Shown here: positions 1 through 64,000 of the stretch, in pieces
Numbering within the stretch: position 1 is the first letter of the stretch
Layout of the letters: every line of letters starts with the position of its first letter
Source of the DNA: Dryocola clanedunensis subsp. sulfonylureivorans
GTDB lineage: Bacteria; Pseudomonadota; Gammaproteobacteria; Enterobacterales; Enterobacteriaceae
Assembly: GCF_016756775.1 (NCBI RefSeq)
Contig: NZ_JAERMU010000009.1
Span: 62,001-126,000 of the forward strand
Length of the DNA stretch: 64,000 nucleotides
Reading direction: 5' to 3'
Program-made: the position numbers and the translations under genes
Notes under the pieces: generated by a model
What the model was told of the DNA's origin: nothing
Seen by the model: only the letters and a program-made list of their open reading frames with translations
Database searches by the model: none

Positions 1-398
1 ATGACGACATAACGCAGTGCCATATCGGCAATGGTCTGTGCCAGTTTAACCGGCTCGTTAGCATCAGGTGCTACCGGGCGGCCGTGGGCAACATCGCAGA
101 ATGGGCAGCGGCGGGTACAAATTGCGCCCAGGATCATAAAGGTTGCCGTACCGTGGTTGAAGCATTCGGCCAGGTTTGGACATGACGCTTCTTCGCAGAC
201 GGAGTGCAAACCATTTTTACGCATGGCGGCTTTGATACCCTGGATACGGGTAGAGTCAGAAGGAAGTTTGATTTTCATCCATTCTGGCTTTCTTAACAGC
301 TCCTGGCGCTCTGTCACCACGTTTTTGACCGGGATCAGAGCCATTTTGTCGGCGTCGCGGTACTTAACGCCGCGCTCCATTACGATGGGTTTACTCAT
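1..398 (-). CDS. lipA: Lipoyl synthase, N-terminal part (runs off the window)
   Basis: Radical-SAM enzyme that inserts two sulfurs into octanoyl groups on lipoyl domains, the last step of lipoate synthesis in the cytosol. Only the first 132 codons are in the window; the gene continues past base 1. The start is the ATG giving [10 protein letters not shown], as in E. coli. Both iron-sulfur motifs are visible: the auxiliary-cluster cysteines C68, C73 and C79 (CEEASC...C) and the radical-SAM cysteines C94, C98 and C101 (CTRRCPFC). It lies downstream of ybeF and lipB on the same strand, the usual enterobacterial order. Identity is secure; nothing can be said of the missing C-terminal two thirds. 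Confidence 0.96.
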
Positions 399-599
399 AT
401 CGTGCGTATTCCAGTTGCGGATAACGAAGTCAGGCTGATGGAATTCAAGTTAGTGTTAGATTTATCAACTATTTTTGAATTTTCGCTGCGAAGTATAACA
501 TTACTCCCGGGGAGAGATCAGCCACACTGTGCAGGAAACGGGGAAAGAATTGTAAATGAGTTGTTGTTTTCTGTTCTGGTACGGTTAAAGAGCAGAAAC

Positions 600-628
600 C
601 AGCCCCTTGCTGGGTTAGCAAGAGGCTC
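600..628 (-). terminator. Hairpin just after ybeF, probable terminator
   Basis: AGCCCCTTGCT pairs with AGCAAGAGGCT across a short GGGTT loop (601-627), with one unpaired base in the stem. It begins a few bases past the ybeF stop codon. On the minus strand it is followed by a mixed T-rich stretch rather than a pure T run, so efficiency is uncertain. Confidence 0.5.
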
Positions 629-632
629 AATA

Positions 633-1595
633 TTAGCTTGTCTGAAACTCGCTGCGCACGGCATCTATCACTTCCTGTAACACGATATCGCGCATGCTGA
701 GCTTATTGAAATGCAGGTTGTAGTCGATGCTTGCTGTCGTGAAGATCGTGCTTTGTATCTCACGCAGTCCGAAGGTCGCACTGAACATCTCAAACAGCCT
801 GTAGGGCATAAAACCAATCAAGTCGCTGCTGCCAAGCACCGAGGCGACGGTCACGAAGTTGTAGCTGCCAAAAGTGATTTGCCGCTGCGGGAAAAGTTCG
901 CTGATCAACTGACGGATATCGCGCAGCAGGTCATCTTGCAGGATCAGGAACGTGTGTTCTGCCGCGCGCATATCTTCCAGCGTCTGATGCGACTGAAGTA
1001 CTGGATGATCTTTACGGCAAACAGCAATGATTCTGTCTTCAAAGAGTTTCTGCGTGGCGATGCTGCGCCCGGAATGGTGGTTGACGTCAATCAGCATGTC
1101 CGTCTGGAATTGAGCAAGCTGCGATTCACCATCGACAATTGGAATATTTCGGATGAGCAGCCTGGAATTTACGCGTTGAATAACAGAATATATTTTCGGT
1201 ATCAGCAGTGCGCCCACGGTGGGTTGAGTAGCAATAGTTATCGTGCGCTGCTTTCCAAAAGAATTATTAATATCCAGCGCGCTTAGAATCGACTCTAACC
1301 CCTGGCTAATATATTCATGCAAATGTGCCGCATACGCCGTGGGAGCAACCCCTTGCCCTTTACGAATAAAGAGTGGGTCCGGGAAAATAAGGCGCAGTTT
1401 CTGAATGGATTGACTGATGGCTGAAGGGGTTAGATTCAGCACTTTCGCGGCGTTTACAATGCCTTTATGCACATAAACAGCTTCAAATATCGTCAATAAG
1501 TTGAGATCTACATTACGTAATGTTTTAAAAACTGGATGATTATTCTTATCGTCTCGGTCCATGACTTTATTCTCTGATGTTGGGGGGATACCCAT
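633..1595 (-). CDS. ybeF: LysR-family transcriptional regulator YbeF
   Basis: 320-residue LysR-type regulator (E. coli YbeF is about 317). The N-terminal winged helix-turn-helix covers about residues 25-85, with the typical run LNLLTIFEAVY, then NAAKVLNLTPSAISQSIQKL. The remainder is an inducer-binding domain. The ATG at 1595 was chosen because GGAGG lies six bases upstream; a longer frame reaches 1682 and another ATG at 1562 has a weaker ribosome site. It sits between lipA and lipB as in E. coli. Its effector and targets are not known to me. The inducer domain is visibly more diverged than the HTH, so effector specificity could differ from the E. coli protein. Confidence 0.88.
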   Translation of the reverse strand: MGIPPTSENKVMDRDDKNNHPVFKTLRNVDLNLLTIFEAVYVHKGIVNAAKVLNLTPSAISQSIQKLRLIFPDPLFIRKGQGVAPTAYAAHLHEYISQGLESILSALDINNSFGKQRTITIATQPTVGALLIPKIYSVIQRVNSRLLIRNIPIVDGESQLAQFQTDMLIDVNHHSGRSIATQKLFEDRIIAVCRKDHPVLQSHQTLEDMRAAEHTFLILQDDLLRDIRQLISELFPQRQITFGSYNFVTVASVLGSSDLIGFMPYRLFEMFSATFGLREIQSTIFTTASIDYNLHFNKLSMRDIVLQEVIDAVRSEFQTS

Positions 1596-1823
1596 GCTCA
1601 GCCTCCAGAAACATTCACTTGATGAATGCCATCTCCCGCTTGAAGTCGTTAATATTCCGCCCCAAGTGTAGCAACTCAGCACCAGCGAGGTGCGGTAATG
1701 ACAAAATGAAATAGGTCTATTAACGGACCGAGGAGTCCTGGGCAGGAGCCTGCGCTCTTTTTAGTAGCGCAGCTGAACTAATCATTAAGCAGTAGATGAT
1801 AATTATCTGGGGAGGAAAATGGA

Positions 1824-1880
1824 ATGCGCAAAATCCTAAAAAAAAGAGGAATAATCCTGAAAAGTATCTTATTTTTGTAA
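1824..1880 (+). CDS. Possible 18-codon cationic hydrophobic peptide
   Basis: The gap between ybeF and lipB (1596-1905) holds no recognised gene. On the plus strand, opposite to both neighbours, GGAGG at 1811-1815 is followed eight bases later by an ATG opening 18 codons (MRKILKKRGIILKSILFL). The peptide is basic at the N-terminus and hydrophobic at the C-terminus, like many small membrane peptides. The hairpin at 1885-1900 follows directly. No convincing promoter was seen, and an 18-codon frame can arise by chance. Existence as a gene is unproven. Confidence 0.2.
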   Translation: MRKILKKRGIILKSILFL

Positions 1881-1900
1881 AGATCCCCGTATTCACGGGG
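1871..1900 (-). terminator. lipB terminator
   Basis: Perfect six-base-pair stem CCCCGT/ACGGGG with a four-base loop at 1885-1900, starting six bases past the lipB stop codon. On the minus strand it runs into ATCTTTACAAAAAT. It is likely the end of the ybeD-lipB or lipB transcript. Confidence 0.6.
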
Positions 1901-1905
1901 CTTAT

Positions 1906-2547
1906 CTAATTAGAAATATATTCAACGGCGGGATAATTCAGCAGGGCAATTAACTGGCTGACAAGGCGCGGTTGAATATCCTTAAGTGAAATCTCCTCGC
2001 GCAGATTTTTTACCTGCGTCATCTCCAGTCCCGCATATCCACAGGGATTTATACGTAAAAATGGGCTGAGATCCATATCAATATTTAAGGCGAGGCCATG
2101 GAAAGAACACCCTTTACGAATGCGCAAACCAAGAGAACAAATCTTCTTCCCCTCAACATATACGCCCGGGGCGTCGGCGCGTGGATAAGCTTCGATGCCA
2201 ATGTCTGCCAGGGTATTGACCACGGTTTGCTCAAGGACGGTGACTAATTCACGGACCCCCAGCTTTCTGCGGCGCAAATTCAGTAACACGTACATCACCT
2301 GCTGGCCTGGCCCATGATAGGTTACCTGGCCACCACGATCGCTTTGGATAACAGGGATGTCACCCGGGACCAGCACGTGCTCGGCTTTTCCAGCCTGGCC
2401 CTGGGTAAATACGGGGTCATGCTCTACGAGCCAGATTTCATCAGGTGTGGTTTCATCGCGCGTGTCGGTGAAGGTATGCATTGCCTGTGAGACAGGCTCG
2501 TAAGGTTGACGGCCAAGCTGGCGAATCAGAATGGTATCTTGAGACAA
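1906..2547 (-). CDS. lipB: Octanoyltransferase LipB
   Basis: Transfers octanoate from octanoyl-ACP to the lipoyl domains of 2-oxoacid dehydrogenases and GcvH, making the substrate for LipA. The length of 213 residues equals E. coli LipB. The biotin/lipoate transferase fold signature is clear: [12 protein letters not shown] at 71-82, catalytic Lys135 ([10 protein letters not shown]) and catalytic Cys169 (NPCGYAG). It follows ybeD on the same strand after a terminator-like hairpin. The C-terminal 35 residues differ most from E. coli, which is normal for the family. Confidence 0.97.
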
Positions 2548-2599
2548 AGTGCTGTCTCCAGCTGGAGGTGAAAGAGAAGAGGGGAGTATATCATAGAGG

Positions 2600-2627
2600 A
2601 AAAAATTTACCCGGCCGGGGCCGGGTA
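2600..2627 (-). terminator. ybeD terminator
   Basis: TACCCGGCC and GGCCGGGTA (2608-2616 and 2619-2627) form a strong GC stem with a very tight loop. On the minus strand it is followed by AATTTTTT. It lies six bases past the ybeD stop, so it should separate ybeD from lipB, at least partly. Confidence 0.7.
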
Positions 2628-2633
2628 GAGGCG

Positions 2634-2897
2634 TTACAGCACCATACGAACGATTTCGATATTACCCAGTTCTTCGTAAAGGGTTTCAACCTGTTCGATA
2701 TGGGTCGCGGTGATGGTGATGGAAACAGAGTGATAGTTTCCTTTGCTGCTTGGTTTAACCTGAGGCGTGTAGTCACCAGGGGCGTGGCGCTGCACCACCT
2801 CAACGACCTGATCAACCAGCTCCGGCTTCGCCAGTCCCATCACTTTATAAGTAAAAGGAGTCGGGAATTCGAGCAGTTCTTTAAGGTTGGTTTTCAT
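2634..2897 (-). CDS. ybeD: DUF493 family protein YbeD
   Basis: 87-residue protein of the UPF0250/DUF493 family, with a ferredoxin-like fold known from the E. coli structure. Its length equals E. coli YbeD, including the N-terminal [12 protein letters not shown]. Function is not established; its constant position between dacA and lipB has led to suggestions of a link to lipoate metabolism, which the sequence cannot test. The start ATG is preceded by GGAGCTACC. It has its own terminator on either side, so it is probably monocistronic. Confidence 0.93.
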
Positions 2898-2920
2898 GGT
2901 AGCTCCAGCGTTACGGCGTT

Positions 2921-2955
2921 AAAAAAATAAACTCCCGCAGCAAGGTGCGGGAGTT
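2921..2955 (-). terminator. dacA terminator
   Basis: Ten-base-pair perfect stem AACTCCCGCA/TGCGGGAGTT (2930-2939 and 2946-2955). On the minus strand it is followed by TATTTTTTT. This is a textbook intrinsic terminator between dacA and ybeD. Confidence 0.88.
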
Positions 2956-3008
2956 GCAGTGATGAACAGTATATGGGGACGTTCGTCACACTTTCAAGCG
3001 TTCAATTA

Positions 3009-4220
3009 TTAACCGAACCAGTGGTGGAACATCAGTTTGATGTAGTCGATGATTCGGCTAAAGAAATTCCCTTCCGGCATCTCTTGCAGAACCACTAACG
3101 GGCGCTGTTCGATCGTTTTGCCATCCAGCTGGAAGTTGATGGTGCCGACAACCTGATTTTTCTGCAGCGGGGCATGCAGCTCAGGCGTGTTCAGCACGTA
3201 GCTGGCTTTCAGGTCTTTCATACGGCCACGTGGAATGGTGAGGTAAACATCTTTGTCTACGCCCAGCGATACGCGGTCATTGTCACCAAACCAGGCTGGC
3301 TCGGAAGCAAACTCTTTACCTGATTTCAGTGGCGAGACTGTTTCAAAGAAGCGGAAGCCCCAGGTCAGGAGTTTTTTACTTTCGGTTTCACGGCCTTTAT
3401 AGGTATGACCGCCCATCACCGCCGAGATCAGACGCATCTGGCCTTCGGTGGCGGATGCGACCAGGTTGTAGCCTGCTGCATCAGTGTGACCGGTTTTGAT
3501 ACCGTCAACGTTCAGGCTCTTATCCCACAGCAGACCGTTACGGTTCATCTGGCGGATATTATTGAAGGTAAACTCTTTTTCCTGGTAAATCTTATATTCG
3601 TTTGGCACATCGCGGATCAGGGCCTGACCGATCAGGGCCATATCACGCGCTGAGCTGTACTGCCCGTCTGCATCCAGGCCGTGTACGGTCTGGAAGTGGG
3701 TGTTTTTCAGACCCAGAGCGGAAACATAGCTGTTCATCAGGCCAACAAAGGCATCCTGGCTACCGGCGACGAAGTCCGCCATTGCCACACAGGCATCGTT
3801 ACCTGACTGCAGGTTGATCCCGCGAATCAGCTGGGAGACGGGAACCTGCATACCAGGCTTCAGGAACATCAGGGAGGAGCCCTTAAAGACCGGGTTGCCG
3901 GTGGCCCACGCATCGTTGCCAACGGTAACGACGGCGTTCTCATCAAACTTGCCGGCCTTCATGGCCTGGCCGATGACGTAGCTGGTCATCATTTTGGTGA
4001 GGCTTGCCGGATCGCGACGAGCATCAGCGTTGGATTCAGCCAGCACTTTTCCTGAGTTGTAGTCGATCAGGATGTACGCTTCCGCATCAATCTGCGGGAC
4101 GCCTGGGATCATCGTTTTAATATTCAGGTCGTCAGCATGAGCGGAAGCCAGAGCCGTAAGGGCGAAGGCCGTGGAGAGCGCCAGGCGCTTAACAAAACGT
4201 ACAGGTAGGGCTGTATTCAT
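3009..4220 (-). CDS. dacA: D-alanyl-D-alanine carboxypeptidase DacA (PBP5)
   Basis: Periplasmic low-molecular-weight penicillin-binding protein that trims the terminal D-Ala of peptidoglycan pentapeptides. It is 403 residues from the ATG at 4220; upstream in-frame codons to 4241 were discarded because the signal peptide starts at MNTALPV. The signal peptide is followed by the AHA|DDLN cleavage site after residue 29. Active-site motifs are present: SLTK with Ser73 (Ser44 of the mature protein), SGN and KTG (KTGHTD). The C-terminal amphipathic helix ending HHWFG is the membrane anchor of PBP5. It lies downstream of rlpA-mrdBA, the shape/elongation group. Confidence 0.98.
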
Positions 4221-4361
4221 GATAAGAACAACGACATCCATGATGGAGTTAAAAAGTGCCTAACTATAGCAAAAGCGTTTTTTACTGACATCCGTCTTTG
4301 CGCATGATTTGTTAATGGTGCTTACACAAATTTACGTTTGAAGGATGCCAGTCAAATTACC

Positions 4362-5561
4362 TTACATAGCAGGTGCGTTTGTAATAAATGACTGTTGCTG
4401 GGCCTCGCTCATTAGGCGCTGTTGCAAAGCAGCGGCTTCGCCGCGGCTACCAAATGGCCCCAGCTGTACACGATATACGGCACCATTGCTGGAAACCGCA
4501 CCCGGCACGCTAAATTGTTCGCTAAGCTTCTGCTGCCACTGCGCTGCGCGCGCTTTATCGCTGACCGCACCAACCTGCACCACATAACGACCGGTGGTTG
4601 CCGTTGCGGCAGGGGCTGCTGCTTGTGTACTGCCTTGCACAGAACCCGGGGCGGTAACAGGCGCGCTCTGTGTGCCTGTCGCAACTGGCGCTGCGGCGAC
4701 AGGTGCTTGAGTGGCTGCCGTAGCGGCTTCTGGTGCCGTCGTAGCCGTTGCCGCTGGCTCGTTGGTTGCCGCTGGCTCAGTGGTTGCTGCTGCAACAGCT
4801 GTACCTGCTGCAACGGGGGCTGCGGCAGCAGTCAGTCCACCACTGTTAACCGGAGCAGCGGTTGTCTGCGCAGGCTGTAAAGTCGAGTTGCTAATCGCCC
4901 GGACATCGCCCTGGGCTGTTCCCGTTGGTGCTGGAGACGCGCTGCCGAGGCCCGTGGATAAGTCCGGACGAGCCGGCAGCGCATAGGTTTGTTTCGCTAT
5001 GGTCGTACAGGCCGTACCGGGGCCGGACATCGTACCGTCTTGTGACACGATGATAGGGTCGATACGAACTTTGGTATTGTTTGAGGTATTCAGACGATCT
5101 GCCGAAGCGCGGGAAAGTGAAATCACCCGGTCGTTGCCGTATGGGCCACGATCGTTGATACGCACGACGATCATACGGCCATTGGCGAGGTTAGTGATAC
5201 GCGCATAGCTTGGAATAGGGAGCGTTGGATGCGCCGCCGTTAGCGCCATTGCATCAAACGGTTCTCCTGAGGCGGTCAGGTTGCTGCCCGGCTCGGCATC
5301 ATAAATAGCGGCAAGACCAGCCTGACTAAAATTAGCCGGATTCTGTACGATTTTGTAGCTTTTGCCGTTATTTTCATAATCCTGATTCACCGCAGGGTTA
5401 GGGACTTCATAGCGAGGCTCCGCCCCGCTGATTTCCACGACCGGGCCATTACAGACCGCTGGCTGCGGCTGCTGGGGGGCCTGCTGTTGCTCGTCATCGC
5501 TTGACGAACAGCCAGCCAGAATGGCGGCTGCTACGAAAATCCCTGGCCAATACTTAACCAT
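4362..5561 (-). CDS. rlpA: Septal-ring rare lipoprotein A with long Ala/Thr/Pro linker
   Basis: Outer-membrane lipoprotein that binds denuded glycan at the septum; in Pseudomonas the homologue is a lytic transglycosylase. The lipobox AILAGC places the lipid on Cys18. A double-psi beta-barrel lies at about residues 80-175 and keeps the AH and NDRGPYGNDRV elements, corresponding to the catalytic His and Asp of active homologues. The SPOR domain occupies about the last 75 residues (GRYVVQVGAVSD...). Between them is an unusually long, almost pure Ala/Thr/Pro/Val segment (about 210-325) that makes this protein some 37 residues longer than E. coli RlpA. It starts 11 bases after mrdB on the same strand. 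Confidence 0.95.
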   Translation of the reverse strand: MVKYWPGIFVAAAILAGCSSSDDEQQQAPQQPQPAVCNGPVVEISGAEPRYEVPNPAVNQDYENNGKSYKIVQNPANFSQAGLAAIYDAEPGSNLTASGEPFDAMALTAAHPTLPIPSYARITNLANGRMIVVRINDRGPYGNDRVISLSRASADRLNTSNNTKVRIDPIIVSQDGTMSGPGTACTTIAKQTYALPARPDLSTGLGSASPAPTGTAQGDVRAISNSTLQPAQTTAAPVNSGGLTAAAAPVAAGTAVAAATTEPAATNEPAATATTAPEAATAATQAPVAAAPVATGTQSAPVTAPGSVQGSTQAAAPAATATTGRYVVQVGAVSDKARAAQWQQKLSEQFSVPGAVSSNGAVYRVQLGPFGSRGEAAALQQRLMSEAQQQSFITNAPAM

Positions 5562-5572
5562 TGCGCACCTCG

Positions 5573-6685
5573 TTACACACTTTTCGACAACATCTTCCTG
5601 TGGGTATGGATCGACATTACGATACCAAACCCGGCCATCAGTACGATCAGGGCCGAGCCCCCGTAACTCACCAGCGGTAACGGCACGCCGACCACAGGTA
5701 AGATACCACTAACCATGCCAATATTAACAAATACATATACGAATAAAATTAGCATAAGACCGCCGGCCATCACTCGGCCGAATGTTGTCTGCGCCCTGGC
5801 GGCAATATATAACCCACGCATGATAAGCAGCAGGTAGAGCGCCAGCAGGACAAGGACACCGACAAGCCCAAGTTCCTCAGCCAGTACCGCAAAAATAAAA
5901 TCGGTATGGCGTTCAGGAAGAAACTCCAGCTGTGATTGCGTTCCGTGCAGCCATCCTTTTCCGCGCAGGCCACCGGAGCCAATAGCAATTTTAGACTGGA
6001 TGATGTGGTAACCCGCACCCAGAGGATCGGTTTCCGGGTCGAGTAGCATCATGACACGGTCTCGCTGGTAGTCGTGCATCAGGAAGAACCAGAGAATAGG
6101 GATGAAGGCGGCAACCAACAGCACAGCAACGCCAATCAAACGCCAGCTCATTCCTGCCAGGAAGAGGACAAACAGACCGGATGCAGCAACCAGGATGGAC
6201 GTCCCCAGGTCAGGCTGAGCCGCAACCAGTAAGGTAGGCATGAAGATGAGTATCAGCGCGATACCTGTGTTTTTCAGCGTTGGCGGGCAGACGTCACGGT
6301 TAATAAAGCGGGCGACCATCAACGGTACAGCAATTTTAGCGATTTCAGAAGGCTGGAAACGTACGATGCCGAGGTCGAGCCAGCGCTGTGCCCCTTTAGA
6401 GATGGCACCAAAAGCATCCACCGCAATCAGTAAAATAATACAGATGATGTACAGATAGGGCGCCCAGCCTTCGTAAACGCGAGGGGGGATTTGCGCCATG
6501 ACTATCATGACCACCAGACCCATCATGATCTGGCCGATTTTACGCTCCATCATCCCCATGTCCTGGCCGCTGGCGCTCCAGACAACCAGCGCGCTGAATA
6601 CCAGTAAGGCAAGCACGGTGACCAGGAAGAACGGATCGATATGGATTTTATCCCAAATCGATTTCTTGTTCGGATTATCAGTCAT
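5573..6685 (-). CDS. mrdB: Peptidoglycan glycosyltransferase RodA (MrdB)
   Basis: SEDS-family polymerase that builds lipid-II into glycan strands in the rod (elongation) complex with PBP2. Its 370 residues equal E. coli RodA. About ten transmembrane segments are visible, with the family signatures [10 protein letters not shown] in the middle and [14 protein letters not shown] near the C-terminus. It starts two bases after the mrdA stop, so translation is probably coupled to its partner. The mrdA-mrdB-rlpA order is the conserved shape operon of enterics. Confidence 0.98.
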
Positions 6686-6687
6686 GA

Positions 6688-8589
6688 TTATTGATCCTCA
6701 GTGCCGGGCGCAGCAGGCGCCTCAGCCGGCAACTTCGTATTGTTATCCCCTAACATCAGGTGGTCGAGGATTTGACGCATGATTGTCCCGACTGCCGGGC
6801 CGACGCCGCCGTTTTCCAGAATAATGGTCACGGCGTACTGCGGTTTGTCGTACGGGGCGAATGCGGTCATCAGTTTGTGGTCGCGCAGACGCTCGGCAAT
6901 TCTGTGCGCGTTATACGTTTCGTTGGCTTTCAGACCATAAACCTGCGCGGTACCAGATTTGGCTGCGGCTTTGTATGGCGCGCTGGCGAAATATTTATGC
7001 GCCGTACCGTTAGGACGATTAGCAACGCCGTACATCCCGTCTTTGGCTATCTCCCAGAAGCCGGAGTGGATATCACCCACAGGTGCTTCAACCGGCTGTT
7101 TCCATGGCACCTGCTTGCCATTTTCCATGGTGCTCATCAGCAGGTGAGGGACGCGGACAATACCGTCGTTAATCAGGATCATCATCGCCTTACTCATCTG
7201 AATAGGCGTGGCGGTCCAGTAGCCCTGGCCGATACCGACCGGAATGGTGTCGCCCTGATACCATGGCTTTTTAAAGCGCTTGAGCTTCCAGTCGCGGGTT
7301 GGCATGTTGCCCGAGCGCTCTTCGGAGAGGTCAATGCCTGTGTAATGACCGTAGCCGAACTTATTCATCCATTCGCCGATGCGGTCGATGCCCATGTCAT
7401 AGGCAACCTGGTAGAAGAAGGTATCTGCAGATTCTTCAAGGGCTTTGGTGACGTTCAGCCGGCCGTGGCCCCATCGTTTCCAGTCACGATAGCGCTTTTC
7501 TGAGCCTGGGAGCTGCCACCAGCCAGGGTCAAAGAGGGAGGTGTTACGGGTGATTACGCCCGCGCTGAGCGCTGAAACAGCCATATACGGTTTGACCGTT
7601 GAGGCTGGCGGATAAATACCCTGGGTGGCGCGGTTTATCAGCGGCGTGTTCGGGTCGTTCAGCAGGCCTGAGTAATCTTTCGTGGAGATGCCGTCCACGA
7701 ACAGGTTTGGATTGTAGCTGGGCATTGAAACCAACGCCAAAATGCCACCGGAGCGTGGGTCGGTAACCACCACGGCCGCGCGGCTGCCGGCGAGCAGCGT
7801 CTCAATATAATTCTGTAGTTCAAGATCGATGGTCAGATGGATATCGTGCCCCGCCTGCGGTGATACCTCTTTTAACTGACGAATAACGCGGCCGCGGTTG
7901 TTTACCTCAACCTCTTCATAGCCAGTCTGGCCGTGAAGTACCTCTTCATAATAGCGCTCAATACCCAGCTTTCCGATATCGTGCGTGGCCGCGTAGTTAG
8001 CGAGCTTGCCGTCTTTATCCAGGCGTTCTACGTCTTTGTCATTGATTTTGGATACGTAGCCAATCACGTGGGTCAGGGCTGAACCATAAGGATAATAGCG
8101 GCGTTTGTAGCCCTTAACCTCGACGCCTGCAAAGCGATACTGGTTAACGGCAAAGCGTGCGACCTGAACTTCCGTGAGGTTGGTTTTGACCGGTATAGAG
8201 GTAAAACGGTGCGAGCGCGCGCGCTCTTTTTTGAAGTTGGCTATGTCTTCATCGGTGAGGTCGACGACAGGGCGCAGGGCATCAAGGGTTGCCTGCACGT
8301 TATCGACCTTTTCCGGCATCATTTCTATCTGATAGATCGTGCGGTTGAGCGCAAGCGGCGTGCCGTTGCGATCGTAGATAATCCCACGGCTTGGCGGGAT
8401 CGGTACCAGCTTGATGCGGTTTTCGTTTGAACGAGTCTGGTAGTCGGTAAAACGGACGATTTGCAGATTATAAAGATTGGCGATAAGCACGCCGGTCAAC
8501 AGCAGGATGCCGAAGAAAGCGACCAGCGCCCGGCGCACAAAGAGCGCAGACTCTGCCGTATAGTCGCGAAAAGAGTTCTGTAGTTTCAT
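6688..8589 (-). CDS. mrdA: Penicillin-binding protein 2, elongation transpeptidase
   Basis: Class B PBP that cross-links peptidoglycan along the lateral wall; target of mecillinam. Its 633 residues equal E. coli PBP2. It has a short cytoplasmic tail, one transmembrane helix at about 20-42 and a pedestal domain. The transpeptidase domain follows, with the active-site Ser-x-x-Lys in PASTVKP (near residue 330), the SxN motif in SADTFFYQ and the KSGTAQVYG box. It is the first gene of the mrdA-mrdB-rlpA run and lies 29 bases downstream of rlmH, so rsfS-rlmH-mrdA-mrdB-rlpA may share transcripts. Confidence 0.98.
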
Positions 8590-8618
8590 CCGCAGGTTTG
8601 TTCTACCAAAGTCGTTGT

Positions 8619-9089
8619 TTACTCACGGTGATAGGGGTGATTGGTGGTAATGCTCCATGCACGATAGAGACTTTCGGCTACCAGCACCCGTACCAGAGGA
8701 TGGGGAAGGGTCAGAGTAGAAAGCGACCAGCTCTGTTCTGCGGCTGCCTTACATGCAGGCGCCAGGCCCTCCGGGCCACCGATTAACAAGCTGACATCAC
8801 GGCCATCTTGCTTCCAGCGTTCAAGCTGGGTGGCGAGATGCGGGGTATCCCACGGCTGACCGGGGATATCCAGCGTGACGATGCGGTTGCCTTTACCCGC
8901 AGCGGCCAACATCATTTCACCCTCTTTTTCGAGAATGCGTTTGATATCGGCATTTTTGCTGCGTTTTCCCGCCGGGATCTCAACGAGTTCAAACGGCATA
9001 TCTTTAGGAAAACGACGCAGGTACTCGGTAAAACCGGTTTGTACCCAGTCCGGCATTTTGGTTCCGACCGCCACCAGTTGAAGCTTCAC
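8619..9089 (-). CDS. rlmH: 23S rRNA (pseudouridine1915-N3)-methyltransferase RlmH
   Basis: SPOUT-class methyltransferase that modifies pseudouridine 1915 of 23S rRNA in assembled 70S ribosomes. It has 156 residues, one more than E. coli because of an extra Gly in [10 protein letters not shown]. The SAM-binding trefoil knot is shown by LLIGGPEGL, the C-terminal [17 protein letters not shown] and the final NHPYHRE. It starts three bases after rsfS, another ribosome-associated protein. Confidence 0.97.
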
Positions 9090-9092
9090 GCA

Positions 9093-9410
9093 TTAACCCC
9101 AGAGTTTTTCCAGTTCGTACAGCTGGCGGCTCTCTTCCTGCATGACGTGGACGATCACTTCGCCCAAATCAACGACGATCCAGTCTGTGGCAGTAATTCC
9201 CTTCACGCTCAGCGCGTCGATCCCTTCTTTACGAGAGGATTCAACAACGTGCTCAGCAATAGACATGACGTGGCGATTCGAAGTACCGGTGCAAACGATC
9301 ATGCAATCGGTGATGCTTGATTTGCCCTGTACATCAATCTTAATGATGTCCTGGCCTTTAAGGTCGTCGATCTTGTCGACGATGAAATCCTGGAGTGCTT
9401 TACCCTGCAA
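9093..9410 (-). CDS. rsfS: Ribosomal silencing factor RsfS
   Basis: 105-residue Iojap/DUF143 protein that binds uL14 on the 50S subunit and blocks 30S joining in starvation. Family markers seen are the [19 protein letters not shown] strand region, CTGTSNRHV and [15 protein letters not shown]. The length equals E. coli RsfS. It is the first gene of the rsfS-rlmH-mrdA-mrdB-rlpA series. The 246-base gap upstream (9411-9656) is the likely promoter region; it also contains a GGTGGG/CCCACC inverted repeat at 9518-9536 without a T run. Confidence 0.96.
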
Positions 9411-9656
9411 GTGTTCCCCCTGGGAGAATTAAAGTGTTCGATGTCGCCCGTAACTGAATGCCATTATACCTGTCAGGCGTGTCGTTAGTTTCCGAAAAAT
9501 GGCTGCGGGGCGCTCAAGGTGGGCTATCATCCCACCGAGTGACCTGTTTTGCATCGCCATTTTTGTAAAACTATTTTTGGTAAGTCATGCATACGGGCAG
9601 GAAATTATGGCAGCGGAGCATAACAGCCTGAGGGGCAGAGTCAATGGCTGGTCGCT

Positions 9657-10283
9657 TTAACTCTCGTGGTGGGGTGTCAACGCCTGGTATTCTGCTCGAT
9701 TGTTTAAAGTTCGCAGGGTGGCAAAGCCTTCATGAATATCAATGGCACTCCATGCACCTTGCTCAATTAAAAAATGCCAGAGTGATGCCGCCGGCATGTT
9801 TAGCATCGAGGCAATCAACAGGCTCAGCACGCCCTGATGACTGACAATCAGGATATTTTCTTCACCACCAGTCTGTTTTATTGATTCGCTAAACGAAGCG
9901 ACCCGCTGCGCAAAAAGCTGGAAACCTTCGCCGTTGCCCGGAATGACGTTCTGCCAGTCCTGACACCAGGCCGCGTAGTTTTCCGCGTCGGCAAGCTTAA
10001 GTTCACTATGATGGCGCATTTCCCAGTCGCCAAAGTTCATCTCATTGAGGCGCGGCTCGATAGCGACGGGGATATCTCGCTGTTGCAAAATCAGCTTTGT
10101 CGTGTGCTTTGCCCGGCCAAGCTCACTGCAAAGGACTCTGTCCAGGGGGACCGACGCAAGCATTTTACCGACGGCCTGAGCCTGGATGATGCCCGTCCCG
10201 GTCAGTTCAGTTTCCGAAGCTCCGCTATACAATCCTGCCAGGTTGGCATGAGTTTGCCCGTGGCGAACCAGCCACAATGTCAT
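9657..10283 (-). CDS. cobC: Histidine-phosphatase family protein CobC/PhpB
   Basis: Predicted adenosylcobalamin/alpha-ribazole phosphatase of the histidine phosphatase superfamily, acting late in cobalamin nucleotide-loop assembly. The catalytic RHG motif is at residues 7-9 ([10 protein letters not shown]) and the second histidine is in VSHQGVL near residue 149. It has 208 residues. Its start overlaps the nadD stop by four bases (ATGA), placing it at the end of the leuS-lptE-holA-nadD-cobC operon. Substrate assignment rests on family and position only. Confidence 0.9.
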
Positions 10284-10951
10284 TTTGCCTCCGGTACGCT
10301 GCGGTAGAGATGATGCAGATGAATAAACTCAAGCACCGGGGCAGGCACCAGATCGTCACACGGCAAATTATTTTCAAGCCGCTGACGAATGACGGTGGCG
10401 GAAATATCATACGGTGGCGTTTGCGCCAGGAAAACTTTCCCGCCGGGCGCGGAGTGCAGATCGTTAACGTGTGACGTCAGGTGGCTGTCCAGCCAGCGTT
10501 GCTGGTCGGCATTGTCCATCGCGATAGCATAGCCGGGGCGTTGACAAACCAGCAGGTGGCATAACCCTGTAAGGGCTTCCCAGCGATGCCAGTGGTGCAG
10601 GCTCAACAGCGAGTCCTGGCCAATAACAAACGCCAGCGGCTGCTCCGGGCCATGCTCAGCTCGTATCTGTTCAAGCGTTTCGACAGTGTAAGAGGGGGTT
10701 GATCGCTGTAGCTCACGGGCGTCGAGCCTGAACAGTGGGTTTCCTGCGATTGCCAGCTCCACCATCTCTTTACGCTGTTGGCTGCTTGCCTCAGGCTGGG
10801 GGCGATGTGGGGGGACATTGTTTGGCATAATCGTCACCTGGTGAAGTGCAGCCAGCTTTGCCAGAGCTTCAACGGATTTCAGGTGACCGTAATGAATGGG
10901 ATCAAAGGTTCCGCCATAGATAGCGCATAGCGGAAGACGCTGTTTAGCCAT
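10280..10951 (-). CDS. nadD: Nicotinate-mononucleotide adenylyltransferase NadD
   Basis: Adenylates nicotinate mononucleotide to deamido-NAD, an essential step in NAD synthesis. The nucleotidyltransferase signature [13 protein letters not shown] is at residues 14-26 and the C-terminal [10 protein letters not shown] matches the ISxTxxR motif. It has 223 residues, about ten longer than E. coli NadD, through extensions at both ends. It overlaps holA by eight bases upstream and cobC by four bases downstream, which indicates translational coupling. Confidence 0.97.
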
Positions 10952-11975
10952 GGATAAAGATATCCGGCAGGGCTTTATGGCACAGCAGTAAGGAAAGTTC
11001 CTCCAGCTCAGCCCAGACGGATTGTCCGTAATCTTGCTTTAGCGTCAGTTCAATCTTACTCAGCAGACGCACAGCCTGGTACAGCTGCGCCTCAGTCAGT
11101 CGGTTCAATGCTTCGGTGACCAGCGCCCGTCGGTTCTGCCAGACTCGTTGTTGATCAAAAAGCGTGCGCAGAGGCGTGGTTGCCGACAGGCGTTTGAGAT
11201 TCACCAGCTGCATCAGCTCGCGCTGGATGGTGCGCAGTAAAATTACCGGCTCGCTTGCTTCAAGACGAAGCTGCTGAAGGATGTGGATAGCGCGCTTGCT
11301 CTTACCCCCCAGCACGGCATCCACCCAGTGGAACGGAGTGAAATGAGCGGCATCACTGACCGCCTGCTCAACCCTTGGCAGCGTAAGTTTTCCATCCGGC
11401 CAGATGAGTGATAACCGTTCCAGCGCCTGAGAAAGTGCCAGCAGATTACCTTCATAACAGTAACAAAGCAGCTGGTTGGCGGCATCATCAAGAGAGAGGT
11501 TGAGCTGTTTGGCCCGCTGAGCAACCCAGCGCGGTAGCTGCGCATGTTCGGGCGTCTGACAGGTGACTACCACGCTTTTGTCTGCAAGCCGGGAATACCA
11601 GGCCGCATTTTCCTGTGCTTTTGTGAGTTTATTCCCACGAACCAGCAGGAGAAGATCGTCATGCAGCAAACCGATCAGCGTTTCGAGCTGAGCGTTAATT
11701 GCCGCATTGGGGCCATTATCGGGAAGCTGAAGCAGGAGGGTCTGGCGGGTAGCAAAAAGGCTCAATGCCTGACAGACAGAGAAAACTGCCTGCCAGTCAG
11801 TACTGGCATCGATTTGCACCGTGTGATGCTCTTCAAAGCCGTGGGTAATCGCAGTCTGTCGGATGGCGTCCTGGCTCTCCTGCAACAGCAACGGATCGTT
11901 ACCGAGCAGCAGATACGCCGCGCGCAGCCCTTCATCGAGCTGCGCGCGGAGTTGTTCCGGGTACAAACGGATCAT
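10944..11975 (-). CDS. holA: DNA polymerase III delta subunit HolA
   Basis: Delta subunit of the clamp loader; it opens the beta sliding clamp. Its 343 residues equal the E. coli protein. The N-terminal [30 protein letters not shown] and the clamp-binding region, followed by the AAA-like and C-terminal collar domains, match the family. Its start overlaps the lptE stop by four bases, and its 3' end overlaps nadD by eight bases. Confidence 0.97.
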
Positions 11976-12589
11976 TGGCTACTGGTTGTTGCTGGCAACG
12001 TTGTGGTCACACGACCAGAAGTTGCATCAGCAGCAGGCGTATTGCTCGTCGCCGCTTCTTCTGCCTCTTTGGTCTCTGCAACGTCAGCCGTATGGACAGC
12101 CAGCAGTTTCCGAATCAGCTGTTGTGCTGATGTGGTGTACATCTCCTTGACTAACACATCTCTCTCTGCATCTTTTGCCAGAGCGGTCAATGGGTTATCA
12201 AAGAACGATTTATACACTTTCGTGCTGATCGGATAAATATCGTGGTTTGGGATCAGAACCTGAGCCCTGACGATCATCACCATTTGATATTCCGCAGTAC
12301 GGCCATCCTGGAAGATGGACACGGTATCCTGGCCGAGCGAACTTCCCAGTATGCGCAGAGACGGAATATCTTTGCGTACACCAGTGCCGGTGTCTTCCAC
12401 AATCGTTACGCCGTTCAGACGCAGCTGAGAGCGAACTTCACGTGTTAATGGACCGTTTGGATCGCTGGAGTTCAGGATCAAAGTTTTCATTTCATTGGGT
12501 ACCTGCGTGTTGCCACGCAGGTGAAAACCACACCCGGCGGTGACCAGCACCGCCAAAGTAACTAACAAGGTGACAAAGGGATTTCGCAC
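11972..12589 (-). CDS. lptE: LPS-assembly lipoprotein LptE
   Basis: Outer-membrane lipoprotein that plugs the LptD barrel and helps deliver lipopolysaccharide to the cell surface. The signal peptide ends in VTAGC, with the lipidated cysteine at residue 20, followed by the invariant GFHLRG. It has 205 residues. The C-terminal tail is low-complexity Ala/Thr/Ser/Pro (about 170-205), the variable part of the family. It starts 14 bases after leuS and overlaps holA by four bases. Confidence 0.97.
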
Positions 12590-12603
12590 GGTTCCTCCTG
12601 CGC

Positions 12604-15186
12604 TTAGCCCACTACCAGGTTGAGCAGCTTACCCGGAACGTAAATCACTTTACGCACGGTGACGCCTTCAAGATATTTCGCGACCAGATGTTCCTGACCT
12701 GCACGTTCACGGACCTGTTCTTCTGTGGCATCCGCCGGAACGGTGATTTTGCCACGAACTTTGCCGTTAACCTGTACGACAACCAGCAGGGAGTCTTCCA
12801 CCATTGCTTTTTCGTCAGCCTGTGGCCACGGCGCGTTGTCAATTTCACCTTCACCGCCCAGCGACTGCCACATATCGAAGCAAACGTGTGGGGTGAACGG
12901 ATAAAGCATACGCACCACGGCGAGCAGAGCTTCGCCCAGCAATGCACGGTCCTGCTCGCTTTCCTGCGGCGCTCTCGCCAGCTTGTTCATCAGTTCCATA
13001 ATCGCGGCAATAGCCGTGTTGAAGGTCTGACGACGGCCGATATCATCGGTCACTTTGGCGATAGTTTTATGAACGTCGCGGCGCAGGGCTTTTTGATCTT
13101 CGTTTAATGCAGCAACATCCAGCGCTGGCGTTTCGCCACGGCTGGTGTGCTCGTATACCAGTTTCCAGACGCGTTTCAGGAAGCGGTTGGCCCCTTCAAC
13201 GCCGGACTCTTGCCATTCGAGCGTCATATCTGCCGGTGCCGCAAACATCATAAACAGACGAACGGTATCCGCGCCGTAACGCTCAACCATCACCTGCGGG
13301 TCGATGCCGTTGTTCTTCGACTTCGACATTTTGCTCATGCCAGCATAGACCAGTTCATTGCCCTGTGCGTCAGAGGCTTTGATGATGCGGCCTTTCTCAT
13401 CGCGCTCAACGACAGCGTCGGTCGGGGAAACCCAGTTGCGCTCGCCGTTTACGCCGGTGTAGTAGAAGGCATCTGCCAGCACCATACCCTGACAAAGCAG
13501 CTGCTTAGCCGGTTCGTTGGAGGTCACCATGCCCGCATCGCGCATCAGCTTGTGGAAGAAGCGGAAGTAGAGCAGGTGCATGATAGCGTGTTCGATGCCG
13601 CCAATGTAGATATCAACCGGCAGCCAGTAGTTGGCCGCTTTGGAGTCCAGCATGCCTTTGTCGTACTGCGGGCTGGTGTAGCGCGCGTAGTACCAGGAAG
13701 ACTCCATAAAGGTGTCGAAGGTGTCGGTTTCACGCAGCGCAGGCTTGCCGTCAACGGTGGTTTTTGCCCACTCAGGATCGGCTTTGATTGGGCTGGTGAT
13801 GCCGTCCATCACGACGTCTTCGGGCAGGATAACCGGCAGCTGGTCTTCCGGGGTTGGCATAACGGTGCCGTCTTCCAGGGTCACCATTGGAATCGGTGCG
13901 CCCCAGTAGCGCTGGCGAGAGACACCCCAGTCACGCAGACGGTAGTTAACTTTACGAACGCCTACGCCTTTTTCGGCCAGTTTATCCGCGATGGCGTTAA
14001 AGCCATTCTGGAAGTCCAGTCCGTCGAACTCACCTGAGTTAAACAGGGTGCCTTTTTCGGTCATGGCTTGTGCAGACAAGTCTGGCTCGCTGCCGTCGGC
14101 ATTCAGGATAACCGGTTTGATTTGCAGGTTGTACTTGGTCGCAAATTCCCAGTCGCGCTGGTCATGGCCTGGTACTGCCATCACAGCACCTGTGCCATAT
14201 TCCATCAGGACGAAGTTCGCAACCCAGACAGGAACGGTTTCGCCGGTAAGCGGGTGAATGGCGTTAATACCCGTCGCCACACCTTTTTTCTCCATGGTCG
14301 CCATTTCTGCTTCGGCAACTTTGGTGTTACGGCACTCCTCGATAAAGTCAGAGAGCGCTGGGTTGTTGACCGCCGCCTGCTGTGCCAGCGGGTGACCCGC
14401 CGCCACCGCCAGATAGGTCACACCCATGAAGGTGTCCGGGCGGGTGGTATAGACCGTCAGTTTTTCTGCGCTGTTTTCAACGCCGAAGGTAATTTCCACG
14501 CCTTCAGAACGGCCAATCCAGTTACGCTGCATGGTCTTAACCTGATCTGGCCACTGATCCAGCGTATCCAGATCGCTAAGCAGTTCATCTGCGTAAGCGG
14601 TGATTTTGATGAACCACTGCGGGATCTCTTTGCGCTCAACTTTGGTGTCGCAGCGCCAGCAGCAGCCGTCGATAACCTGTTCGTTGGCCAGCACGGTCTG
14701 ATCGTTCGGGCACCAGTTAACGGCGGAGGTTTTTTTATAAACCAGCCCTTTGTTGTACAGCTGAGTGAAGAACTGCTGTTCCCAGCGGTAATATTCCGGG
14801 GTACAGGTTGCCAGCTCGCGGCTCCAGTCATAGCCAAAGCCCAGCGTTTTCAGCTGGTTCTTCATATAATTGATGTTGTCATATGTCCACGGCGCGGGCG
14901 CGGTATTGTTTTTTACCGCTGCACCTTCCGCAGGCAGGCCGAACGCATCCCAGCCGATTGGCTGCATAACGTTTTTGCCCAGCATACGCTGGTAACGTGC
15001 GATAACGTCGCCAATGGTGTAGTTGCGGACGTGGCCCATATGTAGTCGGCCAGAAGGATAGGGGAGCATGGACAGGCAGTAGTATTTCTCTTTGCCTTCG
15101 TCTTCGGTGACCTCAAAGGTACGCTTCTCTTGCCAGTGTTGCTGGACGTTGGATTCTATCTCTTCCGGGCGGTATTGCTCTTGCAT
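12604..15186 (-). CDS. leuS: Leucyl-tRNA synthetase
   Basis: Class I aminoacyl-tRNA synthetase charging tRNA-Leu. Its 860 residues equal E. coli LeuRS. The HIGH motif is HMGH at residues 49-52 and the KMSKS loop is intact (KMSKSKNNG, near residue 620). The inserted editing domain contains the Thr-rich [18 protein letters not shown] region near 245-265. It is the first gene of the leuS-lptE-holA-nadD-cobC operon. The 254 bases up to ybeL form a divergent promoter region, including a long untranslated stretch before leuS. Confidence 0.98.
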
Positions 15187-15440
15187 GGTAGCCAGTGGTC
15201 CTGTAATGAAAGACAGCTACAAGTTGTAGCCTGTAACGTATTAGGTTTCAGATCCGCATAGCATAGCTGATAAGGCAGCGGCAAAACAGCCTTTCGACAC
15301 CCCGGCAGACCATTTCTCCTTTGCAGTTTTTTACCTTGCGTGTGGGCAATCTAACAAAGCGATGGCCAATTAAGGTCTACTATTAGAGTAGGTTACATGA
15401 CCTAAGAATGCAGGAAACTCTTCATGGAGGCAGGCAGACG

Positions 15441-15923
15441 ATGAATAAGGTGGCGCAATTTTACCGTGAACTGGTGGCCTCGCTCACCGAACGGTTACGC
15501 AACGGAGAGCGCGATATCGACGAACTGGTCGCCAGCGCGCGTAAACGCATGAACGAAACTGGGGAGTTGACCCGCACCGAAGTGGATGAAGTGACGCGGG
15601 CTGTGCGTCGCGACCTGGAAGAGTTTGCCCGTAGTTACAACGAAAGCCAGGATGAATTTACCGATAGCGTATTCATGCGCGTCATCAAAGAGAGCCTCTG
15701 GCAGGAGCTGGCGGATATCACGGATAAAACGCAGCTGGAGTGGCGGGAAGTCTTCCAGGATCTTAACCATCACGGTGTGTACCACAGCGGTGAAGTCGTC
15801 GGTCTTGGTAATCTGGTTTGTGAGAATTGTCATTTCCACCTGGCTGTCTATACGCCAGATGTCCTGCCTGCGTGCCCTAAGTGTGGGCATAATCAATTCC
15901 ATCGCCGACCCTTTGAACCTTAG
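15441..15923 (+). CDS. ybeL: DUF1451 zinc-ribbon protein YbeL
   Basis: 160-residue cytosolic protein of unknown function, the same length as E. coli YbeL. The N-terminal two thirds are helical and charged (MNKVAQFYRELVASL...). The C-terminus has two Cys pairs, CENC and CPKC, forming a zinc ribbon at about 131-152. The start at 15441 was chosen over an upstream ATG at 15408 because it matches the family start and has GGAGG eleven bases before it. It is divergent from leuS and ends in a shared terminator with the next unit. Confidence 0.92.
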   Translation: MNKVAQFYRELVASLTERLRNGERDIDELVASARKRMNETGELTRTEVDEVTRAVRRDLEEFARSYNESQDEFTDSVFMRVIKESLWQELADITDKTQLEWREVFQDLNHHGVYHSGEVVGLGNLVCENCHFHLAVYTPDVLPACPKCGHNQFHRRPFEP

Positions 15924-15927
15924 CAGT

Positions 15928-15954
15928 AAAAAAGGCCCCAAGGGCCTTTTTTAT
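15928..15954. terminator. Bidirectional terminator between ybeL and the FKBP gene
   Basis: GGCCC/GGGCC stem with a CAA loop (15934-15946), flanked by A runs on the left and a T run on the right. It can terminate both ybeL rightward and the FKBP-like gene leftward. Confidence 0.85.
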
Positions 15955-15986
15955 TGTCGCTGCTATGTAGAGGAGAAGAGCCTTGC

Positions 15987-18218
15987 TTAGCCTTTAGTCG
16001 CAACGATTTTGATGTTGATAATCGATGCAACGTTTGGAGGGATGCTGCCGATAATCCCCTCTTTCCCATAAGCCAGCTCAGGTGGAACATACAGCGTGGC
16101 TGAACCGTCTGTGGAGAGCTGAACAAGAACTTCCTGCATCTCCTTGGGCATTTCATAAACAAAATTACTGATGCTTTCATCCCGGGAGATGACTTGCCCA
16201 TTGCTCAATGTTTCAGTCAGTAGCGCCTTAACTGAGCTTTTTTGCGTGATTTTTGGCCCATTCCCTTTAGATTCGATGACGTAAATCGCCCCTTTTTTGG
16301 TTTTTTTCGCCCCATCCATTTTCAAGGCGTTTGCGAGTACTTCCTGAGTGACACGTCCATTTTTCTTACCTTCAGACTCAATCCTGTTTTTTATCGAATT
16401 GTTGATGGCGGAGAGGACTTTCCCCATCTGGGATTGATCTAACTGCTGACGACCTTTCAGTCTGTCGACGGTACCTTGTAAGAATTCCGGAGTGCCGAGC
16501 ACATTTCTGTTCATCGGTGCAATCACGCCACTCTTCTCAACGCTTGCAGCAAAGTAATAGCCTAATGTATAGGCCTCGCGAGCCTCCGCGCTGCTGTTGC
16601 CGTTAACAGTGACGGTATCCACTGAAGCCTTAGCCTTTTTAGCACTGTCTAAACTGGTTTCCGTATCCTTCAGCTTTTTCTGTAATGACGCCAGTGTTTC
16701 TTCAGCTTCTTTCTGGCTGGCTTCGTAAGACTTCACCTGGGCCTGGGCCGCTGATAGTTGCTTTGTTAGCTCTGCATTATCCGTGCTCTGCTTGTTATCC
16801 TGAGCTGTGTTTCGAGCTGCCAGCTCAGTTTTATCTTTGATAGCAAGCTGCGTTGCAACCTGTGCTTCGCTAAGCTGTTTCTGCAGAGCGGTGATCTCAA
16901 CGACTTGCTGCTTTTTCAAACTATCTAACTGCGATTCAAGCTCAGTCCGGGCGCTGGCCGCGAGCTTTGCTTCTTCCTGCGATTTCAGCAGCTGGCTTTT
17001 CAGCTCGCTGGTGCTGGCACCCTGCTGTTTCTGGAGGGTTGCGAGCTGGGCGGTGAGGGTGGCATTTTTCGCCTCGGCGCTTTTTGCCGCGTCCTGGAAA
17101 GACTTAAGCTGCTGGCTCAGCGTGCTGGCTTCTGCGGTCTGCTGCTTCGTGAGCTTATCAAGCTTAGCCTGCAGCTCAGTCCGGGCGCTGGCCGCGAGCT
17201 TTGCTTCTTCCTGCGATTTCAGCAGCTGGCTTTTCAGCTCGCTGGTGCTGGCACCCTGCTGTTTCTGGAGGGTTGCGAGCTGGGCGGTGAGGGTGGCATT
17301 TTTCGCCTCGGCGCTTTTTGCCGCGTCCTGGAAAGACTTAAGCTGCTGGTTCAGCGCGCTGGCTTCGGTGGTCTGCTGCTTTGTGAGCTTATCAAGCTTA
17401 GCCTGCAGCTCAGTCCGGGCGCTGGCCGCGACCCTTGCATCCTCCTGCGATTTAAGCAGCTGGCTTTTCAGCTCGCTGGAGCTGGCACCCTGCTGTTTCT
17501 GGAGGGTTGCGAGCTGGGCGGTGAGGGTGGCATTTTTCGCCTCAGCGCTTTTTGCCGCGTCCTGGAAAGACTTAAGCTGCTGGTTCAGCGCGCTGGCTTC
17601 TGCGGTCTGCTGATTTGTGAGCTTATCAAGCTTAGCCTGCAGCTCAGTCCGGGCGCTGGCCGCGACCCTTGCATCCTCCTGCGATTTAAGCAGCTGGCTT
17701 TTCAGATCGCTGGAGCTGGCCCCCTGCTGTTTCTGGAGGGTTGCAAGCTGAGCGGTGAGGTTGGCATTTTTCGCCTCGGCGCTTTTTGCCGCGTCCTGGA
17801 AAGACTTAAGCTGCTGGTTCAGCGCGCTGGCTTCTGCGGTCTGCTGCTTTAAAAGTTTATCAAGATGTATGATTCGCTGTTCAGCAACGATTTTGTCTTT
17901 CTCAACTGCAGAACTGCTGGCTGCTGGCTGAGTCGCCTGTCTGGATTTGGCATTTGTATGCCCCCCGGCTGACGATTTCTTTGTATCGGTATTTTTGACG
18001 GTTTTATTTATCGGTTTTGAGCTTGTCGCCGTAGCACTATTTTTGGGATTTTGGGTATCAGAGGAGCCTGCTGACTCAGTAAAGACTGTTGAGGCCTCAT
18101 TGCCAATAAGGCCATCCTGGCGCAGGGTATTAAGCATTTCAAAACTGTCATCAGCCCGAGCGCAAAAAGCTGTTATCGAACCCAGGAGAAAGACGATGCG
18201 AAAATACTTGGGTTTCAT
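15987..18218 (-). CDS. Secreted coiled-coil repeat protein with FKBP-type C-terminal domain
   Basis: 743 residues in four parts. A signal peptide (MKPKYFRIVFLLGS...CARA|DDSF) predicts export. A Ser/Thr/Lys-rich linker covers about 25-105. A long coiled coil (about 110-530) contains four near-identical 78-residue units at 122-433, then a decayed fifth. The C-terminus (from about 545) resembles Mip/FkpA-type FKBPs: a helical FKBP_N region (YTLGYYFAASVEKSG) then an FKBP fold ending LYVPPELAYGKEG...GSIPPN. The Tyr, Phe and Asp of the usual active site (HYTG, FDSS) are replaced by Leu, Ile and Ser, and the VIPGW element is lost, so isomerase activity is doubtful. The gene overlaps the lipoprotein gene by four bases. 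It replaces the ybeQ-rihA block of E. coli. Function unknown. Confidence 0.85.
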   Translation of the reverse strand: MKPKYFRIVFLLGSITAFCARADDSFEMLNTLRQDGLIGNEASTVFTESAGSSDTQNPKNSATATSSKPINKTVKNTDTKKSSAGGHTNAKSRQATQPAASSSAVEKDKIVAEQRIIHLDKLLKQQTAEASALNQQLKSFQDAAKSAEAKNANLTAQLATLQKQQGASSSDLKSQLLKSQEDARVAASARTELQAKLDKLTNQQTAEASALNQQLKSFQDAAKSAEAKNATLTAQLATLQKQQGASSSELKSQLLKSQEDARVAASARTELQAKLDKLTKQQTTEASALNQQLKSFQDAAKSAEAKNATLTAQLATLQKQQGASTSELKSQLLKSQEEAKLAASARTELQAKLDKLTKQQTAEASTLSQQLKSFQDAAKSAEAKNATLTAQLATLQKQQGASTSELKSQLLKSQEEAKLAASARTELESQLDSLKKQQVVEITALQKQLSEAQVATQLAIKDKTELAARNTAQDNKQSTDNAELTKQLSAAQAQVKSYEASQKEAEETLASLQKKLKDTETSLDSAKKAKASVDTVTVNGNSSAEAREAYTLGYYFAASVEKSGVIAPMNRNVLGTPEFLQGTVDRLKGRQQLDQSQMGKVLSAINNSIKNRIESEGKKNGRVTQEVLANALKMDGAKKTKKGAIYVIESKGNGPKITQKSSVKALLTETLSNGQVISRDESISNFVYEMPKEMQEVLVQLSTDGSATLYVPPELAYGKEGIIGSIPPNVASIINIKIVATKG
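16920..17855 (-). repeat. Four tandem 234-bp coding repeats
   Basis: Four in-frame copies of a 234-bp unit (78 codons) inside the FKBP-like gene. The same landmark (GCGAGC or GCAAGC) recurs at 17041, 17275, 17509 and 17743, exactly 234 bases apart. Copies differ by only a few bases, mostly at the unit ends and in the outermost copies, which implies recent expansion or ongoing homogenisation. Each unit codes QQTAEASALNQQLKSFQD-type heptads. Copy number is expected to vary between strains. Confidence 0.95.
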
Positions 18219-18586
18219 ATATCAATAATCTCTTGTCGACGCTTTTCCATGTTCTGAAATACTGCATCATTCACACGTGAACAAACCACTTTGAGTTTGT
18301 TTGCAATCTCTGCAGCCATTACGTCTGAAGCATCTTTGCTGATAATAGGTTTATTTTTGATATAAACCTCATAGCTTTTATTAATTTTATTGAACTGGCT
18401 CAGGTAAAGATCGTAGGAGGATTTATCCAGTGTTTGCAGTGCGGAAAGTTCGTTGCGGCACTGTTGCTGATTTGTTGGCATTCCCGCCGCCACTTTGGTT
18501 GGTGCAACGAGGGGCTTTCTCGCGCATGATGTCACACTGACTGCTGCCATGAGCAACAAAGAAACCTGCAGAGTTTTAGAAATCAT
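18215..18586 (-). CDS. Small putative lipoprotein upstream of the FKBP-like gene
   Basis: 123 residues with a lipoprotein signal peptide: a basic start, a hydrophobic run and VTSC, placing the lipidated cysteine at residue 21. The mature part is mostly helical and holds two further cysteines (QQCRNEL and KVVCSRV) that could form a disulfide. I do not recognise the family. It overlaps the start of the FKBP-like gene by four bases (ATGA), so the two are almost certainly co-translated. The region just upstream (18587-18900) is strongly AT-rich and contains no gene; a promoter probably lies there. AT-richness suggests horizontal acquisition. Confidence 0.75.
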   Translation of the reverse strand: MISKTLQVSLLLMAAVSVTSCARKPLVAPTKVAAGMPTNQQQCRNELSALQTLDKSSYDLYLSQFNKINKSYEVYIKNKPIISKDASDVMAAEIANKLKVVCSRVNDAVFQNMEKRRQEIIDI

Positions 18587-18865
18587 TTACAGCCTCATAA
18601 ACACGGAGAAATATTGATCTGGTCAATATAAAAGGATGACTAATATAAAAACAGTGATTGCCGATCATAGATCTATTGTTAATCATTTGTCCATGCTTTC
18701 TACCGCGCTGAATTCTGAATAATCACAAAATAATATTTTAATAATGCTTCGCTTAGGTGTTTTTGAATAAGTGACATTGCAGGATGTTCGTAGGCGTGAT
18801 TATAAATAGTTTGAATGTGATTGGTTTTTGTATTTGTTTGTTGAATGTTATGCGGCGAGGCGTTC

Positions 18866-18899
18866 TCCCAGGAGAAAGGTATACCTCTTTCTCCTGGGA
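18866..18899. terminator. Perfect 13-bp hairpin downstream of gltL
   Basis: TCCCAGGAGAAAG (18866-18878) pairs perfectly with CTTTCTCCTGGGA (18887-18899) around an eight-base loop. It starts eight bases beyond the gltL stop codon. No T run follows on the minus strand, so it may act mainly as a 3'-end stabiliser or with Rho. The rest of 18587-18865 is AT-rich with nothing else recognised. Confidence 0.6.
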
Positions 18900-18906
18900 C
18901 AGTTTA

Positions 18907-19632
18907 TTAATGCAATATCTTGGCGAGGAAGTCTTTTGCGCGTTCAGACTGAGGATTATTAAAGAAGTCTTCTTTATTAGAATCCTCGACGATTTTGCCT
19001 TCATCCATAAAGATGACGCGGTGTGCCACTTTACGGGCGAAGCCCATTTCGTGAGTCACCACCATCATTGTCATCCCTTCATGAGCCAGTTCAACCATCA
19101 CGTCCAGCACTTCGTTAATCATTTCTGGATCGAGGGCGGATGTTGGTTCGTCAAACAACATCGCCACAGGATCCATACACAACGCACGTGCGATGGCTAC
19201 GCGCTGCTGCTGACCGCCGGATAGCTGCGCCGGGTACTTATCGGCATGGGCAGTCAGACCTACACGCTCGAGCAGTTTGAGTCCTTTTTTACGCGCCTCT
19301 TCTTTATTGCGCTTGAGGACTTTCACCTGCGCCAGCGTGAGGTTCTCAATAATCGACAGGTGAGGGAACAGTTCAAAATGCTGAAACACCATACCCACAT
19401 GCGATCGCAGTTCAGCAAGGTTGGTTTTTTTGCTGTTAACCTGGGTGCCGTTAACGACAATTTCGCCTTTTTGCACGGATTCCAGGCCATTCACGGTTTT
19501 GATTAACGTGGATTTACCGGAGCCAGATGGTCCGCATACGACGACCACTTCACCCTTTTTCACTTCCGTTGAACAGTCGGTTAGCACCTGAAAGTGGCCG
19601 TACCATTTAGAAACATTTTTCAAGGAAATCAT
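18907..19632 (-). CDS. gltL: Glutamate/aspartate ABC transporter ATPase GltL
   Basis: ATP-binding subunit of the GltIJKL glutamate/aspartate importer. It has 241 residues. The Walker A motif GPSGSGKST is at 34-42, the signature LSGGQQQR near 137 and Walker [12 protein letters not shown] near 160. It is the last gene of the operon, overlapping gltK by four bases. Confidence 0.97.
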
Positions 19633-20306
19633 GACACTGTCCTTTTCTTCAAATAACTGACCAACAGCGAGGCGCTAAGACTGATAACAAAGTAGACCAG
19701 GCCGGCAAACAGGATCATTTCGACCTGGGTTCCATCACGTTCGCCAATGGTTGAGGCGGTGCGGAAGAAGTCGGCAAGGCTTAATACATAGACCAGTGAA
19801 GTATCCTGGAACAGCACGATGCCCTGGGTTAACAGAAGAGGCACCATGGCCCGGAAGGCCTGCGGTAAAATAATGAGTTTCATTGACTGCCAGTGGGTCA
19901 TGCCCAACGCCAGGGCTGCGCCAGATTGCCCGCGGGAGACGCTCTGGATACCGGCGCGAATAATTTCCGAGTAGTAGGCAGCTTCAAACATTGAAAACGC
20001 GACCATGGCGGAGATTAAGCGAATATCCGTTTGTGGCGACAGACCCAGTACTTTTTGCAAGAAACCAGGAACCACGAGATAGAACCATAGCAGCACCATC
20101 ACCAGCGGCACGGAGCGGAAGACGTTAACGTAAGCGCTCGCAAACCATGCAACAGGTTTAAGAGGTGACAGCCGCATGACGGCTAGCAGGGTGCCCCACA
20201 AAATGCCGAACACGACTGCCGTAACTGTGATCTTCAGGGTGATAACCAGACCCTGCATCAGATACGGCATGGCGGGGATAATGGAACTCCAGTCAAAATC
20301 GTACAT
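19629..20306 (-). CDS. gltK: Glutamate/aspartate ABC transporter permease GltK
   Basis: Inner-membrane permease of the GltIJKL importer. It has 225 residues with about five transmembrane segments and the cytoplasmic EAA loop ([21 protein letters not shown]) that contacts the ATPase. It begins directly after gltJ with no intervening base and overlaps gltL by four bases, so the three genes are tightly coupled. Confidence 0.97.
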
Positions 20307-21047
20307 TTATTTGCCCCCCATATTGCCAGGCAGGCGTACTTTGCGCTCAACCACGTACATGATCAGCATGATGACCGCGTTAATCAGGACGTAGGCGAGG
20401 GTAATCGCGGTGAAGGATTCATAGGCGTGAGCCGAGTAATCCAGAAGTTTGCCCGCCTGTGCGGCCATATCCACCAGACCAATGGTTGAGGCGATGGCGG
20501 AGTTTTTCACCAGGTTCATCATCTCTGAAGTCATTGGCGGCACGATAACGCGGTAGGCATTAGGCAGCAGAACATAGCGGTATGCCTGTGGGAGCGTCAG
20601 GCCCATCGCCAGGGCGGCATTTTTCTGACCGCGCGGCAGAGACTGAATGGCGGCACGCACCTGCTCACAAACACGGGCTGCGGTGAACAGGCCAAGGCAC
20701 AGCATTGAGGATACGAAAAACTGCACGTTTGGATCGAGTTCTGCTTTAAACCACATACCGACGTCTTCAGGTAACAGCTCCGGAATCACCAGGTACCAGG
20801 TAAAGAACTGCACGATTAGCGGCACGTTACGGAATAATTCGACATACAGAGTCCCAATACTGGAAAGCCAGCGGTTAGGGACGGTGCGAAGAATGCCAAA
20901 CAGTGAGCCGACGAAGAAGGCGATTATCCAGGCAGTAACGGAAAGGGCGACGGTGACCTGGAAACCATTCCAGATCCAGCCCAGATAGGTAGTGTTGCCG
21001 AACGGGGCGGGCTGCAGAAAGATCCCCCAGTTCCAGTTTATAGACAT
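20307..21047 (-). CDS. gltJ: Glutamate/aspartate ABC transporter permease GltJ
   Basis: Second permease of the GltIJKL importer. It has 246 residues (MSINWNWGIFLQPAP...) with several transmembrane helices and the EAA-type loop NAALAMGLTLPQAYRYVLLPNA. The start ATG has a CTGGAG ribosome site. It follows the SroC hairpin that partially separates it from gltI, which lets the binding protein be made in excess. Confidence 0.97.
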   Translation of the reverse strand: MSINWNWGIFLQPAPFGNTTYLGWIWNGFQVTVALSVTAWIIAFFVGSLFGILRTVPNRWLSSIGTLYVELFRNVPLIVQFFTWYLVIPELLPEDVGMWFKAELDPNVQFFVSSMLCLGLFTAARVCEQVRAAIQSLPRGQKNAALAMGLTLPQAYRYVLLPNAYRVIVPPMTSEMMNLVKNSAIASTIGLVDMAAQAGKLLDYSAHAYESFTAITLAYVLINAVIMLIMYVVERKVRLPGNMGGK

Positions 21048-21060
21048 AACGTACTCCAGG

Positions 21061-21212
21061 AAAAATTGAGGGTAGCAAGCAGCGCTACCCTCGAAGATTG
21101 ATGAGAAGCCTATTTATTTACGCCGGATGGGGAACGGCCATCCAGCGTATAGTCTGTCCTGGCTTCAGTTCGTCAATCGGGAGGGCGGGTCATCCCGGCC
21201 CCTTAGTTCTAA
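21061..21212 (-). ncRNA. sroC: SroC small RNA (gltI-gltJ intercistronic RNA)
   Basis: In E. coli and Salmonella the gltI-gltJ intercistronic RNA is processed into SroC, an Hfq-bound sponge that destabilises GcvB. Here the same 165-base gap carries a GGATGGCCGTTCCCCATCC hairpin and ends with GAGGGTAGC/GCTACCCTC (21068-21092) followed on the minus strand by AATTTTT, the same architecture as SroC. The end at the T run is well supported. The 5' end is made by RNase E near or inside the gltI stop and is approximate here. Confidence 0.75.
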
Positions 21213-22127
21213 TTAGTTCAGTGCTTTATCGTTTGGCTCTTTGAACAAGGCTTTCATGTCGTCAGACAGAGCGAAGTTCATGTTGATGTTTTTCGGTGGG
21301 ATTGGATTCATAAACCATTTATCAAACCATTTGGCCGCTTCGCCTGAGGTCTGGGCTTTGGCGATAGTTTCATCCACGAGTTTTTTGAACTCCGGATCGT
21401 CTTTACGCAGCATACAGCCGTAGGCTTCATGTGATTGCGGAGTGCCTACGATGTCCCAGTTATCCTGTTTCTTCGCTTTAGCACGCTCGCCCGCCAGCAG
21501 AGCATCATCCATCATAAACGCCACCGCACGGCCACTTTCCAGCGTACGGAAGGAGTCACCGTGGTCTTTGGCGCTGATGATGCGCATGTCCATTTTCTTC
21601 TCTTCGTTCAGCTTATGCAGCAGCACTTCTGAGGTGGTACCGGAGGTCACAACAACCGCTTTCCCTTTCAGGTCGGCAAAATCTTTAATTGGGCCACCCT
21701 TCTTCACCAGTAAGCGAGTACCCACTACGAAGATAGTATCGGAGAAAGCAGCCTGTTTCTGGCGTTCCAGGTTGTTGGTAGTAGAGCCGCACTCAAAATC
21801 GAAGGTCCCGTTTTGCAGCAGAGGAATACGGTTTTGCGAAGTGATTGGAATCAGCTTCACGTGCAGATCTGGTTTGTTAAGCTGTTTTTTAACGGCTTCA
21901 ACGATAGCGTTAGAGTAGTCCTGTGAGTAGCCAACAACCTTTTGTTGGTTATCATAATAAGAGAAAGGAACAGAAGACTCGCGATGACCGACGACAATCA
22001 CGCCATTAGCTTTGATTTTGTCCAGCGTGCTTTGTACGCCTGATGCAGCTTTTGCATCTTCAGCGTGGACAAGGCCAGCGCTCATTCCCATGACCAGCAA
22101 AGCCGGTGCTAGTTTTCTCAATTGCAT
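21213..22127 (-). CDS. gltI: Glutamate/aspartate periplasmic binding protein GltI
   Basis: Periplasmic solute-binding protein feeding glutamate and aspartate to GltJKL. It is 304 residues from the ATG at 22127, which follows AAGGAG; an in-frame TTG two codons upstream was rejected. The signal peptide is cleaved after VHA (residue 22). The SBP family-3 signatures ANGVIVVGHRESSVPFSYYD and GTFDFECGSTTN are clear. Two cysteines (in FECGS and YGCML) probably form the family disulfide. gltI mRNA is a known GcvB target in relatives. Confidence 0.96.
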   Translation of the reverse strand: MQLRKLAPALLVMGMSAGLVHAEDAKAASGVQSTLDKIKANGVIVVGHRESSVPFSYYDNQQKVVGYSQDYSNAIVEAVKKQLNKPDLHVKLIPITSQNRIPLLQNGTFDFECGSTTNNLERQKQAAFSDTIFVVGTRLLVKKGGPIKDFADLKGKAVVVTSGTTSEVLLHKLNEEKKMDMRIISAKDHGDSFRTLESGRAVAFMMDDALLAGERAKAKKQDNWDIVGTPQSHEAYGCMLRKDDPEFKKLVDETIAKAQTSGEAAKWFDKWFMNPIPPKNINMNFALSDDMKALFKEPNDKALN

Positions 22128-22456
22128 TTCCAACTCCTTAATATGAGTGCCAGGAACGGCACTGATACCTGATGTGTGTTGTGTGTATTTTTTTTATCAA
22201 GCCGAATAAAACGGGCGAAATGTCGCCTTTTGTTAACATTTAACCTAGCTGAATGTAAAGATATTGCTATTCAAATGTTTATTTTTGCGAGGAGGGCCGC
22301 ACCGTTTAAAGGCAAAAATCTGCCATTGCACCAATTCAGTGCTCGCGATGCTATCCGCTGGTGCAGACCGGCGTGGCGTGCGATCGCCGCTTCCCCATCG
22401 ACCGTTTCAGTCGTGCTTTATCTCGTTTTTACTAAGCAATTGATGTGCCAGAAATG
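22128..22456. other. gltI upstream region, no gene seen
   Basis: This 330-base interval separates gltI from the lnt terminator, with both genes on the minus strand. It should hold the gltI promoter and 5' untranslated region. The part near gltI is AT-rich (a TTTTTTTATC-type run at about 22190-22200). I see no credible ORF. E. coli K-12 carries an IS5 copy in this gap; no insertion sequence is present here. Confidence 0.6.
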
Positions 22457-22480
22457 AAAAGGCCAGCAGATTTGCTGGCC
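22457..22480 (-). terminator. lnt terminator
   Basis: Eight-base-pair perfect stem GGCCAGCA/TGCTGGCC at 22461-22480 with loop GATT. On the minus strand it is followed by TTTTCATTTC. It lies 13 bases past the lnt stop and closes the ybeZ-ybeY-corC-lnt operon. Confidence 0.85.
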
Positions 22481-22493
22481 AGATTTGAGAGGA

Positions 22494-24035
22494 TTAAGCT
22501 TTTTTGCGACAGCGCAGGCTGATGAGAACGGCGCTAAAACCAAAGATCAGCGTCAGGACCCACAGCGGCCAGTTACCAAAGCGGGCATAGGGAGTCAGAC
22601 CGGTAGTTGGCGTGACTTTCGCCTCCAGCACTTCACGTTTGAACTGTGGGATCATTGCGTCAACGTCACCGCTGGCGTTAATGACGGCGGTCACGCCGTT
22701 ATTGGTGCTTCGCAGCAGAGGGCGACCCAGTTCAAGTGAACGCATACGAGCCATCTGGAAGTGCTGCCACGGACCGATGGATTTACCAAACCATGCATCG
22801 TTAGAGATAGTCAGCAGGAAATCGGTATCCGGCCGGAAGTTGTCGCGTACCTGCTCGCCAAGAATAATCTCGTAGCAGATAGCTGGCGTCAGCTTAATGC
22901 CGTTAGCCAGAAGCTGCGGCTGGAGGTAAGGCCCGCGGCTGAAGGACGACATGGGCAGGTCAAAGAACGGCGCCAGCGGACGCAGAATAGATTCGAGCGG
23001 GACAAACTCGCCAAACGGAACCAGATGGTTCTTGTTATAACGGTCGGTGCTGCCGTAGCTGTATTTGTTACCTTCGCCCAAAGTAATGATGGTGTTGTAG
23101 GTGTCGTAGCGGTTCTGCTTATTAAGGCGCGCGTCAACAATACCGGTGATAAGCGAGCTGTGCTTCGAGCGCAGCAAATCATCCATCGTGGTCAGGAACT
23201 GCTGCTGGTTGATTTCGAGATCGGGAATGGCGGATTCAGGCCAGATGATCAGCTGGGCTTTTCCCATCTGCGGCTGGGTTTTATCCAGATAGATTTTTAA
23301 CGTGTTCAGCAGCTGGTTCTCATCCCATTTCAGGGACTGAGGGATATCCCCCTGCACCATAGCCACATCCACGGTGCGGTCTTTTTCTGGATGGAACCAC
23401 TGAATAGTGCGCAGTGGCCACGGCAGCAGCAAAAGGGCTGCGGCAATCACTGCCGGGCGCCATTTGCGCTCATGCAGGGCGTAAACAATCAGGCCGCTGA
23501 TAATCATCAACAGGAAGGTGATGGCCTCAACGCCGAAGATTGGCGCGACACCTTTCAGCGGTCCATCAATCTGGCTGTAGCCGAACTGTAGCCACGGGAA
23601 ACCGGTTAGCACCCAACCGCGCAGGAACTCTGTAAGCTGCCATAGCATTGGTGCGGCAATGGCCACGCGCCACCAGGTCGTTTTCGGCCACAGCTTGCTG
23701 AGGAGACCACCAAACAGCCCGGTATACAGGGAAAGGTAAGCGGCGAGCAGCACGACAAGGAAGACGTTAACGAAGCCGGGCATACCGCCGAACTGGGCGA
23801 TGCTGACGTAGACCCAGTTAATTCCTGAACCAAACAGCCCCAGGCCCCAGAAGAAGCCTATCCAGGCGCTTTGAATGGCGCGGCGGTTAAGCGTAAGTCC
23901 TTGCAGACCTGCCAGCGAGACAATGGCAGCCGGCCAGAAATCATAGGGCGAAAAGGCCAGCGTCCCGCAGGCACCAAAAAGCAGCGCCAGCAGCAGGCGA
24001 ATGCGCTGGCGTTGAAGTTGTAAAGCGATAGCCAT
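22494..24035 (-). CDS. lnt: Apolipoprotein N-acyltransferase Lnt
   Basis: Inner-membrane enzyme adding the third acyl chain to lipoproteins. It has 513 residues: about seven transmembrane segments, then a periplasmic nitrilase domain from about 225, and a final helix. The Glu-Lys-Cys triad lies in [21 protein letters not shown] and PAICYEI. It starts seven bases after corC in the ybeZ-ybeY-corC-lnt operon. Confidence 0.97.
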
Positions 24036-24042
24036 CTTTAAA

Positions 24043-24921
24043 TTAATCTTCCAGTTTCGGTTGCGGCGAATCGTCCGGAATTCTGACGTGGACCTGAATA
24101 ATACGGCGGCTGTCAGCCATCGCGACCTTGAACTGGTAACCGTCTATGTCAATGGTTTCGCCGCGCGCCGGCAGATGCCCGAACGCCTGCATGACCAGTC
24201 CACCAATAGTATCCACTTCATCGTCGTTAAAATTGGTGTTGAAGGTATCGTTAAAATCTTCAATAGAGGCAAGGGCGCGCACCGTCCAGGTGTGGCGACT
24301 CAGCTGGCGGAAATCGCTGTCTTCTTCATCGTCGTACTCATCTTCGATTTCACCAACAATCAGTTCGAGAATATCTTCAATGGTCACCAGACCCGAGACG
24401 CCGCCGAATTCATCAATCACAATCGCCATGTGATAGCGCTGCTGACGGAACTCTTTAAGCATGCGGTCAACACGCTTACTTTCAGGGACTACAACGGCCT
24501 GACGTAATACCTTTTCCATGCTAAACGGCTCGGTATCGCTGCGCATAAACGGCAGCAGATCCTTGGCCATCAGAATCCCTTCAATATGATCTTTGTCTTC
24601 GCTAATCACCGGGAAGCGGGAGTGGGCCGATTCGATGATGACATCGAGGCACTCATCCAGCGTCTGGTTGTGTTTGAGCGTCACCATTTGCGAACGTGGG
24701 ATCATGATGTCGCGGACGCGTTGGTCGGCGATATCCATTACCCCTTCGAGCATGTCACGGGTGTCCTGATCGATAAGATCGTTTTGCTCCGAATCGCGGA
24801 TTAGCGTCAGCAGATCGTCACGGTTTTTTGGCTCACCGTGAAATAGCTGGTTGAGAATAAGGGAGAAAAATCCCTTTTTACTGGCAGGCGTGTCACTGTT
24901 TTGTGAGTTGTCGTCGCTCAT
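24043..24921 (-). CDS. corC: CBS-domain protein CorC (YbeX)
   Basis: 292-residue protein of the CorC/HlyC family, linked to magnesium/cobalt efflux and, in recent work on E. coli, to ribosome maturation. Two CBS repeats cover about residues 70-190 ([15 protein letters not shown]... and [14 protein letters not shown]...). The C-terminal CorC_HlyC domain starts near 205 and is preceded by an acidic linker ([15 protein letters not shown]). It has no transmembrane segments. It is flanked by lnt (7 bases) and ybeY (99 bases). Confidence 0.95.
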
Positions 24922-25020
24922 GGCGTTAGGTTTGTGGCCCCTCGGTTATGGATAGATAACAGGCAGCCTGATATTGCGCTACCTGCACCTTTTACGCTGC
25001 CGTCATCATGACGTTAGCGG

Positions 25021-25488
25021 CTATTCTTTCTCGGCAATGTACGGATCGAGGTAGCCAAGAGCAAGCATTATCTCTGTTTCAAGAGATTCCATCTCTTCGG
25101 CCTCTTCGTCCTCTATATGGTCATAACCCAGCAGATGCAGGCTACCGTGAATGACCATATGCGCCCAGTGCGCCTCCAGCGGCTTCTCCTGCTCTTTGGC
25201 TTCTTTTTCAACGACCTGACGGCAGATGATCAGATCTCCCAGCAGGGGAAGCTCAATGCCCGGCGGCGCTTCGAAAGGGAAAGAGAGTACGTTGGTGGAT
25301 TTATCTTTGCCGCGCCAGGTCAGATTCAGCTCGTGGCTCTCTGCATCGTCCACCAGGCGAATCGTAACTTCTGATTCTTCCTGAAACTGCGGGATCACCG
25401 CATCAAGCCAGGCCTGAAACTGCGCTTCTGTCGGCAGGCCTGCGGTCTCTTCACAGGCAAGTTGTAAATCCAGAATGACCTGACTCAT
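25021..25488 (-). CDS. ybeY: Endoribonuclease / rRNA maturation factor YbeY
   Basis: Zinc-dependent single-strand RNase involved in 16S rRNA 3'-end maturation and 70S quality control. Its 155 residues equal E. coli YbeY. The metal site [11 protein letters not shown] (H-x3-H-x5-H) is intact near 114-124. Its ATG overlaps the ybeZ stop by four bases; the ybeZ product is known to interact with YbeY. Confidence 0.97.
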
Positions 25489-26546
25489 TTGCTCTCCTGA
25501 GCGGCGTGGTTAATGGCCATAGCTTCACGCTTGCGCTCTGCGGCCAGCTCATCCTTACGGGTCTGTTCGGCGCTTTCCCACGCTTCATAGGCGTTAACGA
25601 TGCGGGCAACGACGGGGTGACGCACAACGTCTTCGCTGTTGAGGAAGTTAAAGCTGATTTCATCGACTTCGGACAGCACTTCAATGGCATGACGAAGGCC
25701 GGACTTCATATTGCGAGGCAGGTCAATTTGCGTTACGTCACCGGTGATAACCGCTTTGGAGTTAAAGCCAATGCGGGTCAGGAACATCTTCATCTGTTCG
25801 ATGGTGGTGTTCTGGCTTTCATCCAGGATGATAAAGGCGTCATTGAGCGTACGGCCACGCATATAGGCCAACGGGGCAACTTCAATCACGTTGCGCTCCA
25901 TCAGCTTTTCGACGCGTTCGAAGCCGAGCATTTCGAACAGGGCGTCGTACAGCGGACGCAGATAAGGATCGACCTTCTGACTTAAGTCACCCGGCAGGAA
26001 GCCCAGTTTCTCACCTGCTTCTACCGCCGGGCGGGTCAGAAGGATACGCCTGACGTCCTGGCGCTCCAGCGCATCTACCGCTGCGGCAACGGCCAGGTAG
26101 GTTTTACCCGTACCGGCGGGGCCAACACCAAAGGTGATGTCATGGTCGAGAACATTGGCAATGTACTGCGCCTGGTTTGGCGTACGCGGTTTAATGACGC
26201 CGCGTTTGGTCTTGATATTCACTGCCTTGCCATACTCCGGCACATGCTCTGCGGACTGCTCCAGCACGCGGATCTCTTTAATAGCGAGATGAATTTGTTC
26301 CGGGTCGATATCCTGAGACTCACCGCGCATCGGGGCGGTATCCACATACAGGTTGCGCAGGATATCTGCGGCGGCGTTCACCAGAATGGCGCGCCCGGTG
26401 AGCTTGAATTGATTGTCACGACGGTTGATTTCGATACCCAGCCGACGTTCGAGCTGCTTGATATTGTCATCAAACGGGCCGCACAGGCTCAGCAAACGGG
26501 CATTGTCTGCAGGTTCCAGCGTAATTTCACGTGTTTCGATATTCAA
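25485..26546 (-). CDS. ybeZ: PhoH-like ATPase YbeZ
   Basis: PhoH-family NTPase, a partner of YbeY in RNA processing. Walker A is GPAGTGKT near 140 and Walker [10 protein letters not shown] near 235. I place the start at a TTG (26546), giving 353 residues: it has AGAGG six bases upstream and aligns with the start of E. coli YbeZ. A GTG six codons earlier (26564) is possible but has a poorer ribosome site. It is the first gene of the ybeZ-ybeY-corC-lnt operon. Confidence 0.93.
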
Positions 26547-26720
26547 ACTTATCCTCTGGGTCACTCAGGGCCGGTTGTCATAAAACGGGAGTGGTCATCA
26601 ATTATGCCGTGCCTGCTATCGTCAGGCCATAAAGTGATTATTTACGGCGAGTGATATTGGCGCAAGCCTCGGTTTGGATATTTGGGTGGCTGCTTCAGAA
26701 AGCAAGTGCAAACGATGAAA

Positions 26721-26759
26721 TTGCCCATCGGTCCACGGCGTGAGCAAACCGATGAGCAA
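26721..26759 (-). terminator. Possible miaB terminator
   Basis: TTGCCCATCGGT and ACCGATGAGCAA form an imperfect 11-pair stem with a 15-base loop, ending 13 bases past the miaB stop. There is no strong T run, so it is weak or dual with ybeZ promoter structure. Confidence 0.35.
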
Positions 26760-26771
26760 AACAGAGCGGAA

Positions 26772-28199
26772 TTATGGCTGATAGAGACCGACGCCGATCT
26801 CGTTTTCTTTACGTGTGCGAGCAATCACTGACTCTGGCGCTTCGATAACGCGTAGCCCCATTTCTGCCTCTGTGCGCACAACTTTACCGCGCAGAGAGTT
26901 GTTAGTTGCAACTTCAGTAATTTCGACATCAACAAATTTACCGATCATATCCGGAGTCCCTTCAAAGTTGACTCCGCGATTGTTTTCGGAGCGTCCGGTC
27001 AACTCCATGATGTTTCTGCGCGATGTGCCTTCAACCAGAACGCGCTGGGTGGTACCGACCATTTTTCGGCTCCATTCCATCGCCTGCTGGTTAATACGGT
27101 CTTGCAGGATATACAGACGTTGCAGCTTCTCTTCTTCCGGCACGTCATCAACCATATCTGCCGCAGGCGTACCCGGGCGGGCCGAGAAGACAAAGCTGTA
27201 GCTGACGTCGAAGTTCACGTCGGCAATGACCTTCATCGTCTGCTCAAAGTCCTGCTGGGTTTCGCCGGGGAAGCCAACGATAAAGTCAGAGCTGATTTGG
27301 ATATCCGGACGCGCAGCACGCAGCTTGCGGATAATTGCTTTGTATTCCAGCGCCGTGTGGGTACGGCCCATCAGATTCAATATCCGGTCGGCGCCGCACT
27401 GAATCGGCAGGTGCAAGAAGCTGACCAGTTCTGGCGTATCGCGATAAACGTCGATGATATCGTCGCTAAACTCAATCGGGTGGCTGGTGGTGAAGCGAAT
27501 ACGATCCACGCCGTCGATGGCCGCGACCAGACGCAGAAGTTCGGCAAATGAGCAGATGCCGCCGTCGTAAGCCGCACCACGCCAGGCATTGACGTTCTGG
27601 CCGAGCAGGTGAATTTCACGTACACCCTGCGCCGCAAGCTGGGCACATTCAAACAGGATGTCATCACATGGACGGCTAACTTCTTCCCCACGGGTATACG
27701 GCACCACGCAGTACGTACAGTATTTGTTGCAGCCTTCCATAATAGAAACGAATGCCGTTGGGCCATCTGCTTTCGGCTCAGGAAGACGATCAAACTTTTC
27801 GATTTCCGGGAAGCTGACGTCGACGATCGGGCTGCGGTTACCGCTGACTTTATTGATCATCTCCGGCAGGCGATGCAGGGTCTGCGGGCCAAAGACAATA
27901 TCCACATAATGCGCGCGTTGACGGATGAGCTTTCCTTCCTGGGAAGCCACGCAGCCGCCGACGCCGATAATTAAATCGGGATTTTTACGCTTCAGAAGCT
28001 TCCAGCGGCCCAGCAGATGGAAGACTTTTTCCTGTGCTTTTTCACGGATAGAGCAGGTGTTGAGCAGCAACACATCTGCTTCTTTCGGATTATCCGTGAG
28101 CGTATAGCCATGCGTGCTGTTCAGCAGATCGGCCATCTTCGATGAATCGTATTCGTTCATCTGACAGCCCCAGGTTTTGATATGGAGTTTTTTTGTCAT
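26772..28199 (-). CDS. miaB: tRNA-2-methylthio-N6-dimethylallyladenosine synthase MiaB
   Basis: Radical-SAM methylthiotransferase completing ms2i6A37 in tRNAs that read UNN codons. It has 475 residues. The N-terminal auxiliary cluster uses Cys12, Cys49 and Cys83 (GCQMNE, NTCSIR, GGCVAS). The radical-SAM cluster is CNKYCTYC near 157-164. A C-terminal TRAM domain covers about 380-445. It is divergent from ubiF across 122 bases. Confidence 0.98.
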
Positions 28200-28321
28200 C
28201 GACTTGCCATTGCTTAATGTGAGCCCGTATTCGAGGCCGCGTATTGTAATGCTTTGACGGGGATGTGACCAGCCACGAAACCCGGTAGAATTAGCTTAGA
28301 CAAATTAAGGAAATGTTCACT

Positions 28322-29497
28322 ATGGCAATTCAACCAATCGACGTCGCAGTGGTGGGTGGGGGCATGGTCGGCGCAGCGGCGGCGCTGGGGCTTGCGCAAA
28401 ACGGCTTTAAGGTCGCGGTCATTGAACACCATGTTCCGGCAGAGTTTGATGGAAACAGCCAGCCAGATGTCCGGATCTCCGCTATCAGCAGCGCTTCTGT
28501 CGCGTTGCTGAAGTCGCTGGGCGTCTGGGATTCAATCCGCGCCATGCGCAGCCATCCGTACCGCAAGCTGGAAACCTGGGAGTGGGAAACCGCCCACGTT
28601 GCGTTTGAGGCGCAGGAGCTTGGCTTGCCCGAACTGGGTTATATGGTCGAGAACAATGTCCTGCAGATAGCTTTGTGGAAAGCGCTGGAGACGCACGCCA
28701 ACGTCACGTTGCTTTGTCCGGCACAGCTAACGCATATGGCAAGTAAAGAGGGGCGCTGGACGCTGGACTTTGCAGACGGTGAAACGCTGACCGTGCCGAT
28801 GATTATTGGCGCCGACGGGGCAAACTCACAGATCCGCCAGTGGGCCGGCATTGGCATCCACGCCTGGGACTATCGCCAGTCCTGCATGCTAATAACCGTT
28901 AAGTGCGAGGAAGCTCCGGGTTACAGTACCTGGCAGCACTTCACGCCTACGGGCCCGCACGCCTTCCTGCCTCTGTTCGATAACTGGGCTTCTCTGGTCT
29001 GGTACGACTCTCCTGCGCGTATTCGTCAGCTAAAAGCAATGACGATGCCGCAGCTGCAAAAAGCGATAGCGGCCACTTTCCCGCAGCGCCTGGGTACGGT
29101 AATGCCTGTCGCATGCGGAGCTTTCCCGTTAACTCGCCGCCATGCTTTGAAATATACCCGGCAGGGCCTGGCATTAATCGGCGACGCGGCACACACCATT
29201 CATCCTCTGGCGGGGCAGGGAGTCAACCTGGGCTATCGTGATGTGGATGCGCTGCTTGAGGTCATGATTAACGCGCGCAGTTACGGCGAAGGCTGGGCCG
29301 ATGCCACAATTTTGAAACGTTACCAGACGCGCCGCCAGGCCGATAATTTCCTGATGCAAAGCGGTATGGACCTGTTCTACGCGGGTTTCAGCAACAATCT
29401 GGGGCCACTTCGTGTGATTCGTAATCTGGGCCTGATGGCGGCCGAACGCGGAGGTGGGCTAAAACGTAAAGCGCTGAAGTATGCGTTAGGCTTATGA
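28322..29497 (+). CDS. ubiF: 3-demethoxyubiquinol 3-hydroxylase UbiF
   Basis: FAD monooxygenase of ubiquinone synthesis. It is 391 residues from the ATG at 28322, equal to E. coli UbiF; an ATG three codons earlier overlaps the ribosome site (AAGGAA) and was rejected. The dinucleotide-binding GGGMVGAAAALGLAQ is near 10-24, with the second FAD motif GDAAHTIHPLAGQGVNLGYRD near 285. It lies just upstream of, and convergent with, the tRNA cluster. Confidence 0.96.
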   Translation: MAIQPIDVAVVGGGMVGAAAALGLAQNGFKVAVIEHHVPAEFDGNSQPDVRISAISSASVALLKSLGVWDSIRAMRSHPYRKLETWEWETAHVAFEAQELGLPELGYMVENNVLQIALWKALETHANVTLLCPAQLTHMASKEGRWTLDFADGETLTVPMIIGADGANSQIRQWAGIGIHAWDYRQSCMLITVKCEEAPGYSTWQHFTPTGPHAFLPLFDNWASLVWYDSPARIRQLKAMTMPQLQKAIAATFPQRLGTVMPVACGAFPLTRRHALKYTRQGLALIGDAAHTIHPLAGQGVNLGYRDVDALLEVMINARSYGEGWADATILKRYQTRRQADNFLMQSGMDLFYAGFSNNLGPLRVIRNLGLMAAERGGGLKRKALKYALGL

Positions 29498-29583
29498 CTG
29501 GCGGGTTACAACGGGCGGGGAACCGCCTGTTTTCTCCGGACGCAGAAAAGCAAAAAGCCCGCCGAAGCGAGCTTTCTAAATGT

Positions 29584-29658
29584 TGGCTGGGGTACGAGGA
29601 TTCGAACCTCGGAATGCTGGTATCAGAAACCAGAGCCTTACCGCTTGGCGATACCCCA
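29584..29658 (-). tRNA. glnX: tRNA-Gln (anticodon CTG)
   Basis: 75 bases including encoded CCA. Acceptor TGGGGTA pairs with TACCCCA, the T-arm GGTTCGAATCC is present and the anticodon loop is TTCTGAT. It is the last tRNA of the operon. It differs from the next copy (29694-29768) only at the base linking the D and anticodon stems (T here, A there). Confidence 0.97.
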
Positions 29659-29693
29659 ACGGGGTGCGTTCACAAAAGCAAACGTCTTTTTTT

Positions 29694-29768
29694 TGGCTGG
29701 GGTACGAGGATTCGAACCTCGGAATGCTGGTATCAGAAACCAGTGCCTTACCGCTTGGCGATACCCCA
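29694..29768 (-). tRNA. glnV: tRNA-Gln (anticodon CTG)
   Basis: 75 bases with encoded CCA and anticodon CTG. It is a near-perfect duplicate of the copy at 29584-29658. The anticodon stem is CTGGT/ACCAG. Confidence 0.97.
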
Positions 29769-29774
29769 ATAATA

Positions 29775-29851
29775 TGGTGGCTACGACGGGATTCGAACCT
29801 GTGACCCCATCATTATGAGTGATGTGCTCTAACCAGCTGAGCTACGTAGCC
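29775..29851 (-). tRNA. metU: tRNA-Met, elongator (anticodon CAT)
   Basis: 77 bases with CCA. The acceptor GGCTACG pairs with CGTAGCC, the anticodon loop contains CAT, and a C1:G72-type initiator mismatch is absent, so it is an elongator tRNA. It lies six bases from the neighbouring Gln tRNA. Confidence 0.97.
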
Positions 29852-29867
29852 GAAGTGCATTCTTCGA

Positions 29868-29942
29868 TGGCTGGGGTACCTGGATTCGAACCAGGGAATG
29901 CCGGTATCAAAAACCGGTGCCTTACCGCTTGGCGATACCCCA
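29868..29942 (-). tRNA. glnW: tRNA-Gln (anticodon TTG)
   Basis: 75 bases with CCA; anticodon TTG. It has the same acceptor stem as the CTG isoacceptors but a different anticodon stem (CCGGT/ACCGG). Confidence 0.97.
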
Positions 29943-29979
29943 ATAACCTTGCGACAGACGCAACATATCGAAGAAAAAT

Positions 29980-30054
29980 TGGCTGGGGTACCTGGATTCG
30001 AACCAGGGAATGCCGGTATCAAAAACCGGTGCCTTACCGCTTGGCGATACCCCA
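29980..30054 (-). tRNA. glnU: tRNA-Gln (anticodon TTG)
   Basis: 75 bases with CCA. It is identical by eye to the copy at 29868-29942, a tandem duplication as in other enterics. Confidence 0.97.
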
Positions 30055-30073
30055 TCCATGCAACGCGTTAAAA

Positions 30074-30158
30074 TGGTGCGGGAGGCGAGACTTGAACTCG
30101 CACACCTTGCGGCGCCAGAACCTAAATCTGGTGCGTCTACCAATTTCGCCACTCCCGC
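30074..30158 (-). tRNA. leuW: tRNA-Leu (anticodon TAG)
   Basis: 85 bases with CCA and a long variable arm (class II). The acceptor GCGGGAG pairs with CTCCCGC and the anticodon is TAG, reading CUN codons. Confidence 0.97.
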
Positions 30159-30171
30159 GGCGTAAAAAGAA

Positions 30172-30248
30172 TGGTGGCTACTACGGGATTTGAACCTGTG
30201 ACCCCATCATTATGAGTGATGTGCTCTAACCAGCTGAGCTAAGTAGCC
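30172..30248 (-). tRNA. metT: tRNA-Met, elongator (anticodon CAT)
   Basis: 77 bases with CCA; anticodon CAT. It is the promoter-proximal tRNA of the seven-gene operon. It differs from the copy at 29775-29851 in a compensated acceptor-stem pair (GGCTACT/AGTAGCC instead of GGCTACG/CGTAGCC). Confidence 0.97.
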
Positions 30249-30286
30249 TTCTTTTTATGCGTCACCTTATCGGCGTTGCGGGGCGC

Positions 30287-30315
30287 ATTATGCGTAGTTG
30301 ACCGTACAGCGTCAA
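30287..30315 (-). promoter_or_regulatory. tRNA operon promoter with GC-rich discriminator
   Basis: On the minus strand TTGACG (30310-30315) and CATAAT (30287-30292) are separated by exactly 17 bases. They are followed by a GC-rich discriminator (GCGCCCCGC), typical of stringently controlled stable-RNA promoters. It lies 38 bases upstream of the first tRNA. Confidence 0.85.
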
Positions 30316-30460
30316 CAAATTTTTTCCCGAAAAGCGGCGGAAATTGTCTGTTTGACCAGCTTGCGAACAGCTTGCTGGAAATATCAGCAACAATCGGTTA
30401 TTTCGAAGAATTAACCGACGGTCAGGAGGATAAAATCGGGAGGTATTTTGTAGAAATGAC

Positions 30461-30480
30461 AACGGGCCCGCAGGCCCGTT
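30461..30480 (-). terminator. asnB terminator
   Basis: AACGGGCC/GGCCCGTT perfect eight-pair stem with a four-base loop, 16 bases beyond the asnB stop. On the minus strand a short T-containing stretch follows. Confidence 0.65.
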
Positions 30481-30496
30481 TATGAGTCAGGATCGT

Positions 30497-32161
30497 CTAT
30501 TTGTAGGCTGACTGGTGAACACCTACGGCGCGTCCTGAAGGATCATTCATGGTTTTGAATGTTTCGTCCCATTCAATCGCTTTAGCGGACGAACATGCCA
30601 CTGATGGGCCACCGGGAACACACTCTGCTGCGCTTGGTAGCGGGAACAATTCTTCGAAGATCTCACGATACAGATATGCTTCTTTTGAACCCGGCGTGTT
30701 GTACGGGAAACGGTATGCAGCTGTTGCCAGCTGCTGATCCGTCACCTGACCGGCAGCCACTTCTTTTAACGTATCAATCCAGCTGTAACCCACGCCGTCA
30801 GAGAACTGTTCTTTCTGGCGCCATGCCACGCTTGCCGGCAGGTAGGATTCAAAGCACTCGCGCAGGACGTGTTTTTCCATTTTGCCGTTGCCGCACATCT
30901 TATCTTTTGGATTGATGCGCATCGCCACGTCGAGGAACTTCTTGTCCAGGAAAGGTACGCGGGCTTCAACACCCCATGCGGACATCGCTTTGTTCGCACG
31001 GGCGCAGTCGAACATATGCAGAGCCTGAAGTTTACGCACCGTTTCTTCATGCAGCTCTTTGTCGTCTGGCGCTTTGTGGAAGTAAAGGTAGCCGCCGAAC
31101 ACTTCGTCGGAGCCTTCGCCAGAAAGCACCATTTTGATGCCCATGGCTTTGATTTTGCGGGACATCAGATACATCGGCGTTGAGGCACGGATCGTGGTCA
31201 CATCATAAGTTTCAATGTGGTAGATAACGTCGCGAATCGCATCCAGCCCTTCCTGCACGGTGAAGTGGATTTCGTGGTGGACGGTGCCCAGGTGGTTTGC
31301 CACCTCCTGCGCGGCTTTCAGGTCAGGGGAGCCGACCAGACCAACGGCGAAGGAGTGCAGCTGCGGCCACCATGCTTCGCTACGCTCTTCATCTTCTACG
31401 CGACGAGCGGCAAATTTCTTGGTGATGGCTGAAATCACAGAAGAGTCCAGGCCGCCTGACAGCAGCACGCCGTACGGTACGTCGGACATCAGGTGGCTCT
31501 TAACCGCATCTTCCAGCGCCTGGCGCAGCTCGTCTTTGTCGGTCACGTTGTCTTTCACGGCGTCATAGCTGAACCAGTCGCGCTGGTAGTAGCTGCGGAT
31601 CTCGCCGTCCTGGCTCCACAGGTAGCTGCCCGCCGGGAATTCTTTAATGGTGCGACATACCGGAACCAGTGCCTTCATTTCAGAGGCAACATACATGTTG
31701 CCGTGTTCGTCATGGCCCATATAAAGAGGGATGATGCCGATGTGGTCACGGCCAATCAGATAAGCGTCTTTTTCACTGTCGTACAGCACGAAAGCGAACA
31801 TGCCCTGCAGATCGTCCAGGAATTCAGGGCCTTTTTCCTGATATAGCGCGAGAATGACCTCGCAGTCAGAGCCAGTCTGGAAATCATAGCGATCGCCATA
31901 TTCAGCGCGCAGGGCCTGATGGTTGTAGATTTCACCGTTCACCGCCAGCGCGTGGGTTTTCTCTTTGTTATAGAGCGGCTGGGCACCGGCATTCACATCG
32001 ACAATGGAAAGGCGTTCATGGGAGAGGATCGCTTTGTCGCTGGCATAGACGCCTGACCAGTCCGGGCCGCGGTGGCGCATCAGACGGGACAGCTCCAGCG
32101 CTTTCTTACGCAGCTCGACCGCGTCGGTTTTTATATCCAGAACACCAAAAATAGAACACAT
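30497..32161 (-). CDS. asnB: Asparagine synthetase B (glutamine-hydrolysing)
   Basis: Converts aspartate, glutamine and ATP to asparagine. It is 554 residues from the ATG at 32161, the E. coli length; the frame extends upstream to 32269 but the nucleophile Cys must be residue 2 (MCSIFGV). The class II glutaminase domain occupies the first 200 residues, and the synthetase domain carries the PP-loop LSGGLDSSV near 233. The 312-base upstream gap (32162-32473) holds the nag-operon terminator and presumably the asnB promoter; nothing else was recognised there. Confidence 0.97.
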   Translation of the reverse strand: MCSIFGVLDIKTDAVELRKKALELSRLMRHRGPDWSGVYASDKAILSHERLSIVDVNAGAQPLYNKEKTHALAVNGEIYNHQALRAEYGDRYDFQTGSDCEVILALYQEKGPEFLDDLQGMFAFVLYDSEKDAYLIGRDHIGIIPLYMGHDEHGNMYVASEMKALVPVCRTIKEFPAGSYLWSQDGEIRSYYQRDWFSYDAVKDNVTDKDELRQALEDAVKSHLMSDVPYGVLLSGGLDSSVISAITKKFAARRVEDEERSEAWWPQLHSFAVGLVGSPDLKAAQEVANHLGTVHHEIHFTVQEGLDAIRDVIYHIETYDVTTIRASTPMYLMSRKIKAMGIKMVLSGEGSDEVFGGYLYFHKAPDDKELHEETVRKLQALHMFDCARANKAMSAWGVEARVPFLDKKFLDVAMRINPKDKMCGNGKMEKHVLRECFESYLPASVAWRQKEQFSDGVGYSWIDTLKEVAAGQVTDQQLATAAYRFPYNTPGSKEAYLYREIFEELFPLPSAAECVPGGPSVACSSAKAIEWDETFKTMNDPSGRAVGVHQSAYK

Positions 32162-32440
32162 AGTACTTTCTCCGTCATGCCTGCCTGAGCGGCTTATTCG
32201 TGTTGTCACCGCTTCCGTGTCATGATTTTTTAGCGGCGTTGTTGCTTTGCATACATCGAATTTGCTCATTCAGGCGCGGGAATGCAAGCCTTTTAGCTTT
32301 CGGAAAGAAAATATCGCAACGAGCATTGTTGATTTATGAAAAAAGAGCAGGAAAGCAGGGTGAAAATTAACGAATCGTTAATAATCCTGGGTTTTTATTG
32401 ATGGCGTCCTGATGCGCTGAAGGATAAATACCGAAGCGAT

Positions 32441-32465
32441 AAAAAACGCCCGGCACTGCCAGGCG
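32441..32465 (-). terminator. nagBACD operon terminator
   Basis: CGCCCGG/CCAGGCG stem (32447-32465, one G:T pair on the RNA) followed on the minus strand by TTTTTT. It lies nine bases past the nagD stop. Confidence 0.88.
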
Positions 32466-32473
32466 TCGTTTGA

Positions 32474-33226
32474 TTAGATAATGTCGATTTCCGCAACTGA
32501 CGGATAAATATAAGAAGGGCGGAACGGCATGGCGTCGATGTCGTTCAGCGTTGAGACGCCGGAGAGCACCAGAATTGTCTCAAGCCCCGCCTGGAAGCCC
32601 GCAAGGATATCGGTACGCAGGTTGTCGCCGACGATGACCGTATGTTCTGAATGAGCCTGCATCTTATTGAGCGCAGAGCGGATTATCCACGGGCTTGGCT
32701 TGCCGACGCAGAAAGGTTTACGACCAGATATTTTTTCGATACCCGCGCAGAGTGCACCACAGGCCGGATAATAACCACGACCGTGGGTATCCGGGTTAGT
32801 GGCGATGAAGCGCGCGCCGTTTGCCACAAAGTAGGCGGCCTTGTGCATCATCTCCCAGTTAAAGGAGCGGGTTTCACCCACGATGACAAAATCGGGGTTG
32901 ATGTCGGTAATGGTAAAGCCGGCTTTATATAATTCGTGGATTAACGCGCCTTCGCCGACAACGTAAGCCTTCTTGCCTTCCTGACGGCGCAGGAAATCTG
33001 CGGTTGCCATGGCTGAGGTATAAAACACGCTGTCCGGCACATCGACGCCCGCCGAGGCGAAGCGGTTTGCCAGATCCTGGCCCGTCTGCGAAGGATAGTT
33101 CGTGAGCAGAACCAGCGGTAACCCTTTTTCAAGGATGCCTGCCAGAAAAGCATTGGCACCCGGCACGGCGACGTTGTCGTGCATCAGCACGCCGTCGATA
33201 TCACAAATTACATTCTTGATGGTCAT
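32474..33226 (-). CDS. nagD: HAD-superfamily nucleotide phosphatase NagD
   Basis: Subclass IIA HAD phosphatase; E. coli NagD prefers UMP and GMP. The length of 250 residues matches. The nucleophile motif is DIDGVLMHD (residues 9-17), and the third and fourth motifs are VGKPSPWI and VGDNLRTDILAG near 200. It is the last gene of the nagBACD operon, although its role in amino-sugar use is unclear. Confidence 0.96.
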   Translation of the reverse strand: MTIKNVICDIDGVLMHDNVAVPGANAFLAGILEKGLPLVLLTNYPSQTGQDLANRFASAGVDVPDSVFYTSAMATADFLRRQEGKKAYVVGEGALIHELYKAGFTITDINPDFVIVGETRSFNWEMMHKAAYFVANGARFIATNPDTHGRGYYPACGALCAGIEKISGRKPFCVGKPSPWIIRSALNKMQAHSEHTVIVGDNLRTDILAGFQAGLETILVLSGVSTLNDIDAMPFRPSYIYPSVAEIDII

Positions 33227-33288
33227 TGACTAATCTGGCTCGTATTCAAAGAAAGCGTCACTATAGCGTAATTCGGGGAGGGATCCCG

Positions 33289-34509
33289 TTAACTTTCCAG
33301 CAGGCGTTGCAGCAGCGTGCCGTTGAGCATGGCGCGTTTCACTAAAGCAAAAGCGCCGATTGCCGAGCGGTCATCCAGACGTGAGCGCACGACAGGAAGG
33401 TTTTTACGGAACGCCTTGAGCACCTGGGTATTGATGCAGCCTTCGATAGCGGGAAGCAGTACTTTTTCTGCTTCAATAATCTCCCCGGCAATCACTACTT
33501 TTTGCGGGTTAAACAGGTTTATCGCGATGGAGATGGCTTTACCAAGATGGCGGCCAACGTGCTCGATAACTTCGCAGGCCAGCGAATCACCTTTATTCGC
33601 GGCTTTGCAAATTGCCACAATATCGCAATCTTCAAGGGTGAGACGGCTGTTATAACCGTTCTCCAGCAGATGACGGACGCGACCTTCAATCGCGGCATTG
33701 GCCGCAATGGTTTCGAGGCAGCCAAAGTTACCGCAATGGCAGCGCTCTCCTAAAGGGTCAACCTGGATGTGGCCGATCTCGCCGACGTTACCGTTACGGC
33801 CGATAAAAATTCTGCCGCTGGAGAGAATGCCTGCGCCCGTCCCTCGGTGCACGCGCACTAAAATAGAGTCTTCGCAGTCCTGTGTCGCACCAAAATAGTG
33901 CTCGGCAAGCGCCAGGCTGCGGATATCGTGGCCAACAAAGCAGGTGAGATTGAAACGTTTTTCAAGACTTTCAACCAAAGACCAGTTGTTGACCTGAATG
34001 TGGGGCATATAGCGAATGACACCGGTATCTGGCTCGACCAGACCGGGCAGGATGACAGAGATGGCAATTAACTCGCGAATTTTACGCTGTGACTGTTCGA
34101 TAAAACTGGCAATAGCCTTCAGCAGGGCGTGCTCAAGCGTTTCCTGCGTACGTTCAGGCAGGGGATAGTGCTCTTCGGCAAGGGTTTTGGCACTGAGATC
34201 GAACAGTGTGATGGTCGCATCGTGGCGTCCAAGTCGTACGCCGATGGCCTGAAAATTACGGGTTTCGGTAATGATGGAGATAGCGCGACGGCCCCCGGTG
34301 GAGGCCTGCTGATCGACTTCTTTAATCAGGCCGCGCTCAATCAGCTGACGAGTAATTTTGGTGACGCTGGCGGGAGCAAGCTGGCTCTGTTCGGCAATCT
34401 GAATGCGTGAAATAGGACCTTGCTGGTCAATCAGGCGGTAAACCGCCGCACTATTCAGCTGTTTTACGAGATCGACATTACCTATTTGAGCCTGTCCGCC
34501 AGTCGTCAT
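33289..34509 (-). CDS. nagC: N-acetylglucosamine repressor NagC
   Basis: ROK-family repressor of nag and chitin genes and activator of glmUS, with GlcNAc-6-phosphate as inducer. It has 406 residues. The winged HTH covers about residues 20-75 (GPISRIQIAEQSQLAPASVTK). The ROK domain follows, with the zinc-binding cysteines in GxCHCGNFGCLET near 255-262. It starts eight bases after nagA. Candidate operators for it lie in this window at 36598-36620, 36693-36713 and possibly 40878-40898. Confidence 0.97.
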   Translation of the reverse strand: MTTGGQAQIGNVDLVKQLNSAAVYRLIDQQGPISRIQIAEQSQLAPASVTKITRQLIERGLIKEVDQQASTGGRRAISIITETRNFQAIGVRLGRHDATITLFDLSAKTLAEEHYPLPERTQETLEHALLKAIASFIEQSQRKIRELIAISVILPGLVEPDTGVIRYMPHIQVNNWSLVESLEKRFNLTCFVGHDIRSLALAEHYFGATQDCEDSILVRVHRGTGAGILSSGRIFIGRNGNVGEIGHIQVDPLGERCHCGNFGCLETIAANAAIEGRVRHLLENGYNSRLTLEDCDIVAICKAANKGDSLACEVIEHVGRHLGKAISIAINLFNPQKVVIAGEIIEAEKVLLPAIEGCINTQVLKAFRKNLPVVRSRLDDRSAIGAFALVKRAMLNGTLLQRLLES

Positions 34510-34516
34510 GCCTTAT

Positions 34517-35665
34517 TTACTCAGTTACGACCTCGTTACCATTAACGAAAGTCTTGATGATTTTATAATCGCGGTTGAAGGCGGTCAGGTTGGCTACTTT
34601 GCCAGCCTCAATGGTGCCCAACTGCTTTTCAACGCCCATTGCACGGGCCGGATAGAGAGTGGCCATACGCAGGACTTCATCCAGCGCAATGTTGGCATGT
34701 TCAACCAGGTTACGTACCCCTTCAATCATTGTCAGGGCCGATCCGCTCAACGTACCGTTCTCATCTACACACAAACCGTCACGGTAGTATATTGTTTTAC
34801 CAGCAAAAATGAACTGTTCAATATTCGCCCCTGCCGGAGCAGTCGCATCGGTGACCAGGCAGAGCTTGTCGCCCTTCACACGTTTAGCGGTACGAATATT
34901 GGCATAGTCTACGTGCAGGCCATCGGCAATGATGCCGCAGTAAACATCAGGTTCATCAAAGATTGCCCCCGCAAGCCCTGGTTCACGGCCTGTAATATAA
35001 GGCATTGCGTTGAACAGGTGGGTGGCAAAGGTGATACCCGCGCGGAAGCCAGTCTTCGCTTCTTTGACCGTAGCATTAGAGTGACCAGCGGAAACAATGA
35101 TTCCGGCGGCGACCAGTTTTTTGATCACTTCTGGTTCAACCATTTCCGGGGCCAGCGTCACTTTGGTGATCACATCTGCGTTTGCGCAGAGGAAATCGAC
35201 TAATTTTGCGTCTGGTTTACGGACGTAGCTCGGGTTATGCGTCCCCTTTTTCACCATGTTTAGCCACGGGCCTTCCAGGTGAAGACCAAGCGCCTGGTTG
35301 TCATATTTCGCCAGGTACTCGCGCATCACTTTCACACCCTGCGCCATCAGTTCGTCGCTGGAGGTGATAAGCGTTGGCAGATAGCTGGTGCAGCCCGAAC
35401 GTTCGTTCGCCTTCTGCATGATCTCCAGCGTTTCAACCGTGACGGCGTCAATGTTGTCGTTAAACTGTACGCCACCGCAGCCGTTCAGCTGCACATCAAT
35501 AAAACCGGGGGCGATGATAGCACCGCCCAGATCGCGAGTTTCGATACCCGCAGGGAGTTCGGAACGCGGACAAAGGCGCTCAATCAGGCCGTCAGCGATA
35601 ACAATCGCGTGGTCATCCAGAATTTCATGGCCGGTATAAATCCGACCGTGGGTTAGTGCAAACAT
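34517..35665 (-). CDS. nagA: N-acetylglucosamine-6-phosphate deacetylase NagA
   Basis: Deacetylates GlcNAc-6-P to GlcN-6-P. The 382 residues match E. coli NagA. Amidohydrolase features seen are [12 protein letters not shown] near 57, LHLEGPW near 127, the metal ligands in SAGHSNAT near 192 and the catalytic Asp in [10 protein letters not shown] near 270. It is the second gene of the nag operon, 26 bases from nagB. Confidence 0.97.
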
Positions 35666-35691
35666 AATTACCCCCGGTTAAAAAGTAGTGC

Positions 35692-36492
35692 TTAAAGACC
35701 TTTAATATTTTCTGCTTCGAGCTCGTTGAAGTACTTGAGCGTCTTCACTTTCAGCTCCATGGTGGACGGTTCGTCGCAAACCATGATGGCTTTTGGATGC
35801 AGCTGCAGGCAGCTGATGGTCCACATGTGGTTAACGTTGCCTTCCACGGCAGCTTGCAGAGCCTGCGCTTTAACGTGGCCCAGAACCAGAATCATCACTT
35901 CTTCTGCATCCAGCAGGGTGCCGACGCCAACGGTCAGTGCGAATTTTGGTACTTGATTCACATCGCCATCGAAGAAGCGGGAGTTTGCCACACGAGTGTC
36001 ATGGGTCAGCGTTTTGATTCGGGTGCGGGAAGCCAGTGAAGAGGCTGGTTCGTTGAATGCGATGTGGCCGTCGTTGCCCACGCCACCCATAAAGAGGTGA
36101 ATTTTGCCGTAAGAACGAATTTTTTCTTCGTAGCGGCGGCATTCTGCATCAACATCTTCCGCGTTGCCGTTCAGCAGGTTAATGTTTTCTGCCGGGATAT
36201 CAACGTGGTCAAAGAAATTCTTGTGCATGAAGGTGTGATAGCTTTCCGGATGCTCTTTTGGCAGGCCAACATATTCATCCATATTGAAAGTCACTACATT
36301 CTTGAAGCTGACCTGGCCCGCTTTATGCATCTCAACCAGCGCTTTGTACGCTTCCATTGGTGTGCTACCGGTAGGCAGGCCCAGGATAAATGGACGGTCC
36401 GCGGTTGGTTTGAATGCATTAATACGGTTAACGATATGGCGCGCAGCCCATTTGCCTACTTGTGCTGGGGTAGCCAGGGGAATCAGTCTCAT
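35692..36492 (-). CDS. nagB: Glucosamine-6-phosphate deaminase NagB
   Basis: Converts GlcN-6-P to fructose-6-P and ammonia, allosterically activated by GlcNAc-6-P. The 266 residues equal E. coli NagB. Signatures are [18 protein letters not shown] near 39, FNMDEYVG near 70 and [14 protein letters not shown] near 136 with the catalytic His. It is the first gene of nagBACD, divergent from nagE across a 334-base control region. Confidence 0.98.
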
Positions 36493-36597
36493 TATTCACC
36501 TCATTAAGAGTTAATAGAAAACGGCTTTGGCGGAATGAATATATCTCTCTAAGGGTAACCCAGATTGCTGGCAATGCCCGAGGGTTCAATCCGTCTC

Positions 36598-36620
36598 GAT
36601 TTTTTGGATGATAAAATAAG
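36598..36620. promoter_or_regulatory. Probable NagC operator at nagB
   Basis: An AT-rich sequence (minus strand CTTATTTTATCATCCAAAA followed by AATC) corresponds by my recollection to the nagB operator of E. coli with one change. It lies about 105 bases upstream of nagB; paired with the nagE operator it would allow a NagC loop. Confidence 0.6.
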
Positions 36621-36664
36621 TTTTAGGGGATAGCCAGTCAGAAGGGGGGGTTTTAGCGATATTT

Positions 36665-36680
36665 GGTGACTAAAGTCACA
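36665..36680. promoter_or_regulatory. CRP-cAMP site between nagB and nagE
   Basis: GGTGA-N6-TCACA matches the CRP consensus TGTGA-N6-TCACA at nine of ten conserved positions. It lies between the two NagC operators, as in E. coli where CRP activates both nag transcripts. Confidence 0.75.
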
Positions 36681-36692
36681 AAAAACGTGTGT

Positions 36693-36713
36693 TTAATTTG
36701 CGATACGAATTAA
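36693..36713. promoter_or_regulatory. NagC operator at nagE
   Basis: Imperfect palindrome TTAATTTG-CGATA-CGAATTAA, essentially the high-affinity nagE operator of E. coli. It is about 115 bases upstream of the nagE start. Confidence 0.8.
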
Positions 36714-36826
36714 TTTTTTTCACACTTCACGCTGAGATGTGAATCGTCGTCATCAATGTAATGATGACTTTCAAATAAAAAGTTGTAGTCATGATGATCC
36801 GTACAGGTGATTCAAGGGGGAAGAGA

Positions 36827-38776
36827 GTGAATATTCTTGGTTTTTTCCAAAGATTAGGTAGGGCGTTACAGCTACCCATCGCAGTACTGCCGGTTGCGGC
36901 ATTGATGCTGCGCTTCGGTCAGCCCGATCTTTTGAACATGCCGTTCATCGCGCAGGCGGGCGGTTCTATTTTTGATAACCTGGCTTTAGTCTTTGCAATT
37001 GGTGTTGCATCGACCTGGTCTAAAGATAACGCGGGTGCTGCTGCACTGGCGGGTGCCGTTGGCTGGTTCATTATGACCAAAGCGATGGTGACAATTAACC
37101 CTGTGGTCAACATGGGCGTACTGTCCGGTATCATCACCGGCCTGGTCGCTGGTGCTGTTTATAACCGCTGGTCTGATATCAAACTGCCTGACTTCCTGAG
37201 CTTCTTCGGCGGCAAGCGTTTCGTCCCTATCGCCACTGGCTTCTTCTGTCTGATCCTGGCTGCTATCTTCGGTTATGTCTGGCCTCCTGTGCAGGATGCG
37301 ATTCATGCCGGTGGTGAGTGGATTGTTTCTGCGGGTGCATTCGGTGCGGGTGTCTTCGGTTTCGTAAACCGTCTGTTAATCCCAACGGGTTTGCATCAGG
37401 TACTGAACACTATCGCCTGGTTCCAGATTGGTGAGTTCACTAACGCGGCAGGGACTATCTTCCACGGTGACATCAACCGCTTCTATGCGGGTGACGGCAC
37501 TGCCGGGATGTTCATGTCCGGCTTCTTCCCTATTATGATGTTTGGTCTGCCGGGTGCGGCACTGGCCATGTATCTGTCAGCGCCTAAAGAGCGTCGTCCT
37601 ATGGTTGGCGGTATGCTGCTGTCCGTAGCGGTAACGGCATTCCTGACGGGGGTCACCGAGCCACTTGAATTCCTGTTTATGTTCCTGGCTCCGGTGCTGT
37701 ATCTCATTCACGCGCTGTTGACTGGTCTGAGCCTGTTCGTTGCGACGGCGCTTGGTATCCATGCCGGCTTCTCCTTCTCCGCAGGTGCTATCGACTACGT
37801 GTTGATGTACAACCTGCCGGCTGCAAGTAAGAACGTCTGGATTCTGGTTGTCATGGGGATTGTGGCCTTCGCGGTTTACTTCTTCCTGTTCAGTGCAGTT
37901 ATCCGCATGTTCAACCTGAAAACGCCTGGTCGTGAAGATGCTTCCGACGACGTGGTGACTGAAGAAGCCAACAGCAACACCGAAGAAGGTCTGGCTGAAC
38001 TGTCGCGTAAGTATGTTGCAGCAGTCGGTGGCTCTGCCAACCTGAAAGGTATTGATGCCTGTATTACCCGTCTACGCCTGTCCGTTGTAGATTCTGCACA
38101 AGTTAATGATGCAGCCTGTAAGCGCCTTGGGGCTTCGGGTGTTGTGAAACTGAACAAGCAGACAGTGCAGGTTATCGTCGGTGCTAAGGCCGAAGCGGTT
38201 GCTGCGGTCATGAAGAGCGAGATTGCTAAGGGGCCAATTGCTGCCGCTGCTGCTGTTAGCGCGGTTCAGGAAGCTCCTGTTGCAGCTAAACCACAGGCCG
38301 TAGCCAATGCGGTTACCATCGCGGCGCTGGTCTCTCCGGTTACCGGTGACGTTGTTGCGCTGGAGCAGGTTCCTGATGAAGCCTTTGCCAGCAAGGCTGT
38401 GGGCGATGGCGTGGCGGTTAAGCCAACGGATAAATTCGTTGTCTCTCCAGCGGCAGGTACCATCGTTAAAATCTTTAACACCAACCATGCGTTCTGCCTG
38501 GAAACCGAAAAAGGCGCGGAGATCGTTGTCCACATGGGCATTGATACCGTTGCGCTGAACGGTCAGGGCTTTACTCGCCTGGTGGAAGAGGGGGCTGAAG
38601 TGGTCGCCGGCCAGCCAGTTCTGGAAATGGATCTTGAATTCCTGAACGCTAATGCGCGCTCCATGATAAGCCCGGTCGTGTGCAGCAACATCGATGATTT
38701 CAGCGGCCTGGTTATTCAGGCGCAGGGCTCCGTTGTTGCAGGACAGACACCTCTGTACGAAATTAAAGGCAAATAA
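36827..38776 (+). CDS. nagE: N-acetylglucosamine PTS permease, EIICBA (NagE)
   Basis: Imports and phosphorylates N-acetylglucosamine. It is 649 residues from a GTG start (VNILGFFQRLG) with a GGGGGAAGAGA ribosome site; an ATG twelve codons upstream was rejected. The IIC membrane domain covers about 1-370 with PTGLHQVLNT and ITGVTEPLEFLFM-type motifs. IIB carries the phosphocysteine in IDACITRLRL near 412. An Ala/Pro-rich linker leads to IIA with the active His in VVHMGIDTVAL near 569. It is divergent from nagB and controlled by NagC and CRP sites upstream. Confidence 0.98.
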   Translation: MNILGFFQRLGRALQLPIAVLPVAALMLRFGQPDLLNMPFIAQAGGSIFDNLALVFAIGVASTWSKDNAGAAALAGAVGWFIMTKAMVTINPVVNMGVLSGIITGLVAGAVYNRWSDIKLPDFLSFFGGKRFVPIATGFFCLILAAIFGYVWPPVQDAIHAGGEWIVSAGAFGAGVFGFVNRLLIPTGLHQVLNTIAWFQIGEFTNAAGTIFHGDINRFYAGDGTAGMFMSGFFPIMMFGLPGAALAMYLSAPKERRPMVGGMLLSVAVTAFLTGVTEPLEFLFMFLAPVLYLIHALLTGLSLFVATALGIHAGFSFSAGAIDYVLMYNLPAASKNVWILVVMGIVAFAVYFFLFSAVIRMFNLKTPGREDASDDVVTEEANSNTEEGLAELSRKYVAAVGGSANLKGIDACITRLRLSVVDSAQVNDAACKRLGASGVVKLNKQTVQVIVGAKAEAVAAVMKSEIAKGPIAAAAAVSAVQEAPVAAKPQAVANAVTIAALVSPVTGDVVALEQVPDEAFASKAVGDGVAVKPTDKFVVSPAAGTIVKIFNTNHAFCLETEKGAEIVVHMGIDTVALNGQGFTRLVEEGAEVVAGQPVLEMDLEFLNANARSMISPVVCSNIDDFSGLVIQAQGSVVAGQTPLYEIKGK

Positions 38777-38801
38777 TTGCTCCTGAGTTAGCATTGTGCC
38801 T

Positions 38802-38835
38802 TAAGCGGCTGGGGGATTTCCTCAGCCGCTTTTTT
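38802..38835 (+). terminator. nagE terminator
   Basis: AGCGGCTG/CAGCCGCT perfect stem with an 11-base loop (38804-38830), followed by six to seven T. Confidence 0.9.
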
Positions 38836-38962
38836 CTGTATTCGAATCAACCCCCTTTACTTTCCTCCCCAGCGCCCCAATAAATGCAACTAATGGTTGT
38901 TTCATACGCCTGCTTATAAGATCATGTGCCGTTAACGAAAGTTTTGTCTTGAGGAATCCGCG

Positions 38963-40630
38963 ATGAGTGAGGCTGAAGCCCGCCCAACTAACTTTATTCG
39001 CCAGATTATCGATGAAGATCTGGCTAATGGTAAGCACGACCGTATCTGCACCCGCTTTCCGCCTGAGCCAAACGGCTATCTGCATATCGGCCATGCAAAG
39101 TCTATCTGTCTGAACTTTGGTATCGCCCAGGATTATCAGGGGCTGTGCAATTTACGTTTCGATGACACCAACCCGGTAAAAGAAGACATCGAATACGTTG
39201 ATTCAATTAAGCGTGACGTTGAGTGGCTGGGCTTTCACTGGTCTGGCGACGTGCGTTACTCGTCTGATTACTTCGACCAGCTGTTTAATTATGCCGTTGA
39301 GCTAATTAACAAAGGGCTGGCGTACGTTGACGAGCTGACTCCTGAGCAGATCCGCGAATACCGTGGCTCTCTGACCGCTCCGGGTAAAAACAGCCCATAT
39401 CGCGATCGTACGGTTGAGGAAAACCTCGCGCTGTTCGAGAAAATGCGTAACGGTGAATTTGCAGAAGGCACCGCCTCTCTGCGTGCGAAAATCGATATGG
39501 CGTCTCCGTTTATCGTGATGCGCGATCCGGTCATTTATCGTATTAAATTTGCCGATCACCATCAGACCGGCAGCAAGTGGTGCATCTACCCGATGTACGA
39601 TTTCACCCACTGCATTTCCGATGCGCTGGAAGGGATCACGCACTCACTGTGTACGCTGGAGTTCCAGGATAACCGTCGTCTGTACGATTGGGTGTTGGAT
39701 AACATCACTATCCCGGCCCATCCGCGTCAGTACGAGTTCTCTCGTCTGAATCTCGAATACGCCATCATGTCCAAGCGCAAGCTGAACCTGCTGGTGACTG
39801 AGAAGATTGTTGAGGGCTGGGATGACCCGCGCATGCCGACGATCTCAGGCTTGCGTCGTCGTGGTTACACCGCAGCGTCCATTCGTGAGTTTTGCAAGCG
39901 CATTGGCGTGACCAAACAGGACAACACGGTGGAAATGGCTTCTCTGGAATCCTGTATCCGTGACGATCTGAATGAAAATGCACCACGCGCCATGGCCGTG
40001 CTGGATCCGGTAAAAGTGATCATCGAAAACTACCCGCAGGGTAGTGAAGAGATGGTGACAATGCCTAACCATCCGAATAAGCCAGAAATGGGTAGCCGTC
40101 AGGTGCCGTTTAGCCGCGAGATCTATATCGATCGTGCTGATTTCCGCGAAGAAGCGAACAAGCAGTATAAGCGTCTGGTAATGGGCAAAGAAGTGCGTCT
40201 GCGTAATGCTTACGTGATTAAAGCTGAAAGCGTTGAGAAAGACGCAGAAGGTAATATCACGACGCTGCACTGCTCCTATGACCAGGAAACGCTCAGCAAA
40301 GATCCTGCGGATGGCCGTAAAGTTAAAGGCGTCATTCACTGGGTTAGCGCAGCGCATGCTCTGCCCGTTGAAATTCGTCTCTACGATCGTCTGTTCAGCG
40401 TAGCCAATCCGGGCAGCGCAGAGGATTTCCTGGCAACAATCAATCCGGAATCCCTTGTGATTAAACAAGGTTTCGTTGAGCCAAGTCTGCAAAATGCGGA
40501 AACAGGCAAAGCGTACCAGTTTGAACGTGAAGGTTATTTCTGCCTCGACAGCCGTTATGCAACCGCTACCAAACTGGTGTTCAACCGCACCGTTGGCCTG
40601 CGTGATACCTGGGCAAAAATCGGCGATTAA
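38963..40630 (+). CDS. glnS: Glutaminyl-tRNA synthetase
   Basis: Class I synthetase charging tRNA-Gln. It has 555 residues. The HIGH motif is HIGHAK near 41-46 and the KMSKS equivalent is MSKRKLN near 268. The two C-terminal beta-barrels that read the anticodon are complete. The ATG follows TTGAGGA. The four tRNA-Gln genes it serves lie 9 kb upstream. Confidence 0.98.
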
Positions 40631-40647
40631 TTCTTCGTCCTGCTCCT

Positions 40648-40677
40648 GAAGCGCCGCATAAAGTGGCGCTTTTTTTT
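40648..40677 (+). terminator. glnS terminator
   Basis: AGCGCC/GGCGCT stem (40650-40670) extended by flanking A/T pairs, followed by eight T. Confidence 0.9.
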
Positions 40678-40877
40678 ACTTAAAAATCAGTTAGATAAGA
40701 TTACCATCCTTTTCGCGTCGCGAATTAATACCTACACGCATAACCATTTCTAATAATCCCCTATTGACCTGAAAGTGAAATTATTCTCATTTAAAAAGTA
40801 TGAGAGCGCTTTCATTTGGTCGTTTGCTCCATGAAAAATGCAATTAAAGGTGGAAAGTTCCATTGGAGCAATTTGTT

Positions 40878-40898
40878 ACATATTCACACAGAATATGT
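40878..40898. promoter_or_regulatory. Inverted repeat upstream of chiP, possible NagC operator
   Basis: ACATATTC-ACACA-GAATATGT is a perfect eight-base inverted repeat with a five-base centre, the same arm and centre spacing as the nagE operator. chiP is known to be repressed by NagC in enterics. The 462-base gap 40631-41092 otherwise holds the glnS terminator, AT-rich promoter sequence and the long chiP leader. Confidence 0.5.
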
Positions 40899-41073
40899 GC
40901 TCTTCGTCATAATATAGGAATTATCTCTTACAAAGTCGTTGATAATTCGCGCCGCGAAAAATAGTCTTAGTGCAGCAGTAATGCGGGCAATATTTCAAAA
41001 CCGCTTTTTTAGCCGTAAGGCATTTTAATTTTTTTTCACCGTCAGGTGCTTTCACACCGGGTGAATATTTATA

Positions 41074-41088
41074 CGTCAAAGAGGATTT
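41074..41088 (+). promoter_or_regulatory. ChiX sRNA pairing site in the chiP leader
   Basis: CGTCAAAGAGGATTT spans the chiP Shine-Dalgarno and is complementary to the seed of ChiX (known to contain AAAUUCCUCUUUGACG). In E. coli and Salmonella ChiX blocks chiP translation here unless chitosugars induce the chb decoy. Confidence 0.85.
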
Positions 41089-41092
41089 CAAC

Positions 41093-42511
41093 ATGCGTAC
41101 GTTTAGTGGCAAACGTAGTGCGCTGGCGCTTGCTATCGCCGGTGTGACAGCTCTTTCAGGCATTGTTATCGCCCCTCAGGCAGCAGCGGAAGGTTTTATC
41201 GATGACTCAACGCTGACCGGCGGTATCTATTACTGGCAGCGCGAACGTGACCGTAAAAATGTAGATAATCACGACAAATACGAAACTAACCTCTCGCACT
41301 CTACCTGGAACGCTAATCTCGACTTCCAGTCCGGCTATGCGGCCGACATGTTTGGTCTGGATATCGCAGCCTTTACCGCCATTGAAATGGCCGAAAACGG
41401 TGACAGCGGCCACCCGAACGAAATTGCTTTTTCTTCTTCAAACCATGCTTACGATGAAGACTGGTCGGGCGATAAAAGCGGAATCAGCCTCTATAAAGCT
41501 GCCGGTAAATTTAAATATGGTCCGCTCTGGGCCCGCGGTGGTTATATTCAACCAACGGGCCAGAGTCTGCTGGCACCGCACTGGAGCTTCATGCCCGGTA
41601 CTTACCGCGGTGCAGAAGCAGGTATGAACTTTGACTATGGCGATGCCGGTGCGCTCAGCTTTTCTTATATGTGGACGGATAAATATAAGTCACCGTGGCA
41701 CCTTGAGATGGATCACTTTTATCAGGGAGACCGTAAAACGGGCGTCTCCTACCTGCACTCCCTGGGTGCGAAATATGATTTCAAAAATGACCTCGTTGTG
41801 GAAGCCGCGTTTGGACAGGCTGAGCAATACATGGATCAGTATTTCGCCAAAGCTTCCTATAAGTTCGAACTGGCGGGCAGCCCTCTGACCACCAGCTATC
41901 AGTTTTATGGTGCGCACGATCGAGTAAGCGATCAGAAAAATTTGACCACCGGCGATCAGGTGGCCTTAGCAAACGACCTTTATGACGGTATGGCATGGCT
42001 TCAGGCGTTAACGTTTGGTTATAAAGTGGGGCAGGTCGATCTGCGTCTGGAAGGCACCTGGGTTAAAGCAGATGGTAACCAGGGCTACTTCCTGCAGCGT
42101 ATGACCCCAACCTATTCCTCTTCCAACGGTCGTCTGGATATCTGGTGGGATAACCGCTCTGACTTCAACGCTAACGGTGAGAAAGCCATCTTTGCCGGGG
42201 CGATGTATGACCTGAGCAACTGGAATCTGGCCGGTTGGGCTGTAGGCGCTTCTTACGTTTACGGTTGGGATGCGAAACCAAGCAGTGCGCCGATTTATGA
42301 TCAGGACCAGCGCCTGAGAGAATCTGCATACAGCCTGGATGCGCTGTATACCGTACAGGATGGTCGTGCGAAAGGTACGCTGTTTAAGCTGCACTTCACT
42401 CAGTACGACAACCACTCCGATCTCCCAAGCTATGGCGGCGGTTACAACAACATCTTCCAGGATGAGCGTGACGTGAAGTTCATCGTTATCGCACCTTTCA
42501 CTATCTTCTGA
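41093..42511 (+). CDS. chiP: Chitoporin ChiP (YbfM)
   Basis: OprD-family outer-membrane porin for chito-oligosaccharides. It has 472 residues: a signal peptide cleaved after QAAA (about residue 33), then a beta-barrel rich in alternating aromatic residues and ending IVIAPFTIF with a C-terminal Phe for BAM recognition. The ribosome site GAGGA lies within the ChiX target. It is co-transcribed with chiQ. Confidence 0.96.
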
Positions 42512-42558
42512 TGTGATTCCGGGTGTGCGAGCACCCGGCTTTCTTAAGGATATCAACC

Positions 42559-42885
42559 ATGAAAAAAATAATTATGCTGTCCGTACTCGCTCTGGGATTA
42601 ACGGCATGTGCACAGCCAAACACTGCGCCAGAAGATTCGAAATTGAAGCAAGCTTACAGCACTTGTATCAACACTGCTGAAGGTAACCCGGACAAAATTG
42701 AGGCCTGCCAGAGCGTGCTGAACGTGTTGGGGCAGGAGAAGGAACATCAGGACTTCGCTAAGAAAGAGACGGTGCGTACCCTGGATTATCAGAACTGTAT
42801 CCAGGCCACTCACACAGGCAATGACCAGGCGGTGAAAGCGAAGTGCGATAAAATCTGGCAGGAAATCCGCAACAACAACAAATAA
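42559..42885 (+). CDS. chiQ: Small outer-membrane lipoprotein ChiQ (YbfN)
   Basis: 108 residues with a lipobox LTAC (Cys at about residue 17), equal to E. coli ChiQ. The mature part has conserved cysteines (STCINT, EACQSV, QNCIQA, AKCDKIW). The exact function is unknown, but it is co-expressed with chiP 48 bases upstream. The ATG at 42559 was chosen for its AAGGA ribosome site and signal peptide; the frame extends to 42523. Confidence 0.92.
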   Translation: MKKIIMLSVLALGLTACAQPNTAPEDSKLKQAYSTCINTAEGNPDKIEACQSVLNVLGQEKEHQDFAKKETVRTLDYQNCIQATHTGNDQAVKAKCDKIWQEIRNNNK

Positions 42886-42901
42886 GCGTTGCTGGAGCAA
42901 T

Positions 42902-42934
42902 AAAAAACCGGTGAGCATGCTCACCGGTTTTTTT
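42902..42934. terminator. Bidirectional terminator between chiQ and fur
   Basis: A near-perfect palindrome (AAAAAACCGGTGAGC and its complement) with an A run on one side and a T run on the other. It serves both convergent genes. Confidence 0.92.
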
Positions 42935-42962
42935 ATCCCAAGTCCCCGCGAGGGGCTAATGA

Positions 42963-43415
42963 TTACTTGTCGCGGGACTCATGGTAAGTTTCGTCAGTGC
43001 GGCAGTCACCTTCGGCGCAGTGGCCATACAGGTAGAGGCTGTGGTTGGTCAGACGGATGCCGTGACGAGCTGCGATTTCACGCTGGCGGGCTTCGATAGA
43101 GTCATCGCTGAATTCGATAACTTTGCCGCAATCCAGGCAAATCAGATGATCGTGATGGTGTTGCTGCGTCAGCTCAAACACCGACTTGCCACCTTCGAAA
43201 TTATGACGGGTAACGATTCCTGCGTCATCAAACTGGTTCAGCACGCGGTACACCGTGGCCAGACCAATCTCTTCACCCATATCAATCAGACGTTTGTATA
43301 AGTCTTCCGCACTGACATGGTGGTTTACCGGTCCCTGTAACACTTCCAGAATTTTCAAACGAGGAAGCGTGACTTTCAGGCCGGCCTTCTTTAATGCGGT
43401 ATTGTTGTCAGTCAT
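42963..43415 (-). CDS. fur: Ferric uptake regulator Fur
   Basis: Iron-sensing repressor of siderophore and iron-transport genes. It has 150 residues. The winged HTH covers 1-82 (KVTLPRLKILEVLQ). The metal region HHHDHLICLDCGKVIEF carries the regulatory-site histidines and the first structural-zinc CxxC; a second Cys pair, HCAEGDC, lies near the end. It lies downstream of fldA as in other enterics. Confidence 0.98.
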   Translation of the reverse strand: MTDNNTALKKAGLKVTLPRLKILEVLQGPVNHHVSAEDLYKRLIDMGEEIGLATVYRVLNQFDDAGIVTRHNFEGGKSVFELTQQHHHDHLICLDCGKVIEFSDDSIEARQREIAARHGIRLTNHSLYLYGHCAEGDCRTDETYHESRDK

Positions 43416-43476
43416 GCGGAATTTGTCCTGTTGCTTAACGTTTTGCTCGGACTAGTTGAGCGTTAAGATTAATGCG

Positions 43477-43486
43477 TCTCATTATA
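43477..43486 (-). promoter_or_regulatory. Possible fur promoter -10 element
   Basis: The minus strand reads GTGTATAATGAG about 65 bases upstream of fur, a perfect TATAAT. No good -35 hexamer lies 16-18 bases upstream, so activator help is likely. A 15-codon frame that starts inside this hexamer (43435-43482) was considered as a uof-type leader ORF but would overlap the promoter. Confidence 0.4.
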
Positions 43487-43683
43487 CACCCTTATGCAGG
43501 ATGCATATAACCACCACGTCTAAATAGAAACTGTAAGTATGAAGCATAACACAGCTAAAAAATCGTGGCCGAATCGCTATTTGCAGATGTTTCAACAAAT
43601 GTGACTCGTGGGATATTGTACAGGGATAGTTGGAAAAGTTACAAAATTGTAGCAATTATTTTCATTGGTAATAACTATCAATA

Positions 43684-43708
43684 AGACGCAGGCGGGTAAC
43701 CTGCGTCT
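43684..43708 (-). terminator. fldA terminator
   Basis: AGACGCAGG/CCTGCGTCT perfect nine-pair stem with a seven-base loop, overlapping the region just past the fldA stop. On the minus strand TATTGATAGTTATT follows. Read-through into fur is known in E. coli. Confidence 0.75.
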
Positions 43709-43715
43709 CGATTCA

Positions 43716-44246
43716 TCAGGCGTTGATGATATCTGCAAGATGCAGCTCATCAGAGATCTGCTTAGTCCACTTCTGCACGCGCTCGGCGGTCAGCTCCGGC
43801 TGACGGTCTTCATCGATAGCCAGGCCAACGAAATGATCGTCATCCGCAAGGCCTCTGGAAGCTTCAAAGTGATAACCGGCCGTTGGCCAGTGCCCGACGA
43901 TGGTCGCACCGTTCGGTTCGATGATGTCGCGGATAGTCCCCAGGGCATCACAGAAATACTCTGCGTAATCTTCCTGGTCACCGCAGCCAAACAGCGCAAC
44001 GAGCTTACCGTTGAAATCCACTTCTTCCAGCGTTGGGAAAAAATCATCCCAGTCGCACTGTGCTTCGCCATAGTACCAGGTAGGGATGCCAAGCAGCAGG
44101 ATGTCGAACCCTTCTAAATCTTCTTTGCTGCTCTTCGCAATGTCACGCACCTCAGCAACGTCTTTACCGAGCTGTTTTTGAATCATCTTCGCGATATTTT
44201 CGGTGTTACCGGTGTCGCTGCCGAAAAAAATGCCTACGATTGCCAT
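43716..44246 (-). CDS. fldA: Flavodoxin 1
   Basis: FMN electron carrier for IspG/IspH, biotin synthesis, MetH and anaerobic reductases. It is 176 residues from the ATG at 44246, equal to E. coli FldA; the frame extends to 44309 but [17 protein letters not shown] is the family start. The phosphate loop is SDTGNTEN, and flavin-stacking aromatics lie in [16 protein letters not shown] and the [12 protein letters not shown] loop. Confidence 0.98.
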
Positions 44247-44427
44247 GAGTTGAATAACCTCTTGAAACTTAATGATATGGTGGCGGCTTATTGCCCACAG
44301 ATACGGCAATCATAGCAGAACACGCGACAGTGCGGAAACTGCTAACCGTTTGCTGTGCACAGACTGCAACATGCAGGGCAATTAGTGTTCACTATTTTGA
44401 CTTGATAGTACGGCTGGATGACGTGTT

Positions 44428-44709
44428 TTAGCTCAGGTGTTGCTTTAGCTGGGCCAGCAACATCTCTTCTATCAGCTCGCTGCGGCTGATATTACGCGCA
44501 TCAGCAAGCTGGTTTAACGCATCCACCGCATCGTGGTTGAGTTTTAGCTCTACTCGTTTCAGGCCGCGTACTTTATCGCGTTTGAGTTGGTTGCGTTTAT
44601 TGATACGCAGCTGCTCATCCCGCGTTAGCGGGTTAGTCTTGGGCCGCCCTGGGCGACGCTCGTCCGCGAACAGATCTAATGTTGTACGGTCCGTTTGTTC
44701 TTTTGCCAT
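44428..44709 (-). CDS. ybfE: LexA-regulated protein YbfE (ribbon-helix-helix family)
   Basis: 93 residues from the ATG at 44709 (MAKEQTDRTTLDLF). The C-terminus (RVELKLNHDAVDALNQLADARNISRSELIEEML) is a ribbon-helix-helix DNA-binding fold as in CopB/CopG-type proteins. E. coli ybfE belongs to the SOS regulon, and a LexA-like box is found 11 bases upstream here. The target is unknown. It lies in a fldA-ybfE-ybfF same-strand series with gaps of 181 and 131 bases. Confidence 0.88.
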   Translation of the reverse strand: MAKEQTDRTTLDLFADERRPGRPKTNPLTRDEQLRINKRNQLKRDKVRGLKRVELKLNHDAVDALNQLADARNISRSELIEEMLLAQLKQHLS

Positions 44710-44719
44710 GATTAGAGTA

Positions 44720-44735
44720 CTGACAGGAAATTCAG
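44720..44735. promoter_or_regulatory. LexA box at ybfE
   Basis: CTG-N10-CAG with flanking TA (TACTGACAGGAAATTCAGG), matching the LexA consensus core. Its placement against the ybfE start fits SOS control of ybfE. Confidence 0.55.
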
Positions 44736-44840
44736 GATGCTGCGAGCAGAATGCTCCGGCGCATTTAAGCGCGCCATCATACATTAGCAGGCCCGGCGCG
44801 CCAACGCGTTAGCCACAACTTGCGGCCAGTCGGTCTGTTT

Positions 44841-45611
44841 TTAATCAGTTTCGTCAATAAAACGATGAATGGCGCGTAAAACCGCATCCGGTTTTTCGGC
44901 GTGCACCCAATGTCCGGCACCAGCAATCACGTGAGCGCGTGCTTTGGGGAACTGTGCAAGCAGCGCCTCCCGATGGGATTCATCCACGTATGGAGAGTCG
45001 CCGCCGCGAATAAATAGTGCTGGATGATCCCACGCAGGGAGGGTCTGCCAGCCAACAATCTGCTCGTACTCATTCCAGAGTACCGGGACGTTGAACTTCC
45101 AGGCTCCGTCGGCAAAGGACTTCAGCAGGAACTGAATCACGCCTTCTTCCTTTATATGTTCGCGCATCAAGGCCGCAGCCTGAGAACGTGTTTTGATTCC
45201 GGCTTCGCTAACGGCGTTGATGGCAGCAAAGATTTCGTCGTGGCGGCGGACGTGATAATCGACGGGCGCAATATCTATCAGCACCAGTTTATCGATACGT
45301 TCCGGGGCAATGGAGGTCAGCGCCATCGCGACTTTGCCGCCCATCGAATGGCCGATGACGATCGCTTTTTCAATGCCGTATTCGTCCAGCGTTTCCACAA
45401 CATCCTGCGCCATCGCAGGGTAGTTCATCTCCTCACTGCGTTCAGACAAACCATGGTTGCGCAGGTCAATTTGCAGCAGCGTATGGTCCTTACCGAGGTC
45501 CCGGGCCAGCACACCCAGGTTATCAAGGCTGCCAAACAGGCCGTGGATGAGAACAATCGAGGAATTGCTAATCAATTGTTGCGCAGTTTGCAGGCGAGCG
45601 TTTAATTTCAT
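44841..45611 (-). CDS. ybfF: Alpha/beta-hydrolase esterase YbfF
   Basis: 256-residue acyl-CoA/short-chain ester hydrolase. The nucleophile elbow is GHSMGG with Ser89, the oxyanion-hole strand is VLIHGLFGS near 20-28, and the catalytic His lies in AGHWVHAEKP near 236. It is divergent from seqA. Confidence 0.95.
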   Translation of the reverse strand: MKLNARLQTAQQLISNSSIVLIHGLFGSLDNLGVLARDLGKDHTLLQIDLRNHGLSERSEEMNYPAMAQDVVETLDEYGIEKAIVIGHSMGGKVAMALTSIAPERIDKLVLIDIAPVDYHVRRHDEIFAAINAVSEAGIKTRSQAAALMREHIKEEGVIQFLLKSFADGAWKFNVPVLWNEYEQIVGWQTLPAWDHPALFIRGGDSPYVDESHREALLAQFPKARAHVIAGAGHWVHAEKPDAVLRAIHRFIDETD

Positions 45612-45779
45612 GGCAAAGTTCTTTTTTTTGATTCGTAGGGTTAGGGTATCATGAAGCTATTCCTGCCGCAGCGCCGCAACATTCAGTTTAATCTGGCTTT
45701 CGCGGCGCTACCCGCTGTTGGGATTTGCCCCTATAATCCCAGCGACTTGTATTCAGAAAAGATATCGCACTGGATGAAG

Positions 45780-46334
45780 ATGAAAACGATTGAAGTTGAT
45801 GACGAGCTGTATCGCTATATTGCCAGCCACACGCAGCACATTGGCGAAAGCGCGTCCGACATTTTACGGCGTATGCTGAAGTTCACCGCCGGTCAGACTC
45901 CCGCAGCGACGACCCCTCCTACCGCGAATGCAGCGAAAGCCGCTGCAACGCCTGCGACCGAAGAGAAACCTGTGAATCGGGCTCGCGATCGCGTCCGTGC
46001 GGTCCGTGAATTGCTACTCTCAGATGAGTACGCAGAACAAAAGAAAGCCGTTAACCGTTTCATGATGGTGCTTTCCACGCTCTACCAACTGGATGCAAAA
46101 ACCTTTGGTGAAGCGACTGAGTCTTTACATGGTCGTACCCGCATCTACTTTGCGGGTAACGAACAAACGCTGCTGGCAAGCGGCAGTCAGACCAAGCCAA
46201 AACACGTGCCAGGTACGCCATACTGGGTGATCACCAACACCAATACAGGCCGTAAATGCAGCATGATTGAACACATTATGCAGTCAATGCAGTTCCCGGT
46301 GGAGCTGATTGAGAAGGTTTGCGGCACCATTTAA
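45780..46334 (+). CDS. seqA: Replication-initiation sequestration protein SeqA
   Basis: Binds hemimethylated GATC sites and delays re-initiation at oriC. It is 184 residues from the ATG at 45780 ([18 protein letters not shown]); upstream in-frame codons to 45651 cross the promoter, which has a TATAAT at 45732-45737. The N-terminal oligomerisation domain covers 1-35. The Ala/Thr-rich linker (about 38-65) differs from E. coli, and the C-terminal DNA-binding domain ([35 protein letters not shown]) is conserved. pgm follows 22 bases later. Confidence 0.97.
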
Positions 46335-46356
46335 TCTGCGTCAAAAGGAAGGGCCA

Positions 46357-48000
46357 ATGGCTAACCACAACCGTGCGGGTCAACCTGCGCAACAGAGCGA
46401 TTTGATTAACGTAGCCCAGCTGACGGCCCAGTACTACGTGCTGAAACCTGATGTGGGTAATAGCGAACATGCGGTGAAGTTCGGCACCTCCGGACACCGT
46501 GGTAGTGCGGAACGTCATAGCTTTAACGAACCTCACATTCTGGCGATTGCTCAGGCAATTGCTGAAGATCGAGCTAAAAATGGCATCACCGGGCCGTGCT
46601 ATGTCGGAAAAGACACCCACGCCCTGTCCGAGCCTGCGTTTATCTCCGTGCTGGAAGTGCTGGCGGCAAACGGTGTGGATGTTATTGTCCAGGAAGCAAA
46701 CGGCTATACGCCAACCCCTGCGGTGTCTAACGCTATTCTTGTGCACAACAAAAAGGGTGGCGCTCAGGCGGACGGTATCGTCATTACCCCTTCCCATAAT
46801 CCGCCGGAAGATGGTGGCATCAAGTACAACCCGCCAAACGGTGGCCCGGCTGACACCAACGTCACCAAAGTGATTGAAGAGCGTGCCAACGCGCTGCTGG
46901 CCGAAGGGCTGAAGGGCGTTAAGCGCATCTCTCTGGATCAGGCCTGGGCAAGCGGCCACGTGAAAGAGCTGGATCTGGTGCAGCCGTTCATCGAAGGGCT
47001 GGTGGACATTATCGATATGGCCGCCATCCAGAAGTCGGGCCTGACGCTTGGCGTAGATCCGCTCGGCGGCTCCGGTATCGAATACTGGCAGCGTATCGCG
47101 AAGCACTACAATCTGAATCTGACTATCGTTAACGATCATGTCGATCAGACGTTCCGCTTCATGCACCTGGACAAAGACGGGGCAATCCGCATGGACTGCT
47201 CCTCCGAGTGTGCGATGGCGGGCCTGCTGGCGCTGCGCGATAAGTTCGACCTGGCGTTTGCCAACGACCCGGATTACGACCGCCACGGCATCGTGACCCC
47301 GGCGGGCCTGATGAACCCGAACCATTACCTGGCCGTAGCTATCAACTACCTCTTCCAGCATCGTCCGCAGTGGGGCAAAGATGTAGCGGTAGGCAAAACC
47401 CTGGTCTCTTCTGCGATGATCGACCGCGTGGTGGAAGATCTGGGCCGTAAGCTGGTGGAAGTGCCGGTTGGCTTCAAGTGGTTCGTTGACGGCCTGTTTG
47501 ACGGCAGCTTCGGTTTCGGCGGTGAAGAGAGCGCGGGGGCATCTTTCCTGCGCTTCGACGGCACGCCATGGTCCACCGACAAAGACGGCATCATCATGTG
47601 TCTGCTGGCGGCGGAAATCACCGCGGTAACCGGTAAGAACCCGCAGCAGCATTACGACGAGCTGGCCGGGCGCTTTGGCGCACCGAGCTATAACCGTCTG
47701 CAGGCTTCTGCAACTTCCGCCCAAAAAGCGGCGCTGTCTAAGCTCTCCCCAGAAATGGTCAGCGCAGACACGTTGGCAGGCGACCCGATCACCGCGCGCT
47801 TAACGGCCGCTCCGGGTAACGGCGCCTCCATCGGCGGTCTGAAGGTGATGACCAAAAACGGCTGGTTTGCGGCACGTCCGTCCGGCACGGAAGACGCGTA
47901 TAAAATCTATTGTGAAAGCTTCTTAGGCGCTGAGCACCGTCAGCAAATTGAGAAGGAAGCGGTAGAGATCGTCAGCGAAGTGCTGAAAAACGCGAAGTAA
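46357..48000 (+). CDS. pgm: Phosphoglucomutase (alpha-D-glucose)
   Basis: Interconverts glucose-1-P and glucose-6-P. It is 547 residues from the ATG at 46357. The phosphoserine loop is TPSHNPP with Ser146, the metal loop DPDYDRHG lies near 305 and the sugar loop [10 protein letters not shown] near 390. It overlaps no other gene and is probably co-transcribed with seqA. Confidence 0.98.
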
Positions 48001-48006
48001 GTTATT

Positions 48007-48039
48007 AAAAAAGGGAGCGACTATTCGCTCCCTTTTTTT
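48007..48039. terminator. Bidirectional terminator between pgm and potE
   Basis: AAAAAGGGAGCGA pairs with TCGCTCCCTTTTTT around a CTAT loop. It is flanked by A and T runs and serves both convergent genes. Confidence 0.93.
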
Positions 48040-48040
48040 A

Positions 48041-49360
48041 TCAGATGTGACGGTCTTTCAGCTCAAAGCGCGGAGAGACCAGGCCATACAGCGTCCAGCC
48101 CAGGAACGTCACCATCGCCCCCCAGAGCATCGCTTCCTCCCCGGAGGAGTAAAGCGCATAGAAGCTGTAAATCGCCCCTACCAGAGCAATAAAGTTGCCC
48201 AACTTCGCTTTACCTGGCTCCACCTTCGCCAGCTTCTGAATGATCACCAGCGCCGCCATCGACAGGATGTACGGAATGATGTTGGTCACCACCGCCAGGT
48301 TCACCAGTACGTTGAACTGATTGTTCAGCGACGGGCTGATAGTCATCAGCGACAGCAGGCTCTGGAAGATAACGATGACCAGCATGCCTTTCACCGGCGC
48401 TTCAGTTTTAGAAACCTGAGAGAAGATTTTCGGGAAGTAACCTTCATCGGCAGAAGATTTAAACACCTGCGCAATGGTGAACTGCCAGCCCAGCAGCGAA
48501 CCGCAGCAGGACATGACCATCAGCGCCATGATGACTTTACCCACCGTCGGGTTGAACATCTGGGCGAAGGCCACGCCGAACGGTGCGGTAGAGTTGGCAA
48601 TATCCATATTCGGCACGATACCGGCGATAACGTTAGTGGAGATGATATAGATCACCGCCGCGCCTAACGTACCGCCCAGCACGGCGATAGGGACATTGCG
48701 CTCCGGGTTTTCGACCACGTCGGTATTCGCACAGGCAGACTCCAGGCCGAGGAAGGCCCACAGCGTCATGGCGATGGAAGAGCCAACGGCTTTGAAGAAC
48801 GGCACGTGGTGCGGGTTCCATGAAGCGGCGTAAAGAGACGGGCTAAACCAGAACCAGCCGATAACGGACAGGCCAACTACCGGAATAATTACACCCCAGA
48901 CGGTGATACCGCTAAGCTGCCCGGTGATGCGTGCGCCGCCGAAGTTGGCGACGGTGCAAATCCACAGCACGCAGATCGTGGCAATGGCAATTTGCACCGG
49001 CGAGAGGACAGTACCGAATAGCTCGCTGCCGTAGCCGACTGCCGAAATGGCTATCGCGACGTTGGCTATCAGCAGCGATACGCCGTAGGTGTAGTTCGCC
49101 ATAAAGTTGCCGGACTTGCCGAACGCATATTCTGCGTAGCCGCCCATGCCGCCTGACTTGCGGCTGAACATCCCGCATTTTGCGAAGGCATAGGCCAGCG
49201 CCATCGAGCCTACGGCTGTTACCAGCCAGGAGATGATGGAGATAGTCCCGACGTCCGCAAGCTTGGTAGGGAGCATGATGATGCCGGAGCCCATCATGTT
49301 GACCGTGGTAAGGATAGTCAGCTGCACCACGCCCATTTTATTACTTTTCTGAGTACTCAT
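48041..49360 (-). CDS. potE: Putrescine-ornithine antiporter PotE
   Basis: APC-family inner-membrane antiporter exchanging putrescine for ornithine. Its 439 residues equal E. coli PotE, with about twelve transmembrane helices. The N-terminal MGVVQLTILTTVNMMGSGIIMLPTKLA region holds the helix-1 substrate-binding break (GSG). It is 31 bases downstream of speF; together they give acid resistance by consuming protons. Confidence 0.97.
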   Translation of the reverse strand: MSTQKSNKMGVVQLTILTTVNMMGSGIIMLPTKLADVGTISIISWLVTAVGSMALAYAFAKCGMFSRKSGGMGGYAEYAFGKSGNFMANYTYGVSLLIANVAIAISAVGYGSELFGTVLSPVQIAIATICVLWICTVANFGGARITGQLSGITVWGVIIPVVGLSVIGWFWFSPSLYAASWNPHHVPFFKAVGSSIAMTLWAFLGLESACANTDVVENPERNVPIAVLGGTLGAAVIYIISTNVIAGIVPNMDIANSTAPFGVAFAQMFNPTVGKVIMALMVMSCCGSLLGWQFTIAQVFKSSADEGYFPKIFSQVSKTEAPVKGMLVIVIFQSLLSLMTISPSLNNQFNVLVNLAVVTNIIPYILSMAALVIIQKLAKVEPGKAKLGNFIALVGAIYSFYALYSSGEEAMLWGAMVTFLGWTLYGLVSPRFELKDRHI

Positions 49361-49391
49361 AATTTCTTCTCATTGTGAAAGTAGACGAGGA

Positions 49392-51551
49392 TTAGCGCTT
49401 AAGCACGTAGCTCCAGACCTGTTTACGGCCGTCGCATTCGCGGATGTACACACCCTGTAATTCCGGAGCAAAGCCCGGCAGCTGATTGATGCCGTCTTCC
49501 AGCGCCTGGAAGTAACGCTGCACCGCGCCGCCCCAGATTTCGCCCGGGACCACGCACAGCACGCCCGGCGGGTAAGGAAGCGCACCTTCAGCCGCAATCC
49601 GGCCTTCCACTTCGCTCAGCGGCACCAGATCCACCTCACCACGAACAAAGGCGATGTTGGCCTGCTGGGCGTTCATCACCACGCGTGGGAAATGCGCCTG
49701 ACGGAACATCTCTTTTTGCAGCTGTTTTACGTTATGGCTGGCATAAAGGTTGTGCATTTCCTGGCAGAGCTGACGCAGCGTGTAGCCTTCATAGCGCTGC
49801 TGATGCTGGCTATAGAATGATGGCAGAACGTCAGCGAGCGGCGCGTCGGTTTCCAGAAGCTGTTCAAAGCGCACCAGATGCGCCACCAGGTGCTGCATCT
49901 TGGCCATGTCTTCTGCCGGGGTCAGCAGGAAGAGGATGGAGTTCAGATCGCATTTTTCCGGGACGATGCTGTTCTCGCGCAGGTAGTTCGCCAGAATAGT
50001 CGCCGGTACGCCGAAGTCTTCGTATTCGCCGGTCTGCGCGTCGATGCCCGGAGTGGTGAGCAGCAGCTTGCAGGGATCGACAAAGTATTGATGCTCGGCG
50101 TAGCCTTCAAAGGTGTGCCAGCGTTCGCCAGGAATGAAATTGAAGAAGCGCAGATCGTTAGCAATTACCGGCGTGTCAAACGACTCCCACGGCTGGCCAT
50201 CGACGGTAGCCGGAACGAACGGACGCAGATATTTGCAGTTTTTCAGCAGCAGCTTGCGGGTATCAATCCCGGTTTCAACGCAGCGCATCCACATGCGCTT
50301 ACCGCTTTCCCCTTCATGCATACGGGCGTTGACGTCGAGCGCCGCAAACAGCGGATAGAACGGGCTGGTGGAGGCGTGCATCATAAAGGCATTGTTCATG
50401 CGCTTATGGTTAACGTAGCGGGCCTGGCCTTTGATATGGCTGTCTTTTTTATGGATTTGCGACGTCTGCGAGAAGCCTGCCTGCTGCTTATGCACGGACT
50501 GGGTGACGATAATCCCCGGATCGTTAGCCGTCAGCTCCAGCAGCAGCGGCGAACAGTCAGCCATCATTGGAATAAACTGCTCGTAGCCGACCCAGGCGGA
50601 ATCAAACAGAATGTAGTCGCAAAGATGACCAATTTTATCCACCACCTGGCGGGCGTTATAGATGGTGCCGTCGTAGGTGCCGAGCTGGATAATCGCCAGG
50701 CGGAACGGGCGTTTTTCCCCGATACGGTTTGGGGCAACCTGCTCAATCTGCTCGCGTAAATAGCGCTCTTCGAAGCAGTGGGCGTCAATCCCGCCGATGA
50801 AGCCGTACGGGTTGCGGGCCGTCTCCAGATAAACCGGCGTGGCGCCTGCCTGAATTAACGCACCGTGGTGGTTTGATTTATGGTTGTTACGGTCAAACAG
50901 AACTAGATCCCCTGGAGTGAGCAGGGCGTTTAAAACGACTTTATTTGAGGACGACGTTCCGTTTAGCACGAAATAGGTTTTGTCGGCGTTAAAAACTTTT
51001 GCAGCATGCTGCTGCGCGGTGCTCGGCGCACCTTCATGAATAAGCAAATCACCCATTGAAACGTCGGCATTACATAAATCAGAGCGGAATAATGTTTCGC
51101 CAAAGTATTCAACGAACTGGTTGCCGGTTGGGTGCTGGCGGAAAAATTGTCCGCCCTGGTGTCCGGGACAATCGAAAGCGCTGTTTCCCTGGCCAACGTA
51201 ATCTACCATCGCATCAAAAAATGGTGGCAGGAGGTTTTTTTCATATTTTACGGCAGCTGCTTCTAGCTGGCGGCCATAATAATCGGCCTGGGTTTCGCTT
51301 TTTTCGAAGACGCCGGTAATACGGGTTAAATACTCGGCCGGGATGATTTCATTTTCAAGCGTCGCAACAAAAATGGGTAAACCGAAGCCGGTCAGCTCCA
51401 CTTCCTCAAGCATTCCGCTGTGCAGGTCTGGCACAGACAGCACGACAGCAGCAACATCGACAAAGTCGGTCGCCAGTAAATTAGCGACTTCGCGGGTAGT
51501 AGTAAAACAGTCAGGGCAGGTACGGTTTAACGCAATTTTTAAAGATTTCAT
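49392..51551 (-). CDS. speF: Inducible ornithine decarboxylase SpeF
   Basis: PLP enzyme making putrescine from ornithine at low pH. It has 719 residues, about 13 fewer than E. coli SpeF; the C-terminus stops at VWSYVLKR. It has an N-terminal wing domain, then the fold-type I catalytic core with the Schiff-base lysine in TQSVHKQQAGFSQ near 355 and the PLP contacts DCPGHQGG and DSAWVGYE. Translation and transcription are expected to depend on the speFL leader 276 bases upstream. Confidence 0.97.
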   Translation of the reverse strand: MKSLKIALNRTCPDCFTTTREVANLLATDFVDVAAVVLSVPDLHSGMLEEVELTGFGLPIFVATLENEIIPAEYLTRITGVFEKSETQADYYGRQLEAAAVKYEKNLLPPFFDAMVDYVGQGNSAFDCPGHQGGQFFRQHPTGNQFVEYFGETLFRSDLCNADVSMGDLLIHEGAPSTAQQHAAKVFNADKTYFVLNGTSSSNKVVLNALLTPGDLVLFDRNNHKSNHHGALIQAGATPVYLETARNPYGFIGGIDAHCFEERYLREQIEQVAPNRIGEKRPFRLAIIQLGTYDGTIYNARQVVDKIGHLCDYILFDSAWVGYEQFIPMMADCSPLLLELTANDPGIIVTQSVHKQQAGFSQTSQIHKKDSHIKGQARYVNHKRMNNAFMMHASTSPFYPLFAALDVNARMHEGESGKRMWMRCVETGIDTRKLLLKNCKYLRPFVPATVDGQPWESFDTPVIANDLRFFNFIPGERWHTFEGYAEHQYFVDPCKLLLTTPGIDAQTGEYEDFGVPATILANYLRENSIVPEKCDLNSILFLLTPAEDMAKMQHLVAHLVRFEQLLETDAPLADVLPSFYSQHQQRYEGYTLRQLCQEMHNLYASHNVKQLQKEMFRQAHFPRVVMNAQQANIAFVRGEVDLVPLSEVEGRIAAEGALPYPPGVLCVVPGEIWGGAVQRYFQALEDGINQLPGFAPELQGVYIRECDGRKQVWSYVLKR

Positions 51552-51826
51552 GGCGTAGCCTATATTTCAGATAGCACTTCTCTTCAGCATTCAAAATATA
51601 TGAAAACTGTTTATGGTTGGAAAAATGACAACGCGGTTCCGATGGTCATTAATAATGATCGTGGCGATTGTCTTTTTTAGATAATAAAAAACCGTCGGTC
51701 CAGCAACCGAAATTAATTGGTTTTAAATTATTGCGGACAGCGTCGGGCGCAGGTAAATAACTAAACCTATAAAGAGTCAGGCAGGTAGATATAATTGCGC
51801 TAACGCGATGTCAGCTATCTGAGGGA
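51552..51826 (-). promoter_or_regulatory. speFL-speF intercistronic regulatory RNA
   Basis: No gene is seen in these 275 bases. In E. coli and Salmonella this stretch contains the Rho-loading and base-pairing elements through which ribosome arrest on speFL turns on speF. AT-rich, potentially structured sequence is present here, but I could not assign individual stems with confidence. Confidence 0.5.
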
Positions 51827-51931
51827 CTAGCGGGCGTTGAAGAAATGGAAGTCAAAGCAGCTTCGGTGGGTAACCATCATAATATGCGTCGTACGCCGGA
51901 TATGCGGCATGACGCGATTGTTGTTTTCCAT
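51827..51931 (-). CDS. speFL: Ornithine-sensing leader peptide SpeFL
   Basis: 34-codon leader peptide beginning MENNNRVMP and ending FHFFNAR, then TAG. Ribosomes translating E. coli SpeFL stall in the presence of ornithine and so induce speF. The ornithine sensor HIRRTTH is intact at residues 10-16 and the C-terminal Phe-rich effector segment (CFDFHFFNAR) is conserved, while residues 18-25 differ. AAGGA lies eight bases before the ATG. It is too short for routine ORF calling. Confidence 0.92.
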   Translation of the reverse strand: MENNNRVMPHIRRTTHIMMVTHRSCFDFHFFNAR

Positions 51932-52157
51932 CAGGGTTTTTCCTTTTATGTAAAGGTGACGCCATTTTATCTGGCGGCAACCCTTTAACTGTGATGGAAA
52001 TCACGAAATTTTGCGGGATTCAGAAATAAATAGTCATTTAGCATGCATAGCTTAGTGAATAAATTTGCATACCTGACAATTGTTGGTGGATTTGTGTGGC
52101 GGTTGTTAAATGTTCTGGATAAACACTCTACCGACTTGTTATTTCGGCAGATCGTCG
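51932..52157. other. speFL promoter / kdpE 3' flank, no gene seen
   Basis: 226 bases between the kdpE stop and speFL, both on the minus strand. The part near 52020-52130 is AT-rich (GCATGCATAGCTTAGTG, AATAAATTTGC) and should carry the speFL-speF-potE promoter. No clear kdpE terminator hairpin was found. Confidence 0.5.
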
Positions 52158-52835
52158 TCAAAGCATAAAGCGGTAGCCGATGCCCGTTTCGGTTAACAGG
52201 TGGGTAGGACGAGCGGGATCGTTTTCCAGCTTCTGGCGCAGGTGGCCCATATAGATACGCAGGTAGTGGCTGTGCTCAACCGCGTTCGGCCCCCATACCT
52301 GGTTAAGCAGCTGGCGCTGGGTCAGCACTTTGCCGTGATTATTCAGCAGCACCGCCAGCAGGCGAAACTCGATGGGGGTGAGGTGAATCTCTTCGCCGCC
52401 ACGGGTAATGCGCCGGGCGGCCAGGTCCACGGTAATGGTCGAAAACTGATAAACCGGATCGGGCTGGGCGAGGCTGGCATGACGACGCAGCGCCACGCGC
52501 AGGCGGGCCTGAAGCTCGCCGATGCCGAAGGGCTTACTCAGGAAATCGTCGGCCCCCGCGTCCAGGGCGGCAATTTTGTCCGCCTCGTCGCTGCGGGCAG
52601 AAAGCACGATGACCGGCGTCTGGCTCCACTGGCGGAAATCGCGGATAAAATCAATGCCGTCGCCGTCCGGCAGCCCCAGGTCGAGGATCACCAGGTCGGG
52701 CTTGCGGGTCGCGGCTTCCAGCAGCCCGCGCTGCAACGTCTCTGCGTCGTAGACGCGCAGCGACTCGCCTTCCAGCGCGGTGCGCAGAAAGCGGCGGATC
52801 TCTTTTTCATCTTCAACAATCAGTACGGTTATCAC
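52158..52835 (-). CDS. kdpE: Response regulator KdpE
   Basis: OmpR-family transcription factor activating kdpFABC at low potassium. Its 225 residues equal E. coli KdpE. The receiver domain has the acidic pair ED at 9-10, phospho-Asp52 (LDLGLPD) and Lys in LSKPFG near 101. The C-terminal winged helix contains LTPIEFRLLAVLLNNHGKVL. It overlaps the kdpD stop by four bases. Confidence 0.98.
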   Translation of the reverse strand: MITVLIVEDEKEIRRFLRTALEGESLRVYDAETLQRGLLEAATRKPDLVILDLGLPDGDGIDFIRDFRQWSQTPVIVLSARSDEADKIAALDAGADDFLSKPFGIGELQARLRVALRRHASLAQPDPVYQFSTITVDLAARRITRGGEEIHLTPIEFRLLAVLLNNHGKVLTQRQLLNQVWGPNAVEHSHYLRIYMGHLRQKLENDPARPTHLLTETGIGYRFML

Positions 52836-55519
52836 AGCGCCTCGTTAAATTCTTCCAGCTCGGGTGGCGGAGGAAGAGGGAGCAGCACGTGGAAACTGGC
52901 TCCGCCTTCAGGGCGGTTTACGGCATAGATTTCCCCGCCGTGAACCTCGACAATCGCCTGGCAGATAGCCAGCCCCAGCCCTACGCCGGGGATTGCAGAT
53001 TCTTTAGTGCCCCGGGCGAATTTAGCAAAGATAGACTGCTCCTGGCCAGCCGGAATACCTGGGCCGCTGTCCCAGACCTCCAGATCCAGCCGGTCGCTGC
53101 TTTCCCGCGCGCGGATGCCGATGTCGGCTTTATGCCCGGCATACTTCACCGCATTCTCGAGCAGATTGATCAGCACGCGCTCAAACAGCGGCCCGTCTAC
53201 GTGGATCAGCATCAGCGGATCCGGCAGCGACAGCCTGATTTGCTGTCCTCCCAAACCCGGCTCAAGCATCTTCAGCGCGCTGCCGACAACTTCCTCCAGC
53301 GTCAGCCACTCTTTGCGCAGGCGGAAGCCGCCGGACTGGATGCGGGCCATATCCAGCAGGTTATTAACCAGCCGGGTCGTGTTCAGGACGTGCTGGCGGA
53401 TCTCGTTGGCCTGGGGCGCATGCTTTGAACCTTCCGATGCCAGATCGAGCGTTAAAATTTCGGCCTGCCCAAACAGCACGGTGAGCGGGGTACGCAGGTC
53501 GTGAGAAAGCGCCGCCAGCAGCGAGTTGCGCAGCTGTTCGTGTTCGCTGGATAAGCGGGCCTGCTCTTCACTTGCGGTAAGCTGTAGCCGCTCCAGCGCG
53601 GTTGCCACCAGCAGCGTGAAGGTTTCCAGCAGGCGCTGCTGTTCCGGGATCATCAGCTGGCGGAGGTTGTTTGGCTCAACCACCAGCAGCCCCAGCGTTT
53701 TTTCCGGCGTGCGCAACGGCAGAATTTGATAAGGCACGCCGGGCAGGGTATCCGTCCCGGCCCCGGCCGGCTGGCCTTTATCAAAGCTCCAGCGGGCAAT
53801 GGCCTCGTCCCAGTTGGCAGGCTCCCCCTGCGGGCTGACGAGATGCAGCATGCCCTGGCCGTCCGGCAGCAGCAGCTGGCTGCGGGCGTGGAAGCTGTTA
53901 TTAATAAAGAGCTCGCTGGTGGCGGCTATGGCCTGCGGCGTTCTTTCTGCCGCCAGGGCTTTCGACATTTCGTACAGGTGGCGGGTGCGCTGCTCGCGGT
54001 AGCGGGCAATGCGCGCCTGGTAGCGAACCCCAGCGGTCAGATTGCCGATGATCAGCCCAACGCTGAGCATGACGGCGAACGTCAGAACGTACTGCACGTC
54101 GGAGACGGCAAGCGTGCCGCGCGGGTTAATAAAGAACAGATCAAAGCTGACGACGTTAATCACCGTTGCCAGCACCGACGGCCAGCGCCCGTAAAACAGG
54201 GCCACGACCACGACGCCCAGCAGGTAAATCATCACAAGGTTTGCCGCATCGAAGGCAACAAGCCACTGGTTCGCTATAAAAGTTATTACTGCGCAGAGCA
54301 GAACCGCGAGCGCGCAGCCGCGAAGCTGGACACGCCATTTTTCGGACATGCTACGTGTATCAGGCGCGCGCGGAGCGGCTGGCGCGGGTTTGTCATCCAG
54401 GGCAACAATCACCAGATCGAGATCCGGGGCGCGGTTCGCGAGCTTATCGGCAAAGGATTTACGGCCCCATCCCCGGCGATTGGCCCGGCGGCCAATCACG
54501 ATTTTTCCCAAGTTATGCTCGCGGGCGTAGCGCAGCACGGCCTTTTCTTCTGACGGATCGGCGAGGGTGGCGGTTTCAGCCCCCAGCTCCTGAGCCAGAC
54601 GTAGCGCGCTGAGAATTGCCCTGCGCTGATGTTCCGGTAGCTGGTGGAGCTGCGGCGTTTCCACATAGACGGCGTGCCACACGCTGCCGAGCTTCGCCGC
54701 CAGACGCGCCGCCGTTCGCACCAGCTTTTCATTGCCGGAGCTATGGCCGATGCACAGCAAAATTGCGTCCCTGGTGTGCCAGACTTTTTCCTCGCCCTGA
54801 TTATCCCGCCAGGCGCGCATCTGATCGTCTACGCGGTCAGCCGTGCGGCGCAGAGCAAGTTCGCGCAGGGCAATCAGATTCCCTTTGCGGAAGAAGTGTT
54901 CGATGGCGCGTTCAGCCTGTCCGGCGATATACACCTTGCCTTCGTTCAGGCGCTGGCGCAGGTCGTCCGGAGGCAGGTCGACCAGCACGATTTCATCGGC
55001 AGAATCAAAAATCGGATCGGGCACCGTTTCACGAACCTGGATGCCGGTCACGCCGCCGACGATATCGTTGAGGCTTTCAAGATGCTGCACGTTGACGGTG
55101 GTAAAGACGTCGATACCCGCGTCCAGCAGCTCTTCAACGTCCTGCCAGCGCTTCGGGTGGCGGGAGCCCGGCGCGTTGCTGTGCGCCAGTTCGTCCATCA
55201 GGATTAGGGCTGGATTACGGGCGAGGGCGGCATCAAGATCGAATTCCTGTACCACGCGGTCGCGGTGGCGAATACGTTTCGCGGGTAAAATGCTCAGCCC
55301 CGCTAACAGCGCAGCGGTCTCTTTACGGCCGTGGGTTTCTACCACGCCAGTCAATATATCCAGACCCTGCCCGCGCAGGCGCTGCGCCTCCTGAAGCATG
55401 GCGTAGGTTTTTCCGACGCCCGCACAGGCGCCGAAAAATACTTTCAGCTTGCCGCGCGGGTGGCGGCTCGCCTGCTGCAGCAGTTTGTCCGGGTCGGGGC
55501 GCAGCGGCTCCTCAGTCAT
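52832..55519 (-). CDS. kdpD: Sensor histidine kinase KdpD
   Basis: Potassium/turgor sensor kinase of 895 residues. The N-terminal KdpD domain has a Walker A-like GACAGVGKT at 30-37, then a universal-stress-protein domain (about 250-370). Four transmembrane helices lie at about 400-500, followed by a GAF-like domain. The HisKA helix carries ALSHDLRTPLT (His near 673) and the ATPase domain has the N, G1 and G2 boxes (LLENAVKYA, VWDSGPGIP, GVGLGLAI). It lies ten bases after kdpC. Confidence 0.98.
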   Translation of the reverse strand: MTEEPLRPDPDKLLQQASRHPRGKLKVFFGACAGVGKTYAMLQEAQRLRGQGLDILTGVVETHGRKETAALLAGLSILPAKRIRHRDRVVQEFDLDAALARNPALILMDELAHSNAPGSRHPKRWQDVEELLDAGIDVFTTVNVQHLESLNDIVGGVTGIQVRETVPDPIFDSADEIVLVDLPPDDLRQRLNEGKVYIAGQAERAIEHFFRKGNLIALRELALRRTADRVDDQMRAWRDNQGEEKVWHTRDAILLCIGHSSGNEKLVRTAARLAAKLGSVWHAVYVETPQLHQLPEHQRRAILSALRLAQELGAETATLADPSEEKAVLRYAREHNLGKIVIGRRANRRGWGRKSFADKLANRAPDLDLVIVALDDKPAPAAPRAPDTRSMSEKWRVQLRGCALAVLLCAVITFIANQWLVAFDAANLVMIYLLGVVVVALFYGRWPSVLATVINVVSFDLFFINPRGTLAVSDVQYVLTFAVMLSVGLIIGNLTAGVRYQARIARYREQRTRHLYEMSKALAAERTPQAIAATSELFINNSFHARSQLLLPDGQGMLHLVSPQGEPANWDEAIARWSFDKGQPAGAGTDTLPGVPYQILPLRTPEKTLGLLVVEPNNLRQLMIPEQQRLLETFTLLVATALERLQLTASEEQARLSSEHEQLRNSLLAALSHDLRTPLTVLFGQAEILTLDLASEGSKHAPQANEIRQHVLNTTRLVNNLLDMARIQSGGFRLRKEWLTLEEVVGSALKMLEPGLGGQQIRLSLPDPLMLIHVDGPLFERVLINLLENAVKYAGHKADIGIRARESSDRLDLEVWDSGPGIPAGQEQSIFAKFARGTKESAIPGVGLGLAICQAIVEVHGGEIYAVNRPEGGASFHVLLPLPPPPELEEFNEAL

Positions 55520-55529
55520 GACTTTTCCT

Positions 55530-56105
55530 TTATGGTGCCTGGAGGGCGTCCAGCGCCAGGTTTAGGCGCAACACGTTGACCACCGGCTGGCCGATGTAAT
55601 TGACCAGCGGTGAGGTGGTGTTCTCATCAATCAGCCTGGCAACCTGCTCTACGGGAAGATTGCGTGCTTTTGCCACGCGCTGAATCTGCCACGCTGTAGC
55701 CTGCGGGGAGAGCTGACCGTCCAGACCGCTGGCCGAGGCCGTCACCAGCTCAACCGGCACCGCCGGATCGGCCTGCGGATTGGCGGCGCGTAACGCAGCG
55801 ACGCGTCCGGCGATCTGCTTATCCAGCTCGGGGTTACTGCCCGCCAGGTTGCTGCCGCCGGAGGCCATTGGATTATAAGGGCTTTCTGCGGTGGCAGAAG
55901 GACGGCCCTGAAAATATTTATCCCCGGTAAAGTTCTGCCCAATCAGGCCTGAACCGCGGACCACGCCGGTGTCGATAATCAGCGAGCCGTTCGCCTGCGC
56001 CGGGAACCACCACTGGCCAAGCAGCGTGGTCAGAAGGGGATACAGTCCGCCGGTGATGAGCGTCAGTAAAAGCAATAACAGTATAGCGGGACGAAAGATA
56101 GCCAT
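55530..56105 (-). CDS. kdpC: K+-transporting ATPase chaperone subunit KdpC
   Basis: 191-residue periplasmic-facing subunit with a single N-terminal transmembrane helix (about 7-28). It increases the ATP affinity of KdpFABC. Family motifs are GSxLIGQNF ([19 protein letters not shown]) and the C-terminal [22 protein letters not shown]. It lies 12 bases after kdpB. Confidence 0.97.
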
Positions 56106-56117
56106 TTGTTTTTCCTC

Positions 56118-58166
56118 TTAAACCAGACCGCAGGCGGTGAGCAGCAGGTCGATAACTTTGATGCCGATGAAGGGCACAATTAACCCCCCCAGGCCGTAGA
56201 TCAGCAGATTGCGGCGCAGCATGGCGGCGGCGCTCAGCGGCTTGTAGCCGATGCCTTTCAGGGCCAGCGGGATCAGGCAGATAATGATCAGGGCGTTGAA
56301 AATCACCGCGCTCAGGATGGCCGAAGTCGGGGAGTGCAGATGCATGATGTTCAGCGCGTTGAGCTGCGGGTAGGTCGCCGCAAACGCAGCCGGAATAATG
56401 GCAAAGTACTTCGCCACGTCGTTGGCGATACTGAAAGTGGTGAGCGAGCCTCGGGTCATCAGCATCTGTTTGCCGATATGCACGACCTCAATAAGCTTGG
56501 TGGGGTTGGAGTCCAGATCCACCATGTTGCCCGCCTCTTTGGCGGCCTGGGTGCCAGAGTTCATGGCAACCGCAACGTCGGCCTGCGCCAGCGCTGGTGC
56601 GTCGTTGGTGCCGTCGCCGGTCATCGCCACCAGACGGCCTTCGGCCTGATACTGACGGATCAGCGCCAGCTTGGCCTCCGGCGTCGCTTCGGCCAGGAAG
56701 TCATCCACGCCAGCTTCGGCAGCAATGGCGGCGGCGGTCAGCCGGTTGTCACCGGTGATCATCACCGTTTTGATCCCCATCTGACGCAGCTGGGCAAAAC
56801 GTTCTTTAATGCCGCCTTTAACGATATCTTTCAGGGCTATTACGCCCATCACGTTCGCACCTTCGGCGACAACAAGCGGCGTCCCGCCCACGCGGGCGAC
56901 ATCTTCCACCAGCTTATCAACCTGCGGCGGGAAGTGGCCGCCGTTGGCCTCGACGTGGCGGCGAATCGCGTCAACCGAACCCTTACGGATCATTCGATCC
57001 TGAATGTTGATGCCGCTCATCCGGGTTTGCGCCGTGAAGGGAACAAAGGTTGCGTGCAGATTCTGGACGTCGCGCTCGCGCAGGTTAAAGCGCTGCTTCG
57101 CCAGAATTACGATGCTGCGGCCTTCTGGCGTTTCATCGGCCAGAGAGGAGAGCTGAGCGGCGTCGGCCAGCGCTTTTTCCTCAATGCCCGGAGCCGGAAG
57201 AAAGTCCGTTGCCTGGCGGTTGCCCAGCGTAATCGTCCCCGTTTTGTCCAGCAGCAGAACATCCACGTCGCCTGCTGCTTCCACCGCGCGTCCGCTGGTG
57301 GCGATAACATTCGCGCCGAGCATGCGGCTCATTCCCGCCACGCCAATGGCGGAAAGCAGGCCGCCGATGGTTGTTGGGATCAGGCAAACCAGCAGCGCTA
57401 CCAGCACGGTGACGCTCACCGCCGTCCCGCCGTACTGCGAGAAAGGATAAAGCGTTGCGGTTGCCAGCAGGAAGACGATGGTCAGCGCGACCAGCAGAAT
57501 TGTCAGCGCGATCTCGTTTGGCGTTTTCCGGCGCTGGGCGCTTTCTACCATCGCAATCATGCGGTCGAGGAAGGTTTCGCCCGGGTTAACGCTGCACTGA
57601 ATTACCAGCCAGTCAGACAGAATGCGTGTACCGCCCGTGACTGAGGCGAAGTCACCGCCGGATTCACGAATAACGGGAGCGGACTCGCCGGTAATAGCGC
57701 TTTCATCCACCGACGCGCCGCCTTCCAGCACTTCGCCGTCGCAGGGGATAATATCGCCCGCTTCCACCAGCACGATGTCGCCTTTGCGCAGGTCGGCGGC
57801 CGGAACGCGGTCCATCTGGGCGTCATGCTTAGGCGCACGAAGTTTACGTGCCCAGCTCTCTTTTTTAACCCCCTTCAGGCTGTTGGCCTGGGCTTTACTG
57901 CGCCCCTCGGCCAGCGCTTCGGCAAAGTTTGCGAACAGCACGGTAAACCACAGCCAAAGGCTGATAGCTGCGGTAAAAAGTGCATTGCCCGGTAGCCTGC
58001 CTGCATACATAGCGATAGCCAGTGCGGTGGTGATAACGCTGCCAATCCAGACGATAAACATCACCGGATTGCGCCACTGGACGGCGGGGGAGAGCTTTTT
58101 GAAAGAATCAATCAGCGCCTGACGAATAAGCGCAGGTTCAAACAGCGCCTGTTGCTTGCGACTCAT
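56118..58166 (-). CDS. kdpB: K+-transporting P-type ATPase subunit KdpB
   Basis: Catalytic P1A-type ATPase of the high-affinity KdpFABC pump. Its 682 residues equal E. coli KdpB. The phosphorylated Asp is in [12 protein letters not shown] near 307, the TGES actuator loop in AITGESAPV near 160 and the hinge [10 protein letters not shown] near 518. It is flanked by kdpA (13 bases) and kdpC. Confidence 0.98.
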
Positions 58167-58179
58167 GGAAGCCTCGTAA

Positions 58180-59868
58180 TCACAAATGCACTAAGGAAAG
58201 ATGTTCCGCGACCGGGCCTAAGGCGAGGGCGGGAATAAAGGTCAGCGCGCCAACCAGCAGCACGGTGCCAATCAGTAAACCGATAAACAGCGGGCCGTGC
58301 GTGGGCAGCGTGCCGACGCCTGCGGACTGGGCTTTTTTCGTCACCAGCGTGCCGGCAATAGCCATCACCGGAACGATCACCGCAAAACGCCCAAACCACA
58401 TGCAGACGGCCAGCAATACGTTCCAGAACGGGGTGTTTGCGCTCAGGCCTGCGAAGGCGCTGCCGTTGTTATTGGCGGCGGATGAGACGGCATAAAGCAC
58501 TTCGCTGAAGCCGTGAATGCCGGGATTCAGCATGCCCGCACGTCCCGCATCGGTCATCATCGCTAAGGCCGTGCCGAGCAGCACCAGGGCAGGGGTGACC
58601 AGAATGGCCAGCGCGGTCATTTTCATCTCCGCAACGTCGATTTTTTTGCCGAGATACTCAGGCGTGCGCCCAATCATCAAACCGGCAATAAAGACCGTCA
58701 GCAAAACGAACAGCAACATGCCGTACAGGCCAGATCCCACACCGCCGAACACCACCTCACCAATCTGCATCAGCCACATTGGGATCATGCCGCCGAGTGC
58801 GGTGAAAGAGTCATGCATGGCGTTGACCGCTCCGCAGGAAGCGGCGGTAGTAATCACCGAGAACAGGCTGCTGACCAGGATGCCAAAGCGGCTCTCTTTG
58901 CCTTCCATGTTGAGGTTGCTGTTTGCGCCCAGCGCGGTGAAGTGCAGGTTACCGCTTGTTTCGGCCCACATTACAACCGCCACGCAGATAACAAAGATGA
59001 TCCCCATTGCCCACAAAATCGCACGGCCCTGGCGCTTATCGCCTACAGCCTCACCAAAGGCAAAGCACAGCGCGGTAGGTATCAGGAAGATCGCCAGCAT
59101 CTGCACGAAGTTGGTCAGCGCGGTTGGGTTTTCAAACGGATGGGAGGAGTTGGCATTGAAGTAGCCACCGCCGTTGGTGCCGAGCATCTTGATCGCTTCC
59201 TGCGAGGCAACCGGGCCCATCGGCAGCACCTGATGCACGCCTTCTACCGTCGTAAATGGCAGATAGTCCGACAGGTTTTGCAGCGTCCCCTGGCTGATAA
59301 AGAACAGGGCAATCAGCAATGAAATTGGCAGCAGGACATACAGCGTGATGCGCGTTAAATCTACCCAGGCGTTACCGAGCGTGGTCATTGAATGGCGGGC
59401 AAAAGCGCGGATCAGGGCAAAAACCACCGCGATGCCGGTGGCGGCAGACAGGAAGTTCTGTACCGTCAGTCCAACCATCTGGCTGAAGTAGCTCAGCGTC
59501 GTTTCACCGCTGTAGGACTGCCAGTTGGTGTTAGAGACAAAGCTCACGGCGGTGTTCAGCGCCAGGTGCCAGGAGAGGCCCGGCAGCCGCTGAGGGTTAA
59601 GCGGTAAATGCCCCTGCATCAGCAAAATTACGAACAGGAGCACGACACCAAAGGCATTAAATGACAGGATCGCCAGCAGATAGCGTTTCCAGCCCATCTC
59701 TTCGGTACTGCTTCTGCCCAGCGCTCCCCACAAGAGGGGCTCCATCCGGCCAACAAACGGTATGGCTTCACCTTCAATCAGGCGAGCAAGCAGCGTGCCC
59801 AGCGGTTTGGCCAGAATAAACAGGATGAGTAAATAACTGGCGATCAGTAAAAATCCAGAGGCAGCCAT
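58180..59868 (-). CDS. kdpA: K+-transporting ATPase channel-like subunit KdpA
   Basis: Potassium-channel-like membrane subunit giving KdpFABC its micromolar K+ affinity. It has 562 residues, about five more than E. coli, with about ten transmembrane helices. The filter segments [37 protein letters not shown] and AANNNGSAF are present. The second reads GGGYF where E. coli has GGGFF, and the third has Asn for Ile. Its ATG shares one base with the kdpF stop (TGATG). Confidence 0.97.
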
Positions 59869-59957
59869 CAGAACGCCTCCGCATTAATCAGGGCGTAAAT
59901 CAGGTAGCCCAACAGTACAAACACCAGCACCACGCCAGCAATCAGTCCTGCACTCAC
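59868..59957 (-). CDS. kdpF: KdpF small membrane subunit
   Basis: 29-codon single-helix peptide that stabilises the KdpFABC complex. It starts with GTG (GGAGGTGGATT upstream) and reads [17 protein letters not shown]... ending ALINAEAF, differing from E. coli KdpF at only a few hydrophobic positions. It overlaps kdpA by one base. It is the first gene of kdpFABCDE and too short for routine ORF calls. Confidence 0.95.
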
Positions 59958-60032
59958 AATCCACCTCCAGAGGCGTTAACGATGTGCAGGCAGAGTAAGA
60001 ATTCGGGTGCAAAGATGTCGTAAAAGTCACGT

Positions 60033-60059
60033 GGCAGGGTGTAAAAAAAGTATAAAAAT
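60033..60059 (-). promoter_or_regulatory. KdpE-binding site of the kdp promoter
   Basis: The minus strand reads TTTTTATACTTTTTTTACAC followed by CCTGCC, matching the T-rich KdpE site of E. coli almost base for base. It lies about 75 bases upstream of kdpF. The kdp core promoter should lie between them. Bases 60060-60267 are AT-rich and lead into ybfA with no other gene. Confidence 0.8.
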
Positions 60060-60267
60060 GGCAAAGACCATAATTTAACTAATGATTAGTATTTATTTAA
60101 CTATTGTGTAACTAAATTACGGGCTTAATGTAAATCTCAGCTAAACGAGGCAAATTTAGTGGTCGGATGAGTAGTAAACTTTCAGGCAATGCGATACTAT
60201 TTTAGCCAGATAACAAGTTCTGAATTCCCGACTTAAGCTGTCGGTCACAAAATAAAGGGAGAAGCCT

Positions 60268-60474
60268 ATGTCTTTATATAAAGAATATCCTGCGCATCAG
60301 GTCATCCTGCGTCGCACCTTCGCGGTTGTTGCCGGCGTGCTTGCGCTGCCGGTGATGCTGTTCTGGAAAGACCGCGCACGCTTTTACAGCTATCTGCATC
60401 GCGTCTGGTCTAAAACCAGCGATAAGCCGGTATGGATGGCCCAGGCTGAAGCCGCCTCTGGCGATTTCTACTGA
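60268..60474 (+). CDS. ybfA: Small membrane-associated protein YbfA
   Basis: 68 residues with one hydrophobic segment ([15 protein letters not shown], about 18-32) followed by a basic stretch. The length equals E. coli YbfA. The function is unknown. It is always found divergent from kdpF; the start has AAAGGGAG upstream. It ends in a strong terminator. Confidence 0.92.
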
Positions 60475-60485
60475 GTGCAGAAGAC

Positions 60486-60518
60486 ATAAAAAAACCGCCG
60501 TGAAGGCGGTTTTTTTAT
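60486..60518 (+). terminator. ybfA terminator
   Basis: AACCGCC/GGCGGTT stem extended by A and T runs on both sides, with seven T downstream. Confidence 0.93.
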
Positions 60519-60557
60519 GTCGGTTGGATTCGCGGTCCTCGCGACCTTTGCTGCATT

Positions 60558-60762
60558 ACGCAGGCGCTGTCAAGCAGAGTGATTTTCATACTATTTGTGC
60601 GAGCTGTCAAACAACTGCTTTAAAAAATTCGGGATAGGGGAATCAGTATTGTCTCCATCTTTGTAATCGCTATGATGGTCCCGGCCCTTTTCGCCATCTC
60701 GCAAATGGGCGCCGGCTTCAGGAAAGGATTACCAATGGCCGTACACGCAGGCGCTGTCAAGC
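60558..60762. repeat. Two direct copies of an 18-bp sequence
   Basis: ACGCAGGCGCTGTCAAGC occurs at 60558-60575 and again at 60745-60762, 187 bases apart. The flanks differ. The second copy falls inside the possible ORF at 60672-60794. Confidence 0.85.
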
Positions 60763-60794
60763 GCTTGTATTCACCGTGTTATCGCCGGTGGTAG
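60672..60794 (+). CDS. Possible 40-codon hydrophobic-then-basic peptide
   Basis: The frame begins MMVPALFAISQMGAG and continues into a basic tail ending YRRW. It opens upstream without stop; an ATT at 60648, seven bases after GGGGA, would add a hydrophobic VSIFVIA stretch if rare ATT initiation is used. From the ATG there is no good ribosome site. I do not recognise the peptide. It is supported only by its hydrophobic pattern and position in a structured locus. Confidence 0.25.
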   Translation: MMVPALFAISQMGAGFRKGLPMAVHAGAVKRLYSPCYRRW

Positions 60795-60825
60795 CGTGGT
60801 GAAGCGGTCTTAGTGCAGGGACCGC

Positions 60826-60945
60826 ATGATGAGACAGTACTGTATTGTTCTCGTTATTACCGGCATGCTGATGGTTTCCGGGAAAGAGGGCGTGAACGTT
60901 TCAGGCAACTCAATCTCATTGACCATTAACGCGCTGGTCAAGTGA
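60826..60945 (+). CDS. Possible 39-residue small membrane/exported peptide
   Basis: 39 codons starting MMRQYCIVLVITGMLMVSGK: a basic-polar start, a single hydrophobic helix (about 6-18), then a polar tail of alternating residues (VNVSGNSISLTINALVK). GCAGGGA lies about six bases before the double ATG. It ends three bases before a strong intrinsic terminator, so the ORF-terminator pair looks like a complete small transcript. I do not recognise the family; a small membrane toxin or stress peptide is possible but is inference. Confidence 0.45.
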   Translation: MMRQYCIVLVITGMLMVSGKEGVNVSGNSISLTINALVK

Positions 60946-60947
60946 AG

Positions 60948-60975
60948 CGAAGGCTACCTTTCGGGGTAGCCTTTT
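60948..60975 (+). terminator. Terminator hairpin, first copy
   Basis: AAGGCTACC pairs with GGTAGCCTT around a TTTCG-type loop, followed by TTATT. The 28-base segment CGAAGGCTACC...CTTTT is repeated exactly at 61111-61138. Confidence 0.85.
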
Positions 60976-60982
60976 ATTGCTG

Positions 60983-61018
60983 ACAAAGAAGGAAAAAGCG
61001 TGGTTTTTCCTTCTTTGT
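60983..61018. repeat. Perfect 15-bp inverted repeat
   Basis: ACAAAGAAGGAAAAA (60983-60997) and TTTTTCCTTCTTTGT (61004-61018) form a perfect stem with a six-base loop. A further perfect nine-pair hairpin, GAAAATCAA/TTGATTTTC, follows at 61030-61051. Neither is followed by a long T run. Confidence 0.9.
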
Positions 61019-61110
61019 GGTAAGCAGGCGAAAATCAATGAATTGATTTTCCTTGTTATTTATCCGGTGAGATCTTTGCGAAATTTGTTCGCTGTAAGTT
61101 TGTCATCGGT

Positions 61111-61138
61111 CGAAGGCTACCTTTCGGGGTAGCCTTTT
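61111..61138 (+). terminator. Terminator hairpin, second copy
   Basis: Identical 28-base stem-loop to 60948-60975, here followed by TTTTTTG. It lies 48 bases upstream of ybgA, so it should insulate ybgA from the upstream small transcripts. Confidence 0.88.
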
Positions 61139-61186
61139 TTGTTATGGCGACTTGCTACACTTAATGATTATCAGCGAGGAGCACCT

Positions 61187-62143
61187 ATGAGCGACAACAT
61201 TCCAATTGGCATCAGCGCCTGTTTACTCGGCGAAAACGTACGCTTTGACGGTGGGCATAAAAAACTGGCGTTTGCGGTGAATGAACTCGCCCCTTGGGTG
61301 CGGTTTGAACCCATCTGCCCAGAGATGGCAATCGGCTTGCCGACTCCGCGCCCCGCGCTGCGTCTGGTAAAAAGGGACGACGGCGAAATGGCCCTGCGCT
61401 TTAGCAACCACGCGGAAGGGGATTTAACCGAGCCCATGCAGCAGTTTTCGCAAAAGCGAATTGCAGGGCTGGAGCATCTATGCGGCTACATTGTCTGCGC
61501 GAAATCGCCGAGCTGCGGCATGGAGCGCGTACGGGTTTATGAGACAGAAGGGAACAACAATCGTAAAAGCGGCACGGGGATATTCACCACCGAGCTGAAA
61601 CGGCAAATGCCCTGGCTACCGGTCGAAGAAGACGGACGTCTGCACGATCCCGCTATTCGCGAGAATTTTGTCGAGCGGATTTATACCCTCTTCGAACTGA
61701 ATAACCTGCGCAAAGCGGGCCTCTCCCGTGGCGGACTGATTGCCTTCCATAGCCGTTACAAGCTGCTTTTGCTTGCTCACTCTCAGCCGCGCTACCGCGA
61801 ACTGGGACGCTTCGTGGCGGCTATTGAAACCTGGGACTCACTGGAAGCATTTTTTGTGGAATATCGGGCGCGGTTAATGTCGCTGCTCGAGCATCAGGCC
61901 ACGCGCCGTAATCACACCAACGTCTTGATGCATGTTCAGGGCTATTTCCGTCGCCAGCTGAACACGCGTCAGCGTCAGGAACTGTCGGGGCTTATCAATC
62001 GCTATCGCCAGGGGACGCAACCCCTGCTGGCCCCGGTGACCCTGTTAAAACATTATTTGTCAGAATATCCTGATAACTATCTGGCGGAGCAGCGCTATTT
62101 TGAACCGTACCCGGAAGCTTTACGTCTGCGCTACGGCAATTAA
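61187..62143 (+). CDS. ybgA: DUF523-DUF1722 protein YbgA
   Basis: 318 residues from the ATG at 61187, which has GAGGAG upstream; the frame extends to 61139 through the terminator and was trimmed. The N-terminal DUF523 domain has GISACLLGENVRFDGGHK and the Cys motif KSPSCGMERV. The C-terminal DUF1722 domain covers about 190-305 (RNHTNVLMHVQGYFRRQL). The function is unknown; it neighbours the photolyase gene in many bacteria. phrB starts 13 bases after it, so the two are co-transcribed. Confidence 0.92.
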   Translation: MSDNIPIGISACLLGENVRFDGGHKKLAFAVNELAPWVRFEPICPEMAIGLPTPRPALRLVKRDDGEMALRFSNHAEGDLTEPMQQFSQKRIAGLEHLCGYIVCAKSPSCGMERVRVYETEGNNNRKSGTGIFTTELKRQMPWLPVEEDGRLHDPAIRENFVERIYTLFELNNLRKAGLSRGGLIAFHSRYKLLLLAHSQPRYRELGRFVAAIETWDSLEAFFVEYRARLMSLLEHQATRRNHTNVLMHVQGYFRRQLNTRQRQELSGLINRYRQGTQPLLAPVTLLKHYLSEYPDNYLAEQRYFEPYPEALRLRYGN

Positions 62144-62156
62144 TTCAGGGAGTTGT

Positions 62157-63581
62157 ATGGCCACCCATCTGGTCTGGTTTCGCAATGATTTACGTATTAC
62201 TGATAACCTTGCGCTGGCGGCGGCATGCCGCGATCCTGACGCAAGAGTCGTGGGCCTGTTTATCGCCACGCCGGAGCAATGGCGGCAGCACAGCATGTCG
62301 CCGCGGCAGGCTGAATTTCTCTGGCTTCATCTTATTGAACTTCAGGCCTCGCTGGCCGGGCGCGGGATTAAACTGCATGTGAAGGAGGCTGACGATTTCG
62401 CCGCCTCCACCGAGTGCGTTAAACAGCTTTGCATCAGTGAACATGTCGACGCGCTTTTTTATAACTATCAGTACGAACTCAACGAACGGGAGCGCGATGC
62501 CGTAGTAGAACGCATTGTCGGACATGAGGTGACCTGCCAGGGCTTTGACGACAGCGTGCTTCTGGCTCCGGGCAGCGTGACCACCGGCAATCATGAAATG
62601 TACAAAGTGTTCACGCCGTTCAGTAAGGCATTTATACGGCGGCTGCACGAAGGGCTTCCTGAGTGTGTTAGCGCGCCGCTATCGCGGGGTGAACCATTAT
62701 CGGTTCCCGATCTCACCCCTTTTAATTACCCACGTGAAACAGTCGATGCTGCTTTATTCCCGACAGGAGAAAAGGCGGCTATTGCCCAGCTGCGAAAATT
62801 TAGCCAGGCCCCGGCCGCAGAGTATCCTGAACAGCGTGATTATCCCGCCGTTGAAGGCACCAGCCGCCTGTCGCCCTATCTGACTCTGGGCGTTATTTCT
62901 CCACGCCAGTGCCTGCATCGCCTGCTGAAAGAGCACCCACAGGCGCTTGAAGGCGGAGCCGGATCGACATGGCTCAATGAGCTTATCTGGCGGGAGTTTT
63001 ACCGCCATCTGCTGGTGGCCTGGCCGAAGCTCTGCCGCTATCAGCCGTTTATCTCATGGACAGAGAAGGTGCGCTGGCAGCAGGATAAGCAGCGTTTAAC
63101 CGCCTGGCAGCAGGGAAAAACCGGCTATCCGATAGTGGATGCAGCCATGCGCCAGCTTAATACCACGGGCTGGATGCATAACCGTCTGCGTATGGTGGTT
63201 GCCAGCTTTCTCGTCAAAGATCTGCTGATCGACTGGCGAGCAGGGGAGCGCTATTTTATGTCGCAGCTCATTGATGGCGACCTCGCCGCAAACAACGGGG
63301 GCTGGCAGTGGGCTGCCTCCACCGGCACTGATGCAGCACCTTATTTTCGTATTTTCAATCCCACCACTCAAGGGGAACGTTTCGACGCTAAAGGGGCGTT
63401 TATTCGCCGCTGGCTGCCGGAGCTGACAGCGGTGCCGGATAAGTTTATCCATAATCCGTTTATTTTTGCGGATAAACAGCAACTTACGCTGGACTATCCG
63501 CGGCCGATTGTTGACCATAAGCCAGCACGTATCGCGACACTGGCCGCCTATGAAGCGGCCCGAAAACCGGAAGATAAATAA
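62157..63581 (+). CDS. phrB: Deoxyribodipyrimidine photolyase PhrB
   Basis: FAD enzyme repairing cyclobutane pyrimidine dimers with blue light, using methenyltetrahydrofolate as antenna. It is 474 residues from the ATG at 62157. The N-terminal Rossmann antenna domain starts THLVWFRNDLRITDN. The FAD domain contains WLNELIWREFYRHL near 285, the HNRLRMVVASFLVKDLLIDWR region near 345 and DGDLAANNGGWQWAASTGTDAAPYFRIFNP-type signature elements. Confidence 0.97.
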   Translation: MATHLVWFRNDLRITDNLALAAACRDPDARVVGLFIATPEQWRQHSMSPRQAEFLWLHLIELQASLAGRGIKLHVKEADDFAASTECVKQLCISEHVDALFYNYQYELNERERDAVVERIVGHEVTCQGFDDSVLLAPGSVTTGNHEMYKVFTPFSKAFIRRLHEGLPECVSAPLSRGEPLSVPDLTPFNYPRETVDAALFPTGEKAAIAQLRKFSQAPAAEYPEQRDYPAVEGTSRLSPYLTLGVISPRQCLHRLLKEHPQALEGGAGSTWLNELIWREFYRHLLVAWPKLCRYQPFISWTEKVRWQQDKQRLTAWQQGKTGYPIVDAAMRQLNTTGWMHNRLRMVVASFLVKDLLIDWRAGERYFMSQLIDGDLAANNGGWQWAASTGTDAAPYFRIFNPTTQGERFDAKGAFIRRWLPELTAVPDKFIHNPFIFADKQQLTLDYPRPIVDHKPARIATLAAYEAARKPEDK

Positions 63582-63582
63582 G

Positions 63583-64000
63583 ATGAAAAATAGCGAACTG
63601 GAACGCCTGATTAACGAAAAACTTAACAGCGCGGCCATCAGCGACTATGCGCCAAACGGCCTGCAGGTCGAGGGGCGCGAAGAGATCCGTAAAATTGTTA
63701 CCGGTGTTACCGCAAGCCAGGCGCTGCTGGATGAAGCCGTCCGTCAGAATGCCGACGCGGTGATTGTGCATCATGGCTACTTCTGGAAGGGGGAATCCCC
63801 GGTGATTCGCGGCATGAAGCGTCATCGTCTGAAGACATTGCTCGCCAACGACATCAACCTCTATGGCTGGCATTTGCCGCTGGACGCGCATCCGCAGCTG
63901 GGGAACAACGCCCAGCTGGGTTCACTTTTGGGGATTGAAACGAAAGGTGAAATCGAGGCGCTGGTGCCATGGGGTGAGTTTCCTTCCTCACTTTCGGGCG
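63583..64000 (+). CDS. ybgI: NIF3/DUF34 family metal-binding protein YbgI, N-terminal part
   Basis: The first 139 codons of a 247-residue family protein with a di-metal centre (ring-shaped hexamer in E. coli). It starts MKNSELERLINEKLNS one base after the phrB stop, with AAGATAAATAAG upstream. The metal ligands in VIVHHGYFWKGE near 60 and in WHLPLDAHP near 95 are present. The biochemical role is unsettled; annotation as GTP cyclohydrolase-like is doubtful. The gene runs past the end of the window. Confidence 0.95.
   Translation, partial: MKNSELERLINEKLNSAAISDYAPNGLQVEGREEIRKIVTGVTASQALLDEAVRQNADAVIVHHGYFWKGESPVIRGMKRHRLKTLLANDINLYGWHLPLDAHPQLGNNAQLGSLLGIETKGEIEALVPWGEFPSSLSG

Follow-up and report, generated by a model that had tools for sequence, protein, structure and literature searches.

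The window analysed here, a stretch of DNA of 64,000 nucleotides, carries a two-gene unit in which a small lipoprotein is coupled to an exported rod protein ending in an FKBP head. The coupled pair is conserved among related genomes, and the head has lost its active-site residues. The lipoprotein family has exchanged the rod for other partners, and the autotransporters linked to it that we examined lack LysM domains and display a hydrophobic segment followed by a linker behind the signal peptide. As a tentative but preferred reading, the unit may form a non-catalytic FKBP arm docked at the outer membrane, which would hold proteins destined for the surface.

Both genes are located on the minus strand. 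In accordance with the earlier note, open reading frames of 123 residues (18215-18586) and 743 residues (15987-18218) overlap by four bases at 18215-18218. The sequence of the lipobox reads V18-T19-S20-C21. The larger protein is composed of a signal-peptide-like start, a Ser/Thr/Lys-rich stretch, a repeat stalk, and the FKBP_N and FKBP_C domains, in this order. The features of the locus are as follows.

18215..18586, minus strand: lipoprotein gene (P0002), 123 aa; lipobox Cys21, further conserved Cys43 and Cys102, predicted three-helix bundle at residues 40-122
15987..18218, minus strand: gene of the exported rod protein (P0001), 743 aa, with the pseudo-FKBP head at the C-terminus
18215..18218, minus strand: stop/start codon overlap of 4 bp, identical in 41/66 adjacent pairs
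18153..18218, minus strand: predicted rod signal peptide, residues 1-22, cut between ARA and DD by a simple rule in our own script, not by a dedicated predictor
18081..18152, minus strand: hydrophobic segment of the mature rod N-terminus, residues 23-46, proposed as the tag that the lipoprotein may bind
16939..17864, minus strand: four tandem 234-bp repeats encoding the stalk (78-residue unit), from repeat analysis
16281..16583, minus strand: FKBP_N domain, residues 546-646, above the Pfam gathering cut-off
16008..16250, minus strand: FKBP_C domain, residues 657-737, above the Pfam gathering cut-off, without the canonical active-site residues
15920..18906, no strand: inserted block, in place of which the aligned flanks of the congeners (5/5) are 36-47 bp apart

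One of the flanking reading frames encodes a zinc-ribbon protein (NCBIfam PRK11032), the gene of which we take to be ybeL. The other encodes an amino-acid ABC-transporter ATPase, presumably gltL, whose best NCBIfam match was GlnQ, below its cut-off; leuS lies beyond. According to the alignment, the two flanks adjoin in all five congeners compared at the distance given above, whereas about 2,980 bp separate them in the window. The two-gene unit is a block of approx. 3 kb that was gained as a whole, or lost as a whole by the congeners, between convergent genes. A 'distant' blastn search of E. coli genomes revealed no match to the DNA of the unit. Other genera carry the same type of pair elsewhere in the chromosome, for example Phytobacter ursingii, P. 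massiliensis, P. diazotrophicus and a Kosakonia.

The earlier note had described the larger product as a coiled coil with a C-terminal FKBP-type domain, and both parts were recovered: hydrophobic residues recur in the rod with a period of 3.54 residues, and both FKBP domains scored above their Pfam cut-offs. The stalk contains 4.0 copies of the 234-bp unit with 96% matches. Rod relatives span about 300 to 1600 residues; many of them exhibit near-identical tandem repeats of varying unit length, and others are free of repeats. Proline-rich stalks that are not coiled-coil-like occur at L177:8705-11164 (13.9% Pro, repeat lags of 91 and 104 residues) and L180:6304-8265 (8.9% Pro, repeat lags of 13 and 26 residues). 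With a helix rise of 0.15 nm per residue, the stalk of the window (~420 residues) would measure ~60 nm if it formed one continuous helix; the periplasm is usually 20-30 nm wide.

The predicted structure of the head (mean pLDDT 78, five sequences) is that of FkpA/Mip proteins and matched Legionella Mip and E. coli FkpA with a best E-value of ~1e-13; the fold of the head is already known. Residues of the pocket were scored, in FKBP12 numbering, over 75 FKBP reading frames including some fragments. Neither Tyr26 nor Asp37 was retained in any of them (0/75 each), and Phe36 and Trp59 were each retained in a single one. Ile56 was lost throughout (0/75; Pro in 72) and Phe99 was found once, while Tyr82 was present in 69/75. 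The window head carries Leu, Ile, Ser and Met at the positions of Tyr26, Phe36, Asp37 and Trp59. The rod shares the FKBP_N and FKBP_C domains of the FkpA/Mip group and is devoid of its canonical active-site residues. Preservation of the fold and of part of the pocket together with loss of the catalytic side fits a binding module, which is consistent with the binding rather than catalytic head suggested before. The lost residues likewise fit a head that would not be a normal enzyme.

We scanned 295 genomes from the same family with a profile built on the FKBP part, the lowest listed matches being ordinary FkpA. The rod subfamily was sampled by the best 62 matches (>173 bits) and three long reading frames among the 150 listed, giving 65 rods in 53 genomes. 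Judged by coordinates, a lipoprotein gene was located directly upstream on the same strand in 52 of these 65. Reading the 13 exceptions singly assigned three to contig edges, two to a split frame with the lipoprotein present, one to a head-to-head arrangement and seven to rods without a lipoprotein gene, three of which adjoin an usher (L114, L116, L120). When the three contig-edge genes were set aside and the two split-frame genes counted in, the lipoprotein gene was directly upstream in 54 of the 62 assessable listed rods.

A second count started from the neighbourhoods of 150 listed lipoproteins and yielded 75 FKBP reading frames, 66 of them adjacent (at most 600 bp away, lipoprotein upstream, same strand). 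The overlap was exactly 4 bp in 41 and 1 bp in four of the 66 adjacent pairs. Pairing of rod and lipoprotein exceeds chance. The earlier note would be refuted by two genes that are usually apart, and this applies in one direction only: the rod is seldom found without the lipoprotein, but 83 of the 150 listed lipoproteins have no FKBP rod. At L113 and L115 the FKBP frame is split and the lipoprotein intact, which may point to decay or to a change in the repeat stalk.

The lipoprotein family is present in 101 of the 295 genomes. Prediction from 13 sequences gave, with high confidence, a mature domain of three helices (40-53, 55-81 and 84-122), and every one of 43 aligned members has Cys21, Cys43 and Cys102. 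None of the Pfam and NCBIfam families tested matched the lipoprotein, and structure and profile comparison gave no clear solved relative of the mature fold. Among 153 family reading frames, 145 have a recognised lipobox and eight do not; aspartate at position +2 after the lipobox cysteine occurs in 0/145. The window protein, with Cys21-Ala22, has the lipobox type of outer-membrane lipoproteins. From the absent +2 aspartate we infer that the lipoprotein is probably located in the outer membrane.

Neighbours of the 150 listed lipoproteins fell into several classes. An FKBP rod lies within 600 bp of 67 of them, always on the same strand; the corresponding number of reading-frame pairs is 66 because lipoprotein L138 gave no countable frame. 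Within 3.5 kb of 27 further listed lipoproteins there is an inverse autotransporter, whereas five of the 150 are near an usher only and three near type IVb pilus genes. No partner of the kinds sought was detected for 48/150, including the two with a split FKBP gene (L113, L115). Expected numbers were derived from per-genome counts, which for ushers were counts of first-look candidates. On this basis, autotransporters neighbour 27 of the 83 listed lipoproteins without FKBP rod versus 0.67 expected (P 1e-35). Ushers were found within 8.5 kb of 17/67 listed pairs versus 3.4 expected (P 2e-8), two of the 17 being also near an inverse autotransporter, and were not enriched near the 83 other listed lipoproteins (5 versus 4.1 expected). 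The pair of the window, like 50 of the 67 listed, has no usher within 8.5 kb.

In a lipoprotein tree, calculated by a quick method from few columns, rooted at the midpoint and containing starred branches and long-branch warnings, the clade of the window and the type-IVb-pilus members L040 and L044 (Rahnella) nest among mostly autotransporter-linked lipoproteins, with two changes between FKBP and autotransporter. This nesting argues that the family has changed partners.

Several loci illustrate the range of neighbourhoods. In the window's own genome (contig C2, L007:6029-14182), two more family lipoproteins flank a gene for an inverse autotransporter of 2366 residues, and a gene for a putative winged-helix ToxR-like regulator adjoins the second of them. 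A lipoprotein gene upstream of a type IVb pilus cluster was observed at L098, L102 and L104 (Rahnella) and at L044:8980-14298, where Pfam identified a TcpA-like pilin and a CofB-like minor pilin besides a weak secretin match. Another such cluster, in a 2.7-Mb genome (L091:164-865 and 9281-9622), carries the lipoprotein gene at one of its ends, ~8.4 kb from a short FKBP-like gene. An inverse autotransporter (IAT_beta plus Ig repeats) follows the pair downstream in a chaperone-usher locus at L198:2791-5265 and L170:3550-5910, so that a single locus can hold more than one type of partner. One branch of the lipoprotein family (L084, L089, L178, L184-L187) has neither FKBP nor autotransporter neighbours; at L084 the lipoprotein gene is followed by those of a Sel1-repeat protein and of a periplasmic binding protein, and genes of the same clusters are present at L089. 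A PglL-type O-oligosaccharyltransferase (Wzy_C, Wzy_C_2, PglL_A) is encoded at L075:9894-11684, and a local profile found PglL-related frames also at L080, L087, L094, L138, L140, L153 and L198. A PglL-type gene is near the pair at 8/67 listed places, seven of which are also near an usher, and suggests glycosylated pili or rods.

YeeJ has a LysM domain that binds peptidoglycan and contributes to localisation at the outer membrane (PMC5595812). We compared the N-termini of 20 autotransporters linked to the lipoprotein (27 reading frames minus five split-gene pieces and two FKBP-linked ones) with those of 20 hand-picked unlinked autotransporters, all more than 20 kb away from any listed lipoprotein. 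LysM was detected (E up to 0.1) in 0/20 linked versus 13/20 unlinked N-termini (Fisher P 1.3e-5). As both sets contain near copies, forming 13 linked and 16 unlinked clusters at 70% identity, the comparison was repeated by cluster and gave 0/13 versus 10/16, LysM being allotted to the rows by visual inspection. In the linked autotransporters, a short hydrophobic segment follows the signal peptide and is succeeded by a polar Pro/Ser-rich linker. The residues LIVMFYW were richer at positions 3-22 than at positions 25-54 in 20/20 linked autotransporters and 53/62 FKBP rods versus 7/20 unlinked autotransporters; the signal-peptide cut underlying these positions follows a simple rule that plainly failed for a few sequences, e.g. 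L096, L126 and L146. The layout and LysM contrasts are not independent, because LysM itself often fills that stretch in unlinked autotransporters. The proposed tag is a pattern of composition and has no shared motif. Since its N-terminal hydrophobic segment resembles that of the linked autotransporters, it is plausible that the rod is anchored via the lipoprotein. The simplest joint reading would be that the lipoprotein grips the N-terminal segment of autotransporters and FKBP rods alike and so takes over the anchoring role of LysM.

In the mechanism we favour, the lipoprotein would serve as a dock in the outer membrane, its three-helix bundle gripping a short helix with which the mature partner begins. 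The partner would be a long helical rod whose FkpA/Mip-type head may have lost proline isomerisation and retained binding. Docked in this way, the rod could act as a tethered holding arm for client proteins that travel to the cell surface or stay there, which would connect it with the assembly of surface organelles. The excess of ushers near the pairs and of autotransporters near the other lipoproteins speaks for such a link to the surface. Lipoproteins of the same family may dock other surface proteins by a similar N-terminal tag, above all inverse autotransporters without LysM. The 48 of 150 listed lipoproteins without a sought partner and the 7/62 rods without a lipoprotein gene beside them count against this mechanism, as do the 50/67 listed pairs far from ushers and the missing usher enrichment near lipoproteins without FKBP rod. 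A broader version, which we consider rather doubtful, makes the family a general outer-membrane receptor for secreted proteins of any kind, such as pseudo-FKBP rods, inverse autotransporters and a type IVb pilus component. A short helix behind the signal peptide would extend the three-helix bundle of the lipoprotein to four helices and fix the protein at the outer membrane, dock and LysM would have been swapped for each other, and a chaperone lineage would have become an arm tuned in length by its repeats through acquisition of the tag.

Other readings differ in what they make of the stalk and the neighbours. As the main rival, the rod might instead be an exported surface fibre of the periscope type, anchored or exported by the lipoprotein, with repeats setting its reach and a pseudo-FKBP tip binding targets outside the cell. 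Near-identical tandem repeats and lengths of ~300-1600 residues resemble the surface stalks described in PMC9704523, and next to the lipoprotein an FKBP rod stands where other loci have an autotransporter or a pilus. A ~60-nm stalk is also a poor fit for the periplasm, and repeats and lengths are better accounted for by a fibre than by a docked arm. Such a fibre, however, is left without an export route, as no recurrent outer-membrane exporter was found among the immediate neighbours of the listed pairs at orphan loci; its head comes from a periplasmic chaperone lineage, and the proposed tag precedes the barrel in autotransporters. The region before the barrel of inverse autotransporters is on the periplasmic side. 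On balance, export of the rod as a fibre seems unlikely to us. The same stalk data weigh on the periplasmic ruler or tether of the earlier note, which would span the envelope at a fixed distance. A lipoprotein at one end, a folded head at the other and a coiled-coil-like rod between them would suit this role. Nevertheless, a fixed-length ruler is disfavoured by the several-fold variation in stalk length among relatives, two of which (L177 and L180) switch to Pro-rich repeats, and a ~60-nm helix exceeds the 20-30 nm of the periplasm; the ruler is therefore very improbable.

The usher neighbours would be explained if the pair served chaperone-usher pili only, as an additional periplasmic factor for assembly or quality control whose orphan copies act in trans on pili encoded elsewhere. 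Further points in favour of this idea, besides the excess of ushers near the pairs, are as follows: rods without a lipoprotein gene adjoin an usher in 3/7 cases, the pair at L129 is situated inside a pilus locus (usher Pfam-confirmed, pilin and tip labels putative), and LuxR-cluster genes, one cluster member of which was Pfam-tested, adjoin 13/66 pairs. However, 50/67 listed pairs have no usher within 8.5 kb, and the lipoprotein accompanies autotransporters and type IVb pili as well, which makes an exclusive role in such pili improbable.

Among known systems, the rod protein has the FKBP_N plus FKBP_C architecture and the fold in common with periplasmic FKBPs of the FkpA/Mip type. In contrast to these, it spans ~300-1600 residues, carries a stalk in front, has a dedicated lipoprotein partner and lacks Tyr26 and Asp37 in 75/75 frames. 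LysM inverse autotransporters such as intimin and YeeJ resemble it in having a long stalk of repeats and an anchor in the periplasm at the N-terminus, and inverse autotransporters without LysM share the lipoprotein neighbour with FKBP rods. Unlike intimin and YeeJ, FKBP rods have no beta-barrel, and a protein dock would anchor them in place of peptidoglycan. A PulS/OutS pilotin is a small lipoprotein of helical fold, which binds its partner at a terminal segment. The lipoprotein is likewise small and helical and is proposed to bind a terminal segment; the OutS profile matched it weakly (E 0.14) and only at profile positions 4-44, the signal region, and in contrast to pilotins a type IV pilus label was found at only 3/150 listed lipoprotein loci. 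In the type 9 secretion translocon, an FKBP-type PPI is part of an outer-membrane export complex, and 6h3j and 6h3i were among the Foldseek matches to the head; the architecture of the rod is different.

Highly identical tandem repeats form a rod with a terminal domain in Periscope Proteins, as they do in the window rod with its 4.0 copies at 96% matches; not all relatives have such repeats. According to a review (PMC9704523), Periscope stalks are single-chain surface repeats that fold individually, and multimeric coiled-coil stalks as in trimeric autotransporters are excluded. The window rod differs from Periscope Proteins as reviewed in its coiled-coil-like stalk. In the open-access literature searched, neither a description nor a function of the lipoprotein-FKBP-rod pair was found. 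Three traits seem to be undescribed there: a lipoprotein dedicated to the rod, a repeat stalk that ends in an inactive-looking head, and an exchange of partners involving autotransporters without LysM.

If docking holds true, it would name a job for a lipoprotein family that is present in 101/295 genomes and lies outside the tested Pfam and NCBIfam families, and it would offer an explanation for the retention of LysM-less autotransporters in the envelope. The head would be a natural example of an FKBP converted from an enzyme to a binding module. The N-terminal segment would be a short tag that could be transferred to other proteins to position them at the outer membrane, and what determines the stalk length of envelope proteins would become testable in a small two-gene system.
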